The notes under the pieces: generated by a model
What the model saw: the letters and a program-made list of their open reading frames with translations, nothing else
What the model was told of the DNA's origin: nothing
The model's database searches: none
Shown here: one piece after another, positions 1 to 64,000 of the stretch
Position numbering within the stretch: position 1 is the stretch's first letter
Layout of the letters: each line of letters begins with the position of its first letter
Assembly: GCA_001797675.1 (NCBI GenBank)
Contig: MGQB01000001.1
Coordinates: 62,001 to 126,000 of the forward strand
Direction of reading: 5' to 3'
Length of the DNA: 64,000 bases
Source of the DNA: Deltaproteobacteria bacterium RBG_13_43_22
GTDB taxonomy: Bacteria > Desulfobacterota > RBG-13-43-22
Position numbers and translations under genes: made by a program

Positions 1-999
1 GCGGCCATCATCCCTTCCCTGCTCTACTATTTCGGTCTGTTTGTGCAGGTGGACGGTTACGCCGCCAAAACCGGCCTAAAAGGATTGCCCCGGGATGAGC
101 TCCCGTCTTTCTGGCAGGCGCTTAATAAAGGATGGTTTTATATGTTTGCGTTTGTCATTTTAATATATTTTCTCTTTTTTAAGCGGCTTGAGGCCCAGGC
201 GCCGTTTATAGCCTCGGTGGCCCTTTTGATGCTTTCACAGATTCGAAAGGAGACCCGATTCAATTGGCGCACGTTTGTCGATTTTCTGGAAAAGACATCC
301 CGCGTGATATCCGAGATCGCCGGTATTTTGGCCGCCATTGGTCTGCTGATCGGATCGCTGCTCTTGACCGGAATGGCTCAGACCCTGTCGTCGAGCCTCA
401 TCGAGCTGGCGCGGGGGAATCTGTATCTGCTCGTGGCCTTCGGCGCCATCGCCAGCTTCATTCTCGGTATGGGGCTGACCATAACCGCCTGTTATCTGCT
501 GCTCGCGGTCCTTCTGGCCCCGGCCCTTGAGCAGTTGGGGCTGTATATTGTGGGCGTTCATCTGTTTTTGATGTACTGCGGAATGCTGTCGTTTATCACC
601 CCGCCGGTGGCCATCGCCGCTTATGCGGCGGCGTCGCTTGCGGGAGCGTCTCCGATGAAGACCGGATTCCAGGCGTGTCGAATGGGCATCATCTTGTTTG
701 TCTTGCCGTTCTTTTTTGTTTTCAACCCCGCCTTTGTGCTCCATGGCTCCACTACCGAGATAATTAACGTCGTGGGCACCGGATTTCTCGGCGTTGCCCT
801 ATTATCCTCGGGCGTAGAAGGGTACCTTGTGATCGTCGGCCTGTTGCACGGCATCAGAAGACTGTTGTGCATTGCGGCAGGGGTGCTTCTGTTGATGCCG
901 GGCATGACGACCAACATTGTAGGAGTTATTCTGGCTTTGATCGTCATTATGGGAAAGTTTTTTACCAAAACACCGGAATCAATCGAAGTGGAGACATAA
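1..999 (+). CDS. TRAP transporter fused permease, C-terminal part (5' end outside window)
   Basis: The reading frame is open from base 1, so the gene starts before the window. The visible 332 residues are very hydrophobic, with about eight or nine membrane segments, and contain the permease-like stretches GMGLTITACY and FITPPVAIAAYAAASLAG typical of the large (DctM) half of TRAP transporters. The visible part and its tail resemble the 4TM/12TM fused permeases that work with TAXI-type binding proteins. Such transporters take up organic acids across the inner membrane using a sodium or proton gradient and a periplasmic binding protein. The binding protein is not visible and would be expected upstream. 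A strong terminator follows the stop codon, so this is the last gene of its operon. The substrate cannot be inferred. Confidence 0.9.
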   Translation, partial: AAIIPSLLYYFGLFVQVDGYAAKTGLKGLPRDELPSFWQALNKGWFYMFAFVILIYFLFFKRLEAQAPFIASVALLMLSQIRKETRFNWRTFVDFLEKTSRVISEIAGILAAIGLLIGSLLLTGMAQTLSSSLIELARGNLYLLVAFGAIASFILGMGLTITACYLLLAVLLAPALEQLGLYIVGVHLFLMYCGMLSFITPPVAIAAYAAASLAGASPMKTGFQACRMGIILFVLPFFFVFNPAFVLHGSTTEIINVVGTGFLGVALLSSGVEGYLVIVGLLHGIRRLLCIAAGVLLLMPGMTTNIVGVILALIVIMGKFFTKTPESIEVET

Positions 1000-1020
1000 C
1001 CCTGGTCGACTAAACAGTTT

Positions 1021-1060
1021 ACGGGAAGGACATGTTACGGGTCCTTCCCGTTTTTTCTTT
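1021..1060 (+). terminator. Rho-independent terminator after TRAP permease
   Basis: A 10-bp inverted repeat (1021-1030 and 1041-1050, arms ACGGGAAGGA and TCCTTCCCGT counted with one base of shift) is followed directly by a T-rich run at 1051-1060. It lies 22 bases after the stop of the permease gene. Confidence 0.88.
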
Positions 1061-1552
1061 TCCTCTCTTTTTCCAATCTTTTTTGACATTGCGACCGCTA
1101 TCCGTCAGGTACAACAACCTGAGATTCCGGGGACACATGAAATGGACAAGGGGAAAAAGGGGTCAAATTGAGTGAAGGGGTTACCCAATAAAAGGCCACT
1201 GTCAAGAGGAAAAGGTTGCCCGTTGCAAGAAAGTGCAATTTTTTTTTTGCAGAACATGGTCGTGTTTGAACGGCCTCGAGGTTTGCAACGTCTTTACCCC
1301 TGCGGTGTATTTCAGATAGGGCAGATTGCTGGCGTCGTCCTGTTGCCGCATTTGAACATTTTGCTGCATCCGTCTCTATAACTAAATTTTAGAGCGTCCC
1401 TACTATTTCATTTTACATTTCATTGAGCACTAAGAAAGGCACTAAGAAAGGCAGGGTTCTGAAACGGATCCTGCTTTTCTTACTTTTCCACCGGAAATCA
1501 TCAAATAGGATTTTCAGCTTTCTTCCCCTTGCCTTCCTTCTTGTTTTTCCTC

Positions 1553-1581
1553 TTGACCGTGCCTTTTCCGTTCCTAATACT
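1553..1581 (+). repeat. Orphan copy of promoter-like repeat
   Basis: TTGACC, a 17-base spacer and AATACT, followed by a downstream stretch (CCAAAAG, then TTCTTATCAAA) that closely matches the element at 1857-1885. No start codon follows at the usual distance, so this copy may be non-functional or may drive a short RNA. Confidence 0.5.
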
Positions 1582-1856
1582 CTTTCCAGCCAAAAGGAAA
1601 TTCTTATCAAATAGATTATTCAGATTCCCAGCTTCCTTTCTATGAGGAAGCCGTTGATCAGGATTTCGGGGATTCCGCAGATCCCTCGGCTGTTTGAGAT
1701 AATATCAGACCCGAAATGGAAAAGTCTTTTTAAATTTCAGGGGATGGGCTTTCCTTGTCGTCTTTTTCGACCATTTAAAGGTTAATCTTTCGCCTCTTCC
1801 CCCCATTGCCGTTTGAAGGTGCTCTATTTCCCCTTGTTTTCCGTCCTTTTTTCTCC

Positions 1857-1885
1857 TTGACCCTGTCTTTTGCTCATTTTATACT
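1857..1885 (+). promoter_or_regulatory. Predicted sigma-70-type promoter of the DUF362 gene
   Basis: TTGACC at 1857-1862 and TATACT at 1880-1885, spaced by 17 bases. The start codon at 1932 lies 46 bases after the -10 box, the same distance as for the related element at 3855-3883. Confidence 0.7.
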
Positions 1886-1931
1886 CTACCCACCCAAAAG
1901 CAACTTCTTATCAAAAAGGAGTGCCTTGGTC

Positions 1932-3071
1932 ATGAAGAACCATCATAAAGGTATTGATCGACGAGATTTTCTGAAATTGGCGGCCCTGGGCACGGTCTCC
2001 TCAACCGTGCTGACTTCCTGCGACAGGCTTTTGAACTACATGATCGAAAAGCTCATTGGCGTTGATCCTGAGCCTTCGCCGGGGTCCGTTCCCATGGAAT
2101 CGATCAAAAGCCCCTTGAGGAGCGTTGCGGCCGTTGTCACCGACACTCGGGCAGTGCATGGTGAAGGCAACATTAATGGGGATGTGGTCCGGGGAATGCT
2201 TGATGCAGGGATGAAGACCTTTGTGGGTAAATCAAACATCGAGGAATGTTGGCTGACCGTGTTTCCCGACCTCAAATCTTCCGACGTGATCGGGATCAAG
2301 ATCAATGCAAGCGATAAGGCGTTTTTCACCCACAAAGAATTAGTCGATGCCATTGTCAATAGCCTGGTGAGAATCGGTGTCGCAGAGAACAATATCATTG
2401 TCTGGGATAGAAGCGACAAAATGTGGAGAGAAGGGTTGATTAGTTGCGGCTTTGGGATCAACAGGAGCAAGAAAGGGGTCAGATACCTATCAACCAACCT
2501 TGAAGGCATTGGTTATGACACCAAGGCGGTTGTGCCGATGCCGTCCGTCCATATAGAATTTCCCTTGACCAGCATCATTTCACAGAGGTGCGATTACTTG
2601 ATAAACGTACCCATTCTCAAGGCGGGCTCCGGTCATTGCGGGCTGACCGGATGTATGAAAAATTATTATGGCGCCATTCCTCTTTTTGATCAGTCCTTCA
2701 CAAAAGGGACTAAAGGGATTAAGGAGGTGCATGTCAACAACTGTAATCCCCAAATACCCGAGCTGTACAGTCATCCCCTCATCCGAGGCAAAACTAAATT
2801 GTGTATTTATGACGCCCTGTTGGCTAAATTCGAAGGAGGGCCGTTCGGGCCTCCTCAATTCATCCATAATCAGTTGATTATGGGGACCGATCCCGTGGCC
2901 GTGGACTATCTGGGACTCATGGTGGTTGAAAGGGAGCGGTCCAAGAGAGGGCTTTCTTCCCTTTTTCCCTACACCAAGTATATCCAGAGCGCAGCGGAAA
3001 TGGGACTAGGGACCAATAACCCGGATCAGATCGACCTTAGAGAGGTCTCCTTAGGGCTTGCGCAAAAGTAA
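1932..3071 (+). CDS. Tat-exported DUF362 domain protein
   Basis: A 379-residue protein. The start at 1932 is preferred over an upstream in-frame ATG because it follows a purine-rich ribosome site (AAAAAGGA) and places a twin-arginine signal (RRDFLKLAALG) near the N-terminus. That signal indicates export in folded form, often with a cofactor. A cysteine at the end of the hydrophobic stretch (LTSC) could be a lipidation site. The body fits DUF362: NVPILKAGSGHCGLTGCMKNYYG near the middle and a late GTDPVAVDYLG segment. DUF362 proteins are often fused to ferredoxin domains, which this one lacks. Their reaction is unknown. It has its own predicted promoter, and an exported protein gene follows 43 bases downstream, probably in the same operon. 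Confidence 0.88.
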   Translation: MKNHHKGIDRRDFLKLAALGTVSSTVLTSCDRLLNYMIEKLIGVDPEPSPGSVPMESIKSPLRSVAAVVTDTRAVHGEGNINGDVVRGMLDAGMKTFVGKSNIEECWLTVFPDLKSSDVIGIKINASDKAFFTHKELVDAIVNSLVRIGVAENNIIVWDRSDKMWREGLISCGFGINRSKKGVRYLSTNLEGIGYDTKAVVPMPSVHIEFPLTSIISQRCDYLINVPILKAGSGHCGLTGCMKNYYGAIPLFDQSFTKGTKGIKEVHVNNCNPQIPELYSHPLIRGKTKLCIYDALLAKFEGGPFGPPQFIHNQLIMGTDPVAVDYLGLMVVERERSKRGLSSLFPYTKYIQSAAEMGLGTNNPDQIDLREVSLGLAQK

Positions 3072-3114
3072 CTTCACAGAATTGGCGACCGGATTTTTGT
3101 AGAGGGAGTGTCTC

Positions 3115-3657
3115 ATGAAGAAAATGCTTTCGTCGGCCCTGACGTTTCTCCTGCTATGTGGATTGATTGCCCTGTTTGAAACCGATTCACAAGGTAGCGG
3201 CTCTGAAAAACCCATCCTGGTATCCGCGTTGCCCAAGGATAATGAGATTGCCGGCTGGAAGCGAGAAGGGCAGCCCTTCCTGGCCAGAGGATTCGCAGAT
3301 CTCGCCAAGCAGATCAACGGCGGAGCACCTTTCTATATTGAACGTGGGGTTGTGGAATCCGTATTTCAGGACTATATCAACAAAAAGAATACTATCCGGA
3401 TAAATATCGTGCTCCATCAAACCGCCATCGCTGCGGAGGCCAGGCGCCTGTATCACGATAGCTATGCCGAGTCCCCATTGCCTCTGCACATCCTGGGAAA
3501 TGAAGGAAGGGGGTTGCCCAAATTGATTGGAGCCTATTCGCTCCAGTTCTGTAAAGGCCCTGTGTATGCAGACCTTACCATCTCTGACAAGTCCCTGGAA
3601 TCCCAAGCCGCCCTGTTGTCCTTTGCTAAGAGGATTGCCCGCAAATTAACGAACTGA
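3115..3657 (+). CDS. Exported protein of unknown function
   Basis: A 180-residue protein with a clear Sec signal peptide (Met-Lys-Lys followed by a hydrophobic core LTFLLLCGLIALF), so it should be periplasmic or secreted. The start follows a good ribosome site (GAGGGAG). The mature part contains an early EIAGWKREGQP segment, an ERGVVESVFQDYINKK segment and a basic C-terminus. I do not recognise the family with certainty; it recalls small exported proteins predicted from anaerobic Desulfobacterota. It follows the Tat-exported DUF362 gene at 43 bases, which suggests co-transcription and perhaps a shared periplasmic role. No catalytic motif is apparent. Confidence 0.8.
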   Translation: MKKMLSSALTFLLLCGLIALFETDSQGSGSEKPILVSALPKDNEIAGWKREGQPFLARGFADLAKQINGGAPFYIERGVVESVFQDYINKKNTIRINIVLHQTAIAAEARRLYHDSYAESPLPLHILGNEGRGLPKLIGAYSLQFCKGPVYADLTISDKSLESQAALLSFAKRIARKLTN

Positions 3658-3854
3658 AATCACATCGATGCCTGGAATAAGAGTGGGGCAATCCTTTCCA
3701 TCCGTACTGACTTCGGGAAAGGGGACGCTCTTAAATAATTTAATTGAGAATATATCTGTTGTGTGGACTGCAAGCGAATTGGGCCTGTTTCATACATCTC
3801 TGTCTAAGAAATTATATATGAGTTTAGCCGGCGTTGGGTTTTCATTTTTTCTCC

Positions 3855-3883
3855 TTGATCCCTGATTAAGCATATTTTATACT
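3855..3883 (+). promoter_or_regulatory. Predicted sigma-70-type promoter of the LiaF-like gene
   Basis: TTGATC at 3855-3860 and TATACT at 3878-3883 with a 17-base spacer. The flanking bases (CTCC before, CTC after, then an A-rich downstream stretch) match the element at 1857-1885, and the start codon again lies 46 bases after the -10 box. Confidence 0.7.
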
Positions 3884-3929
3884 CTTGCCAATTAAAAGAA
3901 TCCCTTTATTTAAAATTAAGGAGGAGGTT

Positions 3930-4469
3930 ATGAAAATGGGAATAGGACTTTTCGTCGGAATTTTGATTATTCTCTTAGGTTTGGGAATCATTGTGAATGT
4001 AATTTTCCATACCCACATTCCGACATTTAAGGTTCTTTTCGGGTTAATTCTCATTTATCTTGGTTTGAAAATCATCTTTGGCAGCTGGATTTCTTTCCCC
4101 ACCTTTCAGGGCAATTCCGGAAATGTCATATTTCAAGAAAGGACTTACCGGGGCCTTCCCAGAGATTCAAAAGAGTATAATGCCGTATTCGGGAAGGCAG
4201 TGGTTGATTTGCGAGGTATTGAACTCAAAGAAAAAGTTACCCGAATAAAGATCAGTGCCGTCTTTGGCGGAGCAGAAGTCATTTTAAGTGAAACGATCCC
4301 GGTGCGTATTAAAGCCGATGCTGTTTTTGGCGGGATACAATTGCCGGAGAATATTTCCGGTGCCTTTGGTACCTCCACCTATCAAAGCAAAAATTTCGAT
4401 GAAAACCAGAATTATTTGGTTATTGAAGGGACCAGCGTGTTTGGCGGGATTGTAATCCGATATCAATAG
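3930..4469 (+). CDS. LiaF-like membrane protein (DUF2154-type C-terminal domain)
   Basis: A 179-residue protein. The start at 3930 follows a strong AAGGAGGAGG site; the longer frame from 3885 lacks one. Two membrane segments occupy roughly residues 5-25 and 32-50. The C-terminal half carries repeated short beta-strand units with the pattern AVFGGAEV / AVFGGIQL / SVFGGIVI, typical of the toastrack fold found in LiaF, VraT-like and cell-wall-stress proteins. In Firmicutes such proteins modulate envelope-stress two-component systems; in Gram-negative anaerobes the role is not established. No sensor kinase lies next to it. It appears to be monocistronic, with its own predicted promoter at 3855-3883. 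Confidence 0.82.
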   Translation: MKMGIGLFVGILIILLGLGIIVNVIFHTHIPTFKVLFGLILIYLGLKIIFGSWISFPTFQGNSGNVIFQERTYRGLPRDSKEYNAVFGKAVVDLRGIELKEKVTRIKISAVFGGAEVILSETIPVRIKADAVFGGIQLPENISGAFGTSTYQSKNFDENQNYLVIEGTSVFGGIVIRYQ

Positions 4470-4677
4470 AACCAGGCTAATTGGAACAGGGTCAACGGTT
4501 TTTTATTTGGAAGTTCTACCCAAACCTATTTGAAATTTTGAAATGGTCATTGAGGGGATTATTTTGGAGAGAACTCCCCCTTATTCTTGTCCCCCTAATC
4601 ACAAAAGTTATTTATCCTTAAACAAATAAGGTATAGTTATTCTCATTAAGGCAATAAATCGAAAAGGAGTTAGTCGG

Positions 4678-5918
4678 ATGGCCCGCTTAGATCGTATGTC
4701 CCCACCGGAAAGAAAATATATCGAAGAGCTTAAGTGCCCCACCTTTGATACCAATCCCTGGGTTGATGGCCCACCATTGGAAAAAAGACGTGTGGCTATC
4801 ATTTCCACAGCAGGATTGCATCGCCGGGAAGACAGACCCTTCACTTTCGACCCGGGAGATTATTATCGAATCCTGCCCGGTGACATTAAAGCGGAAGATC
4901 TCGTGATGAGTCATGTATCTACAAATTTCGACCATTCCGGATTTCAGCAGGACAGGAATGTGGTTTTCCCCATCGATCGTCTCAATGAGTTAGCCAAGGA
5001 GGGAACCATCGGCAGTGTGGCCGATTTTCATTATTCCTTCATGGGAGCTGTCGATCCTATGCAAATGGAACAGGAAGCCAGAAACCTGGCTTCAATCCTT
5101 AAAATAGACAAGGTCGATGGCCTTGTGCTCGTTCCGGTTTGACCATTGTGCACGCGCGCCGTGGGCGGGCTGGCACATTTTTTTGAAGAAGAAGGCATAC
5201 CCACAACCCAGATCAGCCTGATTCGTCCTCATACCGAGGTTATCAAGCCACCCAGAGCCTTATGGGTTCCCTTTGAACTCGGGCGCCCCTTCGGTGTACC
5301 CAATGATCATTTCAAAACCGTGTTCTTCCGGCCGCTCTCAAATTGCTCGAGGCTAAAAGCGGTCCCATGCTTGAGGATTTTTCCGAAGAGGCCCCTGGGT
5401 CAAAAGGTGGGGATGTCTCAATTGCCTGTCCTGTGGATTTTCGTCAGCCGGAGGGGGAACTCACGGAAATCGAGAAATTGTGTTTGGCCTTCAAGAAAGA
5501 ATTCGTATCTTTGCGGCCGTGGTACGACCTTGCGGTCCAAAAACGCGGCCATAGCACCGTCGGCGTGAGTAAGCTTAAAGTGGATGACCTGGTGGATTTT
5601 ATCTGTTCTTTCCTGAGGGGTGAGACCCTTGAAAATCCGCGTAATGATATCGCCCTCCCCTATACGATTAATTTGGCCACGGATGACTTGAAAGCTTTTT
5701 ATTTTGAAGCCATCACATCACAGCCCGGACAGGAGTCCCCTTCCAGCGAGACACTTTCCAATTGGTTCTACGACGAGACCGTGGCCGGAAAGGTTTTATT
5801 CAACCTGAGAGACCTGTTTAAAAACCGGGAGGGGCTCATGAAAATTCTCGGCAATATCCTTATCGTTCCGGCAGCCCAGATCAACAGAAGGAAAGAACAG
5901 GCCTCTCGAAAGGAATGA
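4678..5918 (+). CDS. GrdB-like reductase, selenoprotein (in-frame TGA at 5140; one-base frameshift near 5319)
   Basis: Related to selenoprotein B of glycine/sarcosine/betaine reductase. The frame starts at 4678 behind AAGGAG and runs to a TGA at 5140-5142, placed as LVPV-U-PLCTRAVGG, giving a U-x-x-C redox motif. Translation through the TGA continues the family without a break, so it is read as selenocysteine (residue 155). A predicted SECIS hairpin lies just after it. After FGVPNDHFKT the frame shifts: restoring one base at about 5319-5320 (ACCGTG instead of ACCCGTG) joins the next frame, VLPAALKLLEAKSG, which runs to 5918. The repaired product is 413 residues. The missing base may be a sequencing or assembly error, a real mutation or a programmed shift. 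The protein is much shorter than clostridial GrdB complexes and no GrdA or GrdC is nearby, so the substrate is unknown. The aldo/keto reductase gene follows at 57 bases. Confidence 0.85.
5147..5177 (+). promoter_or_regulatory. Predicted bacterial SECIS element (GrdB-like gene)
   Basis: The outer stem TGTGC/GCACA (5147-5151 and 5173-5177) and inner stem CGCC/GGCG (5157-5160 and 5164-5167) enclose a GTG apical loop. The loop begins 18 bases after the TGA and starts with G, which fits the usual geometry of bacterial SECIS hairpins. The internal part is not perfectly paired. Confidence 0.6.
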
Positions 5919-5975
5919 AGGACGGCTTTTTCCTTTCAACCCGGGAAAAAGTTAAACCAGAAAAGGAGTAAAAAA

Positions 5976-7097
5976 ATGAAATACCGAAAATTCGGAAATA
6001 CCGGCGCCAATGTTTCCATCCTGGGATTTGGGGCCATGCGGCTGCCCATGAAGGGTGAAGGGGAAAACCAGCAGGTCGATCTGGACCAAAGCGTTCCCAT
6101 GATTCAGAAAGGACTGGATTCCGGCATCAATTATATCGACACGGCCTGGGCTTATCTGCATGAAACCAGCGAGCGGGCTGTTGGAGAAGCCATTGCCGGA
6201 AGGGACCGGAGCAAGCTCTATGTCTCCACCAAAAACCCCATGAATACAGAGCCTGCGGAATATCGAAAAAGACTGGATGTTCAGCTCAAAAAACTCAAGA
6301 CCGACTATGTTGACTTCTATCACATCCACGGGCTGAACTTTAACGTTTATCAGTATAAGGCCGAGCCCAAAGGCTATATGAACGATTTGAGAAAGGCCAA
6401 AGAAGAAGGGCTGATCCGCCACATCAGCTTTTCATCCCACGACACCCCTGCCAATATCATGAAAATCATCGGTACGGGCGCATTTGAATCCATGCTGGTT
6501 CAGTATAATCTTCTGCACCGGTACAACGAAGCCGCCATCGCCAGGGCTGTGGGAAAAGGAATGGGGGTTACCATCATGGGGCCGGTGGGCGGAGGCAGAA
6601 TCACCTTCTTAAGTCAACTCAAACCCCGGGAAGGGAGAAGCCTGGCCGACCTTTGCTTAAGATTTGTTTTTGCCAATCCCAATGTGGGGGTGGCTCTGTC
6701 CGGTATGAACACCATGGAAATGGTCGAGGAAAACGTAAGGATTGCCGATCATGACGGGCCTTTATCTCAGATCGAAATGGAAGATATTAACGCCATGCTG
6801 GGCCAGATCAAAGGTCTTGAAGATCTATACTGCACCGGTTGCGGCTACTGCATGCCCTGTTCCAGTAAGGTGGATATTCCCACCAATCTGCTGCTGCTGA
6901 ACTACATCCGGATTTACGGGTCGCAGCAAAATTTCAAGGATGGTTTTATCCAGCTTTACCACAAACGCCTGGTTCCCAATGAAGAGGCGGCGGAATTCTG
7001 CACGGAATGCGGTGAATGTCTGGACAAATGCCCCCAACAGATTGAAATTCCGGAACGCATGAAGGATGTGGCCGCTGAACTGGCCAAGTTGAAATAA
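5976..7097 (+). CDS. Aldo/keto reductase with C-terminal [4Fe-4S] ferredoxin-like domain
   Basis: A 373-residue protein that starts behind AAAAGGAG. Residues about 1-270 form the AKR barrel: the start MKYRKFGNTGANVSILGFG, the catalytic region YIDTAWAY, and a later DFYHIHG. The last 100 residues hold two cysteine clusters, CTGCGYCMPC and CTECGECLDKCP, which should bind iron-sulfur clusters. This AKR-ferredoxin fusion is widespread in anaerobes, where the electron donor may be ferredoxin or NAD(P)H; substrates are mostly unknown. It lies 57 bases after the GrdB-like selenoprotein gene on the same strand, and the pair is probably co-transcribed and may form one redox pathway. A strong hairpin terminator follows. 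Confidence 0.93.
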   Translation: MKYRKFGNTGANVSILGFGAMRLPMKGEGENQQVDLDQSVPMIQKGLDSGINYIDTAWAYLHETSERAVGEAIAGRDRSKLYVSTKNPMNTEPAEYRKRLDVQLKKLKTDYVDFYHIHGLNFNVYQYKAEPKGYMNDLRKAKEEGLIRHISFSSHDTPANIMKIIGTGAFESMLVQYNLLHRYNEAAIARAVGKGMGVTIMGPVGGGRITFLSQLKPREGRSLADLCLRFVFANPNVGVALSGMNTMEMVEENVRIADHDGPLSQIEMEDINAMLGQIKGLEDLYCTGCGYCMPCSSKVDIPTNLLLLNYIRIYGSQQNFKDGFIQLYHKRLVPNEEAAEFCTECGECLDKCPQQIEIPERMKDVAAELAKLK

Positions 7098-7121
7098 TTC
7101 GTTTCGCCTGATCCTGAATTT

Positions 7122-7160
7122 GAAAGGCCTTTGAAATCGATCAAAATTCAAAGGCCTTTC
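7122..7160. terminator. Bidirectional hairpin between convergent genes
   Basis: A perfect 14-bp inverted repeat (7122-7135 and 7147-7160, core AAAGGCCTTT) with an 11-base loop. It sits between the aldo/keto reductase gene on the plus strand and the response regulator on the minus strand. The T-run after it is short, but the stem is strong and the position suits termination in both directions. Confidence 0.75.
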
Positions 7161-7237
7161 TATTCTCGAATAAGGGAGGCAGATTCCAGTTCAAAGTGCA
7201 CCACTGAGAGCTTGACAGAAGACCTCATGAGGGTTAC

Positions 7238-8128
7238 TTACCAGCTCTCCATCTCCAACCGGGACAGGATCCAACGCAGCTGCTTCTCGCTCAGCTCTCC
7301 CACATGCTCTTTAATCCAAAGCAGGTCTCCGGAGACAATAGCCGCTTTGGCCTCGCTGGAGATCCGGTAATCTCCCAGGGCAAAGGACCCCTGCTGCATC
7401 AAATCGCCCCAGAAAGCCCGGTCTTCCGCTATCCGCTCCAGGGCCTGGGCCACCTCCCGCTTCTCAATCACCGTGGCTTCCGTCTCCATCAGAGACAATA
7501 TCGAGCGGAATTGCTTTTCGCTCAGATGATCGAGGTTTTCATTAATCCACTGAAAGTCCCCGCCGACCATGGCATTCTTGGCCTCCATGGGAATCGGACC
7601 GTTTCCCAGGGTCTCGAAACCCCTCAACACATCCTGCCTGAAGGCTTTATCCATTGCCGCCCGATTCGGGAGGGTGGGCATTTCCCTTTTCGCCGGGGTC
7701 TCTTTGAGCATTGGACCGTATCTTTCTTTCAAGGCACCCTGGACTGAATCCACGAATTCGTTCTTGGTAAAGGGTTTGGAAAGATAGTCCGAGACCCCAA
7801 GTTTCATGGCCCCGACAGCCGAAGGGACACTGCCGTACCCGGTGATGATGATCACCGGGAGTTCCGGATTTTCTCCTTTAGCCTTCTTGACCACTTCCAT
7901 GCCGTCTATATCCGGGAGCCGCAGATCGGCTACCAGCAGGTCATAGGGTTTCTGGCCGAAATAATCCAAGGCCCCCTGACCCGTGGTGGCGTAGTCGACG
8001 GTATACCCCTCTTTCCTCAGGATCTTCTCCAGTCCCCTACCGAGGGTCATTTCATCATCCACCAGTAAAATATTGGGCGGAGGAACCGCTCCTTTATTTT
8101 CCATATAAACATCCATATTTCCTCTCAT
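7238..8128 (-). CDS. Response regulator with duplicated C-terminal module, no DNA-binding domain
   Basis: A 296-residue protein that starts behind AAGGAG. Residues about 18-135 are a receiver domain: acidic pair VDD, phospho-acceptor Asp68 in VADLRLPD, the ITGYG threonine and the SKPF lysine. There is no HTH, GGDEF or HPt output. The C-terminal half instead carries two related units of about 70 residues: each has a short helix with FRQD or FWGD, then PMEAKNAMVGGDFQWINENL or SSEAKAAIVSGDLLWIKEHV, then LSEKQFRSILSLME or LSEKQLRWILSRLE. The unit recalls small LigA-like or RiPP-leader-like domains, but its function is unknown. A strong sigma-54 promoter lies upstream, and the NtrC-type activator gene is the next gene upstream on the same strand, so this gene is probably its target. 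Confidence 0.88.
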   Translation of the reverse strand: MRGNMDVYMENKGAVPPPNILLVDDEMTLGRGLEKILRKEGYTVDYATTGQGALDYFGQKPYDLLVADLRLPDIDGMEVVKKAKGENPELPVIIITGYGSVPSAVGAMKLGVSDYLSKPFTKNEFVDSVQGALKERYGPMLKETPAKREMPTLPNRAAMDKAFRQDVLRGFETLGNGPIPMEAKNAMVGGDFQWINENLDHLSEKQFRSILSLMETEATVIEKREVAQALERIAEDRAFWGDLMQQGSFALGDYRISSEAKAAIVSGDLLWIKEHVGELSEKQLRWILSRLEMESW

Positions 8129-8206
8129 GGTTTTTCTCCTTTCTTATATAAATCAATAAAATAATTTTTAACAAGGTTAGTTTATTAACGCTTCATAATT
8201 AATATA

Positions 8207-8222
8207 AGCAAAAGACATTCCA
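8207..8222 (-). promoter_or_regulatory. Predicted sigma-54 promoter of the response regulator gene
   Basis: On the minus strand the site reads TGGAATGTCTTTTGCT, with GG and GC separated by exactly ten bases and a TTTGCT -12 element. It lies about 80 bases before the start codon at 8128 and in an A/T-rich region. The -24 half is GGAAT rather than the ideal GGCAC. Confidence 0.65.
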
Positions 8223-8410
8223 AAAAACGCATATCATCGAAGAAAAGTCTCGTTTACATAACAAGCTATAATTATTTGAAATTTTTTTAAGTCAGGAAGA
8301 AGGCCATGATTGGACTGGAAGGGAAATGTAAGAACGGCCGTACAGTATAAAAGGAGGGGACAGAAATTTTATGATAAATATCTTATAGTTCGATTGAGTA
8401 AGGCTGCCCT

Positions 8411-8433
8411 TACAGGATTGTTCCGGTCCTGTA
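8411..8433 (-). terminator. Hairpin just after the NtrC-type regulator gene
   Basis: A 7-bp stem (TACAGGA at 8411-8417, TCCTGTA at 8427-8433) starts three bases beyond the stop codon of the NtrC-type gene. There is no clear U-tract, so termination is possible but weakly supported. Confidence 0.4.
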
Positions 8434-8436
8434 TAA

Positions 8437-9849
8437 TCAAGGGGTCGTTTTTGAACCCTTGGCTTTCAGGCCATATCTCTTTATGAGAGTATGGAAATAG
8501 GGCCTTTGCATACCGACCCTCTGGGCCGCCTGGGTGATATTCCCCTGGCAGGCCTCAAGGGCCTTAATGAGGAACATCTTTTCAACCACCTCGTAGGTTT
8601 CCTTAAGGAGGTGCTGTTTGAAGTCCCTCAGCTCCCCGGTGGTTTCAGGGACCCGATCGCCCTTGGTCCCTCCCCGAAGCCGTGTCGAATAAAGAGAAGC
8701 CACATTCTCCAGGGTTTTTCCTTCGGCCAGGATGACCAGGCGTTCAACGATGTTTTTGAGCTCACGAACATTCCCCGGCCAATCATATTGGATCAGGGCC
8801 TCCAGGGCCTCATCACTGAATCCTTCAACGTTCTTTCCCGTCTTTCGGCAGAAAAGCTTTAAAAAGAAATAAGCCAGCCGGGGGATATCGTCCTTTCGTT
8901 CCCGCAGAGGGGGAATGAAGATCGGAAAGACGTTCAGCCGGTAATAGAGATCTTCTCTGAAACGGCCTTCCTCCACCAGGGCCTTAAGATCCTGGTTGGT
9001 GGCCGATATAATCCGGGCATCACTCTTTTTGATCCGGCTTCCGCCGACGGGTTTGTATTCCTGCGCCTCCAGAACCCGAAGCAGTTTCCCCTGAACATCC
9101 GGAGGCAGATTGGAGATCTCATCCAGAAAAAGGGTCCCGCCCTGGGCCATTTCAAAGAGCCCGGCCTTGTTCTCCAGGGCCCCGGTAAAGGCCCCCTTAA
9201 CATGGCCGAAGAGCTCGCTCTCCAGGATTCCGGGACTGAGTGCGCTGAAATCGGCAGCTACAAAAGGCCGACCGGCCCGCTGGCTGTTGACATAGATGGC
9301 CCTGGCGAACAGCTCTTTCCCGGTTCCGCTTTCTCCATAGAGGATCACGGCACTGTCCAAAGGGGCCACTTTTTGGACCTGCTGATAGATTTCCAGGATC
9401 TGGGGATTCTCCCCGATGATGTTTTGAAAACCGAACCGATCCAGGACCTCCTTTCGAAGAGAAAGGTTCTCCTCAATCAATCGTTTTTTCTCCAGTGCCC
9501 TTTCCACGGCCAGTAAAAGATCATTTTCGGAAAAGGGTTTGGAGAGATAATCGAAGGCCCCGGTCTTCATGGCCTCTACGGCCCCCTTTACGGTGGAGAA
9601 TCCGGTGACGATAATAACACAAAGGGACGGGCATTCCCGGCAAGCCTTCCTGAGGATCTCCATACCGTCCATATCCGGCAGTCTCAAGTCCAGCAAAACG
9701 ATATCATAAGTACCCTGCAGAATGGCCTCGAGGCCTGCCCGGCCATTGGGGCAGGTCTCGACCAAGTGCCCTTTGTTGCTGAGGGACAAGCGGCATCCTT
9801 CACGAATGGAACGTTCGTCGTCGATGACCAGGATATTAAGCGCCGGCAT
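8437..9849 (-). CDS. Sigma-54-dependent response regulator (NtrC family)
   Basis: A 470-residue protein. The start at 9849 gives MPALNILVIDDE, the normal beginning of a receiver domain; a longer frame reaching 10032 only reads through the end of the kinase gene. The receiver (residues 1-120) has acceptor Asp54 in LLDLRLPD. The central AAA+ domain (about 145-375) has Walker A GESGTGKE, a GHVKGAFTGA loop that contacts sigma-54, Walker B GGTLFLDE and the WPGNVRELKN segment. The C-terminus has a Fis-type HTH (GNITQAAQRVGMQRPYFH). It overlaps the upstream histidine kinase gene by 14 bases, so the two form a pair. Sigma-54 promoters at 8207, 21787 and 24209 are plausible targets, which would make it the regulator of the hydrogenase operon and of the next response regulator. 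Confidence 0.95.
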   Translation of the reverse strand: MPALNILVIDDERSIREGCRLSLSNKGHLVETCPNGRAGLEAILQGTYDIVLLDLRLPDMDGMEILRKACRECPSLCVIIVTGFSTVKGAVEAMKTGAFDYLSKPFSENDLLLAVERALEKKRLIEENLSLRKEVLDRFGFQNIIGENPQILEIYQQVQKVAPLDSAVILYGESGTGKELFARAIYVNSQRAGRPFVAADFSALSPGILESELFGHVKGAFTGALENKAGLFEMAQGGTLFLDEISNLPPDVQGKLLRVLEAQEYKPVGGSRIKKSDARIISATNQDLKALVEEGRFREDLYYRLNVFPIFIPPLRERKDDIPRLAYFFLKLFCRKTGKNVEGFSDEALEALIQYDWPGNVRELKNIVERLVILAEGKTLENVASLYSTRLRGGTKGDRVPETTGELRDFKQHLLKETYEVVEKMFLIKALEACQGNITQAAQRVGMQRPYFHTLIKRYGLKAKGSKTTP

Positions 9850-11101
9850 CGGTTGGGTCCTCCGAGGGGATGTCTGCTTCTCTGGCCCGGACCGGCAGGG
9901 TGATGGAAAAGTGCGTCCCCCTTCCAGGCAGGCTGGATACGTCGATCTGTCCTTGATGATTTTGGATGATCCCGAAGCTGACGGATAATCCCAAACCCGT
10001 TCCTTTCTCCTTGGTGGAAAAGAAGGGCTCAAATATCCTGGCCAGGTTTTCAGAGGGTATTCCGCTGCCGTTATCCGTAATCTCGGCTATAACGGTTTCG
10101 CCCCCGGGGCCGGGCCGGGTGGAAACCTTGACCTTTCCCTTTTCACGGGTGGCCTCAAGGGCATTAATCAGGAGATTCATGAAGACCTGCTGGATCTGAT
10201 TGACATCTAAAAAGACCGGGGGGAGATCGGAGGACAGGTTCTTCTCCAACTGAATGCGACGGAGTCGAAATTCGTTTTCCAGGATCCTCAAAGCCTTTTC
10301 CATCACCGAGTTTAGATCGGCCATTTTCTTCAGCGGCGGCCGTTCCCTGGAGAAGTCCAGAAGTTCCTGAATGATCCTTTTGCACCGGAGGGTCTCCTGG
10401 GCAATAACATCCAGACCCTCTCGAACAGGGCCTTCCTCGGGGACTTGATCCATAAGCATGGTGGTGTAGACCAGGATCCCGCCCATGGGATTGTTGATCT
10501 CATGGGCGATTCCGGCGGCCATCCGGCCCAGGGCGGTAAGCTTCTCCGTTTGTATAACCAGATGGTTATACCGTAACTCCTGGGCCTCGATAAACCGGGC
10601 CTTATCAAGGGCCAGGGCGCTTTGTTCGGCAACAGCCGCCATGAAATCGAGCTCTTCTTCCGAAAAGTCCCGGGGCTGGTCGAAAAAAACCCGGATGATC
10701 CCGATCACATCTTCGTTCAGTATCAAGGGGATATCCAGGGCCATCCGAAACCCTTCCTCCAAAAACTCGCGGGGGTACTGAATACGGGGATTCTTATCAA
10801 TGTCGCGGATCAGAATCACTTTATTTAGTTTACAGAGATCGGTGATAATGGTTTCGCTGGAGACATGTCCTTTGGAAAGATACCGCTCGCTGAGACCGTG
10901 AGCGGCAAAAAGGTCCATCTTATGAGATTCAAGATTGAGGATGCGGATGAGTGCACCCCTGGCCTGAAGGCTCTCGGTAGACTCCCTTACCACCAGGGAC
11001 AAAACTTCATCGACCTTTGTGCTGGAGTGGACGGACCGGCTGATGTCTCGGAAGGTGCGATAAAAGACCTCGAAAATATTGGAGGAGGCTTTCAATTTCA
11101 A
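9836..11101 (-). CDS. GAF-domain sensor histidine kinase
   Basis: A 421-residue soluble kinase with no membrane segment. It begins with a TTG codon behind a GGGGGTC stretch; no ATG is available nearby. Residues about 22-170 form a GAF sensor domain, suggesting a cytoplasmic ligand or redox signal. HisKA has His200 in GIAHEINNP, and the ATPase domain (about 300-405) shows NLLINALEA, DNGSGIP, FFSTKEKGTGLGL and GRGTHFSI boxes. Its gene overlaps that of the NtrC-type regulator by 14 bases and follows metF by 26 bases, so it is the tail of the hydrogenase transcription unit. The natural reading is a kinase that senses a metabolite or redox state and adjusts hydrogenase expression; the ligand is not known. 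Confidence 0.94.
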   Translation of the reverse strand: MKLKASSNIFEVFYRTFRDISRSVHSSTKVDEVLSLVVRESTESLQARGALIRILNLESHKMDLFAAHGLSERYLSKGHVSSETIITDLCKLNKVILIRDIDKNPRIQYPREFLEEGFRMALDIPLILNEDVIGIIRVFFDQPRDFSEEELDFMAAVAEQSALALDKARFIEAQELRYNHLVIQTEKLTALGRMAAGIAHEINNPMGGILVYTTMLMDQVPEEGPVREGLDVIAQETLRCKRIIQELLDFSRERPPLKKMADLNSVMEKALRILENEFRLRRIQLEKNLSSDLPPVFLDVNQIQQVFMNLLINALEATREKGKVKVSTRPGPGGETVIAEITDNGSGIPSENLARIFEPFFSTKEKGTGLGLSVSFGIIQNHQGQIDVSSLPGRGTHFSITLPVRAREADIPSEDPTDAGA

Positions 11102-11126
11102 ATGACCCCCTTTCCCTTTAAAGGAG

Positions 11127-11993
11127 TTATTGCCGACCCAATGACAGGCTGCCTAAGATGTCGATGACCGTTTCAGCCTGATTCATGGTATAAAAATGAA
11201 AACAGCGGACACCCTGCCTGATCAGGTCAGCGCATTGCTCAATGGCAAATTCCCGGCCGATAAGTCCGGCGTCCTCCGGAGAAGCCTTTTCCATCCGGGC
11301 GACCAGTGAATTTGGGATGGTCGTGCCGCACCTCCGGCAGAATTCCCCGGTTCTCTTGATATCGAGTATAGGCATGATACCGGGGATAATAGGTATATGG
11401 ATGCCGATCTTCTCCGCCCGGTTCAGAAAATCATAGTAAAAACGATTCTCGAAGAACATCTGGGTAATAGCGAAATGAGCCCCGCTGTCAATCTTTCTTT
11501 TGGTGAATAACAGGTCCTTTTCCAGACTTGGCGCCTCAATATGACCTTCGGGATAACAGGCGACGCCTATCGAGAAGGCCTGGTAAGTTGCCGTCAGGTC
11601 AACCAGGTCTTTGGCACAGGTCAAACAGTCCTCAGGAAAATCGGCATCGCTGGTCCCTTGCGGCAAATCCCCTCGGAGGGCAAGCACATTTTCAATGCCC
11701 AGGTGTTTGTAATGATCAAGGATGGTTTTCAAATCCCCATAGCTCTGGCCGATACAGGTGAGGTGGGGCATGGGGGTAAGCGAAGTCCCCTCTTGGATAC
11801 GCTCGACCAGGCTGACGGTATTCTTCCCGGTGCTTCCCCCGGCCCCATAGGTCACCGACACAAAATCGGGCCCGAGGGTCTCGAGTCTTTTGATTACGGG
11901 GACTAATCTGTTTTCTCCGTCCAAATCCTTCGGAGGGAAGAATTCAAAGGAAATGCTCTTCCCCTGATTCTTGATGATCTCGTGTATCTTCAT
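11127..11993 (-). CDS. metF: Methylenetetrahydrofolate reductase
   Basis: A 288-residue enzyme reducing methylene-tetrahydrofolate to methyl-tetrahydrofolate in methyl synthesis or the methyl branch of the Wood-Ljungdahl pathway. The start at 11993 (MKIHEIIKN) is chosen because SFEFFPPK, with the catalytic Glu, then falls at the usual distance; a longer frame to 12038 has no support. Later segments SVTYGAGGST, ALRGD (folate and FAD contacts), FAITQMFF and IPIIPGIMPI are typical. The length matches the short MetF type that needs a partner for electron supply in some anaerobes; no MetV is adjacent. It lies 145 bases downstream of the hydrogenase large subunit on the same strand, with a hairpin in between, so it may share the hydrogenase transcript. 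Confidence 0.95.
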   Translation of the reverse strand: MKIHEIIKNQGKSISFEFFPPKDLDGENRLVPVIKRLETLGPDFVSVTYGAGGSTGKNTVSLVERIQEGTSLTPMPHLTCIGQSYGDLKTILDHYKHLGIENVLALRGDLPQGTSDADFPEDCLTCAKDLVDLTATYQAFSIGVACYPEGHIEAPSLEKDLLFTKRKIDSGAHFAITQMFFENRFYYDFLNRAEKIGIHIPIIPGIMPILDIKRTGEFCRRCGTTIPNSLVARMEKASPEDAGLIGREFAIEQCADLIRQGVRCFHFYTMNQAETVIDILGSLSLGRQ

Positions 11994-12088
11994 TAAAAAA
12001 AATCTCCCGCCAAGGGAGGGATACGAAAAGACGGGCAAACCCTTCAGGACCTTCTGCGGTCTTTTCCCGAAAAGTCAGGCTGTTTTCC

Positions 12089-12122
12089 TCTGCCCCCTCT
12101 CCAGGTTTGGAGAGAGGACAGA
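12089..12122 (-). terminator. Hairpin after hydrogenase large-subunit gene (attenuator or processing site)
   Basis: The central stem CTCTCC/GGAGAG (12097-12102 and 12109-12114) with a 6-base loop is extended by an outer TCTG/CAGA pair (12089-12092 and 12119-12122). It lies 16 bases after the hydrogenase stop and before metF. There is no U-tract, so it may lower or stabilise transcripts rather than end them. Confidence 0.4.
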
Positions 12123-12138
12123 GATGTGAGGGAGGGGT

Positions 12139-13557
12139 TTAACGTTCGACTCGATCGATCAGAGTACCATCCTCCTCCCTTAGCTCGATAATCATCGGCA
12201 TGGCCCCAATGGCATGGGTTGAGCAGGAGAAACAAGGATCATAGGCTCGGATGGCCGCCTCCACACGGTTCAGCATGCCCTCGGTCAATTTCTTCCCATC
12301 CACAAAGGACTTGGCCACCATTTCCACGGATTTATTGATAGCCCAATTGTTATGCCCGGTAGCGACAATCAGATTGACTTTAGTCAACATGCCGTTCTGG
12401 TCGGTTTTATAATGATGGAACAGGGTTCCCCGGGGGGCCTCCAAACACCCCACCCCCTCACCAACGAAACTTTTAGAGTCGGTGACCAAATCGGTGGAGA
12501 GCACATCCGGGTCCATGAGGATTTCTTTGGCCCGTTCTATAGCATAAAGGTCTTCAATCAAGCGGGCATAGTGATACCATAAGGTGCCCTCTACCGGTTT
12601 ACCCCCACCCAGGGCCTTGAAATTGCCAAATTCCTCATTGGCCGAAGGGGTATTGATTTTTTCAGCCACATTCAACCGGCCCAAGGGCCCCACCCGGTAG
12701 GTACCCGCAGGATAGCCCATCTTGCGGTAATAAGGGAATTTCAAATAGGACCAGTCTTCCACATGCTCGGCAATAACCTCCAGATAATTTTGGGGATCGA
12801 ATTCCTCCAGCGTTTTCCCGTTTTTGTCCGTCAAACGTATCCGGCCGTCATACAACTGCAATCCCCCCTGTTCGTCCACCATCCCCATATAGCCTGAAGG
12901 AAAAACCGCATATTTATCCACCAGCTCGCGATTGGACTCAAACCAGCCTTTGGCCACGGTTATGGCGATCTTAATCGTCTCCATAACCTCATCAATCCGG
13001 CTCAATAGATCGTCACAATCTTCAGAGGAAAGAGGGGCATTAACCCCCCCGGGAATCGAATGAATGGGGTGAACGCGTTTCCCGCCCAATTTGCGGATAA
13101 TGTCCTGGCCGAAAGCCCTGGACTGGACTGCTTTCAAGGCCAATTCGGGGTTAGCCTGGATGACCCCTACTACATTTCGAATGGCCGGGTCGGCATCGAA
13201 CCCCAGCAGCATATCCGGACCGGCCAATTCAAAGAAATGCATGGAGTGCGATTGAATATACTGCCCCATATGCATCAATTCTCGAAGGAGCTGGGCTGTT
13301 CGTGGAGGGGTCACCCCGACGATCCGGTCACAGGCCTTGGCCGAGGCCAGATGATGGCTGACCGGACAAATACCACAAATCCGTGGCGTTATTTGAAGCA
13401 TTTCAAAAAAGGGCCGCCCTTCGGTAAATTTTTCAAAACCCCGAAATTCATTGACATGCATAAAGGCGTTATCCACTTTCCCTTTGGCACCCATGTTGAT
13501 GGTGACTTTGGCGTGACCCTCTATCCTGGTTACAGGTTCTATCGTGATCTTCTGCAT
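12139..13557 (-). CDS. [NiFe] hydrogenase large subunit (group 3 type)
   Basis: A 472-residue catalytic subunit carrying the Ni-Fe(CN)2CO site. It has the N-terminal EPVTRIEGHAKV, the first cysteine motif RICGICPVSHH (Cys61, Cys64) and the second DPCFSCSTH (Cys442, Cys445, His448). All four metal ligands are cysteine; there is no selenocysteine. The 24 residues after His448 should be removed by a maturation protease, and a candidate protease gene lies at 23652-24149 in the same block. Sequence features and length fit cytoplasmic HoxH/MvhA-like subunits. It is preceded by the small subunit and by NuoG-, NuoF- and NuoE-like genes, matching the large subunit (HydL) of the electron-bifurcating HydABCSL type described from Acetomicrobium. 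No hyp maturation genes are visible in the window. Confidence 0.95.
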   Translation of the reverse strand: MQKITIEPVTRIEGHAKVTINMGAKGKVDNAFMHVNEFRGFEKFTEGRPFFEMLQITPRICGICPVSHHLASAKACDRIVGVTPPRTAQLLRELMHMGQYIQSHSMHFFELAGPDMLLGFDADPAIRNVVGVIQANPELALKAVQSRAFGQDIIRKLGGKRVHPIHSIPGGVNAPLSSEDCDDLLSRIDEVMETIKIAITVAKGWFESNRELVDKYAVFPSGYMGMVDEQGGLQLYDGRIRLTDKNGKTLEEFDPQNYLEVIAEHVEDWSYLKFPYYRKMGYPAGTYRVGPLGRLNVAEKINTPSANEEFGNFKALGGGKPVEGTLWYHYARLIEDLYAIERAKEILMDPDVLSTDLVTDSKSFVGEGVGCLEAPRGTLFHHYKTDQNGMLTKVNLIVATGHNNWAINKSVEMVAKSFVDGKKLTEGMLNRVEAAIRAYDPCFSCSTHAIGAMPMIIELREEDGTLIDRVER

Positions 13558-13610
13558 TATATCTTCTCCTCTGCTTTACCGGCTTATTTCAGGTACTGAT
13601 TCCTTCTTCT

Positions 13611-14150
13611 TCAGTCATACTTCAATACTTGGTCCTTTAAGACCGGGATACGACCTTCCAACAATTCACCGATTACAAAATGGATGGCATCAGCCGACGG
13701 CGGACAGCCGGGCAGATACACATCCACCTTGACCACCTGATCCAAAGGGCGGGCAAAAATCGGTTGGGCCAGTTCCTCCGACCGGGGGATAAGTCCATCC
13801 ACGGTGCTCTCGGTCTCCACATAGGCCCTGCGCAGGGCATCTTCCATCTTGACTTGGTTCCTCATTAAAGGGACACCCCCAAGAACCGAGCAATCACCCA
13901 AGGAGACCAGGATCTGACAGCGCTCCCGCATGACCCTGGCCACTTCGAGATGGGCCGTGTTGTTGACCGTGCCGGTTAAAATTCCGACCGTAACGCCCTC
14001 TCTCGGCGGGTATTTCAAGTCGGTAATCGGGCTTGAGGTAATTTCAATTTTATCCAAAAGCTGGACCAGCCTCTCGTCCAAATCCAATAAGGACATATGG
14101 CATCCGGCGCAAGCGGCCAACCAATCTGTTGCAATTTTTATCTTCGCCAT
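13611..14150 (-). CDS. [NiFe] hydrogenase small subunit (HoxY/HydS-like)
   Basis: A 179-residue cytoplasmic small subunit with no Tat signal. The start at 14150 (MAKIKIATDWL) follows GGGAGGAGA; a start six codons upstream is poorer. Conserved cluster ligands are Cys14 and Cys17 in LAACAGCH, a GDC motif in the middle (LVSLGDCSVLGG) and LPGCPPSAD near the C-terminus. These four cysteines bind the single proximal [4Fe-4S] cluster that passes electrons between the Ni-Fe site and the diaphorase-like subunits. The short length without the C-terminal ferredoxin part is typical of group 3 enzymes. It lies 20 bases after the NuoG-like gene and 53 bases before the large subunit. Confidence 0.94.
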   Translation of the reverse strand: MAKIKIATDWLAACAGCHMSLLDLDERLVQLLDKIEITSSPITDLKYPPREGVTVGILTGTVNNTAHLEVARVMRERCQILVSLGDCSVLGGVPLMRNQVKMEDALRRAYVETESTVDGLIPRSEELAQPIFARPLDQVVKVDVYLPGCPPSADAIHFVIGELLEGRIPVLKDQVLKYD

Positions 14151-14170
14151 AGATCTTTCTCCTCCCATTC

Positions 14171-15889
14171 CTACATTCGGGCGGCCAATTGGGTTAATAC
14201 TTCATTTTCAGGAATCAAACCTTCCGGTAGCGATACGGCCTTCCTAACGGCCACTTTTTTACCTTCCAGGTTATACAGCGACCCTTCATGCTCATACCAA
14301 AGTAAGGCCGGAAAGACGATATCAGCCACCTCGGTGATCGGGCTGTGATAGCTGGCATGGACCGCCAGAAATTTTGCCTCCCGGGCCTGCTTGATTTTCT
14401 CGTCCGATAACGAGGTATCTTCCAGGAGAAGGTAGACTGCTTCCATCTGGCTGGGTGCAAAATTGGCCCGGAGGCCCAAGGCCTTGGCATGAAATCCGTT
14501 GCTTTCCGGAAACAAGGGAATGAAATGCGCCTTCCTTTGTAAGGCGGCTAATTTTTCCGCTTGCTCCGGCGGCGTTTCCTCCCCATACAACACAACCGGC
14601 GAGGCACTGTTCTGACAAAATTTGACGGCCTTACCCATTTCATTCAAGGAAAAAGTTTTATGAGCAAAACGTCTCATCTCATTGTTGTTGTCGGAAACAA
14701 GGACCAATCGAGCCCCATTCATACAAGCCCGTTTTATATGATAACCGATAACCGGATGATCGGAGAGTGGATCGGCCCCGGTGACCAAAATGGTATCGGC
14801 GGAAAGTAAATCATTTAAAGAGCCTCCCAAGGGTAGTTTAAATCTGGCCAGGGTCAACTCCAGAACACCCACATTGGCACCGATCTTTCCCAGGAATACG
14901 GCTACAAACTCGCTTAGGGTCAGGTTAAGGGTCCGGCAAGTCGTCCAGGCCCCGATTTTTTTACTGGGACTTTTTTTGAAAGCCTGCGCCAAAGTATCCA
15001 AAGCCTCTTCCCAGGAGACCTGCTGCATTCGACTGTCTTTCCGAATAAGCGGGGTTTCAATACGTTTGCGCGTTTCCTTGAAAAGCTCGAAACGGCCTTT
15101 GAGGCAAAGCACACCGTTATTATGTTCCTCCCATTCCCCTTCCACCCGCAACACCCTGCCGGCGCGGGTAATGATCTCCGAACCACAGCCCACGCTGCAG
15201 AACATGCAGACACTTTTGGTCCTCTCCACCTGGGATTCACGTCCGGCATAAGCGCTCTTTCGGTCGATTAAGGCCCCGGTGGGACAAATCTGCAGACAAG
15301 TTCCGCAACTGATGCAAGTGGATTCCCCGAAGGGAACCCCTCCATCGGCACAAATCACGGTTTTGGCCCCACGGTATTTAACACCCAGGGTGTTATTGGC
15401 CGCCAACTCACTGCAGACCCGTATGCAGCGACGACAGAGTATGCAACGGTTATGATCCATGATAAAATGCTCCCGGGTGCCGTCCACCGGCCTGGCTTCG
15501 CCTGGATTTTGATAAATCCAATGATCCAAACCGTATCGATAGGCCAGGGCCTGTAATTCGCAGTCCCCGCTCGATTCACAAAAGGGACAATAGTGGTTTC
15601 CTTCCGAGAAAAGTAATCCGAGAATGAATCTCCGTTCCTCAACCACTTTGGGTGATTCGGTTTCCACCCTCATCCCCTCAGTAACCGGAAAGGTACAGGC
15701 CGGTTGAAGACCTCGTTGTCTCTCGATTTCAACCACACAGATACGGCAGGCCCCGATGGGTGTGACGGCCGGGTGATGGCACAGGCTGGGTATATCAATC
15801 CCGACCCCCTTAGCCGCCTCCATGACAGTCTGTCCGGCCCTGGCCCGAATGTGACGCCCGTTGATTCTTATATTCACTACCTTATCCAT
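14171..15889 (-). CDS. NuoG/HydA-like iron-sulfur subunit of the hydrogenase complex
   Basis: A 572-residue electron-transfer subunit. In order: an N-terminal [2Fe-2S] plant-type ferredoxin domain (CHHPAVTPIGACRICVV and a later CTFPV), a His-Cys3 cluster motif (HYCPFCESSGDC), two [4Fe-4S] motifs (CILCRRCIRVC and CISCGTCLQICP) and a further cluster at the start of a molybdopterin-oxidoreductase-like region (CMFCSVGC, with NNGVLCLKGRFE after it). The C-terminal 300 residues keep the fold but lack evident molybdenum-binding function. In [FeFe] bifurcating hydrogenases the equivalent HydA ends in the H-cluster domain; here that domain is absent and separate [NiFe] subunits follow, 20 bases away. 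The role inferred is wiring between the flavin subunit and the small subunit. Confidence 0.93.
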   Translation of the reverse strand: MDKVVNIRINGRHIRARAGQTVMEAAKGVGIDIPSLCHHPAVTPIGACRICVVEIERQRGLQPACTFPVTEGMRVETESPKVVEERRFILGLLFSEGNHYCPFCESSGDCELQALAYRYGLDHWIYQNPGEARPVDGTREHFIMDHNRCILCRRCIRVCSELAANNTLGVKYRGAKTVICADGGVPFGESTCISCGTCLQICPTGALIDRKSAYAGRESQVERTKSVCMFCSVGCGSEIITRAGRVLRVEGEWEEHNNGVLCLKGRFELFKETRKRIETPLIRKDSRMQQVSWEEALDTLAQAFKKSPSKKIGAWTTCRTLNLTLSEFVAVFLGKIGANVGVLELTLARFKLPLGGSLNDLLSADTILVTGADPLSDHPVIGYHIKRACMNGARLVLVSDNNNEMRRFAHKTFSLNEMGKAVKFCQNSASPVVLYGEETPPEQAEKLAALQRKAHFIPLFPESNGFHAKALGLRANFAPSQMEAVYLLLEDTSLSDEKIKQAREAKFLAVHASYHSPITEVADIVFPALLWYEHEGSLYNLEGKKVAVRKAVSLPEGLIPENEVLTQLAARM

Positions 15890-15938
15890 TAGATAAACCT
15901 CCTTCTTCGAGATCCGAAAAAACTATCAGATCTGTTCC

Positions 15939-18900
15939 TCATGCGGATTGCACTTTTCTCTCCTGGGTCGGAGCCTGAAGACCCATCGACTTTAACCATT
16001 CCAAATCACATCGCAGACAACGTTTGCACTCCTCACGAGCCGTATGTTCATCGAAACCGGCTTCCACCTCTTCAAAGCATTGAACACTTTTCTCTTTGGA
16101 AAGGCGTCGGACCACCGGACGCTTGGCCTCGGCATACTCCTCCATGGAATAAAGTTGCGGGATTTCTCGATCAGAGGGAACAAACCTGACCCTTTCCAGG
16201 GGTTGCCCTTTGAGATAGGCATCTACGGTTATGGCCACTTTGTTTCCCTGATCTACGGCCTCGATAACCGTAGCCGGTCCTAAAGTCACGTCCCCGGCGG
16301 CAAAAACACCCTCCCGTGTAGTCATCAAATTGGCCCCTACGGCAAGGGTGGTATCCGGTTTCACTTCAATCTTATTATCGTTCTGGAGACCTTCCAAATC
16401 CGAAGCCTGTCCAATGGCGGCGATGAAAAGGTCGGCATCCAAAATGAATTCGGGGACTTCAAATTCCGTAGCCTCAATCGGAATGGGGCGCCGGCGTCCC
16501 CCGGCATCAAACTCGCCTAGGCGTTGCAAATGGCATTCCACGCCGGTCACCTGATCGGGCCCCAAGATGCCCACCGGATTGGTCAGGAAGTGGAATTGAA
16601 TGCCTTCGCGGAAGGCCTCTTCGATCTCCTCTTTCCAGGCCGGCATATCCTGCCGGGTGCGTCGATAAAGAATATGGACCCGTTTGGCCCCCAGTCGCAG
16701 GGCGGTTCGGGCCGCATCGATAGCCACGGCCCCACCACCTACAACGGCCACGCTCTTTCCTCTGACCTCGGGGGGTTTGCCTAAGGCCACATTTTTCAGG
16801 AATTCGACCCCTTGATAGACCCCGGGCAGATCTTCGCCGGGAATACCCAAACGACGTCCCTTATGGGCTCCGATGGCCAAGATCGCTGCTTTATAGCCAT
16901 CCCGGTCCAATAATCCGTCCATGGTGAAATCTTTTCCCATTTCTTGTCCCAGTTTGATTTCCACCCCGGCCCGCTTGATGGCTTCGATTTCCATATTTAG
17001 GATATTTCGCGGCAAACGATATTCCGGAATCCCTACCGCCATCATACCCCCGGCCACCGGCAGCTTATCAAAGACGGTCACCGGATAGCCCCGTTGAGCC
17101 AATCTAAGGGCAGCAGTCAAACCGGCCGGACCGGCGCCGATGACAGCCACTTTCTCCTTTTTTGGACCTTCGATTTTGGCCGGGGTCCAGGGTTTTTCGA
17201 TCTCATGGTCGGCCATGAGCCGTTTGGCGTGGCGGATGGCCACCGGTTCGTCAATATCACCCCTTCGGCATTTCTGCTCACAAAAGGCAGGACAAACCCG
17301 GCCGCAGATCAAGGCGAAGGGGTTCTTTTCCCGATGCACCTCCAGCCCTTCGGCGAAATGCCCCTGGGCAATCAGGGAAATAAACGAGGGGACATCCACC
17401 TGGGCCGGACAGGCATTGGTACAACGGGCCCGTACCAGACTCTGACAGGATCCGGCCGGACACTCGCCGTCCAGGATATGGGTTAAGAATTCGGCTTCAA
17501 AATACTTCAAGGCCGACATGACCGGTCCGGGTGTCAACTGGCCCAAAGCGCATAGAGATCCCGTTTCCATCCCTTTGGCTATGGTCTTGATAGTATCCAG
17601 ATCTTCCAACCTTCCATTCCCCTCACTGATACGGGTCAGGATTTCCAGCATCCGTTTCCCGCCGACCCGGCAGGGAATACATTTGCCGCAGGATTCGGCC
17701 TGGGCAAATTTTAAAAAGAACTTAGAAAATTCCACCATACAGGTATCTTCATCCACCACAATCATACCGCCGGACCCCATCACCGCACCCACTTCCTGTA
17801 ACGAATCGAAATCCACCTCTACGTTCAGGTGCTGCGGAGGGATACAACCTCCTAGTGGGCCTCCGGTCTGGACAGCCTTGAAGCGCTTGTCCTTGAGAAT
17901 CCCCCCGCCTATATCGAAAATGATCTCACCCAGAGTAATCCCCATAGGAACCTCAACCAGACCCGTGTTGTTCACCTTGCCGGTCAAAGCAAAAATAGCT
18001 GTTCCCGGGCTTCGCCTGGTCCCGATGTTATTAAACCAATTGGACCCGTTAACAATGATTTGGGGAACATTGGCATAACTTTTTACATTGTTCAGGTTGG
18101 TCGGCTTCCCCCAAAGGCCGGAAGCGGCCGGAAAGGGGGGACGGGGCCGCGGTTCACCTCGGCGGCCTTCAATGGAGGCCAGCAGGGCCGTTTCTTCACC
18201 GCAGACAAAGGCACCGGCCCCTTCCTTGATGTGCAGATGGAATGAAAAATCAGTGTTTAGAATATTATCTCCCAGGAGGCCATACTCTTCCGCCTGGGCA
18301 ATGGCCACATTGAGTCGTTTAATGGCCAACGGATATTCAGCCCGGCAATAGATGTATCCTTCGCTGGCTCCAATGGCATACCCGCAGATGGTCATGCCTT
18401 CGATCAAACTGTGGGGGTCGCCTTCCAGCAGGGACCGATCCATGAAGGCCCCCGGGTCCCCTTCATCGGCATTACAAACCACATACTTGACCTCTCCCGG
18501 GGCCCTGAAGGTAAATTCCCATTTAGTACCGGTGGAAAACCCTGCCCCTCCTCGCCCTCTTAATCCGGAACGTTTGACCTCTTGGATGACTTCTTCCTGG
18601 GTCATATCGAATAAAGCCTTGGACAAAGCCTCATATCCGCCTTGAACAATGTATTCGTCTATCTTCTCCGGATCGATGATTCCACAGTTCCGCAGGGTAA
18701 TCCGGACTTGTTTACTGTAAAAAGGGATATCCTGATACCGGGGAAGTTCCTTGTAGGTCTCAGGGGTTTTATAGGTTAAACGGCCGACCACCCTTCCTTT
18801 GACCAGGGTTTCTTCCACAATGGTCTGGACGTCCCTGGGCTGGACCTGGCAATAAAAAATCCCTTCAGGGTAGATGACCATGATCGGTCCCATAGCACAA

Positions 18901-19058
18901 AAGCCGCGACATCCGGTCGGTACAACACGGACCTCCTTCTCCAATCCACGGCGGGCAATTTCTTTGACTAATCCGGAGATGACCTCTTCCGAATCCGAGG
19001 CCGTACACCCCGTCCCGCCGCACACCAGAACGTTAGCCCGATAAAAAGGTTCAGCCAT
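15939..19058 (-). CDS. NuoF/HydB-like flavin subunit fused to a GltD/NfnB-like NAD(P)H oxidoreductase
   Basis: A 1039-residue fusion. Residues 1-100 form a thioredoxin-like [2Fe-2S] domain (CGGTGC and CRGFC). Residues about 125-530 are the FMN/NADH-binding diaphorase: GRGGAGF at 168-174, CGEETALLASIEG near 286 and the [4Fe-4S] motif SCGKCIPCR near 456-464. In HydB proteins a two-cluster ferredoxin domain normally follows; here residues about 535-1025 instead form a GltD-like module, with an N-terminal cysteine region (CTNACP, CGRVCPAFCEQKC), an FAD site GAGPAGLTAA at 641-650, an NADPH-type site GGGAVAIDAAR with LYRRT near 774-801 and AAGDV near the end, then CKRCLRC. This suggests electron exchange among NADH, NADPH and ferredoxin or hydrogen. 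It is one uninterrupted frame, so the fusion is real. Confidence 0.94.
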   Translation of the reverse strand: MAEPFYRANVLVCGGTGCTASDSEEVISGLVKEIARRGLEKEVRVVPTGCRGFCAMGPIMVIYPEGIFYCQVQPRDVQTIVEETLVKGRVVGRLTYKTPETYKELPRYQDIPFYSKQVRITLRNCGIIDPEKIDEYIVQGGYEALSKALFDMTQEEVIQEVKRSGLRGRGGAGFSTGTKWEFTFRAPGEVKYVVCNADEGDPGAFMDRSLLEGDPHSLIEGMTICGYAIGASEGYIYCRAEYPLAIKRLNVAIAQAEEYGLLGDNILNTDFSFHLHIKEGAGAFVCGEETALLASIEGRRGEPRPRPPFPAASGLWGKPTNLNNVKSYANVPQIIVNGSNWFNNIGTRRSPGTAIFALTGKVNNTGLVEVPMGITLGEIIFDIGGGILKDKRFKAVQTGGPLGGCIPPQHLNVEVDFDSLQEVGAVMGSGGMIVVDEDTCMVEFSKFFLKFAQAESCGKCIPCRVGGKRMLEILTRISEGNGRLEDLDTIKTIAKGMETGSLCALGQLTPGPVMSALKYFEAEFLTHILDGECPAGSCQSLVRARCTNACPAQVDVPSFISLIAQGHFAEGLEVHREKNPFALICGRVCPAFCEQKCRRGDIDEPVAIRHAKRLMADHEIEKPWTPAKIEGPKKEKVAVIGAGPAGLTAALRLAQRGYPVTVFDKLPVAGGMMAVGIPEYRLPRNILNMEIEAIKRAGVEIKLGQEMGKDFTMDGLLDRDGYKAAILAIGAHKGRRLGIPGEDLPGVYQGVEFLKNVALGKPPEVRGKSVAVVGGGAVAIDAARTALRLGAKRVHILYRRTRQDMPAWKEEIEEAFREGIQFHFLTNPVGILGPDQVTGVECHLQRLGEFDAGGRRRPIPIEATEFEVPEFILDADLFIAAIGQASDLEGLQNDNKIEVKPDTTLAVGANLMTTREGVFAAGDVTLGPATVIEAVDQGNKVAITVDAYLKGQPLERVRFVPSDREIPQLYSMEEYAEAKRPVVRRLSKEKSVQCFEEVEAGFDEHTAREECKRCLRCDLEWLKSMGLQAPTQERKVQSA

Positions 19059-19110
19059 GTCTGCCTCCTACAAAATGCTTGATGTTATTGGTTTCCAATT
19101 TCAAATTCGA

Positions 19111-19491
19111 TCAGGTTTTTTGTGCTTCCATTCGACTGACCGCCCATTCCTGAACCATCTGACCTCGGATAAGGTGTTCCTCAATTAAACGAGGCACCTT
19201 TTCCCGAGTGATATTCCCGTAGCGAACCCTGGATTTGCCGGCCTGTTCTATATCAACCAGGGGTTCCTTGGCACACATTCCGACACAACCCACCGTTTCC
19301 ACATGGGCTTCAATTTTTCGCATATCCAGTTCACTCAAAACGGCCTGCATAACCTCCCTGGCTCCGGCCGCAATACCACAAGTTCCCATGCCGATAATAA
19401 TCCGGGTCCCGGTCTGAACACGGGATAAAAGATCTTTCTTGGCCTCTTCACGGATCTTTTTAAGTTCTTCAATGCTTTTTAATTTTGTCAT
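19111..19491 (-). CDS. Thioredoxin-like [2Fe-2S] ferredoxin
   Basis: A 126-residue protein of the NuoE-type ferredoxin fold. Cluster ligands are the pair in GMGTCGIAAGAREV and the pair in VETVGCVGMC. One of the usual four cysteines is not in the classic C-x4-C spacing (only one Cys in the first motif), so the exact ligand set needs care. It resembles the small ferredoxin encoded between hydC and hydB in bifurcating hydrogenase operons. It sits 42 bases after the ATPase gene and 52 bases before the flavin subunit, all in the same direction. Inferred role: electron carrier or extra cluster subunit of the hydrogenase complex. Confidence 0.87.
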   Translation of the reverse strand: MTKLKSIEELKKIREEAKKDLLSRVQTGTRIIIGMGTCGIAAGAREVMQAVLSELDMRKIEAHVETVGCVGMCAKEPLVDIEQAGKSRVRYGNITREKVPRLIEEHLIRGQMVQEWAVSRMEAQKT

Positions 19492-19532
19492 TGATTCCCC
19501 TCCTCTTTCCTCCGCCGAACACGTATTCCTTT

Positions 19533-20099
19533 TTAGGCCGACGCCCTTACCGATGCGGCCTTAGAAAACAAGCCGTTTTCTCCTTTAATCAAAAAATCGA
19601 GAAGCCACTTCCGCACTTTGGGGTGCGTGATGGGTACGTCCACTAATTCTTTTCTGATTTCCGAGGATTCCAGACGGAATTCCTCCTGATTGACCCTGTG
19701 GATATAGAGCCAATCGATATTATTATCAGCAAAAAGCACGGTCATAAGGACCGAGGGTATATTCCCCAGGGGGGCTCGATCGATATGGCTATGGCGAAAG
19801 GTGGCTTGAATCGTTGTCCCCTTTCCAGGCTTGGAACGGATTTCCAGATTCCCATCACAACGGCGGCAGGCTTCCAACAACAAAGGAATCCCTAAACCGA
19901 CATGGCGGGTTTTCCGGGTAGTGTAAAAAGGATCCAGAACCCTAGCAATCTGCTCTTCGGACATTCCCCTCCCATTATCACTGATTTCAATGACCAATAC
20001 GTCCGCTTTCAAGTCCTCATGAATGGTTATTTCGATCTTGGACGAACCGGCTTCAATGGAATTTTGAACCATGTCCAGCAGATGTAAAGAAAGTTCCAT
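19533..20099 (-). CDS. HATPase-fold ATP-binding protein in hydrogenase operon
   Basis: A protein of about 188 residues. An ATG at 20099 is preferred; a TTG one codon earlier is an alternative. The fold is that of histidine-kinase ATPase domains with no phospho-acceptor domain: N-box near NSIEAGSSKIEI, the G1 box DNGRGMS, the F-box FYTTRKTRHVGLGIPL and the G2 region GKGTTIQATF. The remaining 70 residues have no recognised motif. Genes of this kind recur next to hydC in bifurcating hydrogenase operons of anaerobes, but the function is unknown; regulatory kinase or anti-sigma-like activity is possible. It follows the NuoE-like gene at eight bases, so translation may be coupled. Confidence 0.88.
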   Translation of the reverse strand: MELSLHLLDMVQNSIEAGSSKIEITIHEDLKADVLVIEISDNGRGMSEEQIARVLDPFYTTRKTRHVGLGIPLLLEACRRCDGNLEIRSKPGKGTTIQATFRHSHIDRAPLGNIPSVLMTVLFADNNIDWLYIHRVNQEEFRLESSEIRKELVDVPITHPKVRKWLLDFLIKGENGLFSKAASVRASA

Positions 20100-20107
20100 C
20101 AAGGGTC

Positions 20108-20575
20108 TCAGGTCTCCTTTAGAATCTGGGCCATTTTTTCAGGGACTAAACGGCCCACAACCTTGTTGTCCACTACCGCCACCGGTGCCAACCCGCAGGC
20201 GCCTAAACAGTAAACGACCTCGAACGTGTATTTGTAGTCAGGGGTGGTTTCCCCGGCATGAATACCCAATTCATTCTGAATCGTGTCAGTGATCTTCCCT
20301 GCTCCACGGACATGGCAGGCGGTACCGTCACATTGTCGGATAATGGTTTTCCCCCGACGGGTCAGATAAAATTGAGAATAAAAGGTGGCGACGCCATAGA
20401 TCTGACTTAAAGGGATGCCCGTCTTTTCCGATATCCGGTTAAGTGCTTCAGGTGGAAGATAACCGTAAAGGTCTTGGGCTTTCTGTAACATCGGGATTAA
20501 GGTCCCTGTTCTCCCGTTAAATTCATCAATAATTTTATTGAGAGGTTCTAATTCAATGGTTTCCGATTGGGTCAT
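20108..20575 (-). CDS. NuoE/HydC-like [2Fe-2S] subunit
   Basis: A 155-residue subunit similar to the 24-kDa subunit of complex I and to HydC of bifurcating hydrogenases. N-terminal helices (PLNKIIDEFNGRTGTLIPMLQKAQDLYGYLP) precede a thioredoxin-like domain with cluster ligands CDGTAC and CLGAC in the usual positions. The start ATG at 20575 has a purine-rich site. It is the first structural electron-transfer gene of the hydrogenase block, 33 bases after the PHP gene and eight bases before the ATPase gene. It should pair with the flavin subunit to pass electrons from or to NADH. Confidence 0.94.
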   Translation of the reverse strand: MTQSETIELEPLNKIIDEFNGRTGTLIPMLQKAQDLYGYLPPEALNRISEKTGIPLSQIYGVATFYSQFYLTRRGKTIIRQCDGTACHVRGAGKITDTIQNELGIHAGETTPDYKYTFEVVYCLGACGLAPVAVVDNKVVGRLVPEKMAQILKET

Positions 20576-20608
20576 TTTTTTCCTCCTGTTTTTAATAGTC
20601 CCTGCCGA

Positions 20609-21400
20609 TCATTGATCAGGCCACTCCACTACAACCTGCCGTCCCTCTTGTCCTTTGAAAGCCAGGGCCATCTCTTTGATCTCCGGTTGAGCCATTTTGA
20701 ACTGGGTTCGGTTTTGAATCTCGTTCAGTCGATGGGCATCCCCATTGACGATGAGACACCAATCTTTCAATTGAGGCCACTCCAGAAAACCCTTGCGCCA
20801 GTTAAAATACGGGGTGACCTCCAACGCTGGGACGGCCATATCCGCAGGGATCAGACCAAGGTTGGATAATAAGCTGTAAGAAGGCCGGTCCACATGGGCA
20901 GGGATAACCATCCCTCCGAGAGAGGAAACCTGGCCTACAATTTCTTCCAGGGCCATATCCGCCGATTGAGCCAATAAGCGCTCTTCAGTCCAAAGCCATT
21001 CCCCGGCGGCATTGACCACATATTGGGGTCCGAACAAGTCCTCTTTGTTGGCCAAGGGAGGCAGTTTTTGAAAAACCTTTTCTTGCCACTCCTTACAGGG
21101 TTCAACGGTATCAAACAGACAAAGAAGGTGGACTTCCTCTTTGGACTGCAATTCCATCCCCGGCAAAACATGTATATTGGTGCCCACCGCCGCCTCCATG
21201 ACCGCTTCCGCATTATGCCAGGCATTATGATCGGTAATGGCAATGAGATTTAATCCTTTCCTTTCCGCCTGCCACAGGATTAAGGAAGGAATCATCTCTA
21301 TTTCCGCACATCCTGAAAGCACGGTATGGATGTGCAAATCGGCCTTAAAAAGCTTCAACCGATCCGAAAAATGCGGGGAGCTATCCTGGTCCTTATTCAC
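20609..21400 (-). CDS. PHP-domain phosphoesterase-like protein
   Basis: A 263-residue protein with a GTG start that overlaps the end of the DRTGG gene by eight bases. PHP metal-binding motifs are visible: DLHIHT near residue 20, ITDHNAWHNAE near 55, and later an IPAHVDR segment and VNGDAHRLNE. These bind two or three metal ions in polymerase-associated phosphatases and histidinol phosphatases. The substrate is unknown. Such genes accompany DRTGG and ATPase genes in bifurcating hydrogenase operons, so a role in complex assembly, regulation or a nucleotide signal is conceivable but unproven. Confidence 0.9.
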   Translation of the reverse strand: MNKDQDSSPHFSDRLKLFKADLHIHTVLSGCAEIEMIPSLILWQAERKGLNLIAITDHNAWHNAEAVMEAAVGTNIHVLPGMELQSKEEVHLLCLFDTVEPCKEWQEKVFQKLPPLANKEDLFGPQYVVNAAGEWLWTEERLLAQSADMALEEIVGQVSSLGGMVIPAHVDRPSYSLLSNLGLIPADMAVPALEVTPYFNWRKGFLEWPQLKDWCLIVNGDAHRLNEIQNRTQFKMAQPEIKEMALAFKGQEGRQVVVEWPDQ

Positions 21401-21737
21401 CGCTGATCCCCAGAGCTATCAATTGCCCGACAATGGAAAAGGTATTTTTGGGAGTAAGCATTAAGATCACCTTTTCTTTTTCAGCCTGGGCGATGGTTTC
21501 TGGGGAAGGCCGGTTTCCTTCAGTTATGATGACACCGGCCAGATTTAACAGACTGGCTACCGCAACCACATTAACATGAGACTGAAGGGTAACCCAGAGG
21601 AAGTCCTTTTTTGCTCCCCGCATGGCACAACTAAGGAGGTCCGATGCATATCCGCCCACAACCGGACGATTCTGCCGTTCAATCGAAGCGATTGTCTCCA
21701 AGTTCAATTGTTCAATGACAGTTTGTAGGTCAATCAT
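21393..21737 (-). CDS. DRTGG-domain protein
   Basis: A 114-residue protein consisting of a single DRTGG domain: IERQNRPVVGGYASDLLSCAMRGAKKDFLWVTLQ, then VASLLNLAGVIITEGNRP and a C-terminal TPKNTFSIVGQL. DRTGG domains bind adenine-type nucleotides in some multidomain proteins, but single-domain versions are uncharacterised. It lies 50 bases downstream of a near-perfect sigma-54 promoter and is therefore the first gene of the main hydrogenase transcript. A second, diverged copy lies at 23204-23566. Translational coupling with the PHP gene is likely because of the eight-base overlap. Confidence 0.87.
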   Translation of the reverse strand: MIDLQTVIEQLNLETIASIERQNRPVVGGYASDLLSCAMRGAKKDFLWVTLQSHVNVVAVASLLNLAGVIITEGNRPSPETIAQAEKEKVILMLTPKNTFSIVGQLIALGISGE

Positions 21738-21786
21738 GATCGTCTTGGATAGGTCCCTCCTTTCTGGTCTTTCCGATCATTAAAAT

Positions 21787-21802
21787 AGCAAGGTCTGTGC
21801 CA
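21787..21802 (-). promoter_or_regulatory. Sigma-54 promoter of the hydrogenase structural operon
   Basis: On the minus strand the site reads TGGCACAGACCTTGCT, which matches the consensus TGGCAC-N5-TTGCT in full, with GG and GC ten bases apart. It lies 50 bases before the DRTGG gene that begins the main operon. Confidence 0.85.
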
Positions 21803-21935
21803 GAAAGAAGAAGGGATGGTCCTAAACCGTTTTCAGACCGAACGAATCCCTTCACCCTGTATTTATTAAGTTTAAGCCGGTTGGGGGAAAATTTGAGGAA
21901 AAAAATGGGTCGGTTTATAAAGCTTGGAGTCGATA

Positions 21936-21958
21936 TTTTTTTACAAGTTGTAAAAAAA
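21936..21958. promoter_or_regulatory. Palindrome, candidate enhancer-binding site
   Basis: A perfect 11-bp inverted repeat around a single central base (arms TTTTTTTACAA and TTGTAAAAAAA). The centre lies about 145 bases upstream of the sigma-54 promoter at 21787-21802, a typical distance for an NtrC-type activator site. A one-base loop makes an RNA hairpin unlikely. Confidence 0.5.
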
Positions 21959-22118
21959 ACTGGCAGGTCTCACGAATCCCAGACACCTGCTGCCGGAGTG
22001 AAAAGTCTGGGCTTTGGGGGGGTATCCGGCATCTGGGATCTGGCATCAACTTTTGTTGTTCGGATTTTCTTTGCTCATGACCTTGTCTGGTTCCGGCTTG
22101 CCCGGACCGGGGAGCCCG

Positions 22119-23018
22119 TCAAAGTTGAATTACGATATCCAGCTGGGTTCCGGTACCAAGATTCGATTGAATGGTAAAGGAATCGGCGCACTTTTTTATA
22201 TTGGCCAATCCCATTCCCGCTCCGAAACCCAGCTCTTGAATCCAGGTGGGGGCCGTTGAAAATCCAGGAGACATGGCCTGTTCCACATCGGGGATGCCAG
22301 GACCGCGATCAGTTATTGTCATCCGAATCAATTCAGGTTCAATTTCCACAATCAACTCACCGCCGGCATTGGTATGAATGATCAGATTCATTTCGGCCTC
22401 ATAGGCACAAATGGCCACTCGGCGCAGTATTTGGGGCGATATCCCCAGTTGCTCCATGGCCCTTTTGATCTTGCTGGAGGCACTTCCCCCACTCTTAAAA
22501 TCCTTCTCTTTGATGTGGTATCTCAGAATCAGACTGGTCTGATCGGAAACAATGTCTTCTCTAAAAATAATTTGGGGATTTCGTTTGAGTTCTTTAGCAT
22601 GATCATTCAGGTTGATGGCCTCCAACAATCCTCTGGTGATATCACTTCCGGTCAAAATACCGGTTAAGGTTCCCTTCTCATTAACCACCAAGAGCCGGCC
22701 GATATGGAATTGTGAAAATTTTTTTACGGCTTCGATTATGGAGGCGTGTTCCAAAACCGTAATCAACTGCCTGGTCATTCTTTGTCCGACAGGCACATCA
22801 AGCTCTCCGACTTCCAAGGCTTTAATCAGGTCCTCAATGGAGGCGACCCCGACCAGATGACCACCGTCCAGCACGGGTACGCCGGATATCCGATTAATCC
22901 TTAGAATTTCCTTCAATTGCCTGATGGTCGTATCCGGGGTAACGGTTATCACGTTCTTTCGCATTACATGTTCGATGGGCAAATTATAAATAAGTTCCTG
23001 CTTTTTGGTAAATTCCAA
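22119..23018 (-). CDS. CBS-pair protein with C-terminal HATPase domain
   Basis: A 299-residue protein beginning with TTG behind AAGGAA. Residues about 15-135 hold two CBS motifs (MRKNVITVTPDTTIRQLKEIL and TRQLITVLEHASIIEAVKKF), which usually bind adenosine nucleotides. The C-terminal third is an anti-sigma-type ATPase domain: a helix with CAYEAEMNLIIHTN, then DRGPGIPDVEQAM, and GFGAGMGLANIKK. It resembles proteins found beside [FeFe] hydrogenase operons in anaerobes, where they are assumed to sense energy charge. It lies between the two DRTGG genes and about 380 bases before the second sigma-54 transcript. Partner and target are unknown. Confidence 0.89.
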   Translation of the reverse strand: MEFTKKQELIYNLPIEHVMRKNVITVTPDTTIRQLKEILRINRISGVPVLDGGHLVGVASIEDLIKALEVGELDVPVGQRMTRQLITVLEHASIIEAVKKFSQFHIGRLLVVNEKGTLTGILTGSDITRGLLEAINLNDHAKELKRNPQIIFREDIVSDQTSLILRYHIKEKDFKSGGSASSKIKRAMEQLGISPQILRRVAICAYEAEMNLIIHTNAGGELIVEIEPELIRMTITDRGPGIPDVEQAMSPGFSTAPTWIQELGFGAGMGLANIKKCADSFTIQSNLGTGTQLDIVIQL

Positions 23019-23203
23019 GGGTCAGATTCCTTGTTGTATTTTAAGAATTCAAAAAAAGTGATAGGAGACAGACTATGGGCAAAACTTTTTTTTCAAACTT
23101 TGACTTCCTTCAGCCTTCAGCCTATTTTCTATCGCCTCTTGCCTGCCCCCCATCGCTTTGAGCCTTCAGTCTAAGGTTATAAAAAAATGTTCCCCGCAGC
23201 TGA

Positions 23204-23566
23204 TCAAGGATACCGCCGTGTTAAAGGTACAGAGGACATGCCTCCTTGATAAAGACGTCCACAGGATTCAAACATCCCAAAATTCGTCCTGATCAGAGGA
23301 ATGCCCAGTTCTTCAGCCAACTGGATAGTCTCCGAGTCGGGCATTTTGCCTCGCACGAAAAGGATAGCCGTAACATAAGCCATTTCCGCGGTCCTAATGG
23401 TTTGAATGGTTTTCAACCCGGTAAGGAGCATGCATCCGGGGGGTAGGTAAGCCAGGGCGTCGCTCATCAAGTCCATGGCTCCGCAATATTTTACTTCCAG
23501 GTCTAAATCAGACCCGCGAGTCAACACGGTCCCTTGCACGACTTCCACCACTTCTTTTAGTTTCAC
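23204..23566 (-). CDS. DRTGG-domain protein, second copy
   Basis: A 120-residue protein starting with GTG. It has the same single-domain layout as the protein at 21393-21737: VVEVVQGTVLTRGSDLDLEVKYCGAMDLMSDALAYLPPG, then AILFVRGKMPDSETIQLAEELGIPLIRTNFGMFESCGRLYQ. Identity to the first copy is visible but low, so the duplication is old. It lies between the protease and CBS/ATPase genes on the same strand. The function is unknown; nucleotide sensing is a guess from the domain. Confidence 0.87.
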   Translation of the reverse strand: MKLKEVVEVVQGTVLTRGSDLDLEVKYCGAMDLMSDALAYLPPGCMLLTGLKTIQTIRTAEMAYVTAILFVRGKMPDSETIQLAEELGIPLIRTNFGMFESCGRLYQGGMSSVPLTRRYP

Positions 23567-23651
23567 AGGTTTGAATCCTTAAATGGTTCGTATTTATTTT
23601 TGGTATTTCTTTTATATGGTACTGTATATCATATCGACTCCAAGGGTAAAA

Positions 23652-24149
23652 TTAAATTATTTCCGTTCCAATCTCTTTTATCAGCCAATCACAGGCCTTA
23701 GGAATTGCCTCTTTCACCTCAGAGGAGAGGCCCGGGCGAACGATGTCCGGGATTTCCTTGGCCTGCACCACGAGTATCCGAATATCCACACCAGTCAAGC
23801 TCCCGAGTTCATGCAATTGATTGATGGAAGGGAACTGATGAAAGGGCCTGTCGCTCGTTTTTCCTTCCGGCAATTGGTCCAGATTGATTTCGAAAAGCTC
23901 CCCGGCCTTTCGATGAGATTGACAAATGGTATCCAAAATAAAAATTCGCTTCGGCTTAACAGGGGAGATTATTAGATCAAAAAGAAAGTCTTTAATACTC
24001 GTTCCCATATCCCGAGCTAAAACAGTCTCTGGAACTGAATGATGGGCTTCCAGGTGTTCAATAACGGCAGGGCCAAACCCGTCATCGCCAAAAAGCATAT
24101 TGCCGCATCCTAAGATCAAAATGGGAATTTTTAGGATATCCTGACTCAT
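23652..24149 (-). CDS. Hydrogenase maturation protease
   Basis: A 165-residue endopeptidase of the HycI/HoxW type. It removes the C-terminal peptide from the [NiFe] large subunit after nickel is inserted. The N-terminus shows the family fold and metal ligands: ILGCGNMLFGDDGFGPAV with the conserved acidic residue, and a later ILDTI segment. It fits the large subunit in this window, which keeps 24 residues after the last histidine. The gene starts 60 bases downstream of a strong sigma-54 promoter and lies at the head of the block, so it should be expressed together with the hydrogenase. Confidence 0.92.
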   Translation of the reverse strand: MSQDILKIPILILGCGNMLFGDDGFGPAVIEHLEAHHSVPETVLARDMGTSIKDFLFDLIISPVKPKRIFILDTICQSHRKAGELFEINLDQLPEGKTSDRPFHQFPSINQLHELGSLTGVDIRILVVQAKEIPDIVRPGLSSEVKEAIPKACDWLIKEIGTEII

Positions 24150-24208
24150 TTCTTTCTCCCAAACAGTTAATGACGATTATTGGCTTGACCTCTCAATGAA
24201 TAATTAGA

Positions 24209-24224
24209 TGCAAAAAAAGTGCCT
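24209..24224 (-). promoter_or_regulatory. Sigma-54 promoter of the maturation protease gene
   Basis: On the minus strand the site reads AGGCACTTTTTTTGCA: the GGCAC -24 element and TTTGCA -12 element have GG and GC ten bases apart. It lies 60 bases before the start codon at 24149. A near-palindrome (CTTTTCG-AG-CGAAAG) about 100 bases upstream at 24312-24326 could be the activator site. Confidence 0.82.
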
Positions 24225-24270
24225 AATCGGAATGAGTATATAAAAAGACAAACAGGCCGCCATAAAAGTG

Positions 24271-24299
24271 TTGGCTTTACCTTTTGGAAATGATATTAT
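24271..24299 (+). promoter_or_regulatory. Predicted sigma-70-type promoter of the lemA operon
   Basis: TTGGCT at 24271-24276 and TATTAT at 24294-24299 with a 17-base spacer. It lies about 120 bases upstream of lemA and back to back with the sigma-54 promoter of the hydrogenase block. Confidence 0.45.
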
Positions 24300-24418
24300 A
24301 AAAAGTAAGTCCTTTTCGAGCGAAAGGCCAATAAACACAAAGGATTCCCTATTTAAACCTTCAATCCCTTTTTACTCGGCCTAAATGAATGTTTTTTAGA
24401 ATATGACGGGAGGTTGTG

Positions 24419-25006
24419 ATGAGAAGACCTATTAATTTCAGTTTGATGATCCTGGTTTTAATGCTGACGATGACCGGGTGCGGTTATAACACCATCCAGA
24501 CCAATGAAGAAGCGGTCAAAGCCGCCTGGGGGGACGTGGAGGCGGCTTATCAACGCAGAAACGACCTGATCCCCAACCTGGTCGAAGTGGTTAAAGCCTA
24601 TGCCAAGCACGAAAAAGAGACCTTGACGGCCGTTACCGAGGCCAGGGCCAAAGTAGGTTCGATTCAAATGAACAAGAACCTGTTGGAAGATCCGAATGCC
24701 TTCAGTCAATTCCAGGCTGCCCAGGGAGCTATGAGCAGTGCCCTGTCCAGGTTGATGGTGGTCGTGGAACGATATCCGGATCTGAAGGCCAACCAGAATT
24801 TTCAGGACCTGCAGCACCAATTGGAAGGTACGGAAAACCGGATCAATGTGGCTCGGACCCGATACAATAAGACTGTTGAGGTCTTTAACGGTTCCATCCG
24901 GGTTTTTCCCAATAACCTGACCAATAAATTTTTATTAGGCTTAAAACTTAAAGAGCCTTTTAAGGCCGAAGCCGGGTCGGAAAAGGCACCGCAGGTTAAA
25001 TTTTAA
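24419..25006 (+). CDS. LemA family lipoprotein
   Basis: A 195-residue protein. The ATG at 24419 is best spaced from GGGAGG; a GTG one codon earlier is an alternative. The signal peptide ends at a lipobox (LTMTGC), so the mature protein is a lipid-anchored, largely helical LemA protein: [43 protein letters not shown] and [10 protein letters not shown] are family hallmarks. The function is unclear; in many bacteria it is encoded with TPM-domain proteins. Here two TPM-domain genes follow, giving a lemA-TPM-TPM operon. Confidence 0.93.
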
Positions 25007-25122
25007 AATCAATGGATTCAAGGATTCGAGGGGCCAAGGATTCAAGTGATAGAAGCCTTGAGGCACAAGACCCAAGGAAAAATAGCAGACTTGGACCCAT
25101 TTTTTGGATTAATGTGTGCCCG

Positions 25123-25986
25123 ATGAAAAAAATCTTTTTTATCTTCTCATTGCTTCTTTTCAGCCTCACTTCTGTAGTCCGAGCCCTGGAGGTGCCCTCC
25201 CTCCGGGGTTATGTAAATGATAATGCCGGGATGATTTCTCCGGCGCACAGAGATCGCCTGGAGGAAGAATTAAAAGCTTTTGAACAATCCGATTCCACCC
25301 AATTGGTCATTCTGACCGTTCCCAGTCTGGAAGGAGAACCCATCGAAGCCTTCAGCATCCGGGTTGGGGAAACCTGGAAGATCGGACAAAAAAACAAGGA
25401 CAACGGGATCATCGTTGTCGTTGCCAAACAGGAACGCAAGATACGGATCGAGGTCGGCCGCGGCCTGGAAGGCCGGTTGACGGATTTATTGGCTGGAAGG
25501 ATTATTGACCTGGTCATAACCCCCCGATTCAAAAGAGGGGATTTTGACGGCGGGTTTCAGGCCGGGATTTCCGCCCTGATCGATGCCACCCGGGGGGAAT
25601 TCAAGGCCGATGAAGGGCAAACCGCAAAAAAAAATAATGGGGTCCCATCATTCTTCACTTTTCTTATCGCCGGGTTTGTAGCCCTGTTATTTATTGGAAG
25701 CATTTCCCGTATTTTTGGAGGTATTGCCGGGGCCGTTGGGTTGCCGACCTTGATTGATTTGGGTCTTTTTCCTTTAGGGATTGTTGGTTTGATCCTTGCC
25801 GCCCTTGCCGGGTTGGGAATAGGCATGTTTCTGCCGTCCCTTTTTTCCGCTTCAGGGGTGGGGAAGGGAGGCGGATTCTGGTCTGGTGGCGGATTTTTCC
25901 CATCCGGCGGCGGTGGGGGATTCGGTGGAGGTTTCAGCGGCGGAGGCGGAAGTTTCGGCGGGGGCGGATCCTCAGGGAGCTGGTGA
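25123..25986 (+). CDS. TPM-domain membrane protein (YgcG-like) with glycine-rich tail
   Basis: A protein of 287 residues. The start at 25123 (MKKIFFIFSLLLFSL) gives a good signal peptide; the frame upstream to 25012 is repeat-like sequence. The TPM domain (about residues 25-175) has VNDNAGMISPAHRDRLEEELKAFE, VGETWKIGQKNKDNGIIVVVAKQERKIRIEVGRGLEG and an RGDFDGGFQAGI region. Two or three membrane segments follow, and the C-terminus ends in a long Gly/Ser-rich tail (GGGGGFGGGFSGGGG). TPM proteins are linked to membrane-protein quality control and phosphatase-like folds; this one's role is unknown. It is in the lemA operon. Confidence 0.92.
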   Translation: MKKIFFIFSLLLFSLTSVVRALEVPSLRGYVNDNAGMISPAHRDRLEEELKAFEQSDSTQLVILTVPSLEGEPIEAFSIRVGETWKIGQKNKDNGIIVVVAKQERKIRIEVGRGLEGRLTDLLAGRIIDLVITPRFKRGDFDGGFQAGISALIDATRGEFKADEGQTAKKNNGVPSFFTFLIAGFVALLFIGSISRIFGGIAGAVGLPTLIDLGLFPLGIVGLILAALAGLGIGMFLPSLFSASGVGKGGGFWSGGGFFPSGGGGGFGGGFSGGGGSFGGGGSSGSW

Positions 25987-26108
25987 TTTTGATTTCGGAT
26001 TGGAGATTTCAGAGTGCAGATTGAAAACAAAGGGAAAGCGAAGAATGTCAAGTTTTGAGTCAAGGGTTTGGAGTTTGGAGAAAAAAGTTGATAAATTCGG
26101 TTGAAACT

Positions 26109-26738
26109 ATGAAAGCGGCCACATTTTTCACCCATGAAGAAGGGGAACAGATCAAGACCACGACTCATTCGGTGGAATCCCGGACCGACGGAGAGATTGC
26201 GGTGATGGTGGTGGACCAAAGCGATCAATATCGGGAAGCAGAGATCCTGGGGGGAGTCATCTTCGGAAGCCTCCTTTCCCTGGTAATCTCGGTTTTATTC
26301 TTTCATGAATCCCTTCATGCTTACATCCCTTTAAGCTTCGGCCTCTTTTTTCCTTTTTGGTGGATTGGGGCCAAATTCCCCCGGCTGAAACTGGTTTTTA
26401 TCGGACCGCGCAGAAAAGAAGAAACCGTTCGGCAGAGGGCCATTCAGGCCTTTTATGAAAAAGGGCTTTATAAAACGAGATTCCATACCGGCGTCCTGAT
26501 TTTCCTTTCTTTGCTGGAACACAAGGTTTGGGTTTTGGCCGATGAAGGCATTTATGAAAAGATGAACCAGGAAACCCTGAACCGGTTTGCCCAGGATGTC
26601 TCTCTGGGTATTAAAGAAGGCCGGCCCTGTGAGGCCCTCTGCCAAGCGATAGAAGGGATCGGCCGGCTGTTGATCGAACACTTTCCCATCACTCCTGGAG
26701 ACATAGACGAACTGCCGGATGAAGTGATGACTGAATAG
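26109..26738 (+). CDS. TPM-domain membrane protein, second paralogue
   Basis: A 209-residue protein. The start at 26109 (MKAATFFTHEEGEQI) is used; a longer frame from 26055 lacks a ribosome site. It shows the cytoplasmic-type TPM arrangement: VESRTDGEIAVMVVDQSDQYREAEI, two membrane segments (SLLSLVISVLFF and LSFGLFFPFWWIG), then RAIQAFYEKGLYKTRFHTGVLIFLSLLEHKVWVLAD and GLNRFAQ-type helices. It lacks a glycine-rich tail. It follows the first TPM gene by 122 bases, in the common lemA-TPM-TPM arrangement. Confidence 0.9.
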   Translation: MKAATFFTHEEGEQIKTTTHSVESRTDGEIAVMVVDQSDQYREAEILGGVIFGSLLSLVISVLFFHESLHAYIPLSFGLFFPFWWIGAKFPRLKLVFIGPRRKEETVRQRAIQAFYEKGLYKTRFHTGVLIFLSLLEHKVWVLADEGIYEKMNQETLNRFAQDVSLGIKEGRPCEALCQAIEGIGRLLIEHFPITPGDIDELPDEVMTE

Positions 26739-26753
26739 AAATAAGGAGGAGCT

Positions 26754-27170
26754 ATGGATTACCTGCAAATAACCGCACCCTGTGGGATTGACTGTTTTAA
26801 TTGTCCGATGTACCTGGCCAAAGACAACCAGGACCTGCGGACGAAGATTGCTCAGAATATGGGGATTCCTTCGGAAAAAGCGGTTTGCCAGGGATGCCGT
26901 GCGGAAAAAGGAACCATTGCCTTTCTGAACATGACCGAACCCTGTAATGTCTATCGATGTATTGAAAAGAAGGATCTTGATTTTTGTGGTGACTGCTCCG
27001 ACTTCCCCTGCGATCATCTCCATCCCTATGCCGATATGGCCTCGCAGCGCCCGCACAATACAAAAGTTTTTAATCTGTGTTTGATTAAAAAAATGGGGGT
27101 GGACTCGTGGGGAAAGACCAAAGCCAAAGACGTAAGGGACACATACTTTAAAGGGAAGTTTAAATTATAA
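26754..27170 (+). CDS. Cysteine-rich DUF3795 protein
   Basis: A 138-residue small protein starting behind AAGGAGG. It is rich in cysteine pairs: APCGIDCFNCPMYL, VCQGCRAEKG, CNVYRCIEKKDLDFCGDCSDFPC. These fit DUF3795, a family of presumed metal- or iron-sulfur-binding proteins of anaerobes with no known reaction. It is 15 bases after the TPM gene and eight before the HAD gene, so it may be part of the same transcript. No membrane or signal segment is seen. Confidence 0.88.
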   Translation: MDYLQITAPCGIDCFNCPMYLAKDNQDLRTKIAQNMGIPSEKAVCQGCRAEKGTIAFLNMTEPCNVYRCIEKKDLDFCGDCSDFPCDHLHPYADMASQRPHNTKVFNLCLIKKMGVDSWGKTKAKDVRDTYFKGKFKL

Positions 27171-27177
27171 CTACCCA

Positions 27178-27828
27178 ATGTTGAGGCCAAATTTCGATTT
27201 TGACGCTCTTATTTTCGACATCGATGGGACCCTCTGGAATGCCTCTCCGGCCAGCGCCAAAGGTTGGAATCTCGGCCTGGCGCAATTGGGGACTAACCGA
27301 ATAATCAGTCCTGAACAGGTCGAGAGAGTGGCCGGCCAACCGTACGAGCAATGTATTGATATCCTCCTGCCGGGAATCAGAGAAAAGATCCCGAAATTGC
27401 TGGACACGCTCAACGACTGTGAAACCGAGGTGGTCCGGTGTGAAGGAGGGAAATTTTTTGACGGCGTCTTGGCAGGCATCAGGCAACTGGCCGGTGAGTA
27501 CAAAATATTCCTGTTAAGTAACTGTCAAGATTGGTACCTCAACCTGTTTCTTGATTTTTCAAGGCTGCGGCCATGGCTTTCCGGGTTTGATTGTCATGGC
27601 CTTTCGGGTTTGCCCAAACATGAAATGCTTTTAAACCTCAAAGACCATCATTCCTTAAACGATCCGGTGTATATTGGAGACACGGCCGGTGACGAGATGG
27701 CGGCAAAACTGGCCAATGTTGCTTTCATCTATGCTTCATGGGGTTTCGGAAAACCGGAAGGAAAACCCATCACCGTAAACAATTTCGGTGAATTGTTGGC
27801 CTATTTGACTCCGGGCAAATTAAAGTAA
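27178..27828 (+). CDS. HAD-family phosphatase
   Basis: A 216-residue cytoplasmic hydrolase. HAD motifs are visible: the nucleophile aspartate in LIFDIDGTLWN, motif II in LLSNCQDW, and YIGDTAGDEMAA in place of motifs III and IV. The cap region between motif I and II is helical. It resembles phosphoglycolate phosphatase-type enzymes, but the substrate is unknown. It begins seven bases after the DUF3795 gene and is the last gene of that run; the GalT-like gene converges on it with a 28-base gap. Confidence 0.9.
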   Translation: MLRPNFDFDALIFDIDGTLWNASPASAKGWNLGLAQLGTNRIISPEQVERVAGQPYEQCIDILLPGIREKIPKLLDTLNDCETEVVRCEGGKFFDGVLAGIRQLAGEYKIFLLSNCQDWYLNLFLDFSRLRPWLSGFDCHGLSGLPKHEMLLNLKDHHSLNDPVYIGDTAGDEMAAKLANVAFIYASWGFGKPEGKPITVNNFGELLAYLTPGKLK

Positions 27829-27856
27829 AAATTTATTCGGATAATTATGAAAGACT

Positions 27857-28882
27857 TCAGAAAAATCCCCTAACCTCTTCACAGAGGCGCTCAGGTGTTC
27901 TATAGTCAAGAGACTCTCTATGAATCTTTTCAAAATAACTGACGTCGCTTGCCCCAACCGGGGGTAACAACCTCCTGGTCACCATCCTGGCGTTCACCCA
28001 AAAAGAATCATCTCCCTTAAGGTCACCTGAATAAAGGCCAAGGTTGAAACTGTTGTGGTTGAATTCCTGGAAATATCCGAAAACCCGGACCAACCCTTGG
28101 ACGAAGTCTCTGAGATCCTGATCCGGGAGATCCAGGAGCGATGTCCTGCCCCTGAAAACACTCATAATATCCGTAACCCCTAACGGGGCATAACTGGCCA
28201 GCCAGACCGTCTGCCCAAGGGCAGCGATATACCGCTCTCCAAAGTTCCTCTCCGTTTCAATCAAGTCATCCCAATAGACCTGGCCCCAACGTTTTTGATA
28301 GCGCCTGCACCCCTGAATTACGGCACCTTGATAATCCGTGGGGAACTCCCCGGCCAGGATTTGCAGGTGAGGATGGATAATGCTCCCGCCGGACATGGGG
28401 AGATAATTCCAATTGATGGAAAAAAACCGTACGGCGGGATCCTTCTCAACGACCCGGCGCAGGAAGACACAAGCGGCGGAAAAAGCGTTGAAAAGGATTT
28501 CTTCTGAAAAATCGATCAGAGGAACATAATGCTGTTTGGTGAAAACGACTACGGCACAATGCCGGTCAAAAGGGATCCTGTTCGGGAATATACAGACCTC
28601 TCCCAAACGCAGTCTCCCCCCAGGAATAAAATCAACGGTGAATTGCGGGGTGACCTTCTCCAAAGCCTGGGGGCAAAAGGGGCAAACCCCACTTCCGCCT
28701 TTCTCCAGCATGTCTTCCATAGCCCACGGAGGAAATTTTATTATAGGAAGATCAAGGACCCTCACGGTCCTTTTGATCAGAGGATCCCATCGCGTTTCTA
28801 CGGTCAGAATCGTCTCCTTAAAACTATCGGCCGGATTCAAAATCTTCGTTGTCTGAATCCGTTTTTTAAAGGTTATCCCCAA
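27857..28882 (-). CDS. GalT/HIT-superfamily nucleotidyltransferase-like protein
   Basis: A 341-residue protein beginning with TTG behind AAAGGAG. It has a Zn-type CPFCPQ motif, VVVFTKQHYVPLIDFS, SINWNYLPMSGGSIIHPHLQILAGE with the HPH active-site histidine triad, and a basic C-terminal part. This is the architecture of galactose-1-phosphate uridylyltransferase and related HIT-fold enzymes. The N-terminal WDPLIKRTVRVLDLPIIK differs from canonical GalT, so the sugar or nucleotide substrate may differ. It stands alone; flanking regions hold repeats and a GntR regulator. Confidence 0.85.
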   Translation of the reverse strand: MGITFKKRIQTTKILNPADSFKETILTVETRWDPLIKRTVRVLDLPIIKFPPWAMEDMLEKGGSGVCPFCPQALEKVTPQFTVDFIPGGRLRLGEVCIFPNRIPFDRHCAVVVFTKQHYVPLIDFSEEILFNAFSAACVFLRRVVEKDPAVRFFSINWNYLPMSGGSIIHPHLQILAGEFPTDYQGAVIQGCRRYQKRWGQVYWDDLIETERNFGERYIAALGQTVWLASYAPLGVTDIMSVFRGRTSLLDLPDQDLRDFVQGLVRVFGYFQEFNHNSFNLGLYSGDLKGDDSFWVNARMVTRRLLPPVGASDVSYFEKIHRESLDYRTPERLCEEVRGFF

Positions 28883-28902
28883 AGATCTATCTCCTTTCTG
28901 AT

Positions 28903-29035
28903 GACATGGACAGCGAGCGCATTCCCCGTCACGCCCTTGGCGCGACTGCCTGGGTTAGCGAGCGAACTTCAACAACAAACATTTACCTTGCATGGAAGAT
29001 TCCCTGAACCTTGGTGCAGGGAGCTTCAATTCCGA
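28903..29035. repeat. Dispersed intergenic repeat, copy A
   Basis: About 130 bases matching 40215-40386: shared stretches include GACATGGACAGC, the ATTCCCCG...ACGCC...GGCG core, GTCAGCGAGCGAACT-like sequence and TTGGTGCAGGGAGCTTC. It lies in the 440-base gap between the GalT-like gene and the GntR gene; the rest of that gap holds only the GntR control region. Confidence 0.75.
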
Positions 29036-29257
29036 GGTGTAAAAATTTAACAGGGTCATCGATGGGTGTCAAGGACGAAGAAACCGCCATGGCAGATGGA
29101 GAAAATTTACAGATATCGGGATGCCGACGGCGAAGGAATTATCACCGAAGACGAGTATATGTAGCAGGATAAAAAAATCTGAAAGAAATAGATACCTGCC
29201 AAAACCCTGGGAATGAAGCATGCGGGTAGACCGATGTTTTTTAATTTGTAAAATATC

Positions 29258-29300
29258 TTGACAAATATATATAATATTTGTAATAAGTATGTTACAAATT
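29258..29300 (+). promoter_or_regulatory. Predicted promoter and operators of the GntR-type regulator
   Basis: TTGACA at 29258-29263 is followed by overlapping palindromes: ACAAATAT / ATATTTGT (29261-29268 and 29274-29281, 5-base centre) and ATTTGTAA / TTACAAAT (29276-29283 and 29292-29299, 8-base centre). A further ATTTGTA half-site lies at 29244-29250. The -10 box is ill-defined. The arrangement suggests autoregulation by the GntR protein encoded 23 bases downstream. Confidence 0.6.
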
Positions 29301-29322
29301 TAATTAAAAATAAAAACAGGAT

Positions 29323-30078
29323 ATGACTCAGCCAAAACAAATTGATTCATTTGGAAATCCTTCCGACCTCCCCCTGCCTCTCTATTATCAGGTTGCCCAA
29401 CTGATTCGAAACAATATCATAGATGGAACCTGGCCGTCGGGTAGCCGGCTTCCTGCAGAACACGAGTTAACCCAAAAATACCAAGTCAGCCGACCCACTA
29501 TCAGGAATGCCAAATCAACTCTGACCAACGAAGGCTTTATTCAAAGCATTAGGGGTTCAGGTTGCTATGTCAATAGTAAAGATACCTGGAAGACTCAGCT
29601 CCCCACCGTTGATAACCTCAATGACATCTTCTATATTGGTTCAAAGATGTCATTTAAGATCCAAGAATTCGGCATGGTGGCAAACACTGAAGAAATAAAG
29701 AAAAATCTTAAAAACCCCCAAGATAAATTCGTGTTTCAGATTAAAGGCGTGCGCTGGTTCCAGAATCAACCACTTTCCAGCGTGATCTACTATTTACCAT
29801 ACCGGTTCGGTTCACGGATCCCCCTGGAGCGTCTGAATGAAAATCCTTTCATTCCGCAGTTTGAGAAACTGGCTGGTATCCAGGTGATGGAGGGAACTTC
29901 CAATATTTCTTTGGAACGTGCCGATTCCGAAGCAGCCAAACACCTGCAATTAAAAAAAGGCTCTGCCGTGATTGTGGTCAGAACGGTGTATGTCGACAGG
30001 GAGCATCAACCTATTGAGTATATTATAAGCCGTTATCGGGACAAACTGCCTTATTCCATTCGAACCAAACGTTTCTAA
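29323..30078 (+). CDS. GntR-family transcriptional regulator (HutC/UTRA type)
   Basis: A 251-residue repressor-like protein. Residues about 15-85 are the winged helix: PLPLYYQVAQLIRNNIIDGTWPSGSRLPAEHELTQKYQVSRPTIRNA with the wing SIRGSGCYV. The C-terminal part (about 100-245) is a UTRA ligand domain: FVFQIKGVRWFQNQPLSSVIYYLPYRFG, then IQVMEGTSNISLERADSEAAKHLQLKKGSAVIVVRTVYVD and IEYIISRYRDKLPYS. It begins the carboxyltransferase/ligase/Tct cluster and is probably its regulator, responding to the imported acid or its CoA ester. Palindromic operators lie in front of it. Confidence 0.94.
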   Translation: MTQPKQIDSFGNPSDLPLPLYYQVAQLIRNNIIDGTWPSGSRLPAEHELTQKYQVSRPTIRNAKSTLTNEGFIQSIRGSGCYVNSKDTWKTQLPTVDNLNDIFYIGSKMSFKIQEFGMVANTEEIKKNLKNPQDKFVFQIKGVRWFQNQPLSSVIYYLPYRFGSRIPLERLNENPFIPQFEKLAGIQVMEGTSNISLERADSEAAKHLQLKKGSAVIVVRTVYVDREHQPIEYIISRYRDKLPYSIRTKRF

Positions 30079-30107
30079 TTTCCGGTTGAGAACAACGGAG
30101 GGATGTA

Positions 30108-31658
30108 ATGAGTTGGGAAGAGGAAGTAAAAGAAATCACCCGCCGCAGGGAGATGGCCAAACAAATGGGGGGACCGGAAAGCGTTGCCCGTCACCATAAG
30201 GCGGGAAAGCTGACGGTCAGGGAACGAATCGCCCAGGTGCTTGACAGCGGTAGTTTTCGGGAGATTGGCGCACTCACCGGTGCGGCCAAATACGACGCTC
30301 AGGGAAACCTTGTTGACTTTACACCGGCCAACATTGTTATCGGAACCGGTCGAATCAACGAGCGGCGGGTGGTGGTTTCCGGTGAGGATTTCACCATCCG
30401 AGGAGGCTCCTCGGAGGCGACGGTTTCGGAGAAATGGATATGGGCGGAACGGCTGGCTATGGAGATGCAAATCCCCATAGTACGCCTGGTTGATACGGCC
30501 GGAGGCAGTGTTAAATTATTAGAAAAAGCTGGGGCGACCAAATTGCCCGGATACCCCACTAACGATTCCAGAAACTTATTGGGACTCATTCCGGTGGTGG
30601 CCGCAGCGCTGGGGTCGGTGGCCGGACTTGGAGCCTTCCGAGTGGTGGCTGCCCATTTTTCAGTCATGGTTAAAGAAAGCAGCCAACTCTTTGCCGCCGG
30701 CCCTTTTGTGGTCACCCCTGCTACCGGTGAGCAGTTAACCAAGGAAGACCTCGGCGGTTACAAAATCCATACCCGGGGAAGCGGTGTGGTGGACAACGAA
30801 GCAGAAAGTGAGGCCGATGCCTTTGACCAAATCCGCACCTTTCTTTCTTATATGCCCCAGAATGCCTTTCAGGTTCCCCCCAGGCAAAACCCAACCGATG
30901 ATCCCAACCGAAAAGAAGAAGAACTCCTGTCGGCAGTGCCCAATAATCGACGCAAAAGCTACATTGCCCGCAAGATCCTTAAAATGATCTTTGATCAGGA
31001 TTCTTTATTCGAAATCGGCCGTCATCAAGGTCAATCGGTTATTTCCATGTTAGGGAGATTGAGCGGATTCCCGGTGGGTGTCATGGCCAGCGACCCCAAT
31101 TATTTAGGCGGCGCACTGACGGCCCAGGCAGCCGAAAAACTCATTCGTTTTGTGGACTTGTGCGACAGTTTCCACCTACCCATCGTTAATTTTGTGGATC
31201 AGCCCGGAGTGATGATCGGTCTGGCCTCGGAGAAACAGGGAACCATCCGCAAAGCCGTTCGGGCCCTCCAAGCCATCGAGCAAACCCAGGTCCCCTGGGT
31301 GGCCATTCTGGTCAGGAAAGCCTTTGGTGTGGCCGGTTCGGGTTATGGGCGCCAGAGGGATCTCAATCTGCGTTATGCCTGGCCCTCCGGTTTTTGGGGT
31401 TCTATTCCGATCGAAGGGGGTGTGCAGGCGGCCTATTGGAAAGAGATACAAGCCGCAGAAAACCCGGAAGCCCGCTTGGAAGAGCTTATGGATCATTACC
31501 GGAAATTCGAATCGCCCTTTCGAACTGCAGAGCGATTCGGGGTTCAGGATATTATCGATCCCCGTGACACACGTCCGATATTATGCGATTGGGTGGAACA
31601 GGCCTATGAAATACTTCCCCGGCAGCTTGGCCCTGTTTTTAGAACCATGCGGAGTTGA
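30108..31658 (+). CDS. Acyl-CoA carboxyltransferase (biotin-dependent beta-subunit type)
   Basis: A 516-residue protein of the methylmalonyl-CoA decarboxylase / propionyl-CoA carboxylase beta family, 29 bases after the GntR gene. Two crotonase-like halves are visible: N-terminal KAGKLTVRERI, DFTIRGGSS and VRLVDTAGGSVKLLEK, and C-terminal IGVMASDPNYLGGALT-like sequence (PVGVMASDPNYLGGALTAQAA) with IVNFVDQPGVMIG and RKAFGVAGSGYG. The enzyme transfers CO2 between carboxybiotin and an acyl-CoA. No biotin carboxylase or carrier is nearby. A second carboxyltransferase closes the cluster at 36701-38236. Confidence 0.92.
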   Translation: MSWEEEVKEITRRREMAKQMGGPESVARHHKAGKLTVRERIAQVLDSGSFREIGALTGAAKYDAQGNLVDFTPANIVIGTGRINERRVVVSGEDFTIRGGSSEATVSEKWIWAERLAMEMQIPIVRLVDTAGGSVKLLEKAGATKLPGYPTNDSRNLLGLIPVVAAALGSVAGLGAFRVVAAHFSVMVKESSQLFAAGPFVVTPATGEQLTKEDLGGYKIHTRGSGVVDNEAESEADAFDQIRTFLSYMPQNAFQVPPRQNPTDDPNRKEEELLSAVPNNRRKSYIARKILKMIFDQDSLFEIGRHQGQSVISMLGRLSGFPVGVMASDPNYLGGALTAQAAEKLIRFVDLCDSFHLPIVNFVDQPGVMIGLASEKQGTIRKAVRALQAIEQTQVPWVAILVRKAFGVAGSGYGRQRDLNLRYAWPSGFWGSIPIEGGVQAAYWKEIQAAENPEARLEELMDHYRKFESPFRTAERFGVQDIIDPRDTRPILCDWVEQAYEILPRQLGPVFRTMRS

Positions 31659-31679
31659 AGAAAAAGGAGACTTTTAGTT

Positions 31680-33236
31680 ATGAATCCAGGGTTGTTGCAG
31701 ACTTTTGCCCTCAGCCGATATCCGGATCGAACTGCCATTATTTTTCAGGATCAGCGCTTGACCTTCCGTGAACTCAATGCCAGAACAAACAAACTCGGCC
31801 ATGCCCTTCTGTCTATCGGATTGGAAAAAGGGCAGAAGGTGGCCATCCTGCTGAATAATTGTGTCGAACTGGTGGAGAGTTTATTTGGAATACCCATGGC
31901 TGGTCTGGCCATCGTCCCTTTAAACGCCAGACAGAACTCCCAGGAGCATGCCTACATATTGAATGATTCGGATACCGACGCCCTCATAGTTGGTGCGGAC
32001 CTGTTCCCGATTATTGATCCGATTTTACCCTCCGTGCCTCGTCTTAAACAACTCATTATTGTAGGTAATACCCGCAACCGAGGAATAAAATATGAAGACC
32101 TCGTGGTGAACCAACCCGAAACACCGCCCGATATAGAAATCGATGAGGACGACATCGATCGTATCCAGTACACCTCCGGGACGACTGGAAAACCGAAAGG
32201 CGCCGTCACCACTTATCGAATCACCTATAACCGTCTAATCAACACCTTGCTGAATCTGGATCAGCCGATACTGCCGACCGATGTCAATTTGAACATCGGT
32301 CCCTTAACCCATGCCGCCGGGCTTATGATGAGCAGCTACAGCATCCGTGGGGCCACCAACGTTATTCTTGACAAATTCGACATCGACCTGGTGCTTCAAA
32401 CAATTGAGAAAGAAAAGGTCACCGCTGTGCTGCTTATTCCGACCATGCTGAATCTTATCCTCATACATCCCAAATTGATAAGCTACGACCTTAGCAGTAT
32501 CAAACGTATCTGGTATGGTACGGCACCCATGTCCCCTGAGAAACTAAAGGAGGCCATCAAGATATTTGGAAAGATATTCCGGCAGAACTATGGCTTGACC
32601 GAATCCCCGCAGCCGGTCACCTATTTAGGACCGGAAGATCATATCATCGATGGAACCGAAAAGGAATGTCGGCGCCTGGCCTCGGCCGGCAAACCGGCCC
32701 TGGGAGTAGCGGTAAAAATCGCTAACGAAGAAGGCTTTGAAATCAAGCCCGGCGAGACCGGGGAGATCCTTATTCAAACCAACCAATTGATGAAAGAATA
32801 TTGGAAAAACCCCGAAGCCACGGCCGAGGCCTTTCGGGGAGGCTGGTTTCATACCGGGGATATGGGGACTATCGACCAGGATGGGTTCATCTATATCATG
32901 GATCGCAAACACGATATGATCATCAGCGGCGGGTTCAATATTTACCCACGAGAGGTAGAGGACGCCATAATGACCCATTCTCAAGTGGCTGAAGCGGCGG
33001 TGGTCGGTGTCCCTGATGAGATCTGGGGTGAATCCGTCAAGGCCTTTGTCGTGGCCAAACCGGGGGCTTCAGTTTCCGAAGAAGAGGTCATCCAGATCTG
33101 TAAAAAGCGGCTGGCCAGTTATAAAAAACCAAGAAGTGTCGAATTTGTACCAGATCTTCCCAAAAACGCCTATGGGAAAATTCTTCGTAAAGTACTCAAA
33201 GAACCGTATTGGCAGGATCGTGAACGAAAGGTGTAG
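31680..33236 (+). CDS. Acyl-CoA ligase (AMP-forming)
   Basis: A 518-residue class I adenylate-forming enzyme, 21 bases after the carboxyltransferase. It shows the phosphate-binding YTSGTTGKPKGAV (about residue 163), the QNYGLTESP region, WFHTGDMGTIDQDG, DRKHDMIISGGFNIYPREVE and the catalytic lysine in PKNAYGKILRKVL near the C-terminus. It would convert a carboxylic acid to its CoA thioester via acyl-AMP. Together with the Tct transporter downstream it suggests import and activation of an acid. The substrate cannot be read from sequence; aliphatic, dicarboxylic or aromatic acids are all possible. Confidence 0.94.
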   Translation: MNPGLLQTFALSRYPDRTAIIFQDQRLTFRELNARTNKLGHALLSIGLEKGQKVAILLNNCVELVESLFGIPMAGLAIVPLNARQNSQEHAYILNDSDTDALIVGADLFPIIDPILPSVPRLKQLIIVGNTRNRGIKYEDLVVNQPETPPDIEIDEDDIDRIQYTSGTTGKPKGAVTTYRITYNRLINTLLNLDQPILPTDVNLNIGPLTHAAGLMMSSYSIRGATNVILDKFDIDLVLQTIEKEKVTAVLLIPTMLNLILIHPKLISYDLSSIKRIWYGTAPMSPEKLKEAIKIFGKIFRQNYGLTESPQPVTYLGPEDHIIDGTEKECRRLASAGKPALGVAVKIANEEGFEIKPGETGEILIQTNQLMKEYWKNPEATAEAFRGGWFHTGDMGTIDQDGFIYIMDRKHDMIISGGFNIYPREVEDAIMTHSQVAEAAVVGVPDEIWGESVKAFVVAKPGASVSEEEVIQICKKRLASYKKPRSVEFVPDLPKNAYGKILRKVLKEPYWQDRERKV

Positions 33237-33295
33237 CAAAGACGAATTTTCAGCACAAAACAATTATTAAAAAAATACAAGGACGATAACCTCTG

Positions 33296-33775
33296 ATGGA
33301 AAAAATAAAAAGTATATCAAAAACAGAGTTGATCATCTATGGTATTTTTTGTTCTTTTGCAGCAGCGATGCTTTCCCCTTCGCTAAAGCTTGGCCTTGGT
33401 GAAAAGGGGGACCTTGGCCCTGGTCTCCTCCCCTTGGCCGCCAACCTTTGTGTCCTGATTACCGGTATCGCTCTGGCTATATCAGTCTTGATTAAAAGAG
33501 AAAAGATCGATCCTTCTGGGGAGTCTGAAAAAATAGACCGAAAAGGATGGCTAAGATCCGGAGGAATTCTCCTAAATTTTGCCCTCTGGCCTTTGTTAGT
33601 GGGGATTGTTGGATACATCCTTTCCACTTTATTAATTTCGCTGGGCTTGGCCAAGGTGGTTGGATACAAAGACTGGAGGCGGCCGATCATTCTCAGTGTT
33701 TCCATTACATTCTGCATCTGGCTTATTTTTGGAGTCTTATTTCAATTGGATCTGCCGTCCGGATTCTCTTTTTAA
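33296..33775 (+). CDS. Tripartite tricarboxylate transporter small membrane subunit (TctB family)
   Basis: A 159-residue protein with four predicted membrane segments (YGIFCSFAAAMLS, LLPLAANLCVLITGIALAISVLI, GILLNFALWPLLVGIVGYILSTLLISLG and LSVSITFCIWLIFGVLF). The motif ADLG-like GEKGDLGPGLLPLAANLCVLITG is typical of TctB. Together with TctA and a TctC binding protein it should import organic acids using an ion gradient. It lies 59 bases after the ligase gene and 51 bases before tctA. Confidence 0.88.
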   Translation: MEKIKSISKTELIIYGIFCSFAAAMLSPSLKLGLGEKGDLGPGLLPLAANLCVLITGIALAISVLIKREKIDPSGESEKIDRKGWLRSGGILLNFALWPLLVGIVGYILSTLLISLGLAKVVGYKDWRRPIILSVSITFCIWLIFGVLFQLDLPSGFSF

Positions 33776-33826
33776 GGGCTTCTTAGAAAAAAACCTTTTA
33801 TTTATAAAATTTTAGAAGAGGTTTCC

Positions 33827-35326
33827 ATGTCTGGATTAGAACATCTCCTCCAAGGGTTTCAAATCGCTCTTGATCCAGCTAACTTAATGATGTGTCTGAT
33901 CGGAGTAATATTAGGCACAATGGTCGGGGTATTGCCCGGACTCGGCCCAATAGAGGCCATGGCTATCATGTTACCAATCAGTATCCGCTTTGGTCCTCTC
34001 GCTGGACTCATCTTGCTGGCTGGGGTCTGGTATGGCGCACAATATGGAGGATCAACAACCTCGATTCTGGTAAATATTCCTGGTGAAGCCTCGTCGGTGA
34101 TTACCACTATTGACGGGTACCAGATGACCCGCAAAGGCCGGGCCGGAGCCGCTCTGGCCGTTTCGGCCATCGGATCCTTTGTTGCCGGGACCATCGGAAT
34201 TGTCATTTTACAGCTGTTTGCTCCCCCCCTGGCCGCCGCGGCTCTCTCTTTCGGCCCCCCGGAGTACCTGGCCATAATGCTATTGGCCTTTGTGGCCCTT
34301 TCGACTCTCAGCGGCGATAACCCTTTGAAGGGTGCTATGATGATCGCCTTTGGGGCCTTTCTTAGCACTATCGGTATAGATCGAATTGCAGGCATACAAC
34401 GGTTTACCATGGGAATCCCGAACATGATGTATGGAATCAATTTTGTCCCTGTAGCTGTAGGCTTGTTTGGGATTGCAGAGATCATTCGACTGGCTTTGAA
34501 CCCGTATGTCCCTTCCCCCATGAAATCTGTTCGTTTTAGAGAACTCTACCCGAATCGAGAAGAAACCCGTCGATCCATCATGCCGATCCTTCGCGGTTCC
34601 TTTATCGGCTCCCTTTTCGGAATGTTACCTGGGACCCCTGCAGTCCTTGCCTCCTTCACTTCTTATAGTGTGGAAAAAAGCATATCGCCAAGAAAGGCTG
34701 AATTCGGCAAAGGAGCGATTGAAGGCGTGGCCGGACCGGAGTCGGCCAACAACTCGGCCGTGATCCTTGCCCTTGTACCTCTTCTCTGTCTGGGTATCCC
34801 TTTTGCCCCTGTGGCGGCACTACTTCTGGCTGGTCTGGAAATGCACAATGTGACACCCGGTCCGTTATTTATACAAGACAATCCGGATATCTTTTGGGGA
34901 TTTATCGCCGCCATGTATCTTGGGAATTTTCTTCTTTTAATATTAAATCTACCGCTCGTGGGTCTCTTTGCACGGGTGGCTACACTCCGGCCTAGGGTAT
35001 TGATACCCATCATTGGAGTCCTTTGCTTATTCGGATCATATATGACTCGAATGGCTCTATTTGATGTCTGGGTGATGATCGGAGCCGGCATAGTCGGGTT
35101 TATCCTGACCCGTTTTGGTTTTCCCTTGGTTCCCCTAGTGCTCGGAATGGTTCTCGGGAATATACTTGAAGATAACCTACGCGTGACCACCCAGTGGTTG
35201 AACGGAGACTTCTCTCTCCTCTTAACCAGACCAATTACCTTAGTCATACTGGCCCTCATCCCTGTTTATGTTTTTTTTATTCGATTGGCGGGTAAAAAGG
35301 TTTTTAGGAACGGCATCAAGGAATAG
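33827..35326 (+). CDS. Tripartite tricarboxylate transporter permease (TctA family)
   Basis: A 499-residue large membrane subunit with about eleven or twelve membrane segments. Family signatures are MVGVLPGLGPIEAMAIMLPI, YGGSTTSILVNIPGEASSVITTIDGYQMTRKGRAGAAL, and later GAIEGVAGPESANNSAV and IPFAPVAALLLAGLEMHNVTPGPLF. These match TctA-type permeases almost throughout. It lies between TctB and TctC; the TctC frame overlaps its end only if a poor upstream start is used. Confidence 0.96.
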   Translation: MSGLEHLLQGFQIALDPANLMMCLIGVILGTMVGVLPGLGPIEAMAIMLPISIRFGPLAGLILLAGVWYGAQYGGSTTSILVNIPGEASSVITTIDGYQMTRKGRAGAALAVSAIGSFVAGTIGIVILQLFAPPLAAAALSFGPPEYLAIMLLAFVALSTLSGDNPLKGAMMIAFGAFLSTIGIDRIAGIQRFTMGIPNMMYGINFVPVAVGLFGIAEIIRLALNPYVPSPMKSVRFRELYPNREETRRSIMPILRGSFIGSLFGMLPGTPAVLASFTSYSVEKSISPRKAEFGKGAIEGVAGPESANNSAVILALVPLLCLGIPFAPVAALLLAGLEMHNVTPGPLFIQDNPDIFWGFIAAMYLGNFLLLILNLPLVGLFARVATLRPRVLIPIIGVLCLFGSYMTRMALFDVWVMIGAGIVGFILTRFGFPLVPLVLGMVLGNILEDNLRVTTQWLNGDFSLLLTRPITLVILALIPVYVFFIRLAGKKVFRNGIKE

Positions 35327-35378
35327 TTCACGGTTTAAAAGTGTAGTTAAATTAAAAAAATTAAAGGAGGTTTCAAAA

Positions 35379-36338
35379 ATGAAAAAAAGTATTTTGGTTA
35401 TGACCCTGACTGTTTTTTGCTTTGGTCTGTTGCTAACCGGGGTTGAGGCTTACCCTGAAAAACCGATTAAATTGATCATTGGCTATGAAGCCGGCAGTGC
35501 GACGGATTTGATCGGTCGGACTTTTTTTAAACACATGGAGAAAGAACTGGGGCAACCTTTTATGATCGTCAATAAACCCGGAGCTGCCAGTGCCTTGGCT
35601 TTAAGGGAACTCCTGGATGCCAAAGCGGACGGATACACCCTGGGAATGAGCTGTTCAGTAAATGTGCTTAAAATTATGGGGCATCTACCCAAAACCCATC
35701 ACGACTTTGATGTAATCGGGATTCCTTTGCTCACCGGATCTGTTTTAGCCGTACCCTCCAAAAGTCCTTTCCAATCCACCAAGGAACTGGTCGAGTATGC
35801 TAAGGGCAATCCGGAGAAACTTCGTCTGTCCACCACATCCAAAGGAGCGGTCTTTTGGATTCACGCCAGATATTTTGAACGGTTGACCGGGGCCAAGTTT
35901 AATTTGATCAGCAATCCAGGCGGGTCCAGTTTTATTGCTACTCAACTGGGAGGAGCCCATGCCGATTTGGGATTTGCAGCCTACCGTCCCCTTCAGGGTC
36001 AAATAAAGGCCGGAAATATACGCATGCTGGGCGTGACTTCGGAAAAACGGGTAGCGGCCTTTCCCGATTTACCGACAATGAAAGAGCAGGGATATAATAT
36101 GGTCGTATCCGGTTGGGCGGCGATTCTGGCTCCCAAGGGTCTGCCGTCGGACATTTACAAAAAACTGCTTGATGCTCATGCCAAAGTCGTGGGCTTGAAG
36201 GCCTGGCAGGATTTTTGTACAGCCACTGGAAGTGTCGGCTATCCGGAGTACACCGGGGAAGGGGCGATTAAGTTTATGGATCAGGATGCCGAAATTCAAA
36301 AACCGATCCTGGAGGAAATTGGAGCGGTTAAAAAATAA
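35379..36338 (+). CDS. Tripartite tricarboxylate transporter substrate-binding protein (TctC/Bug family)
   Basis: A 319-residue periplasmic protein. The start at 35379 follows AAAGGAGG and yields a signal peptide (MKKSILVMTLTVFCFGLLLTGVEAY); the longer frame from 35268 reads through the end of tctA. Typical Bug-family features are YPEKPIKLIIGYEAGSATD, MIVNKPGAASALALREL and KAGNIRMLGVTSEKRVAAFPDLPTMKEQGY. It would deliver the ligand to TctAB. It is the last of the three transport genes; a stretch of repeats separates it from the second carboxyltransferase. Confidence 0.94.
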   Translation: MKKSILVMTLTVFCFGLLLTGVEAYPEKPIKLIIGYEAGSATDLIGRTFFKHMEKELGQPFMIVNKPGAASALALRELLDAKADGYTLGMSCSVNVLKIMGHLPKTHHDFDVIGIPLLTGSVLAVPSKSPFQSTKELVEYAKGNPEKLRLSTTSKGAVFWIHARYFERLTGAKFNLISNPGGSSFIATQLGGAHADLGFAAYRPLQGQIKAGNIRMLGVTSEKRVAAFPDLPTMKEQGYNMVVSGWAAILAPKGLPSDIYKKLLDAHAKVVGLKAWQDFCTATGSVGYPEYTGEGAIKFMDQDAEIQKPILEEIGAVKK

Positions 36339-36378
36339 ACTTTCATTCCCCCCGAGGGGCGTGACACAACAAATCATG

Positions 36379-36640
36379 AAAATTATGTTTACCCGGAGTT
36401 AGGTCTTCATTCCTGCGAAGAGACTGTGTCGTAATGACAGACAACGCCATCAAGGCAGTCATGCCGGCGAAAGCCGGCACCCAGAACTTAATGAAAATAC
36501 TGGATTCCGTGTCGCGCTTCGCTTGCACGGAATGACAAAAATGGAATTGTGACACAGCCTCGAAAGCCGGAATCCAGGTTATTTCCTAATCAACAAAGAC
36601 CCTGGATGCTGGATCAAGTCCGGCATGACGGAAAACAAAC
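36379..36640. repeat. Cluster of palindromic intergenic repeats
   Basis: The 360-base gap between tctC and the next carboxyltransferase holds several copies or fragments of a GTCATGCCGGCGAAAGCCGGC type of repeat. The clearest is a GCCGGC-GAAA-GCCGGC hairpin at 36463-36478; related pieces (CGAAAGCCGGAATCCAGG near 36561 and CTGGATCAAGTCCGGCATGACGG near 36609) follow. GCTGTGTC-like and GACACAG pieces near 36422 and 36552 form an inverted pair. Such repeats are common in Desulfobacterota. Confidence 0.7.
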
Positions 36641-36700
36641 AAGTCGGGATCTTTCTCATCCAGAGTTATTTCCGAAATAGGGAAAGGAATCGTACTTCCA

Positions 36701-38236
36701 ATGAGCCATGTTGAAAAAATAGAACTTTTCGAGAAGAAGAAAAAACACCAATTGGGTATGGGCGGAGCAAAAAAACTTGAAGCCCGCAAGGCCGCCGGTA
36801 AGCTTAACGTTCGGGAGAGAATCGAATACTTTTTTGATCCAGGATCCTTTCAGGAACTGGGGCTTTTTACCCACTCGGAATGGCCGGGAACCTTTGAGCA
36901 AACTCCTACCGACGGGAAGATTACCGGTACAGGTCTGGTCCGCGGACGACCGGTTCTGACGGTGGCCAACGATATGACGGTTATGGGGGCTTCCAGCGCT
37001 AATACGAACATGAAAAAAATCGACTATGCAAAAAATATCAGTTGTGAGAAAGGTCTGCCTCTGGTTTTTTTGGGGGAATCAGCCGGATCCCGAATGCCGG
37101 ACTCCATGGGAGCCTTGGGCATGGGGCATGGCGGTCAAAACCCGGCTCAATATCGGAGACTTCGGGAAGCCCCCTGGGTTTCCGTGCTTTTAGGACCCTG
37201 TTATGGCAGTTCAAGCTGGTACACGGCTATGTCGGATATCAGTGTGATGCAAAAGGGTGCGATTTTGGCCGTTTCCAGTCCGAAGGTCACCCAGATTGCC
37301 ACCGGTGAGAATACGCCCCCGGAAGAGCTGGGCGGTTGGAGAGTCCATGCGGAAATCACCGGATTAGTCGATGCCGTCGGTGACACGGAAGAAAAATGTA
37401 TGGATATAACCAAACAGTTTCTAAGCTACCTGCCCTCGAATGCTCTGCAGCTCCCTCCCAAAGTCGATGTCCCTGAAGGTTCGGGAAAAGATATGCACCA
37501 TATTTTGGAGCTTCTCCCGGAACAAAGTTCGAAAACCTATAATATGAAAAAAATAATACGGGTGATTGTCGACGGCGGTGAATTTCTCGAATTGAAACCG
37601 TTCTATGCCCGCCCTTGCATAACGGCCTTGGCCAGACTGGACGGCAACTCCATCGGAGTTATCGCCAATAACCCCTATTACGGTGCCGGGGCGCTCACAG
37701 CCGATTGTTGCGATAAAATTACCAGTTTTTTGGTCCTGTGTGATTCTTATAATATTCCGATCCTCATGCTGGTGGATACCCCCGGTTTTATGATCGGAAA
37801 AGACGGTGAGCACAAAAAGGTAACCGGAAAAATCATCAACTGGATGAATGCCCTGTCCCTGGTCACCGTGCCTATCTTGACGGTGATCATCGGCAAGACC
37901 TATGGTCAAGCCTATCTAAATATGGGGGCCGGAAAATATTCCAGCGTTTTTGTCGCCTGGCCCACGGCTCAAATCAGTTTTATGGGTCTTGAACCGGGGA
38001 TCAATGTGGTCTTTAACATCAAGAAGGGAGATGATCCGGAAAGGTACGAGGAGCTTCTCGGTCAGATGGGTAAGGATACGGAACCCTGGGATGGGGCGGG
38101 AATCTTCGGTCTCACCGATATCATCCACCCTGCGGAAACCCGCGAATTCCTCATAGGGATGCTGAATCTGCACTACAATCGTCTCACAGGGGGTATCGGT
38201 CGGCATTTGTTACACAACTGGCCGACCTCTTACTGA
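36701..38236 (+). CDS. Acyl-CoA carboxyltransferase (beta-subunit type), second paralogue
   Basis: A 511-residue protein of the same family as that at 30108-31658, but clearly diverged. Segments: KAAGKLNVRERIEYFFDPGSFQELG, LVRGRPVLTVANDMTVMGASSANTNMKK, FLGESAGSRMPDSMGALGMG and C-terminal IGVIANNPYYGAGALTADCCDKITSFLVLCDSYNIPILMLVDTPGFMIG, with GKTYGQAYLNMGAG. The start follows TGTTACTTCC-poor sequence but the N-terminus is typical. No biotin carboxylase or carrier subunit is in the window, so either one is encoded elsewhere or the enzymes act as CoA-linked decarboxylation modules. It may belong to the upstream cluster, though repeats intervene. Confidence 0.9.
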   Translation: MSHVEKIELFEKKKKHQLGMGGAKKLEARKAAGKLNVRERIEYFFDPGSFQELGLFTHSEWPGTFEQTPTDGKITGTGLVRGRPVLTVANDMTVMGASSANTNMKKIDYAKNISCEKGLPLVFLGESAGSRMPDSMGALGMGHGGQNPAQYRRLREAPWVSVLLGPCYGSSSWYTAMSDISVMQKGAILAVSSPKVTQIATGENTPPEELGGWRVHAEITGLVDAVGDTEEKCMDITKQFLSYLPSNALQLPPKVDVPEGSGKDMHHILELLPEQSSKTYNMKKIIRVIVDGGEFLELKPFYARPCITALARLDGNSIGVIANNPYYGAGALTADCCDKITSFLVLCDSYNIPILMLVDTPGFMIGKDGEHKKVTGKIINWMNALSLVTVPILTVIIGKTYGQAYLNMGAGKYSSVFVAWPTAQISFMGLEPGINVVFNIKKGDDPERYEELLGQMGKDTEPWDGAGIFGLTDIIHPAETREFLIGMLNLHYNRLTGGIGRHLLHNWPTSY

Positions 38237-38274
38237 GTTTATTCGTAAGACTTTTGTTCAATTCACCGAAAGAA

Positions 38275-38298
38275 GGCCGTAAAGCAATTCTTTACGCC
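38275..38298. terminator. Hairpin between convergent carboxyltransferase and lipA genes
   Basis: GTAAAG/CTTTAC (38279-38284 and 38290-38295) with a 5-base loop, extended by GGC/GCC around a one-base bulge. It lies between the two convergent genes. A T-rich stretch follows on the minus strand, so it could end lipA transcription; support is modest. Confidence 0.4.
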
Positions 38299-38428
38299 GG
38301 ACAGAGCCGACGGGAAAAAAGGTTGTTCCGTCAATTTCACCATGATCATACAGGAAACGCTATCAGCCAGGCCATGATTTGCAGCCAGTCCCACGTTGGT
38401 CTATTTCATAAGGACTAACCAACAATTT

Positions 38429-39319
38429 TTAAAGTTTTGGAATCCCTCCTTGCTTGCGGCGAGACCTGTCATAAAGTTCCGAGGCATTGAAAGAGCTTCT
38501 GACCAGGGGAGCCGAGGACACAGCGATGAATCCCATCTCCCTTCCCAGGCAGGCGTATTCCTCAAATTCATCCGGACGGATATACTGGAACAGCGGACGG
38601 TGTTGAGGTGAAGGCTGGAGGTATTGGCCGATGGTCAGGAGATCGCAACCGGCCTGCCTCAAATCTTTCATGGCTTCTAAGAGCTCCTCTTTGGTCTCCC
38701 CCAGACCGACCATGAACCCCGATTTGGTGATGATCCGCGAATCCAGTTCTTTTATTTTCCGGAAAAGCCCTAAGGAGCGCTGATAATCGGCCATAGGCCT
38801 TACTTCAGGGTAAAGTCGGCGGACCGTTTCCATATTGTGATTGATCACCTCGGGGCGGGCATCCACCACCATCCTCAAGGCTTCTAGGGAGCCTTGAAAG
38901 TCCGGAATAAGCACCTCCACGTTGGCGGCCTTTTTCTCCTTCTTCAACCGGGTCACGACTTTGGCAAAATGTGCAGCCCCGCCGTCCGGTAAGTCGTCCC
39001 TGGTGACCGAGGTAATGACCACATACCTGAGACCCATGTGGGCTGCCGCCTCGGCCAGGTGTGCCGGCTCATCCTCATCCACAGGAAGAGGGAAACCCTT
39101 CTTCACCGCACAGAAAGTGCAGTTTCTCGTACAGACATCGCCCAGGATGAGGAAGGTAGCCGTTCTTTTGGAGAAACAATCACCCTGATTGGGACAGATG
39201 GCGCTTTCGCAGATCGTGTGGAGATGCAGATTCCCGATCAAACCTTCCATCTCAGTCATGATTTTGGAATCGGGGATTCTCTTTTTGAACCAGATCGGGA
39301 GTCTTTCTTTCACGGTCAC
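38429..39319 (-). CDS. lipA: Lipoyl synthase
   Basis: A 296-residue radical SAM enzyme that inserts two sulfur atoms into octanoyl groups of lipoyl domains. The start is GTG at 39319. Auxiliary cluster cysteines lie in CESAICPNQGDC near the N-terminus, and the radical SAM motif is CTRNCTFC. VVITSVTRDDLPDGGAAHF, KSGFMVGLGET and the C-terminal RSSFNA with the conserved serine are signatures. It overlaps lipB by four bases, giving the usual lipBA pair for attachment and maturation of lipoate on 2-oxoacid dehydrogenases or the glycine cleavage system. Confidence 0.97.
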   Translation of the reverse strand: MTVKERLPIWFKKRIPDSKIMTEMEGLIGNLHLHTICESAICPNQGDCFSKRTATFLILGDVCTRNCTFCAVKKGFPLPVDEDEPAHLAEAAAHMGLRYVVITSVTRDDLPDGGAAHFAKVVTRLKKEKKAANVEVLIPDFQGSLEALRMVVDARPEVINHNMETVRRLYPEVRPMADYQRSLGLFRKIKELDSRIITKSGFMVGLGETKEELLEAMKDLRQAGCDLLTIGQYLQPSPQHRPLFQYIRPDEFEEYACLGREMGFIAVSSAPLVRSSFNASELYDRSRRKQGGIPKL

Positions 39320-39984
39320 AACCTCAATTGATCGACGGACCCTGGCTCCAAGGGCAACGAAAAGACCCGGGAAAAGTGGGCGATAAAACGAATAGTAACT
39401 TCCTCCATGGAGGGAGCACTCTCCCCGAGCTTGGCCATGGAAGTCACTCCCCTTCCCACAATACCGCAGGGAGTAATAAGGGAAAAAGAATTAAGATCAG
39501 GATCGACATTAAGGGCCAGACCGTGCATGGTGATCCATTGGTGGACAGCCACTCCAATAGCGCATACTTTGTCTTTGCCCACCCAGACCCCGACATGTTT
39601 CTGATCTTTTTCTCCGACAATGGAAAAGTCGGCCAGTGTTCCAATGACCGCCTCCTGAAGATCATTGATATACCGATGGATATCTTTACCCCGTTTTCGC
39701 AGATCGACTATCGGATAAGCAACGAGCTGGCCCGGACCATGATAGGTAATGTCCCCCCCCCGATCGGTAAAATAGAGGGGAATCTTTTTATCTGCCAGTT
39801 CATCCCTCTCTATGAGAAGATTTTTCAGTTTTCCTGATTTACCCAAGGTCAAGGTGGGCTTATGTTCCAGCAGAAGCAAGATGTCATCCTCCTTCCCGGC
39901 CGTCTTCTCTGCCCAGAACCGCTTCTGGAGATCGTAGGCCTCCTCATAATCGATCAAACCAAGCTTGTAAAACGTACACTTCAT
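39316..39984 (-). CDS. lipB: Lipoyl(octanoyl) transferase
   Basis: A 222-residue transferase that moves octanoyl groups from acyl carrier protein to lipoyl domains. It shows RGGDITYHGPGQLVAYPIVDLR with the conserved histidine, VGVWVGKDKVCAIGV, and the catalytic cysteine in LITPCGIVGRGVTSM with a nearby lysine. It starts with ATG at 39984 and its end overlaps lipA by four bases. Both genes should be translated from one mRNA. Confidence 0.97.
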   Translation of the reverse strand: MKCTFYKLGLIDYEEAYDLQKRFWAEKTAGKEDDILLLLEHKPTLTLGKSGKLKNLLIERDELADKKIPLYFTDRGGDITYHGPGQLVAYPIVDLRKRGKDIHRYINDLQEAVIGTLADFSIVGEKDQKHVGVWVGKDKVCAIGVAVHQWITMHGLALNVDPDLNSFSLITPCGIVGRGVTSMAKLGESAPSMEEVTIRFIAHFSRVFSLPLEPGSVDQLRL

Positions 39985-40556
39985 TCTTTCACCTCTGGTT
40001 CGTTGGCAAGGAATGGGTGGTTACGCCAACCGTTTTTTGATCACCAATGTCTGTTTCTGCTGTCCTGTTATAATCCGGGTTCCCCCAAGGGTTAAGCTTT
40101 CTTATAGGAAATAATTTTAATAAAATTTGGGTTCAAATACAATGGACATTTCGGTTGTTCAATTCCGTCCTTTTGGCAATGGGGTCGGTCGTGAGAACCG
40201 GTTGTTCAAGTCCTGAACATGGACAGCAAGCATATTCCCCGCCACGCCAACGGCGTGACTGCGTGGGTCAGCGAGCGAACTACAATAATAGACATTTTCC
40301 TTACATGGAATCCCGCTATGGCGGGACTGCACCGACTCGACTGAGCTCACCGAAGTCTTGGTGCAGGGAGCTTCCATTAACTGCGAGTCCACTTAAAAAA
40401 GTTGGGGAAAGGGATCTTCCGGCAATGTGTTGAAGGGAGCCTGATGGAAGAATCGAAGCGGTTTATTGAGTGTGGTCCGGGACGATGTGTCTGGTGATTC
40501 GGTGGTGAATAAGGAATTAAAGGAATTCTTACCAAATTATAAATCTATATTTCGTG
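39985..40556. other. Intergenic region dominated by a dispersed repeat
   Basis: About 570 bases without a gene between lipB and the radical SAM gene. The main content is the repeat at 40215-40386; no promoter could be assigned with confidence. Confidence 0.6.
40215..40386. repeat. Dispersed intergenic repeat, copy B
   Basis: It matches 28903-29035: GAACATGGACAGC, ATTCCCCGCCACGCC...GGCGTGAC, GTCAGCGAGCGAACTA and TTGGTGCAGGGAGCTTC are shared. Copy B carries about 40 extra bases (CCCGCTATGGCGGGACTGC and onwards) where copy A is short. It contains no gene. Confidence 0.75.
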
Positions 40557-42404
40557 TTAAAGACGAATCATCTCCGGCTTCAAAAGATCGCTAACTTGTT
40601 GATATGCCTTGCGATAGGCCCGGCGGATTTTATTCGTGTTAGTGGAAAATAACAGGCCGAAGCGCACGCAGGAACGATACAGAGATTCTCCTTTGAGATC
40701 AATGGGCAGTTTGATGGGGGTAATGCCTTCCGGAAGTTTTTCCTTGATCCCATTGATAAGCTGTTCCCAGGCCGGGGAAAGACGTTTCTTTTCCTCCTGA
40801 AGATAATTAAGAAAAGGCACAACCACCAAGTCCACCTTCTCCTTTAAAGGCTGTAAAAACTCCGGGCGGTCATTACCCTGGATGACCTCAACCCCCAGGC
40901 GGGTCAGAAAGCTGGCGATAAACTTTTGATAAGCTTCAGTGGCATTTCCTGGGATAAGGGCCACCTTTCGAACACCCCGGAATTGCCAGACAGGGCCGAA
41001 TTGTTTCTGTACCTGGTCCAGAAAATTTTCCGACAGCCATCGTCGATGATTGTCCATTCGGTCCTTGGCCCTTTTAAGCAGCCTTCTTCCGTAATACCGA
41101 AGGTACCCATAATATATATCCAGTTTGATCAATCGTTTTAAAATAGCCCTCCAGGAATAAAAAGAGAGAAGGGCCTGGTATGCGGCTTTCTGCAATTCTT
41201 CTTCGGTCATCAGACGGGGCCGGTGGACTACATGAGATCCGTCATAAAGTTCCCAGTTCCGGGTCAGAAGGCGGTTTTCCTTCTCCAGGGATGCAAAGGT
41301 TTCCGTCCCGGGAAGAGGGGTCAGCATCATAAACTGGGCGGAGTCCACCCGGTTTTTAATGGAAAAACGAATCGTCTCCCGAATGGTTTCCGGGGTGTCC
41401 TCGTCGGCTCCGACCATAAACATCCCGTGGATATGAATCCCATGGCGATGGAAGGCCGTTATGGCCCGGCTCATGGCCGCCTGATCCTGCTTTTTTCGAT
41501 AGGCCTTCAGGACCTGATCACTGGCGCTTTCAAAACCGATATAAACCCCCCAGCAGTTGGTTTCCTTTAAAAGTTCCAGGAATTCCGTATCAAAGGCCGA
41601 TTCGGCTCGAACCTGTGTGCTCCACTCGGTGTGAAATTTTTCTTCTTTCATGCGCCTGAGAAGATCTTTGGCCCTGTTGGGATTGGCGGCAAAGTTATCA
41701 TCACAGAAAAAAAGATGGGCGGCCTGGCCGGCATTGGACCGGACCTCTTCCATGATCAGATCATTGGACCGGAATCGATACCCCCGGCCGAACATAGTAA
41801 CCACTGAACAGAATTTACAGGCAAAAGGACAGCCTCTGGAAGTGGCCACCGGGACCACCGCTTGCCGGGGATTCCAGCCTTTAATCAAGGAAAAATCCGG
41901 AATAGGCAGAATATTCAGATTCTCAATTAAGGGGCGGTCGGGATTATGCTTTGGCCGGCCGTCTTCCCAATAGGACAAACCGGTAATCCTTTCCACAGAA
42001 CTTTGCCCACGAAGAGCATTTATTAATTCGATCAGGGTTTCTTCTCCTTCCCCTCGAACCACGAATTCACCATGAGGCAGGGCTTCTTCCGGCAAAAAGG
42101 TTACATGGGGACCGCCGAAAACAACCCTTTTCCCAAGTTCTTTAGCCCGATCCCCCAAGTGAAAGGCCCGGGGAATGGTACTGGTGATCGAAGAAATACC
42201 AACCATATCGGCCCAGCGTAAATCGTCTTCGGTCACCGATCCGGAGGTCTCTTCGACTATGATCCTGGCCTCATAACCCTGGTCCCTGAGCATGGTACCC
42301 AGGAGGATAGTGCCGAGGCGGGGAATCCTGGCCCGGCTGAATACATGCTCGGCCGGAGAACGGGGTTCTATCAAAATAATGCGCTGGGGGACTTTTGATT
42401 TCAT
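40557..42404 (-). CDS. B12-binding radical SAM protein
   Basis: A 615-residue protein. Residues about 1-130 resemble a cobalamin-binding Rossmann domain (a start with IILIEPRSPAEHVFS, DMVGISSITSTIPRA and VVFGGPHVTFLPEEAL). The radical SAM motif SRGCPFACKFCSVVTMFG follows near residue 190, and the barrel continues with EWSTQVRAESAFD, WGVYIGFESASDQVLKAYRK and MFMVGADEDTPETIRET. The last 200 residues carry basic stretches and no recognised domain. Such proteins methylate or rearrange unreactive carbon centres; the substrate is unknown. It is monocistronic, with the nearest downstream gene far away. Confidence 0.91.
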   Translation of the reverse strand: MKSKVPQRIILIEPRSPAEHVFSRARIPRLGTILLGTMLRDQGYEARIIVEETSGSVTEDDLRWADMVGISSITSTIPRAFHLGDRAKELGKRVVFGGPHVTFLPEEALPHGEFVVRGEGEETLIELINALRGQSSVERITGLSYWEDGRPKHNPDRPLIENLNILPIPDFSLIKGWNPRQAVVPVATSRGCPFACKFCSVVTMFGRGYRFRSNDLIMEEVRSNAGQAAHLFFCDDNFAANPNRAKDLLRRMKEEKFHTEWSTQVRAESAFDTEFLELLKETNCWGVYIGFESASDQVLKAYRKKQDQAAMSRAITAFHRHGIHIHGMFMVGADEDTPETIRETIRFSIKNRVDSAQFMMLTPLPGTETFASLEKENRLLTRNWELYDGSHVVHRPRLMTEEELQKAAYQALLSFYSWRAILKRLIKLDIYYGYLRYYGRRLLKRAKDRMDNHRRWLSENFLDQVQKQFGPVWQFRGVRKVALIPGNATEAYQKFIASFLTRLGVEVIQGNDRPEFLQPLKEKVDLVVVPFLNYLQEEKKRLSPAWEQLINGIKEKLPEGITPIKLPIDLKGESLYRSCVRFGLLFSTNTNKIRRAYRKAYQQVSDLLKPEMIRL

Positions 42405-42673
42405 TGCGGTCTTTCACCCTTCTAATTTAATGAATTCGCAAAAAGTGCTTCAGTCTGCTAATGTGAGGATTCCGCAGAGGTGGACAAGTAATGACCTTGT
42501 TGGGAACTTGGTACGAGACCATCTTGTGTTCTTTTGATTAGCAATTAATTAGGAATAATACTCGCCATCCAAGATAAAGTAAAGAGAAAAAGGGTTTAAA
42601 GCAGGTTATTGGCCATGGGCATTGGACTCTAAGGTTTTAAGATTTTCCCAATCCGTTTCTTTTCTTCTCTTGC

Positions 42674-44044
42674 CTATTGCCTGTTGCCTGTTTTTCTTTT
42701 AAGCAGATTGGCCGCAATCAACAAGGGATCCCAAACCGGACTGAAAGGAGGGGCATAGGCCAGGTCTAACCTGGAAATGGCCTCCAGGGTCATCCCCTGA
42801 TGAAGGGCAACAGCCAGGACGTTGATCTTGCGGGCTTCTCCATCCCTTCCGATCCAATTGCCGCCAAGAAGTCGGCCTGATGATTGATCGGCCACGATCT
42901 TCAATAGAGTCGGACTGGCCCCCGGATAAACCCCCGCCCGGGAGGTGCCTTCCACAATCTGAGTTATTACCGGGAAACCCATTTTTTTGGCCTGAGCCTC
43001 ATTAATCCCGGCCATACCGATTTCCAGGCCGAAAATCTTCACACAGGCTGCCCCAACGATCCCATGAAATTCAGAATGGCCTCCCATGGCGTTTTCGCCG
43101 GCCACCCTCCCCTCCTTATTGGCCACATCTCCCAAAGGGACCAGGGTTGGTTGTCCGGTCACCCGGTGAAGTTTCTCACAGCAATCGCCGGCGGCCCAGA
43201 TATTGGGCTCACTGGTCTGCATCAGGGAGTTGACCTGAATCCCTCCGGATTTTCCAACGATAATCCCTGCTTCACGGGCTATCTCGGAGTTTGGGATTAC
43301 TCCAACCCCGACGAAAAAAAGATCGGCAGAAAAAACCCCTTGATCGGTCACTAATTGTTGGGCTTTTTGCCCGTCCGTTTCGAAAAACCGGGGTTGAACT
43401 TCACCCAAATAACGCACCCCGCGGTCTTCCAATTCCTTGACAATAATCGGCCCCAACTCCGGTTCCAACCCGCTGTAAGGAAATTTGCCCCGATAGAGGA
43501 GGGTGGTCTCGATCCCTCTATCCCGCAAGGCCTCGGCTACTTCCAGGGAAATATTACCGGCCCCGACAATCACCGCTTTTCGAGGATTATATCGGTCTAT
43601 AAAATTTCGAATCCTTAGGCCGTCCGACATCTCTTTTAAAGTGAAGATGTTCCGGGCCTCTTCTCCCGGGATACCAAGCTTTCGAGAACGGGCCCCGGTG
43701 GCCAGAATAAGTCTATCATAAGGAAGAAAAAATTTTCCCCCTGTATCCGAAGAGAAGACCCGCACCCGGTTTTTTTCGGGATCTATAGCTAGGACCTGGT
43801 GCTTAAGCTTGATTGCTATCCCCTGCTTCTCCTGGAATTCTTCCGGGGTCCTGGCGATTAACTTATTATGATCCTTGATTACATCCCCGATGTAATAGGG
43901 AAGGTCTCAGGCCCCATAGGAGATAAACTCCCCCTTTTCCAACAGAGTGATACCGGCCTTCGGGTCTTTTCTTCGAGCCGTACTGGCCGCTGTCGGACCG
44001 GCTGCTGATCCCCCTATGATGACCAACTTGAGTTCATTGCCCAA
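42674..44044 (-). CDS. CoA-disulfide-reductase-like flavoprotein, selenoprotein (in-frame TGA at 43909-43907)
   Basis: A 456-residue flavoprotein if the TGA is read through. A TTG start at 44044 follows GGGAGGGG. The FAD site IIGGSAAGPTAAS lies near the N-terminus. The TGA at 43909-43907 is residue 46, in FISYGA-U-DLPYYIGD, exactly where CoA-disulfide reductases have catalytic cysteine (SYGACGLPY). The frame is open on both sides, so selenocysteine is the simplest reading; a frame beginning only at 43765 would lose the FAD-binding N-terminus. A second nucleotide site (AVIVGAGNISLEVAEALRDRG), AAGDCCEK and a C-terminal dimer domain follow. There is no rhodanese domain. Expected activity is NAD(P)H-dependent reduction of a disulfide or persulfide, or of a peroxide. 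Neighbours give no further clue. Confidence 0.86.
43873..43904 (-). promoter_or_regulatory. Predicted bacterial SECIS element (CoA-disulfide-reductase-like gene)
   Basis: Read on the minus strand: ATTACATC (43896-43889), loop GGG (43888-43886) and GATGTAAT (43885-43878) form a perfect 8-bp stem, and the outer pair CCTT (43904-43901) and AAGG (43876-43873) close an internal bulge. The loop begins 18 bases after the TGA with G, the same geometry as at 5147-5177. Confidence 0.72.
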
Positions 44045-44152
44045 AGTTTTACCCCTCCCTTTGTTCGAAAATAGGGTTTAAGATTTTTAACTTCAACGCC
44101 TTTCACTTGAATCCTTTTTCAGGCCGCTTGGTGCCCTTGGGCATAAGGATTT

Positions 44153-45058
44153 TTAAAACAATTGTGAAACAGGGACCAGGCGAACCTTATCTTGCAACTC
44201 AGGAATTTTTGCCTTTATAGCCCGCAAGGTCTGAGGATAGGGATGACCGCAGGCCACGGCAAAGCCCCGTTCTTGAGCTAAACGAATCAGTCGCTCCAAT
44301 TGCAGTATAATGGCCTCTTCATTTAAGTTGTTGTCTATGAAAATATCCCGTTGAACAGCCTTAACCCCCAATTGGGACGCCACAAAAAGGATGACGGTTT
44401 GGGGGGTAGTCCTACTGTCAAGAAAAAACAGCTTTCTTTCCTTGATCATCCTTAACACAAGGGCTATTTTATCCCGGTCCTCGGTAAAACGGGACCCCAT
44501 GTGATTATTAACCCCGGACACCTGGGGGAAGGCATCAAGGTCATTTTTTAAAATATTCAGAATTTCTTCATCTGACATATGGGTCAAAAGGGTCTTTGGT
44601 CCGGGATTGATTTGTGGAAAACCATTGGGTTCCATAGGCAGGTGGAGCAGGGTTTCTTTTCCCTTTTGAAAGGCCTGTTGGACCATTTCCTTGGAAAAGG
44701 GGGCCTGGGGCAAAAAAGATAAGGTCAGTGGAAACTCTAACTCAATGAAATCCAAGGTCAACTGCTTTTGGTAACCCAGATCATCGATCACAATGGCAAC
44801 CCTAGGAAGACCATTGGTCTCCGGATGAATACGCCTGGTGAAGCGTTCCGGTTTAATGGGGGGACTTATTTCTTGATGATTTTTTTCTTCATAAAGAGGA
44901 GGCTTCGGAGTCGGCTTTCTTTTTTCCGGTTTCCAGGACCACCCGATATAGACTGCCCCGAAGGCCAGAGCCAACCCCACCACCCATATCCAAATAACCA
45001 CCCCACAGCCCCCTTTTTTTTCTGGGGTAGGATACTGCGAGGATCTCCGTCCGGACAC
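44153..45058 (-). CDS. Divergent polysaccharide deacetylase family protein
   Basis: A 301-residue membrane-anchored protein beginning with GTG. It has a single N-terminal membrane segment (VIWIWVVGLALAFGAVYIGWS) and a proline-rich linker, then the domain of divergent polysaccharide deacetylases: VAIVIDDLGYQKQLTLDFIELEFPLTLSFLPQAP, HLPMEPNG and GVNNHMGSRFTED. The domain should act in the periplasm on a glycan, perhaps peptidoglycan. It lies eight bases after the S41 peptidase gene, and this pairing of peptidase with divergent deacetylase is common in proteobacteria (with an amidase activator nearby in some). Confidence 0.9.
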   Translation of the reverse strand: MSGRRSSQYPTPEKKGGCGVVIWIWVVGLALAFGAVYIGWSWKPEKRKPTPKPPLYEEKNHQEISPPIKPERFTRRIHPETNGLPRVAIVIDDLGYQKQLTLDFIELEFPLTLSFLPQAPFSKEMVQQAFQKGKETLLHLPMEPNGFPQINPGPKTLLTHMSDEEILNILKNDLDAFPQVSGVNNHMGSRFTEDRDKIALVLRMIKERKLFFLDSRTTPQTVILFVASQLGVKAVQRDIFIDNNLNEEAIILQLERLIRLAQERGFAVACGHPYPQTLRAIKAKIPELQDKVRLVPVSQLF

Positions 45059-45066
45059 CAGAAACC

Positions 45067-46404
45067 TTATGGGTTTGTGTTTTTGAAGACCTGGGAGAAG
45101 ACACTCCAGCTTTTTAATAGCTGTAGGGCGCTGGCCAATTGAGGATCATCTCCACGTTCTTCGGCAAACTGTTTCCCGTTAATCGACTGGGATTCAGGAC
45201 CCGGTTCTTTCCCCTTTTCTTCGTCTTCCATGTGCCGTTCCAGATCTTTCTCACGAAGAGCTTTAGGTTCCCGTTCCGGGGAGTCACCTTTTCTCAAGAC
45301 TTTACCTTTAATGAGGATGTCGGGTGTTATCCCTTTGGCCTGGATGGAACGGCCACTGGGGGTGAAATAGCGGGCAGTAGTTAATTTAATACCGGAGTTG
45401 TCCTCCAGGGGGATAATGGTCTGGACCGATCCTTTCCCAAAAGTGGGGGTGCCTAATATAATTGCCCTTTTTTGATCCTGCAGGGCCCCGGCCACGATTT
45501 CCGAGGCGCTGGCACTCCCCTCATTGACCAGGACCACCAATGGATAGCTACGAGGAATCTTGTTGGAATGAGCGTTGAATTTATGATTCTGTTCCTTGGT
45601 CCGTCCCTGGATAGAGACAATCAGACCCGATTCTAAAAATTCATCGGCGACTTTGACCGCTTCATTCAATAATCCGCCCGGATCATTTCGAAGGTCAATA
45701 ACCAGTCCTTTCAAACCATTTTTGCCGGTTGACTCTAATTTTTTTAGGGCAACCTGAAAGTCTTCACTGGTTTTTTCTTGAAAGGTGCTGATCCGGACGT
45801 AGCCGTAGCCTTCTTCGAGCATCTTTGATTTGACGCTTTTGAGCGGGATGACTTCACGGACGATGGTATATTTTTGAGGTTCCTTGATCCCTTCATGGAG
45901 AATAAGTAAGATGACCTTAGTCCCTTTCTGACCCCGGATCAATCGGACGGCATCGTTCAACGTCATGTTTTTGGTGTTTTTTTCACCAATTTGCAGGATT
46001 TTATCTCCAGGGAGCAGTCCGGCTTTATCGGCTGGGGTTCCTTCGATTGGAGAGACTACGGTTAACATCCCATCCTTTAAGGTGATTTCGATCCCGATCC
46101 CGCTGAATATTCCTGAGGTTTCGATTTCCAATTCCTTGAATTCTTCGGGGGAGAGAAAAGTGGAATGAGGATCCAGGGTATTCATCATCCCCCGGATGGC
46201 CCCATAGATTAGATCTTTGGAGTCTTTCTCTTCCACATATTTTTTCTGAATTTCATTCAGGGCCTCACTAAAGATCTTGATCTTAGGGAAGGTCTTCTCC
46301 ATATCGGCGGCATTGATACCCTCCTTGGGGTTATCCACCAAAAAGAAAAAAGCCATCACCAAAACGAATAGCCCTAAATATTTGACTTTACAGGTTCCTT
46401 TCAT
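45067..46404 (-). CDS. S41 family C-terminal processing peptidase
   Basis: A 445-residue exported protease of the CtpA/Prc type. A signal or anchor segment is near the N-terminus (YLGLFVLVMAFFFLV). A PDZ domain follows (GIGIEITLKDGMLTVVSPIEGTPADKAGLLPGDKILQIG), then the catalytic domain with the serine in VNEGSASASEIVAGAL and the lysine in GTPTFGKGSVQ. It ends with a low-complexity charged tail (EREPKALREKDLERHMEDEEKGKE). It trims C-termini of periplasmic or envelope proteins. It is co-directional with the deacetylase gene, eight bases apart. Confidence 0.95.
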   Translation of the reverse strand: MKGTCKVKYLGLFVLVMAFFFLVDNPKEGINAADMEKTFPKIKIFSEALNEIQKKYVEEKDSKDLIYGAIRGMMNTLDPHSTFLSPEEFKELEIETSGIFSGIGIEITLKDGMLTVVSPIEGTPADKAGLLPGDKILQIGEKNTKNMTLNDAVRLIRGQKGTKVILLILHEGIKEPQKYTIVREVIPLKSVKSKMLEEGYGYVRISTFQEKTSEDFQVALKKLESTGKNGLKGLVIDLRNDPGGLLNEAVKVADEFLESGLIVSIQGRTKEQNHKFNAHSNKIPRSYPLVVLVNEGSASASEIVAGALQDQKRAIILGTPTFGKGSVQTIIPLEDNSGIKLTTARYFTPSGRSIQAKGITPDILIKGKVLRKGDSPEREPKALREKDLERHMEDEEKGKEPGPESQSINGKQFAEERGDDPQLASALQLLKSWSVFSQVFKNTNP

Positions 46405-47009
46405 TGTTCCCCCAATAAATAATGATTAACTACCCATGCCCATTGGGCAAATGATGTATGAAAAAGGATTCATTTTCATAATTCGTGAAGCGCGCTGCAC
46501 CCGGGAAGGTAAGTTTAATTTCTTGTTCCTTTTATTGCTTTTCTCATCAAATAATCATTATAGTCCGTTCCCTATTAAGTCAAGTTATTTCTGTCATTTT
46601 TCCCATAAAAGGAGGATAAAAATTGAACTTTCAGTTGACTTTTTAACTTTTAATATTTCTTTCGGGACAGGTCGTCCATTTATCAACCTCTTCCCTTTAA
46701 ATTCGACTCCAATTCATCTAATCTCCTTCATTCACATTCACCAACCCCCAGGTTACTCCCCCGCATCCACCTATTTTTTCCTTGACTCTTATTTCCGCCC
46801 TATTTTATACTCGGCCATCCAAAACAAGTTCTTTTTAAGCATCTGTTTTTTAGTTTGACAATCCTTCCATTTTTATTTGGAAGACAAAGTTGTTAACTTT
46901 AACGACCGAAAGCTTATGGACCCGAGCCTCCCAGACTCGCATAATTTAACTTGTAGTAAAATTGAAGGATTAAATCAATTCATTCCCTCTCAGGGTAAGT
47001 CGGACAGAT
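46405..47009. other. Intergenic region upstream of mgtE
   Basis: About 600 bases between the divergent S41 peptidase and mgtE genes, with no gene supported. It holds a promoter-like element at 46782-46811. An open frame over 46436-46858 has low-complexity hydrophobic sequence and no ribosome site. No M-box magnesium riboswitch signature was found. Confidence 0.6.
46782..46811 (+). promoter_or_regulatory. Promoter-like repeat upstream of mgtE
   Basis: TTGACT at 46782-46787 and TATACT at 46806-46811 with an 18-base spacer, flanked by CC before and CTC after as in the elements at 1857 and 3855. The next start codon is 198 bases away, so if active it would give a long leader. Confidence 0.5.
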
Positions 47010-48371
47010 ATGAACGAACGGGGATACCAACTGCTACAGGAAACTATCGAACGGCTGCTGCGCCGCAATGCCTATTTGCATCTAAACAAGGTCCTCAAGA
47101 AAACACATCCGGCCGATATTGCCCATCTTTTGACCCTGCTTAACGAACGTTCCGCCCGTAACGTCTTCGAACACCTGCCTGAAAAAGAAATAGCGGCCAA
47201 TGTCCTATCGGAATTGGAACCAGTATTTCGTAGCGGTTTTCTTCAGGAACTGGAAGTCAACCGTCTGGTTGAAATCCTCTCCGTCATGGCCGATGACGAC
47301 ACGGCCGATCTCCTGGCCGACCTGCCTGAAGAACGCCGCCAGGAAATCCTGGGACTCCTTTCAGCCGAACACACCGAAGATGTATCCGAACTGCTGGCTT
47401 ATCCGGAAGGCACAGCCGGCCGGATTATGACCACAGATTTTCTGGTTCTCCCCAAAACCCTGAGCGCTCAGAATGCAATCCAGGAAGTTCGTAAGGCTGC
47501 AGAAAAAGAGATGGTCTTTTACCTATACGTGACCGATGAAGAAGGCCGCCTTTCCGGTGTGCTCTCCCTGCGCCAACTCGTCACCGCACCGGATTATACG
47601 CCGCTGGAAAAAATTATGACCCAGGATGTTGTAAAGGTAAACGTGACCACCGATCAGGAGGAGGTGGCCCGCATGGTCTCCCGTTACAATCTCCTGGCAA
47701 TCCCGGTAGTTGACCACAGCAACCTCCTGGTCGGAATCATCACCGTAGATGATGTGATCGACGTAATCCGGGAAGAAGCCGCTGAGGATATGCTCAAAAT
47801 GGCCGGCACCTCAGGGGAGGAAATCAACTACTACTCCTCTGTCTGGAAAAACGCCAAAGCACGCCTACCCTGGTTATTTGCCTCTTGGATCGGGGGAATC
47901 ATTGCCATGAATGTCATTGGGGCCTTCAGTTCAGGATTCAGCAACCGGATCGCCGTATTTGCCATCCTGGCCACTTTTATCCCCGTCGTTAATGGTATGG
48001 GGGGAAACGTTGGAACTCAGAGTCTATCGATCATCGTTCGTGGTCTGGCAACCGGGCGGGTGGATAGCAAGTCGATCTGGAGGGAAATTTTCAGGGAATC
48101 AAGAGTCGGCCTGCTGCTGGGGGTTACCTATGGTATTCTACTGGCACTGGCCGGTATTGTATTCACCCGGGAAGGTTATGTGGGGGTGGTGGCCGGGATC
48201 GCTATGTGTGTCAACATGATCCTGGCCTCGGTGTTGGGTACCTTCCTCCCTTTGATTGCCGCCAAATTCAAGATCGACCCGGCCGTGGCCTCCGGCCCTT
48301 TCATCGCAACCAGTATTGATGTAGTCGGTGCCACGATTTTTTTCCTCATCGCTTATGTGTTGTTAGTTTAA
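47010..48371 (+). CDS. mgtE: Magnesium transporter
   Basis: A 453-residue inner-membrane channel. The N-terminal helical domain (LLRRNAYLHLNKVLKKTHPADIAHLLTLL, DDTADLLADLPEERRQEIL) is followed by two CBS units (about 135-255, MTQDVVKVNVTTDQEEVARMV) that sense Mg2+, and five membrane helices (ARLPWLFASWIGGIIAMNVIGAF to FIATSIDVVGATIFFLIAYVLL) with GGNVGTQSLSIIVRGLATG in the pore region. The start at 47010 gives the normal N-terminus, though the ribosome site is weak. It appears monocistronic. Confidence 0.96.
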   Translation: MNERGYQLLQETIERLLRRNAYLHLNKVLKKTHPADIAHLLTLLNERSARNVFEHLPEKEIAANVLSELEPVFRSGFLQELEVNRLVEILSVMADDDTADLLADLPEERRQEILGLLSAEHTEDVSELLAYPEGTAGRIMTTDFLVLPKTLSAQNAIQEVRKAAEKEMVFYLYVTDEEGRLSGVLSLRQLVTAPDYTPLEKIMTQDVVKVNVTTDQEEVARMVSRYNLLAIPVVDHSNLLVGIITVDDVIDVIREEAAEDMLKMAGTSGEEINYYSSVWKNAKARLPWLFASWIGGIIAMNVIGAFSSGFSNRIAVFAILATFIPVVNGMGGNVGTQSLSIIVRGLATGRVDSKSIWREIFRESRVGLLLGVTYGILLALAGIVFTREGYVGVVAGIAMCVNMILASVLGTFLPLIAAKFKIDPAVASGPFIATSIDVVGATIFFLIAYVLLV

Positions 48372-48422
48372 CTACTCATATATAGGCCTAAAATAATATA
48401 TCGATCCCCTTTTTCTCCTCCG

Positions 48423-49031
48423 TTAAAAAACCGTAAAGTCATATTCCGCTAAGAATTTTCCATCCAAAAACAGCTGGGCCTTCCATGGACCGATAAAATT
48501 TCTTTCAAAGGGAGAAATATTCAGAAGACCTTTGGTAAAAGACAAATAGGCCCAGGATATATAGTTCGGGATTTTAGATGAAATTTTTTCCTTGATTCGG
48601 ACGGTTTCCTGAATCTTTTTATCCGGCCTAATCCATAGGACCTTTATTTCATGGGCCCCTTGAAGACCCGTCCAAACGGTATATAAATAGATTCGATCGT
48701 TTCTTGAAAAAGAAGCGATTGGAATCAGTCGGTTCAGATCTTTGGTCAGGATAGAATGAAAGGTAGGGCCTTTGGTTTGAGCCGGGGTTCCAAGAGCTTT
48801 TTGTTCACCAACCAGGGCCGGAGCTGGTTCCATGGCTTTTTTTTCAGCCACAGGAGGAACTGACGGAGCCTTTTCTTTTTTTTTGCAACTCAGGGCTAAA
48901 GAAAAAAATACCAACAACATTACGACCAGCAGGAATCCCCTAAAGCACAAGGTTTGCGGATTTACCTTGAACCTTGAACCTCCTGCAGGCCCGCAGGCCT
49001 TGAATCTCTGATCCCTTGAATCCTTTTTCAT
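48423..49031 (-). CDS. Putative lipoprotein of unknown function
   Basis: A protein of about 202 residues using the ATG at 49031; a TTG at 48950 would give a clean lipoprotein signal (CFRGFLLVVMLLVFFSLALSC with a LALSC lipobox) and may be the true start, because the 30 residues before it come from a repeat-like stretch. After the cysteine comes a lysine-rich segment, then a proline/alanine linker and a globular domain: ILTKDLNRLIPIASFSRNDRIYLYTVWTGLQGAHEIKVLWIRPD, then ISWAYLSFTKGLL and PWKAQLFLDGKFLAEYDFTVF. That domain is similar to DUF2914-like modules but I cannot be sure. It follows the GT2 gene on the same strand by 31 bases. Confidence 0.75.
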   Translation of the reverse strand: MKKDSRDQRFKACGPAGGSRFKVNPQTLCFRGFLLVVMLLVFFSLALSCKKKEKAPSVPPVAEKKAMEPAPALVGEQKALGTPAQTKGPTFHSILTKDLNRLIPIASFSRNDRIYLYTVWTGLQGAHEIKVLWIRPDKKIQETVRIKEKISSKIPNYISWAYLSFTKGLLNISPFERNFIGPWKAQLFLDGKFLAEYDFTVF

Positions 49032-49062
49032 ACTGGTGACACCCCAAAGGGGTATGTATTTA

Positions 49063-50019
49063 TTATGGGGTCTCTTTCTCGGGTTCAACGATCTCTTTGA
49101 TGTAATAAATCGGTTTCCCTTGAGATTCGTGATAGGTTCGGACCTGAAGTTCCCCCAAAAGACCCATGCTGATAAACTGAATCCCGATAAAAATTAAAAG
49201 AACGGCCAAGAGAAGGATCGGGCGGTTTGCTAAAGGTATGGCGAAAAATAACCGTTGCACGGTTAAATAACAGGCCAATCCTAAGCCAGCCAGACCCGAC
49301 AAGATCCCCCAAAGCCCAAAAACATGGATGGGTCGGGTGGAATAGGTCAATAAAAACTTAACGGTTATCAGATCCAACAGGACTCGGATGGTCCTGGAAA
49401 TCCCGTACTTGGAACGACCGAATTTACGGGCCCGGTGGTTAACCGGTATCTCGGCAATGGTCACCCCCATCCAACTGGCAATGGCCGGGATAAAACGATG
49501 CATCTCGCCATACAATCGGATGTGTTTGGCGACCTCCTTTTTAAAAGCCTTTAACGTACATCCATAATCATGAAGCTTGACACCGGTGACCCAGGAGATC
49601 ATCTTGTTGGCTATTAGGGAAGGAAGACGCCTGGAAAAAAAAGGATCCTTCCGTTTTTCCCGCCATCCGCTGACAATATCGTATCCTTCTTTTATCTTGG
49701 CGACCAGGGCGGGGATATCCTTGGGGTCGTTTTGAAGATCACCGTCCATGGTAATGATAACCTCCCCCTCGGCCGAATCAAAACCGGCCGAAAGGGCCGC
49801 CGTCTGCCCAAAATTTTTTCTAAGGCGCACCACTTTGATATGATTGCGCTGTTTAGCTTCTTCCTTTAAGAGAGAAAAGGTTTCGTCACTGCTCCCGTCA
49901 TCGATGGCTAAAATTTCCCACGATAATTTCGAGTCTTGGAGGGTTTGGACCAGTTCAGCGAAAACAACCGAAATATTTCGGGCTTCATTAAAAAAAGGAA
50001 TAATTACCGAGAGGTCCAA
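49063..50019 (-). CDS. Family 2 glycosyltransferase with C-terminal membrane helices
   Basis: A 318-residue protein starting with TTG (LDLSVIIPFFNEA after the start). The catalytic domain has VIIPFFNEARN, DDGSSDET and the DxD-type TMDGDLQNDP, then GWREKRKDP and the FRR-like region; the last 90 residues hold two membrane segments (GILSGLAGLGLACYLTVQ, LLAVLLIFIGIQFISMGLLGE). It resembles polyprenyl-phosphate mannose/glucose/undecaprenyl-phosphate sugar transferases (DPMS/ArnC type). It would load sugars on a lipid carrier. It begins a two-gene minus-strand run with the lipoprotein gene. Confidence 0.93.
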   Translation of the reverse strand: MDLSVIIPFFNEARNISVVFAELVQTLQDSKLSWEILAIDDGSSDETFSLLKEEAKQRNHIKVVRLRKNFGQTAALSAGFDSAEGEVIITMDGDLQNDPKDIPALVAKIKEGYDIVSGWREKRKDPFFSRRLPSLIANKMISWVTGVKLHDYGCTLKAFKKEVAKHIRLYGEMHRFIPAIASWMGVTIAEIPVNHRARKFGRSKYGISRTIRVLLDLITVKFLLTYSTRPIHVFGLWGILSGLAGLGLACYLTVQRLFFAIPLANRPILLLAVLLIFIGIQFISMGLLGELQVRTYHESQGKPIYYIKEIVEPEKETP

Positions 50020-50269
50020 ATTACTTTCCTATTTCTCTAATAGTATTGTTAAGTTACTTAATAATTCTGCAAATTAGAGGGTTTACAGCCAAAAGTCAAG
50101 GTTTATTTGGCGGGTTTTTTATAGAGCGGACGGCCGTTAGCCTATCGTATTCAGTTTAAGCGGTTATTTTGGGTCGTTTTTGCCGAATGCTGAAAGCGGT
50201 TCACTGATAGCACTTTTCCAAAAACATTTTTTCCGGATGAATAAAAACAAGTCTCTCATTCTTCATTGC

Positions 50270-51241
50270 TTACTTTTTTCGGATCGATTTGCCGAATAAT
50301 CCTTTCGGTGTCCAAACAATGACCACAGCCAAAAGAATTCCGAAAAAAAGTTTATGTCCGGTTTCAAAAAATTGTTTAAAAATGAATTCATCCAACCCGG
50401 TAATCAGCAAGGCTCCAATGCTGGGTCCGATCAATGTGCCCATCCCCCCGAAGAGAGAAGCGACGATAGGCATGACCGACCACGAGCCGTCGAAGGCTGA
50501 GTCGGGACTTAGAAAGTGGACATAGTGGGCATAAAAAGCCCCCATCAAGGCTGTACAAAAGGCGGAAACCATCAGGGTTAATAGTTTGGTCCGGAATACG
50601 GGAACCCCGATCCCGGCGGCGGTTTCTTCATCCCCATGTACGGCCGACATGGCCAGGCCGGTATTTGAATGACGCAGAAAATAAATCACCAGATAAATGG
50701 CCAACATCAAAAAGGCCGCCAGATAGTAATTGGTTGTTCGGGAGACAAAAAAATCCAGGGTCATACTTCCGATTCTAATAGCCGGCAAGGCGGGAATATT
50801 AAACAGGCCCTGAGAACCGTCAGTCAGCCAAGTTAGGTTTAAGGTCAGCAACTTGACCACTTCCGCAAAACCCAGAATCGATAAGGCGAAATATGGGCCG
50901 CGGAGTCGAAAGGCCGGAGTACCGATGATGATAGCCCCCATAACCCCAAAGAAGGCGGCGATGATCATGGCCCCGAAAGGGTTCCACCCGGCCTTGAGCA
51001 CCAGCAAGGAGGACCCATAGGCCCCAATGCCGAAAAAAGCCGCATGACCAAAAGAAACCTGGCCACAAACCCCGGCTAATAAATTCCAAGATAAAGAAAC
51101 GGCTCCCAATATAAGGGCGATAATAAAAATACTCAGATAATAAGGATTGAAGGAAAGGACGACAGGCAGGATCAGCACAAAACCAAAGGTCAGGAACGCT
51201 GCTGTTTTTTCAGTTATTTGGAAAAAATTGCCCAGTTTCAT
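50270..51241 (-). CDS. livM: Branched-chain amino acid-type ABC permease
   Basis: A 323-residue permease with about ten membrane segments. Typical stretches are LSWNLLAGVCGQVSFGHAAFFGIGAYGSSLLVLK and SHVHGDEETAAGIGVPVFRTKL-like sequence (AMSAVHGDEETAAGIGV) before LMVSAFCTALMGAFYAHYVHFLSP. It joins LivH and the LivG/LivF ATPases to import branched-chain amino acids or related ligands (aromatic acids, urea, amides are also seen in this family). It starts directly at the end of livH with no gap. Confidence 0.95.
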   Translation of the reverse strand: MKLGNFFQITEKTAAFLTFGFVLILPVVLSFNPYYLSIFIIALILGAVSLSWNLLAGVCGQVSFGHAAFFGIGAYGSSLLVLKAGWNPFGAMIIAAFFGVMGAIIIGTPAFRLRGPYFALSILGFAEVVKLLTLNLTWLTDGSQGLFNIPALPAIRIGSMTLDFFVSRTTNYYLAAFLMLAIYLVIYFLRHSNTGLAMSAVHGDEETAAGIGVPVFRTKLLTLMVSAFCTALMGAFYAHYVHFLSPDSAFDGSWSVMPIVASLFGGMGTLIGPSIGALLITGLDEFIFKQFFETGHKLFFGILLAVVIVWTPKGLFGKSIRKK

Positions 51242-52114
51242 TTAACCTCTCTTTCCAAATAAACCGGAAGGTCTAGCCAGCAGGATAACCAAAAAAAGGG
51301 TGAAGCCGAATAACTCCCGAAAGGATGAGCTGACAAAGGTTACCGTTAAGGCCTCCCCCACACCCAGCATCATTCCGGCCACAATTAACCCTGGAATAGA
51401 ACCCACTCCGGCTAAAACAGTCAGAATAAAGGCCTTAACCGTAATATGGAGGCCGGTATTAGGACTGACGAAAGACAACATGCCCAGCAAGGGACCGCCC
51501 AACCCGGCCAAAGCCCCGCCAATACTAAAAGCCAAGAGATCGACCCGTTCCACATTAATCCCCGACAAGGCCGCAGCATCCCTATCGATGGCCGTAATCC
51601 GAATCGCTTTCCCTGTTTTTGTCCGGCGCAGAAACAGATGGAGAAAAAAAACGGCGGCAAAGGATATGACGAAGGTTACTATTTCGCCCAAACTGATGTA
51701 AATTCCACCAAGATGTACGGGGTCTTCCATCCAATGGACACTGATACTACGAAGATCGGCTGACCAGAGCTGAAGATATAGGTTGGAAAGAAAGATCCCG
51801 ATACCGAAAGTCAGGATCAAGGTATTTAATTCCACCGTGGTACGAATCCGTTCGATAAAAATTCGATAACTCAGGAAAGAAGTCCCACCGGCCAAAAGGG
51901 CAGCAACCGGTAAGGCCATGAGAGGGTTAACACCCCATTTAACCAACAACCAATAAGCAATATAACCGCCCAAGACCAGAAACTCTCCATGGGCCATATT
52001 GATGATTTGCATGATCCCAAAGACAAAGGCCAGGCCTAAACTGTAAAGGGCGTAATTCCCCCCCTCCAAGAGGCCGGAGAGTATGGACTGGATGATGGTG
52101 TTATAGGAGATCAC
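51242..52114 (-). CDS. livH: Branched-chain amino acid-type ABC permease
   Basis: A 290-residue permease with a GTG start. It shows GLLEGGNYALYSLGLAFVFGIMQIINMAHGEFLVLGGYIAYWL and AIDRDAAALSGINVERVDLLAFSIGGALAGLGGPLLG, the usual LivH features, with seven or eight membrane helices. It is followed immediately by livM and preceded by livK after a 116-base gap with a hairpin. The permease pair likely forms a heterodimer. Confidence 0.95.
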   Translation of the reverse strand: MISYNTIIQSILSGLLEGGNYALYSLGLAFVFGIMQIINMAHGEFLVLGGYIAYWLLVKWGVNPLMALPVAALLAGGTSFLSYRIFIERIRTTVELNTLILTFGIGIFLSNLYLQLWSADLRSISVHWMEDPVHLGGIYISLGEIVTFVISFAAVFFLHLFLRRTKTGKAIRITAIDRDAAALSGINVERVDLLAFSIGGALAGLGGPLLGMLSFVSPNTGLHITVKAFILTVLAGVGSIPGLIVAGMMLGVGEALTVTFVSSSFRELFGFTLFLVILLARPSGLFGKRG

Positions 52115-52141
52115 AATATTTTCCTAAACGGTAACTCCTTG

Positions 52142-52188
52142 CTGAAAGCTCAAAGCGGTTGCCTTTCCTTTAAGCTTTGAGCTTTCAG
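52142..52188 (-). terminator. Intra-operon hairpin between livK and livH
   Basis: A perfect 14-bp inverted repeat (52142-52155 and 52175-52188, arms CTGAAAGCTCAAAG and CTTTGAGCTTTCAG) with a 19-base loop, placed between the binding-protein gene and the permease genes. There is no U-tract. Such hairpins often reduce downstream expression or protect the binding-protein mRNA. Confidence 0.6.
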
Positions 52189-52230
52189 TAAGAAAAAGGG
52201 TTATATTAAATCCAAAAGATAGGCCTGAGA

Positions 52231-53424
52231 CTATTTTCCCCCCCAGGGCACGCCTGGATAACGTGCAACCCCCTTGGCCCGGTCTAGGGGATAAATGACG
52301 ACTTGTTCCCCTTGCTGGGTTTGAAACAAGACGCAAGTAAAAAAACGAGGGTCCCCTTTTTCGTCAAAGGCTACCCGTCCTATGGGGCTCATTGTATCAA
52401 GAGCTCGAAGGGCATTCCTGGTTTTTTCAGGACTGTACGTTCCTGCCGTTCCTCCTCCTTGAACGATGGCCTCGAGCATATATTTTCCGGTAAGGTAGCC
52501 CAGCATGGCAATATAGGAAGGGTCTTCCTGATATTTGCTTTTATAATTAGCCACTATCTCGGCCTCTTCTTTTTTGGCCTTTTGAGGGGCGGTCCCCCTT
52601 TCCCAGATCGAGGTTCCATAAATATATTCGCTCATATTTCCCAACTCCCGGACAAATTCCGGGGTGCCGATGCCCCAGGCCCCCACATAGGCCTTAACCG
52701 GCAGGTTAAGGATCTTGGCATCCTTAATCGTTCCCACATAATCCTCGAAATAACCTTCCACGACCAGGACATCACAACCGGCATCTTTGATCTTCAATAG
52801 AATCGGTTTGTAATTGGTGGTGCCTTTTTCAAATTTTTCGAACACCGGGACTGCTATCCCTCCTTTTTGTAAGAGGCCTTTTAGCGTAGTAGCAATTTCC
52901 GTGGTTGCGGCCAGACTGCTATAAATCACTCCCACTTTTTTGGCTGCAAAAATGTCCTTGATGGCCCCTGCCTGGGCCATGACATAGCCGGGCATATTAT
53001 TGAGGCGAAAGAAGTTTTTAAATTTTTTGGCCGTCAGCTTGGTATCTACAGCCCCCATAGTTAAATAGGGGGTGTCGTACCGTTCCGAAGCCTCCGAGGC
53101 CGGTCCGACCAGATTGGATCCATAACCCCCGACAATGGCATTGACCTTATCCACACCGGCCAATTTTTCAACAGCCGAAACGGCTTTTTGAGGATTGCTC
53201 TCGTCATCGTAGACAATCATATCCACTTTGATCTTGGCTTTTTTTTCAAAATCCTCGGCCGCCAAGCGAATCCCTTTGATCTGTTCGATTCCGTGTTTGG
53301 CCAAACTCCCAGACTGCGGAGCATGGGTACCAATCTTAATCGCCGGGGCGGCCCAGGCAGTCCCCAGACCGAATACTAAAAGTAATCCCACACACCAGCA
53401 CTTTTTTATCATTCTTGATCCCAT
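52231..53424 (-). CDS. livK: Branched-chain amino acid-type ABC substrate-binding protein
   Basis: A 397-residue periplasmic protein with a signal peptide (CWCVGLLLVFGLGTAWA). The mature part starts APAIKIGTHAPQSGSLAKHGIEQIKGIRLA, followed by typical LivJ/LivK type-1 fold features: NAIVGGYGSNLVGPASEASERYDTPYLT, AGAIKDIFAAKKVGVIYSS, FEKGTTNYKPILLKIKDAGCDVLVVEGYF. The ligand is not identifiable. It lies between the two ATPase genes upstream and the permease genes downstream, in the liv operon. Confidence 0.95.
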   Translation of the reverse strand: MGSRMIKKCWCVGLLLVFGLGTAWAAPAIKIGTHAPQSGSLAKHGIEQIKGIRLAAEDFEKKAKIKVDMIVYDDESNPQKAVSAVEKLAGVDKVNAIVGGYGSNLVGPASEASERYDTPYLTMGAVDTKLTAKKFKNFFRLNNMPGYVMAQAGAIKDIFAAKKVGVIYSSLAATTEIATTLKGLLQKGGIAVPVFEKFEKGTTNYKPILLKIKDAGCDVLVVEGYFEDYVGTIKDAKILNLPVKAYVGAWGIGTPEFVRELGNMSEYIYGTSIWERGTAPQKAKKEEAEIVANYKSKYQEDPSYIAMLGYLTGKYMLEAIVQGGGTAGTYSPEKTRNALRALDTMSPIGRVAFDEKGDPRFFTCVLFQTQQGEQVVIYPLDRAKGVARYPGVPWGGK

Positions 53425-53440
53425 GTTTGTCCCCTTTCTT

Positions 53441-54145
53441 TTAAAGACCTAAATAGGCCTGTTTTATGTGAACATCTTCCTGCAAAGCAGCAGCTTCCCC
53501 TTCCATGACAATGGCCCCTCTTTCCAGGACATAACCATATTGGGCCGCCGAAAGGGCTACTTTCGTGTTCTGTTCGATTAGAAGTACGGTTGTTCCGGCC
53601 AGGACAATCTTTTTGATGGCTTCAAACACCTCCCTAACAATCAACGGGGCCAGTCCCAGGGAAGGTTCATCCATCATCATCAACTTGGGGGAAGCCATTA
53701 AACCACGGCCAATAGATACCATTTGTTGTTCTCCCCCGGAAAGGGTTCCGCAAAGTTGTCCCTTTCGTTCGGCCAAATGGGGGAACAAGTCATAAACCCA
53801 AGACAAACGTTCTTTTACAATTCTTTGATCCGAGATCCGGTAAGCTCCCAGTTCCAGGTTTTCCTGGATGGATAGCGGTGCCCACAGACGACGGCCTTCG
53901 GGAATCATGGTCATCCCGAGCTCCACAATCTGGTGGGTTTTCTTTCCCTGGATTTCCTGGTCCAAGAACCACACCTTTCCGACAACCGAAGGAATAATCC
54001 CGGTGATGGAACGCAACAATGTGGTCTTCCCGGCACCATTGGGTCCCAGAATGCAGGTCATCGCTCCCGGTTTTACCTGGAATGAAATCCCTTCCAAAAC
54101 ACGGGCATCTCCATAGCTCACCGAGAGACCTTCGACTCTAAGCAT
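53441..54145 (-). CDS. livF: Branched-chain amino acid-type ABC ATPase
   Basis: A 234-residue ATPase with Walker A GPNGAGKTTLLRSI, signature LSGGEQQMVSIGRGLMASPKLMMMDEPSLGLAP and the LivF-type end. The Walker B region is MMMDEPSLGLAP. It overlaps livG by eight bases and precedes livK by 16 bases. It hydrolyses ATP to drive import by the LivHM permease. Confidence 0.96.
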   Translation of the reverse strand: MLRVEGLSVSYGDARVLEGISFQVKPGAMTCILGPNGAGKTTLLRSITGIIPSVVGKVWFLDQEIQGKKTHQIVELGMTMIPEGRRLWAPLSIQENLELGAYRISDQRIVKERLSWVYDLFPHLAERKGQLCGTLSGGEQQMVSIGRGLMASPKLMMMDEPSLGLAPLIVREVFEAIKKIVLAGTTVLLIEQNTKVALSAAQYGYVLERGAIVMEGEAAALQEDVHIKQAYLGL

Positions 54146-54908
54146 CTTCCTTCTCTCCCAGATAGGCCTGAATCACTTCCGGATTTTCCACTGCCTCAGT
54201 CGGCAGGCCATCAAAAATCAGTTGCCCAAAATTGATGACCAAAAGGCGATCGCAAATCCCCATAATGGCCCTCAGATTGTGTTCGATCATGAGAATGCTG
54301 ATCTTCATTTGATTGTTTAAAGAACGAATCAAGGGAATGGCTTCTTCAACCTCGCGCGGGTTAAGCCCTGCCAGAACTTCATCCAGGAGGAGGAGTTTGG
54401 GTTTGGTGGCCAAGGTTCGGGCTACTTCCAAACGTTTTCGTTCCGGCAGGCTTAGAGAGCTGGCTAATCGACCGGCCTTAGAAAAAAGCCCGGTGCTTTC
54501 CAGAATCTCTTGTACTTCTTGATCCACTACTGATGGAGGCCGTTTGGAGTGTTTGCCGAAAATAGCGGCAACCTTTACGTTTTCAAAAACAGTCATTTCC
54601 GGGAAGGGACGAACCACTTGAAAGGTGCGGGCCATTCCCAGATGGCATATCCGGTCGGGACGCATACCACCAATGGAGGAATTTAAAAATTGAATTTCAC
54701 CTCCTGAAGGAGAGAGAAAACCACTGAGCAGGGCAAACAGAGTGGTCTTACCGGCCCCATTCGGACCAATCAAGCCGACAATTTGGCCTGGAGAAACCTT
54801 AAAAGAAATCTCAAAAATGGCCTGGAGTCCGCCAAAATTGCGTGAGAGTTCCCTGACTTCAAGCAAGGGTGACTGATTGATATCCAGAGATTCCGCGTCT
54901 TGCCCCAA
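54138..54908 (-). CDS. livG: Branched-chain amino acid-type ABC ATPase
   Basis: The ATPase core reads LLEVRELSRNFGGLQAIFEISFKVSPGQIVGLIGPNGAGKTTLFALLSG, with signature LSLPERKRLEVARTLATKPKLLLLDEVLAGLNPREVEEA, both typical of LivG. The start is uncertain: the in-frame ATG at 55076 lies within repeat sequence and adds about 56 residues unlike the family, so a TTG at 54908 behind a GGGGG stretch is used here; a TTG further on (54866) is also possible. It is the first gene of the liv operon. The end overlaps livF by eight bases. Confidence 0.9.
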   Translation of the reverse strand: MGQDAESLDINQSPLLEVRELSRNFGGLQAIFEISFKVSPGQIVGLIGPNGAGKTTLFALLSGFLSPSGGEIQFLNSSIGGMRPDRICHLGMARTFQVVRPFPEMTVFENVKVAAIFGKHSKRPPSVVDQEVQEILESTGLFSKAGRLASSLSLPERKRLEVARTLATKPKLLLLDEVLAGLNPREVEEAIPLIRSLNNQMKISILMIEHNLRAIMGICDRLLVINFGQLIFDGLPTEAVENPEVIQAYLGEKEDA

Positions 54909-55335
54909 AAAAGATGACCCCCTTTTTTGATTTGATAGGTTTGACGGCTTCGTAAAAAGTCGCAGGTCAGGTCGAGGGCAATTAACCCCTGGTCCTGCCT
55001 CAGGATTTATGTAACCTGCTGAATTAACTTCGACTAAGTGGTGAGTCCCGCCAGAGCGGAATTTCCTGCTTCGCAAAAAATTCGTAATAACTCATTTAAG
55101 TCGTGCTGGCGAAAGCCGAAATCCAAAATGATCAACTATTTCTCGACCCCATCTGGAGATTTGAATTTACATGACAAGGCCGTGTTAACAGTCTTAGCAA
55201 TTTTTTTTGCGGTTTTTATAACGAAAGATAGAATATTTTAATTTTCCCTAAAAACCATGAATTGGGAGACTTGTCAAGAAAATTGTTATTTATTTCCATT
55301 TTCCTTATTATTAGGAAAAGTTCCTCAAACAACTT
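54909..55335. other. Intergenic region upstream of livG, containing repeats
   Basis: About 430 bases without a convincing gene. A GACGGCTTCGTAAAAAGTC-type repeat piece is near 54950, and a GCCAGAGCGG / GTGCTGGCGAAAGCCGAAATCC repeat piece spans about 55045-55125. No promoter was assigned. Confidence 0.5.
55045..55125. repeat. Palindromic repeat fragment related to the 36379-36640 cluster
   Basis: It contains CCCGCCAGAGCGGAATTTCCTGC and GTGCTGGCGAAAGCCGAAATCC, which resemble the GCCGGCGAAAGCCGGC-type units at 36463 and 36561. The match is partial. Confidence 0.5.
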
Positions 55336-55887
55336 CTATTCGTTTTTCTTTCGACAGGCCTTCCTCTTTAAAGAATAAAAGAAAAAAGGGAGGAATAAAA
55401 GACTTTCGACCAGGAACACTTTTAGTATCTGGCTCCAGATGGCCGGGTTTGAAAAATTTCTCTCCACATAGGGGAGAATCCCCCAAGGGGAAAGAAAATA
55501 GGTGTACGAAAAAGGCCAAAACAAAGGAAAACCAAATGGGGGTTTAAAATCCTCAGAAAAAAAATCCAAAGCGAGGTGGGAAAAAATCAGGACAAAAACG
55601 AAGCTGGTCGTCTTGGCAAAAGAATGAGTCTTTCCGAAAAAGGCTATCAAGAAACCAACGATCAAAGAGAGAGCAACGGCCATCCCCAGGCTGTGAAAAG
55701 GTCCGTGATGAAACCGGCCGGGACTCCCCGAAAACAACCCGGGGAGAAAATCCAGGTCAGGGGAACAAGCCCCCAGGATTACCAATCCATAGAGCAAACC
55801 GGTTTTCTTTCGAGAAACAACCCGCCGGGGATAAAAAAAATTAAATAGTCCCAGGCCGACCAAGGCATGTCCAAAAGGAGAGGCCAT
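55336..55887 (-). CDS. Membrane-bound metal-dependent hydrolase (YdjM family)
   Basis: A 183-residue protein with four or five membrane segments. YdjM-type features are MASPFGHALVGLGLF with the conserved histidine, GACSPDLDFLPGLF, RFHHGPFHSLGMA and SHLALDFFSEDFKPPFG. The histidine and aspartate residues should bind metal in the membrane. The reaction is unknown. It lies three bases after the flippase-like gene and is probably co-transcribed with it. Confidence 0.9.
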   Translation of the reverse strand: MASPFGHALVGLGLFNFFYPRRVVSRKKTGLLYGLVILGACSPDLDFLPGLFSGSPGRFHHGPFHSLGMAVALSLIVGFLIAFFGKTHSFAKTTSFVFVLIFSHLALDFFSEDFKPPFGFPLFWPFSYTYFLSPWGILPYVERNFSNPAIWSQILKVFLVESLLFLPFFFYSLKRKACRKKNE

Positions 55888-55890
55888 GGC

Positions 55891-56865
55891 TCATTCCCCC
55901 CCTGGGTCAGATGATCGGACTTTTGAGGAGGATGGCTCTCTGAGATAGAAATAGGCCCCTGGAAGCCCAACAAAGATGTTCCCTAAATTGGATGCCAATC
56001 CGAGGGTAAAAGCCACCGTGGTGGAAATTCCCAAAAAAGAAAATAAGGTAATGAACAACCCTTCCTGGATCCCGAAACCACTCAAGGAAACGGGTATCCG
56101 GGCAAAAAATTGGGCGATGGGGATTATGGGAACCAAATAATAAAAGGGCACGGGAAGACCCAAAGTCAGGACTAAAAAGTAAATGGTCAGGATGGGCAAC
56201 AGTTGCTCCCCGAAGGACCACATAAAAAACCTTCCGAGGTCTCTTGGGTGATTACGATAAAGGACAAAGGAAGAGGTAATTCGTGAGATCTTACCAGCCC
56301 AGGGAAGCTTGGACAGAAGGTTGGTTAAGCCCGGCGGACCGCCTTCGCGCATAAGGAAGACAAGGAACAACACACCGTTGGAAAGAAAGATCAGCAGGAG
56401 CCATAAAAGGAACCTGGGAAAATCAGGGACAAAAAAGAACAACCAGGGAATGACCATCAAGGCCATTACAGCCGAAGAAAGAAACCCGAGAAATCTTTCC
56501 ATGATTATGGACGAGACCACATCAATCCCCGTGTTGGTGTTCCTGGAAAGTTCATAGGCACGGATGGCGTCTCCCCCTAGGGAAGTAGGTAATAAATTAC
56601 CTAAAAAGGTCCCTTTAAAATAAACCACGATGAGTTTTTCCCAGGAGCAGGGAACTGCTTTGGCATCCAGAAGAATTTTCCATTTATAGGCCATGACCAG
56701 ACGATCGAAAACATTAAGGGCAAAATAACCGATCAGGTAAGGCCAGCGGATGTTTTTTAGAAGCTCGGCCATTTCCCTCTGGTTGACAAAACGAAGCAGG
56801 AATAAAATAAGCAGAAGACTGACCAGGAGCTTCCAGAAGTAGGATTTTAAATTGGATTTCTTCAT
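55891..56865 (-). CDS. Flippase-like integral membrane protein (lysylphosphatidylglycerol synthase TM region family)
   Basis: A protein of about 324 residues with roughly eight membrane segments. An ATG at 56865 is preferred over a TTG one codon earlier. Family features are NVFDRLVMAYKWKILLDAK, VYFKGTFLGNLLPTSLGGDAIRAYELSR and MERFLGFLSSAVMALMVI, and a glycine-rich IPVSLSGFGIQEGLFI. Related proteins (UPF0104) move lipids or lipid-linked groups. Its neighbours suggest a role in surface glycan or lipid assembly. A MITE-like element follows 35 bases upstream of its start. Confidence 0.9.
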   Translation of the reverse strand: MKKSNLKSYFWKLLVSLLLILFLLRFVNQREMAELLKNIRWPYLIGYFALNVFDRLVMAYKWKILLDAKAVPCSWEKLIVVYFKGTFLGNLLPTSLGGDAIRAYELSRNTNTGIDVVSSIIMERFLGFLSSAVMALMVIPWLFFFVPDFPRFLLWLLLIFLSNGVLFLVFLMREGGPPGLTNLLSKLPWAGKISRITSSFVLYRNHPRDLGRFFMWSFGEQLLPILTIYFLVLTLGLPVPFYYLVPIIPIAQFFARIPVSLSGFGIQEGLFITLFSFLGISTTVAFTLGLASNLGNIFVGLPGAYFYLREPSSSKVRSSDPGGE

Positions 56866-56900
56866 CAAAACCTAATGGGATAATGGATTAAATGTTTCAA

Positions 56901-57026
56901 CCGGCTGATCAAAAACATTCAGATGCAAGGCGCCCGAAATTCGTCGGCAAGTAGGCGTACATAGAAGTACGTCGAAATGACGAGGGATGAGGGCAACACA
57001 GTAGATGGACGTTTTTCATCAGCCGG
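56901..57026. mobile_element. Small MITE-like element with 16-bp inverted termini
   Basis: The ends CCGGCTGATCAAAAAC (56901-56916) and GTTTTTCATCAGCCGG (57011-57026) form an inverted repeat with a single mismatch over 16 bases. The 126-base element carries no gene; its inner part includes GCAAGGCGCCCGAAAT and GAAGTACGTCG stretches that resemble dispersed repeats of Desulfobacterota. It touches the stop codon of asnB. Confidence 0.75.
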
Positions 57027-58886
57027 TCAAATAAAAAATTTCTGATGCCAAAGTCCCAGATTCAACAAGGCCCAGAGGATATGATTGTGATTATGGGTCC
57101 GGGCCATATGCTGGTCGATAAGCTCCTGAATATAAGAGCCTTTCATAAATTCTTTGATGACCGGTGACTCCTTCAGCACCGTGATTAAAGGTACTTTGAG
57201 CCCCTCACGGAGCCAGTTTTTTATAGGCAGACTGTAGCCTTGTTTTCCCCGCCAAACGATCTGATCGGGGAGTAAGCCGCTCAAGGCCTGACGAAAAATG
57301 GCCTTGGTGCGGAAGCCTTTAAGTTTCCAGTCGCCGGGCAGGGTGGCCGTAAATTCCACAAAACGGTGGTCTAGAAAGGGTACCCGGATTTCCAGGGCGT
57401 GGGCCATACTCATCTTGTCCACCTTCATCAGGACCGAGTCCGGCATGATAAAGCGCAGATCCACATAAATCTCCTGGTCCAGGCGATCCACCCCGGCCCA
57501 GCCGGATTTAAGGGCCTTTATCGGCGCAAAGGGGTTCATATCAACCTGCCCTTTAAAACGATCATTAAATAAACAGTCATCCTGCATAGACGAAGAAAAA
57601 TACTGCCACCTCAGGTGACCGCCTTCCAGAGGTAGATGAGAGCCCTCCACAAACCGTTTGACGATATTGATAAGTCCCTTTTTTTGGGGCTGATCCGGAA
57701 GGGCCTCGATGATCGGGTAGATCATTTTCTCCCGGATCAACGCTGGCAGGAGTCGGTAAATTTGATCGGCCTTGCTGGCCTTGAAGCGGTCATAACCGGC
57801 AAATATTTCATCCCCCCCCTCTCCGGAAAGGCAGACGGTCACATGTTTTTTAGCCTCCCGGCAAACCAGATAAAGAGGCAGGGCCGAAAGATCGGTCATG
57901 GGCTCGTCGAGATGCCAGACCGCCTCTTCCAGATCGTTCAGGGTCACTTCAGGGATCATCAACACCGTATGTTCGGTTTCAAACTGCTTGGCCACCAGTT
58001 CGGCATAGGGCAGTTCACTGAAAGAGGGATCCGGATAACCGATGGAAAAGGTACGCAAAGGATTGACCCCCAAACGGCGCATCAAGGCCACCAGGGTGCT
58101 GGAGTCCAACCCCCCGGAAAGAAACACTCCCAAGGGAACGTCACTGATCAGATGCTTTTGAACGGTTTCCTGAAGAAGCCGGCGCATTTCAACAACCGCC
58201 TCTTCCTGGGTTAGAGAAGTGCCGGGCCGGTTGAGATCCCAATAAGGTTTTTGAATCAGATCATTTCCGGATAACTGAAGATAATGACCCGGCCGGAGTT
58301 TTTGAATCCCCGCAAACATGGTCAGAGGACTGGGGACAAATTCATAACCCAGATAATAATACAGGGCCTGAAGATCGACCACGCGGGGCAAATCCGGGAT
58401 TTCCAAGAGGGTCTTCATCTCCGAAGCAAAGGCCAGTCGCCCTTTCTGGAAAAAATAATAAAGGGGTTTGATCCCCAAACGGTCCCGGGCGATAAGGAGT
58501 TTTTGCCGGCTTTGGTCCCAAAGGCCGATGGCAAACATGCCTTGAAGTCGGTCGAGGCACCCTTCGGCCCATTCCTCATAGGCATGGACAATGACCTCGG
58601 AATCAGCCCGGCTTCGGAAACGGTGCCCTTTCTCTTCCAACTCCCGGCGAAGTTCTAAAAAATTATAAATTTCCCCGTTAAAAACCAGTTGAATGGTCCC
58701 ATCCTCATTGGGCATAGGCTGGCTGCCCTGTTCTGAAAGGTCAATGATGGACAGCCGGCGAAATCCGAGGGTTATCCCCTGTTCGGTGAAAATCCCTTCC
58801 TGATCCGGGCCGCGGTGTTTCAATATTTGGCATAACCGTTCTCCAAGGGAGCGGTCCGGCCAGTTAAATCCTAATATCCCGCACAT
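57027..58886 (-). CDS. asnB: Asparagine synthetase (glutamine-hydrolysing)
   Basis: A 619-residue enzyme. Cys2 after the start Met is the glutaminase nucleophile (MCGILGFNW), followed by LKHRGPDQEG and LVFNGEIYNFLELRRELE. The synthetase half has the ATP-binding SGGLDSSTLVALMRRLG and later YDRFKASKADQ and VDKMSMAHALEIRVPFLDHRFVEF. It makes asparagine, or amidates a surface sugar or peptide in polysaccharide clusters, as its neighbours (flippase-like, GT4, epimerase) suggest. Its end coincides with a MITE-like element. Confidence 0.95.
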   Translation of the reverse strand: MCGILGFNWPDRSLGERLCQILKHRGPDQEGIFTEQGITLGFRRLSIIDLSEQGSQPMPNEDGTIQLVFNGEIYNFLELRRELEEKGHRFRSRADSEVIVHAYEEWAEGCLDRLQGMFAIGLWDQSRQKLLIARDRLGIKPLYYFFQKGRLAFASEMKTLLEIPDLPRVVDLQALYYYLGYEFVPSPLTMFAGIQKLRPGHYLQLSGNDLIQKPYWDLNRPGTSLTQEEAVVEMRRLLQETVQKHLISDVPLGVFLSGGLDSSTLVALMRRLGVNPLRTFSIGYPDPSFSELPYAELVAKQFETEHTVLMIPEVTLNDLEEAVWHLDEPMTDLSALPLYLVCREAKKHVTVCLSGEGGDEIFAGYDRFKASKADQIYRLLPALIREKMIYPIIEALPDQPQKKGLINIVKRFVEGSHLPLEGGHLRWQYFSSSMQDDCLFNDRFKGQVDMNPFAPIKALKSGWAGVDRLDQEIYVDLRFIMPDSVLMKVDKMSMAHALEIRVPFLDHRFVEFTATLPGDWKLKGFRTKAIFRQALSGLLPDQIVWRGKQGYSLPIKNWLREGLKVPLITVLKESPVIKEFMKGSYIQELIDQHMARTHNHNHILWALLNLGLWHQKFFI

Positions 58887-59074
58887 GGTTTGATTCCTCA
58901 GCCGTTAATAAAAAATACCCTTCGTCGTTCGGCGAAATCCATTTTTATATTTCGCAGCGCCCGCTGCAAAATACCGTTCTCCCACCTGAGTCCTGCAAAA
59001 TATTAAATTGAGGCATGGTACTTGATTTTTTCTCTGGAGACAAGGAAGAAAGGCGTGTTCTTGGGGTTAAAGGA

Positions 59075-60295
59075 TTACCGGGCCCTTTTCATCCGTTTTT
59101 CTTCAAGGGCTGAACGAAAAACCCGGTCATAGGTCTTGATATTGGCATTCCAGGAGAAGACTTCTTCAACCCTTTTTTGGTTGTTCAACCCGATTTTTTT
59201 TGCCTGAACAGGATCATTCAAAACTTCCACAATCTTTTCAGCCAAATCCAGCGGATCTCCGGATCGGGCGAACACCCCCGATTCTCCTAAGAACCTTCGG
59301 TTATTCGGCCCTTCAAAACAAATGATCGGTAAACCCGCCCCCATATAGTTAATGATCTTTCCGCTGGCCTCCCCGGCTTCATCCAGCTTGGGGTCCACGG
59401 CCAGAGAAGCCAAATAAAGGTATTGGGGCAGCAGAAAATAATCCACCTGGCCTACAAAGATGCATTTATCCCCTACGCCCAGGGATTCGATCATGGTCTT
59501 GGATTCCTCCACCGGATAGCCGACGATGACAAACAGACAATCCGGCCTTTTTCCCAACACATAAGGAACAGCATGCCACAGGTAATCAATGCCTTTGGAT
59601 TTCAGCAAAGCCCCGGTATAGAGAACCACCGGGGTCTCTGGAGGAATCCCCAGCCTTTTTCGCAAATCGACCTCTTGGCCTGTGTGTTGAAAGAAATCGG
59701 TATGGACCCCGTCAATAACCGTCTCGACCTTCGATTTAGGCAAGCCCATCTCCGTCACCATGAAATGGGAAACCGAAACGTTGCTTCCCACAGTGTAATC
59801 GGGCATTTTCGAAATCCACCGCTCTATGGCTCCGAAAACCCTTTGAAGCAGAGAACCTTCCTTAAAAAAAGAATAGGTGACCAATTCCCTGGTCAGACTG
59901 CCCTGGGCGTCAAAGACCAATGGAACCTTGCGGAAGCTGAATTTCCGGACAAAGTGACCCAGGATAGCTCCCTCGTGAAGATGTCCATGGATCAAATCGG
60001 GTTTTTCCCGCCAGAAAACCCGCAGGCTTTTGAAAAAGAGGAGGGCATCAATATAGAATTTGTGCCAGGAAGAGCCGGCTTCTAATTTATTGTACCAGGG
60101 GATCCGCACGATCCGCTCGGTTTTGATTCCCGGGATATCCCGGCCGATGTGATAGGTGCAAAGAATGATGTCGTATCCCAGATTTTGCAGAGCCCGGATC
60201 TCCCCCAGAATGCGCATATGACATCCCCGGTCGGCGAAAAAAGGGGTGGGAGCAATCATTAATACTTTTAAAGGACGTTCTTGAACGGCTTCCAT
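59075..60295 (-). CDS. Family 4 glycosyltransferase
   Basis: A 406-residue GT-B transferase. The N-terminal domain starts LKVLMIAPTPFFADRGCHMRILGEIRALQNLGYD and has the DLIHGHLHEG segment. The C-terminal domain shows TPVVLYTGALLKSKGIDYLWHAVPYV, FVIVGYPVEES, and a nucleotide-sugar loop (DPKLDEAGEASGKIINYMGAGLPIICF) with the conserved glutamate. This is the usual GT4 arrangement; donor and acceptor are unknown. It is followed on the minus strand by asnB and lies in the surface-glycan region. Confidence 0.94.
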   Translation of the reverse strand: MEAVQERPLKVLMIAPTPFFADRGCHMRILGEIRALQNLGYDIILCTYHIGRDIPGIKTERIVRIPWYNKLEAGSSWHKFYIDALLFFKSLRVFWREKPDLIHGHLHEGAILGHFVRKFSFRKVPLVFDAQGSLTRELVTYSFFKEGSLLQRVFGAIERWISKMPDYTVGSNVSVSHFMVTEMGLPKSKVETVIDGVHTDFFQHTGQEVDLRKRLGIPPETPVVLYTGALLKSKGIDYLWHAVPYVLGKRPDCLFVIVGYPVEESKTMIESLGVGDKCIFVGQVDYFLLPQYLYLASLAVDPKLDEAGEASGKIINYMGAGLPIICFEGPNNRRFLGESGVFARSGDPLDLAEKIVEVLNDPVQAKKIGLNNQKRVEEVFSWNANIKTYDRVFRSALEEKRMKRAR

Positions 60296-60351
60296 TGTTT
60301 TAGATTCTTACACTTAACACTGAGAATTCATCTCTAACTTTTTGGTGCAAT

Positions 60352-60578
60352 GGTCATAGGGGGTCTTGTTTTTTGATGTTGTCCACTGGTACGCCATGAG
60401 CTTCTTTACCGGGCCAAAATTCGAACATAAGTCCGAGAGCAGGCCTTCACCATTTCTCGAAACAGGCTTGGGTGACCGGGGGGCCTCCCGGCCTGTTTCC
60501 AATAAACTTTACTTTTGGGCCGGGATGGGGCGATGAATCGCCTTTTGGACAACTTTAAAAACAAGACCCCCTATGACC
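60352..60578. mobile_element. MITE-like element with about 33-bp terminal inverted repeats
   Basis: The ends GGTCATAGGGGGTCTTGTTT... (60352-60385) and its complement (60546-60578) match over the first 22 bases and again over TTGTCCA, with a few mismatches between. A further GAAACAGGC/GCCTGTTTC inverted pair lies inside. No target-site duplication was found and no transposase is encoded. Confidence 0.8.
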
Positions 60579-60607
60579 CTCCCAATTTCAAATATCTTTA
60601 GTTAGTA

Positions 60608-61597
60608 TTAATTCCCCCAAAGATTTTCTTTCAGGAAGTTCTTGAAATATTCCCTGGGTACACCGGCAAAGGCCTTTCTCCGCGGGCGATCACATTGCCG
60701 ACAGATCTCCAGTAAATGGTATTCCCGATTCCTGATTTTTTCCCGCAATCCTTGCATCTCGGGATTGTTCCAGATTTCAACGATGGTATTTTTTTGAAGA
60801 TCCCCCACAATCATCCGCGCAAAAAAATCCTGGGGACAGGGCCCCACCGTTCCATCCCAATATACTACTAAGGCATACCAGGGGAAAGTACAAGCGAAAA
60901 GTGGCCTATTTGGTTCAAGAAGGGACTCCGATGGAAAGGAGATTGCTCCGCCCCAATTGTGGGGTCGGCGAAAGACCACCCGGTTCAATTCCAAAGATTT
61001 CAGAGAGGAAATAAATTGTTTCCATGCGGGCGTTGAATGTTTATTTTTGATCCCCATGGTCTGTAAGACCGTGACCGGTTTCCGATATTGGCCTTCTTTT
61101 TTCAACTGTAAAAAATGTTTAATATTTCCAAGGGTCTGTTCAAACTTGGCAGGAAAACGGTTTTTTTCGTAGTGGGCCGCCTCAGAGTCGTCAAAAGAAA
61201 AAGACAGGACCTCTAATCCGGAGGTTAATATTTGTTTGGAAAGGGAGTCCGAAAGCATCGTGCCGTTGGTGTGGATCCGGCAAGGCAGTCCCCGACTTTG
61301 AGCATAATGAATCAGCTCGATCAACTGGGGATGAAGCAAAGGCTCTCCCCGGTGGAAAAGATAGAGATCATGAACTTCACCCTTGATTTGATCTACAATT
61401 TCTTTAAAAAGGGCTGTGGAAATAAACCCTTTTTTTTCTTTGGGGATATTCTGATTGGGGCATAGCGGGCACTTCAAGTTACAGTGGTCGGTTAATTCGA
61501 TCCAGATTCTCGAAGGAAAATATTTCAAACAGGATTCCCCTCTTCGGAAAGCCTGTCCAATCCGATATAGCCGTTTAAAATCTTTATAAGTACCCAT
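60608..61597 (-). CDS. Radical SAM protein with SPASM-like C-terminus
   Basis: A 329-residue protein. The radical SAM cluster motif is DHCNLKCPLCPNQ near residue 37, followed by a barrel with LFHRGEPLLHPQLIELIHYAQSRGLPCRIHTNGT and SFSFDDSEAAHYE. The C-terminal part has the cysteines GPCPQDFF and EICRQCDRP that suit a SPASM-type auxiliary cluster. These enzymes modify peptides, sugars or lipids. It overlaps the epimerase gene by 14 bases, so both are translated together; a role in surface glycan or lipid modification is inferred from the neighbourhood. Confidence 0.92.
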   Translation of the reverse strand: MGTYKDFKRLYRIGQAFRRGESCLKYFPSRIWIELTDHCNLKCPLCPNQNIPKEKKGFISTALFKEIVDQIKGEVHDLYLFHRGEPLLHPQLIELIHYAQSRGLPCRIHTNGTMLSDSLSKQILTSGLEVLSFSFDDSEAAHYEKNRFPAKFEQTLGNIKHFLQLKKEGQYRKPVTVLQTMGIKNKHSTPAWKQFISSLKSLELNRVVFRRPHNWGGAISFPSESLLEPNRPLFACTFPWYALVVYWDGTVGPCPQDFFARMIVGDLQKNTIVEIWNNPEMQGLREKIRNREYHLLEICRQCDRPRRKAFAGVPREYFKNFLKENLWGN

Positions 61598-62576
61598 GCT
61601 CCTGGTACCAGGTATAGGTTCGGGTGAGCCCCTCCATCAATCCGATCCTGGGATTGAAACCCAATTCCTTTCTGGCTTTTTCGATGGAAAAAGCCCGGTT
61701 TTGGCGATACCAATCCGCCCGCCGGCGAAAAATCGGAGGGGTAATCCCCAGAGGTTTGCAAACCGCCTCACAGAGAAAAGAGGCCACATAAAGGGGCCAG
61801 AAAGGGAAATGGGGTATCCTGACTTGCCGCTTTATGACCTTGGCCACGGCCTTGACCAGATCTTCAATGGCGATTGAGTCTTCATCGGCGACCAGATAGG
61901 TTTGGCCCAGGGCCTCATCCTTTTCCATGGCCGCCTCAAAGGCATCGTTCAAATTATCGATATACAAAGGGTGATAGGTAATCCGCCCGGACCCGAACAT
62001 GGGAAAGACCCCGCTTTTGACCCGCCGGTAAATCATGAGGAAACGTTCCGGATCACCCGGCCCATAAATAGCCGTAGGCCGGAGAATCACCGAGGGCAGC
62101 CCTTTTTGGATATATTCCTGAACCACTTTTTCCCCTTCCCATTTGGTATATTGGTAATAATCCTTAGGGGCTATCGGGGCATTTTCGTCGGCCGGGGGAT
62201 GCTTGATATGGCCGTGAACCCCTTCGGTGCTGCAATAGATAAAACGCCGGATTCCCTGTTTTAGAGAGGCCTCCAGCAGATTTCGAGTCCCCTCTACATT
62301 GACTTCCCAATAGACCTTATGCGGCAGATCCACCCCGCGAAAAGCCGCCGCCACATGAAAAACAACGTCGTTTCCGGTTACCATCCGGTCCATTAAAGCT
62401 TTGTCGGTGATACTCCCCAGAGTTATTCTCGCTCCGAGATTTTCCAGTTCATCCCAGAAAAGACCCTTGGAATTATCAACCACGGAAACATCATGACCCC
62501 GTTCAAGGAGCCGTCGAACCAAATGACTGCCGGTAAACCCGGTGCCGCCTGTTACCAAACAATGTATGGGCTGCAC
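61584..62576 (-). CDS. NAD-dependent epimerase/dehydratase (SDR family)
   Basis: A 330-residue enzyme beginning with GTG behind AGGAGG. It has the Rossmann motif VTGGTGFTGSHLVRRLLERGHDVSVVDNS, a DVVFHVAAAFRGVD region and the catalytic YYQYTKWEGE tyrosine and lysine. It resembles extended SDR sugar epimerases and dehydratases, and 3-beta-hydroxysteroid/isoprenoid dehydrogenase-like enzymes. The substrate is unknown. It is the first gene of a minus-strand run that continues with the radical SAM gene, with a 14-base overlap; the following radical SAM gene diverges. Confidence 0.93.
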   Translation of the reverse strand: MQPIHCLVTGGTGFTGSHLVRRLLERGHDVSVVDNSKGLFWDELENLGARITLGSITDKALMDRMVTGNDVVFHVAAAFRGVDLPHKVYWEVNVEGTRNLLEASLKQGIRRFIYCSTEGVHGHIKHPPADENAPIAPKDYYQYTKWEGEKVVQEYIQKGLPSVILRPTAIYGPGDPERFLMIYRRVKSGVFPMFGSGRITYHPLYIDNLNDAFEAAMEKDEALGQTYLVADEDSIAIEDLVKAVAKVIKRQVRIPHFPFWPLYVASFLCEAVCKPLGITPPIFRRRADWYRQNRAFSIEKARKELGFNPRIGLMEGLTRTYTWYQEHGYL

Positions 62577-62810
62577 GCATCCTCCTAATATATAAACCTT
62601 CCCAAAAACTTAATATTTGCATTTTAGCAAAAAACTCATTGAAATTCAAATAGATATTTCGGACCAGGATTTCTTTTAAAATAAATCCCCGTTTAAGATT
62701 TAGAGCATGGCCGATATTTATATTGATTTAATCGATGGGTTTTTATAGTTTGAACCCTAAGCCAAGTATGACTTTTGGCCCTCGATGGTCCGGACAAAAA
62801 GGAAGAACCC

Positions 62811-64000
62811 ATGAAAATAATATTTGTTTTTACCGAACTGAACCAGAAATTCGGGGCACTTCGTTCCCAGCACGGTCTGGCTTCGCTTTCGTCGATACTG
62901 AAGCAAAACACCCGGGCTGAAATCGGTTTTTCTTATTTTGCCGAATCTTTAGACCTGCAAAAATGGAAAGAAGATCTCCGGCGTTTTCAGCCTGACCTCA
63001 TCGGTTTTTACTCCACGGCTGAACAGTTTCATTTTGTAAAAACCCTGATAGAAAAGGTCCCCACATCGGTGTTCACCCTCTGTGGCGGTCCTCATCCCAC
63101 CTGCTATCCCCTTTGTCTGGAAAGTATACCCCGTCTGGATGCCATTTGCATCGGGGAAGGCGAATATGCTTTGCTGGATCTGGTTCAGGCCCTGGAAACG
63201 GACAGGGATTATACAACCATTAAAAATCTGTGGGTGCGAAAGAATGGGAATATCATCCGTAATGAAACCAGGCCTTTTATCGCAGAGTTGGATGAACTGC
63301 CCTTTGAAGACCGGGAATTGTTCAATACCCAGGAGGCCATCGATAAATACGGTTTTTCTCAACTGAGGATCATGGCCTCCCGGGGCTGCCCTTTCAGTTG
63401 CACCTATTGTTCCAATAAGAGAACCAGCAAGACCCAGCCGGGCCGGTATGTCCGCTTTCGGAGCGCCGACCATATCCTGGGAGAGATAACCGCCGTAAAA
63501 AACAGATATCACTTCGAAGAAATCTTTTTCGATGACGATATCTTTATGATGAACCGGGAAATCGTTTCCGAGTTCTGTTCCCGATACCCTCAAGAAGTGG
63601 GCAAACCCTTTGTTTTTTGCGGCCGTGTGGAAGCCTGTCACAAAGACATCCTGACCATGCTTAAGGAGGCCGGGGGCCGGAGGGTCGACTTCGGATTGGA
63701 ATCGGGTCATGAAGATCTACGGCGAACGATTATGAAAAGAAAGATGTCCAACCGGCAAATCATTGAGGCCACCCGCCTGGCTAAGTCCGTCGGCCTACAG
63801 GTCAAGACCCTGAATATGGTTGGGTTGCCGGAGGAAACCAAGAAAAAATATTGGGAAACCGTCAAGATAAACCGGGAAATCAACCCCGATGTGGTCAGTA
63901 TTTCCATCTTTTACCCTTATCCGGGGACTGAGCTTTATGATTATTGCCGGGAGAAAAATTACCTGAACCCCCAGGAGTCCCTTCCGGAAAATTATGTCTC
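62811..64000 (+). CDS. B12-binding radical SAM protein (3' end outside window)
   Basis: At least 396 residues; the frame runs to the window edge. The start at 62811 follows a GGAAG site and gives MKIIFVFTELNQKFGALRSQHG. Residues about 50-120 form a cobalamin-binding-like domain (DLIGFYSTAEQFHFV and TLCGGPHPTCYP), and the radical SAM motif ASRGCPFSCTYCSNKRT is near residue 190; EEIFFDDDIF, FCGRVEAC and VDFGLESGHE continue the barrel. It is divergent from the epimerase gene, with about 230 bases between. The family methylates or rearranges carbon centres; in surface-lipid clusters such enzymes often act on hopanoids, sugars or lipids, but that is inference. Confidence 0.92.
   Translation, partial: MKIIFVFTELNQKFGALRSQHGLASLSSILKQNTRAEIGFSYFAESLDLQKWKEDLRRFQPDLIGFYSTAEQFHFVKTLIEKVPTSVFTLCGGPHPTCYPLCLESIPRLDAICIGEGEYALLDLVQALETDRDYTTIKNLWVRKNGNIIRNETRPFIAELDELPFEDRELFNTQEAIDKYGFSQLRIMASRGCPFSCTYCSNKRTSKTQPGRYVRFRSADHILGEITAVKNRYHFEEIFFDDDIFMMNREIVSEFCSRYPQEVGKPFVFCGRVEACHKDILTMLKEAGGRRVDFGLESGHEDLRRTIMKRKMSNRQIIEATRLAKSVGLQVKTLNMVGLPEETKKKYWETVKINREINPDVVSISIFYPYPGTELYDYCREKNYLNPQESLPENYV

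Follow-up and report, generated by a model that had tools for sequence, protein, structure and literature searches.

Introduction

Does the in-frame TGA of a flavoprotein gene from Deltaproteobacteria bacterium RBG_13_43_22 specify selenocysteine (Sec) at the redox centre, and what would the resulting enzyme reduce? The gene lies in a 64 kb stretch of DNA, hereafter the window, and its protein family is not new to selenoprotein catalogues. FAD-dependent oxidoreductases of the CoA-disulfide reductase and NADH oxidase kind (COG0446/TIGR03385) are a listed selenoprotein family with WP_011365774.1 as an example (PMC9312934, PMC13188914; cited, like all papers here, from excerpts), and the first of these sources gives the family the status of predicted. 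A Sec NADH oxidase of Geobacter metallireducens was listed in a 2006 paper (PMC1794560), and a Sec NADH oxidase also appears in an ocean metagenome survey (PMC2398784). The Sec motif published for the family is UGxP (PMC13188914, a 2026 review). A sequence-only reading of the window, which had first drawn attention to the TGA, mentioned Sec variants of related families in anaerobes. The statement falls short of the record, as this very family has been listed since 2006 (PMC1794560).

Purification of a Sec enzyme of the CoA-disulfide-reductase family was not among the results of our literature searches, which had wider aims than this one point. Because the family is already listed as a predicted Sec family, the window gene adds a well-supported member of a known predicted kind. 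What the comparison of sequences contributes beyond this is a predicted Sec-dominated subfamily with motifs other than UGxP, probable Sec-to-Cys reversions, and a relative (L116) encoded beside what appears to be a Sec-peroxiredoxin gene.

Results and discussion

One TGA in an otherwise open reading frame

With TGA translated as U, the 456-codon frame contains a single TGA, preceded by 45 codons and followed by 410, exactly as had been counted from the sequence at the outset (Table 1). Under genetic code table 11, the only open reading frame extends over 42674..43765 and encodes 363 residues from a GTG start, so that the predicted truncation to 43765 is what a standard annotation gives. Such an annotation yields a product devoid of the FAD-binding start and the redox centre, and 52 relatives bearing TGA in the same column would be exposed to the same mis-annotation. 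In the Pfam search, the Pyr_redox_2 and Pyr_redox_dim matches together lie within residues 6-437, and Pyr_redox_2 alone (residues 6-296) spans the TGA residue. The sequence-only reading had placed the FAD motif upstream of the TGA, and a later start would lose the beginning of the FAD-binding region.

Table 1. Coordinates of the predicted selenoprotein gene, its elements and one related locus
Feature	Position	Strand	Basis
Gene for the predicted selenoprotein (Sec46, 456 residues), a flavoenzyme of the FAD/NAD(P)H disulfide-reductase type	42674..44044	-	sequence, AlphaFold2 model
UGA codon, residue 46, read as selenocysteine, catalytic-cysteine column	43907..43909	-	92-row alignment
TTG, candidate start	44042..44044	-	earliest start codon in the open frame under the ORF rule
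Probable ribosome-binding site GGGAGGGG, 7 nt 5' of the TTG	44052..44059	-	inference from sequence
Cys288-Cys289 pair in GDCC, of which Cys289 is characteristic of the window's clade	43178..43183	-	alignment column counts
Predicted SECIS hairpin of 8 bp with a GGG loop (43886-43888) that lies 18 nt from the UGA	43878..43896	-	A1 columns 14-32, 98.8% of cells paired, compensatory change in 3/8 pairs
L116, predicted Sec peroxiredoxin gene	212-919	+	frames, TGA placement
L116, FUR-family gene	1011-1472	+	frame
L116, predicted Sec flavoenzyme gene	from 1504	+	frames, TGA placement

Comparison of the window gene with its five close relatives gave dN/dS values of 0.11-0.16 upstream of the TGA (four unsaturated pairs, the pair with L106 being saturated) and 0.10-0.16 downstream, which indicates that purifying selection acts on both sides of the TGA. 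The window as a whole gave no Rfam match at the gathering threshold and no ARAGORN match. Further frames of at least 150 codons with one or two TGAs also occur in the window; judged by eye, they are frames continuing beyond a normal stop, upstream extensions, or pairs of adjacent genes joined into one.

The TGA occupies the catalytic-cysteine column

We sampled 395 genomes from the phylum, 389 of which contain some homologue at E 0.001, and aligned 92 distinct rows after dropping 6 of the 98 taken. The catalytic column holds TGA in 53 rows and Cys (TGC or TGT) in the other 39, so that all 92 rows carry one or the other and the proposed placement of the TGA at the catalytic cysteine is upheld. 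In pairwise alignments, residue 46 matches the Cys of the SYxxCxLPY type in 6ruz, 6pfz and 3cgb, and by the offset of the structure chain it falls on Cys43 of the CoA-disulfide reductase (CoADR) of Staphylococcus aureus, for which the C43S mutant has been deposited as 4eqx. The five closest sequences, with identities of 81, 76, 69, 68 and 63%, all carry TGA. Additional TGAs within the aligned pieces are confined to the edges: L195 has one at residue 2, and L173, L185, L193 and L196 have theirs at or adjoining the C-terminal end. A TAA in the match of L123 and a second TGA in that of L129 both lie outside the aligned pieces.

The window protein shares its enzyme family and the Sec with the published Sec subfamily, but differs from the UGxP motif (PMC13188914) in reading UDLP, with Pro at +3 and no Gly after U, and its clade has an additional Cys in the GDCC motif. 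In all 33 Sec rows of the window's clade, U is followed by E, P, S, D or L and never by Gly (0/33), whereas Gly takes this position in 40 of the 54 rows outside the clade. The Cys289 column likewise separates the two sets, with C in 30/33 Sec rows and 5/5 Cys rows of the clade as opposed to 6/54 rows outside. The sample reveals many Sec members in the phylum and a motif wider than the published UGxP.

These observations bear on the possibility that the TGA is a true stop, with either a shorter protein translated from the GTG at 43765 or a pseudogene as the outcome. The table 11 frame is compatible with the shorter protein. However, a start after the TGA would cost the protein its FAD-binding start, purifying selection acts on the residues that precede the TGA, and TGA is kept at the same column of an open frame in 52 further genes. 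Both the truncated start and the pseudogene were rejected on the selection before the TGA and on the 52 further genes, and we regard a true stop as very improbable.

A conserved hairpin follows the UGA

A predicted SECIS hairpin, absent from the sequence-only reading, follows the UGA. Among the 33 Sec rows of the window's clade, all eight pairs can form in 30 rows and seven of the eight in the remaining 3. The share of paired cells (98.8%) exceeds the shuffled mean of 95.3%, and none of 500 shuffles was as high (31 distinct rows, the shuffles ignoring kinship between them). Both sides change together in three of the eight pairs, and the second pair from the base switches from U-A to C-G in 12 rows. 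The register is specific, as sliding the stem by 1-3 columns leaves only 13-67% of cells paired. RNAalifold, run with no structure supplied, returned the same stem with a consensus energy of -7.06 kcal/mol. The count of further pair types showed no excess over shuffles among the 31 distinct clade Sec rows.

The hairpin is woven into the YYIGDV codons, and its loop is GGN across the clade. Stem changes accompany conservative residue choices, mostly TAT with Ile and TAC with Val or Ala. The stem positions are free of silent changes among the six closest sequences; the whole-gene silent differences amount to 0.54-0.77 per site. The protein motif itself appears to favour the paired pattern in part: all Cys rows taken together average 4.8 of 8 pairs, and one of them (L130) reaches 8/8.

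The bacterial SECIS model describes a loop of 3-9 nt, a stem of 4-16 bp, a G in the first two loop bases and a distance of 16-37 nt from the UGA, together with an energy at or below -7.5 kcal/mol (PMC13188914). The window hairpin fits the model as excerpted in spacing, in the G of the loop and in the lengths of loop and stem. Against the energy bound, the 8-bp stem reaches -5.7 kcal/mol alone and -8.8 kcal/mol in a 40-nt piece with three extra lower pairs, and the consensus given above lies slightly short of it. Moreover, the minimum-energy fold of a 58-nt piece is another hairpin (-11 kcal/mol, z -0.70) that does not include the conserved stem. Owing to this other fold and the marginal stem energies, the case for a SECIS is one of comparison rather than of energy. 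Judged by that comparison, the hairpin constitutes the strongest evidence for the predicted Sec insertion.

Outside the clade, the remaining 20 Sec rows can form only 3-6 of the eight pairs and would therefore need other hairpins. By eye, three of them (L182, L194 and L196) seem to have different hairpins with a GGUC loop after the UGA. The type of SECIS may thus differ between Sec lineages of one family.

The genome encodes most of the selenocysteine machinery

The assembly of the window's genome comprises 3.23 Mb in 39 contigs and is 85% complete. Of the four sel genes that the sequence-only reading had named as a check, three are present: selA (622 bits), selC, the tRNA-Sec gene (74 bits; identified by ARAGORN as tRNA-SeC with anticodon tca), and selD (390 bits), which has its own in-frame TGA in the context AAGUASK. 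The genome also encodes a formate dehydrogenase alpha subunit (FdhA) with one TGA, scoring 863 bits, over the cut-off, across profile positions 1-672. The fourth gene, selB, gave no match over the cut-off in this 85%-complete assembly, and was found over the cut-off in 33 of the 39 genomes searched, including both other genomes of the same genus. Intact EF-Tu is likewise missing from the assembly, which contains only end pieces of it at contig ends, and the Lon protease that is encoded beside selB in genome G047 has a best match of only 52% identity here. We infer that the missing selB reflects a gap in the assembly.

A few other loci were seen in the course of these searches. In the window's genome, C21:17824-18579 and C1:338670-339638 match the formate dehydrogenase family with one in-frame TGA each and are possibly further selenoproteins, and a second match to the tRNA-Sec model at C23:96695-96770 (47.2 against a gathering threshold of 47) is probably an ordinary tRNA. 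Contig C31 of G047 (24601-26837) carries, in addition to the main selA and selB of that genome, another selA (493 bits) with a partial match to selB (278 bits) directly behind it; it represents either a second Sec locus or contamination, which is estimated at 8%.

Reading of the TGA as another residue, for instance Trp by suppression or in a changed code, is hard to reconcile with Cys as the residue at this column in every one of the 39/92 non-TGA rows, or with the conserved SECIS-like hairpin and the sel genes, and we consider it very unlikely as well, having found nothing in its favour. A sequencing or assembly error, which the sequence-only reading had itself raised and for which TGA lies one base away from TGC and TGT, was rejected as the least probable of all, since the TGA is conserved in other genomes, with the same TGA and hairpin in two genomes of the same genus (81 and 76% identity) and two of the same family (69 and 68%).

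The outcomes that the sequence-only reading had named as refuting it, namely a genome devoid of sel genes with no Cys or Sec aligned to the TGA in homologues, or an assembly error, did not materialise. Sec insertion at this UGA is therefore the reading that we retain; the comparison predicts it almost with certainty, and the production of one full-length selenoprotein from the gene is, on the same comparative grounds, very probable.

Selenocysteine is the likely ancestral state of the clade

On the tree of all 92 rows, the Sec/Cys label needs 9 changes, 5 of them forced by strongly supported branches, as compared with a mean of 29.9 for shuffled labels. In a more careful 50-row tree rooted on 12 chosen outside rows, the window gene belongs to a fully supported group of six rows, all Sec, within a clade of 38 rows, 33 with Sec and 5 with Cys (support 100/100). 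The five Cys rows (L143, L159, L161, L180 and L168) branch from within the Sec rows at two well-supported places. The simplest reading of this topology is that Sec was ancestral in the clade and that two Sec-to-Cys reversions took place.

In terms of the sequences compared, the five nested Cys members serve as a natural control for the hairpin. They have 5-7 of the 8 pairs, and the 75% of cells that are paired among them represent no clear excess, as 78 of 500 shuffles were as high. The genome of L143 (G205, 97% complete) has no selA match, and selA is present in the genomes of the other four, namely G310 (L159), G130 (L161), G346 (L180) and G030 (L168). One of the two apparent losses thus falls in a genome lacking a selA match, and the other in a genus of which the sampled genomes retain selA. 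G030 encodes both a Sec copy (L165) and the Cys copy (L168), on different contigs.

Sec-to-Cys substitutions are described as rare and as documented mainly for FdhA and SelD (PMC13188914), and 33 Cys-to-Sec events, more than twice the Sec-to-Cys count, have been reported (PMC1794560). For NADH oxidase, the first table of the latter paper apparently records a single change from Cys to Sec, none in the opposite direction, and one loss in sister species of Geobacter metallireducens, if the meaning of its columns is deduced from their totals. The nested Cys members with their decayed hairpins look like further Sec-to-Cys cases.

Taken together, we lean towards a joint reading in which the phylum harbours a large and deep Sec-dominated subfamily with its own signature, ancestral Sec, at least two losses to Cys accompanied by decayed hairpins, and a peroxide-defence cluster at L116. 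The signature, held with the same moderate confidence as part of this reading, would consist of mostly U-[EPSDL]-x-P, the extra Cys in GDCC and an 8-bp SECIS with a GGN loop. If true, the subfamily offers a natural series on the advantage of Sec over Cys in a flavoenzyme with a single centre, and matched Sec/Cys pairs could be assayed side by side.

Fold and enzyme family

The best NCBIfam match of the window protein is TIGR03385 (CoA-disulfide reductase), covering the complete profile (1-439 of 439) with 422.4 bits against a curated cut-off of 578.8. With this score below the cut-off, the name CoA-disulfide reductase is not established for the enzyme, while the fold group is clear. The AlphaFold2 model has a mean pLDDT of 94.2. 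Its best structural match is 6ruz (Z 50.8, rmsd 1.5 over 440 residues, 40% identity), followed by enzymes from Pyrococcus horikoshii, Archaeoglobus fulgidus and Bacillus anthracis with Z 49.9 to 48.8. FAD, NAD and dimerisation domains are all present, and the redox centre is aligned to the catalytic Cys of the CoA-disulfide-reductase fold group. Sequence, model and fold comparison support the prediction that the product has the fold of pyridine-nucleotide disulfide oxidoreductases of this group.

The NADH-dependent CoA-disulfide reductase 6ruz is the closest solved structure by sequence (343 bits) as well as by fold, and both proteins end in APPF, but 6ruz has Cys at the redox centre where the window protein has the predicted Sec. 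The two positions for which we assume a role in S. aureus CoADR are Tyr361 and Tyr419, which we take to be active-site tyrosines (mutants 4eqr and 4eqs) and whose place in our alignment we likewise assume. Column 430 is Tyr in all 92 rows. Column 372, presumably aligned to the other S. aureus Tyr, is Val in the window protein and Tyr in 11/33 clade Sec rows and 31/54 outside rows.

CoA-disulfide and persulfide reductases use one catalytic Cys beside FAD and reduce di-, per- and polysulfides (PMC7969121, PMC6026696). The CoA-disulfide/polysulfide reductase of P. horikoshii (5l1n, 4fx9) has such a single-Cys centre, Cys48, beside FAD (PMC6026696). By chain offset (model residue 3 corresponding to chain residue 5), the predicted Sec46 falls on its residue 48, which is Cys in that enzyme; its substrate preference cannot be transferred to the window protein without assays. 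The NADH-dependent persulfide reductase Npsr (6pfz and 3nta, Z 49.5 and 40.3) shares the FAD/NAD fold and differs by an extra rhodanese-like domain, about 100 residues long, at its C-terminus (PMC7969121), whereas the chain of the window protein stops at residue 456 and gave no Pfam match to a rhodanese domain at E 0.001.

Possible mechanism and substrate

By the conserved hairpin and the sel genes, SelB would bind the hairpin just 3' of the UGA and deliver Sec-tRNA to it. The product is best read as an enzyme that uses NAD(P)H and FAD and has selenocysteine as its redox centre. By analogy with the CoA-disulfide-reductase group, NAD(P)H would reduce FAD and FAD would in turn reduce the centre at residue 46. 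The selenol(ate) could then attack a substrate at sulfur or oxygen, and the resulting selenenyl-sulfide or selenenic acid would be re-reduced; Cys288 or Cys289 might serve as a resolving partner. The substrate would most likely be of the thiol/persulfide type, comprising CoA or other low-molecular-weight disulfides or persulfides, to which we assign roughly an even chance.

The same selenoprotein could instead serve in peroxide defence through a selenenic-acid cycle, either as an NADH peroxidase-like enzyme or as a reductase that recycles peroxiredoxin. Evidence in its favour comes from the related UETP subclade of 11 rows. In three of its 11 loci (L116, L117 and L119), a FUR-family gene immediately precedes the flavoenzyme gene on the same strand, at a distance of 26-35 nt from the aligned start, and two of the 11 have a peroxiredoxin gene nearby, located before FUR on the same strand in L116 and downstream on the opposite strand in L121. 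The L116 peroxiredoxin has an in-frame TGA at the place of the peroxidatic Cys (TFVUPTE, compared with TFVCPTE in L121) and is open only if this TGA is passed, which places two predicted selenoprotein genes together at this locus. The cluster of Sec peroxiredoxin, FUR and Sec flavoenzyme suggests a two-selenoprotein peroxide-defence unit and strengthens a peroxide-linked role in the UETP subclade. NADH peroxidase also shares the fold (1npx, Z 45.8).

However, the neighbours of the window gene encode a peptidase S41, a divergent polysaccharide deacetylase and a B12 radical SAM protein, with neither FUR nor peroxiredoxin among them, and give no functional clue. The active-site His of NADH peroxidase, which we take to be His10 at an assumed place in the alignment, corresponds to Ala14 in the window protein and to Ala in 91 of the 92 rows. 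Furthermore, NADH peroxidases score only 168-174 bits, as opposed to 343 down to 230 bits for CoA-disulfide reductases. A peroxide-linked role is a real possibility that we hold to be less than probable, and the reduction of low-molecular-weight disulfides or persulfides is narrowly favoured over a peroxide- or peroxiredoxin-linked role.

The gene neighbourhoods of the relatives are diverse: the 79 neighbouring frames of 23 relatives are mixed, with the commonest families occurring in 3-4 of the 79. At the two UETP loci with FUR besides L116, the FUR-family gene lies 35 nt (L117) and 26 nt (L119) from the aligned flavoenzyme start.
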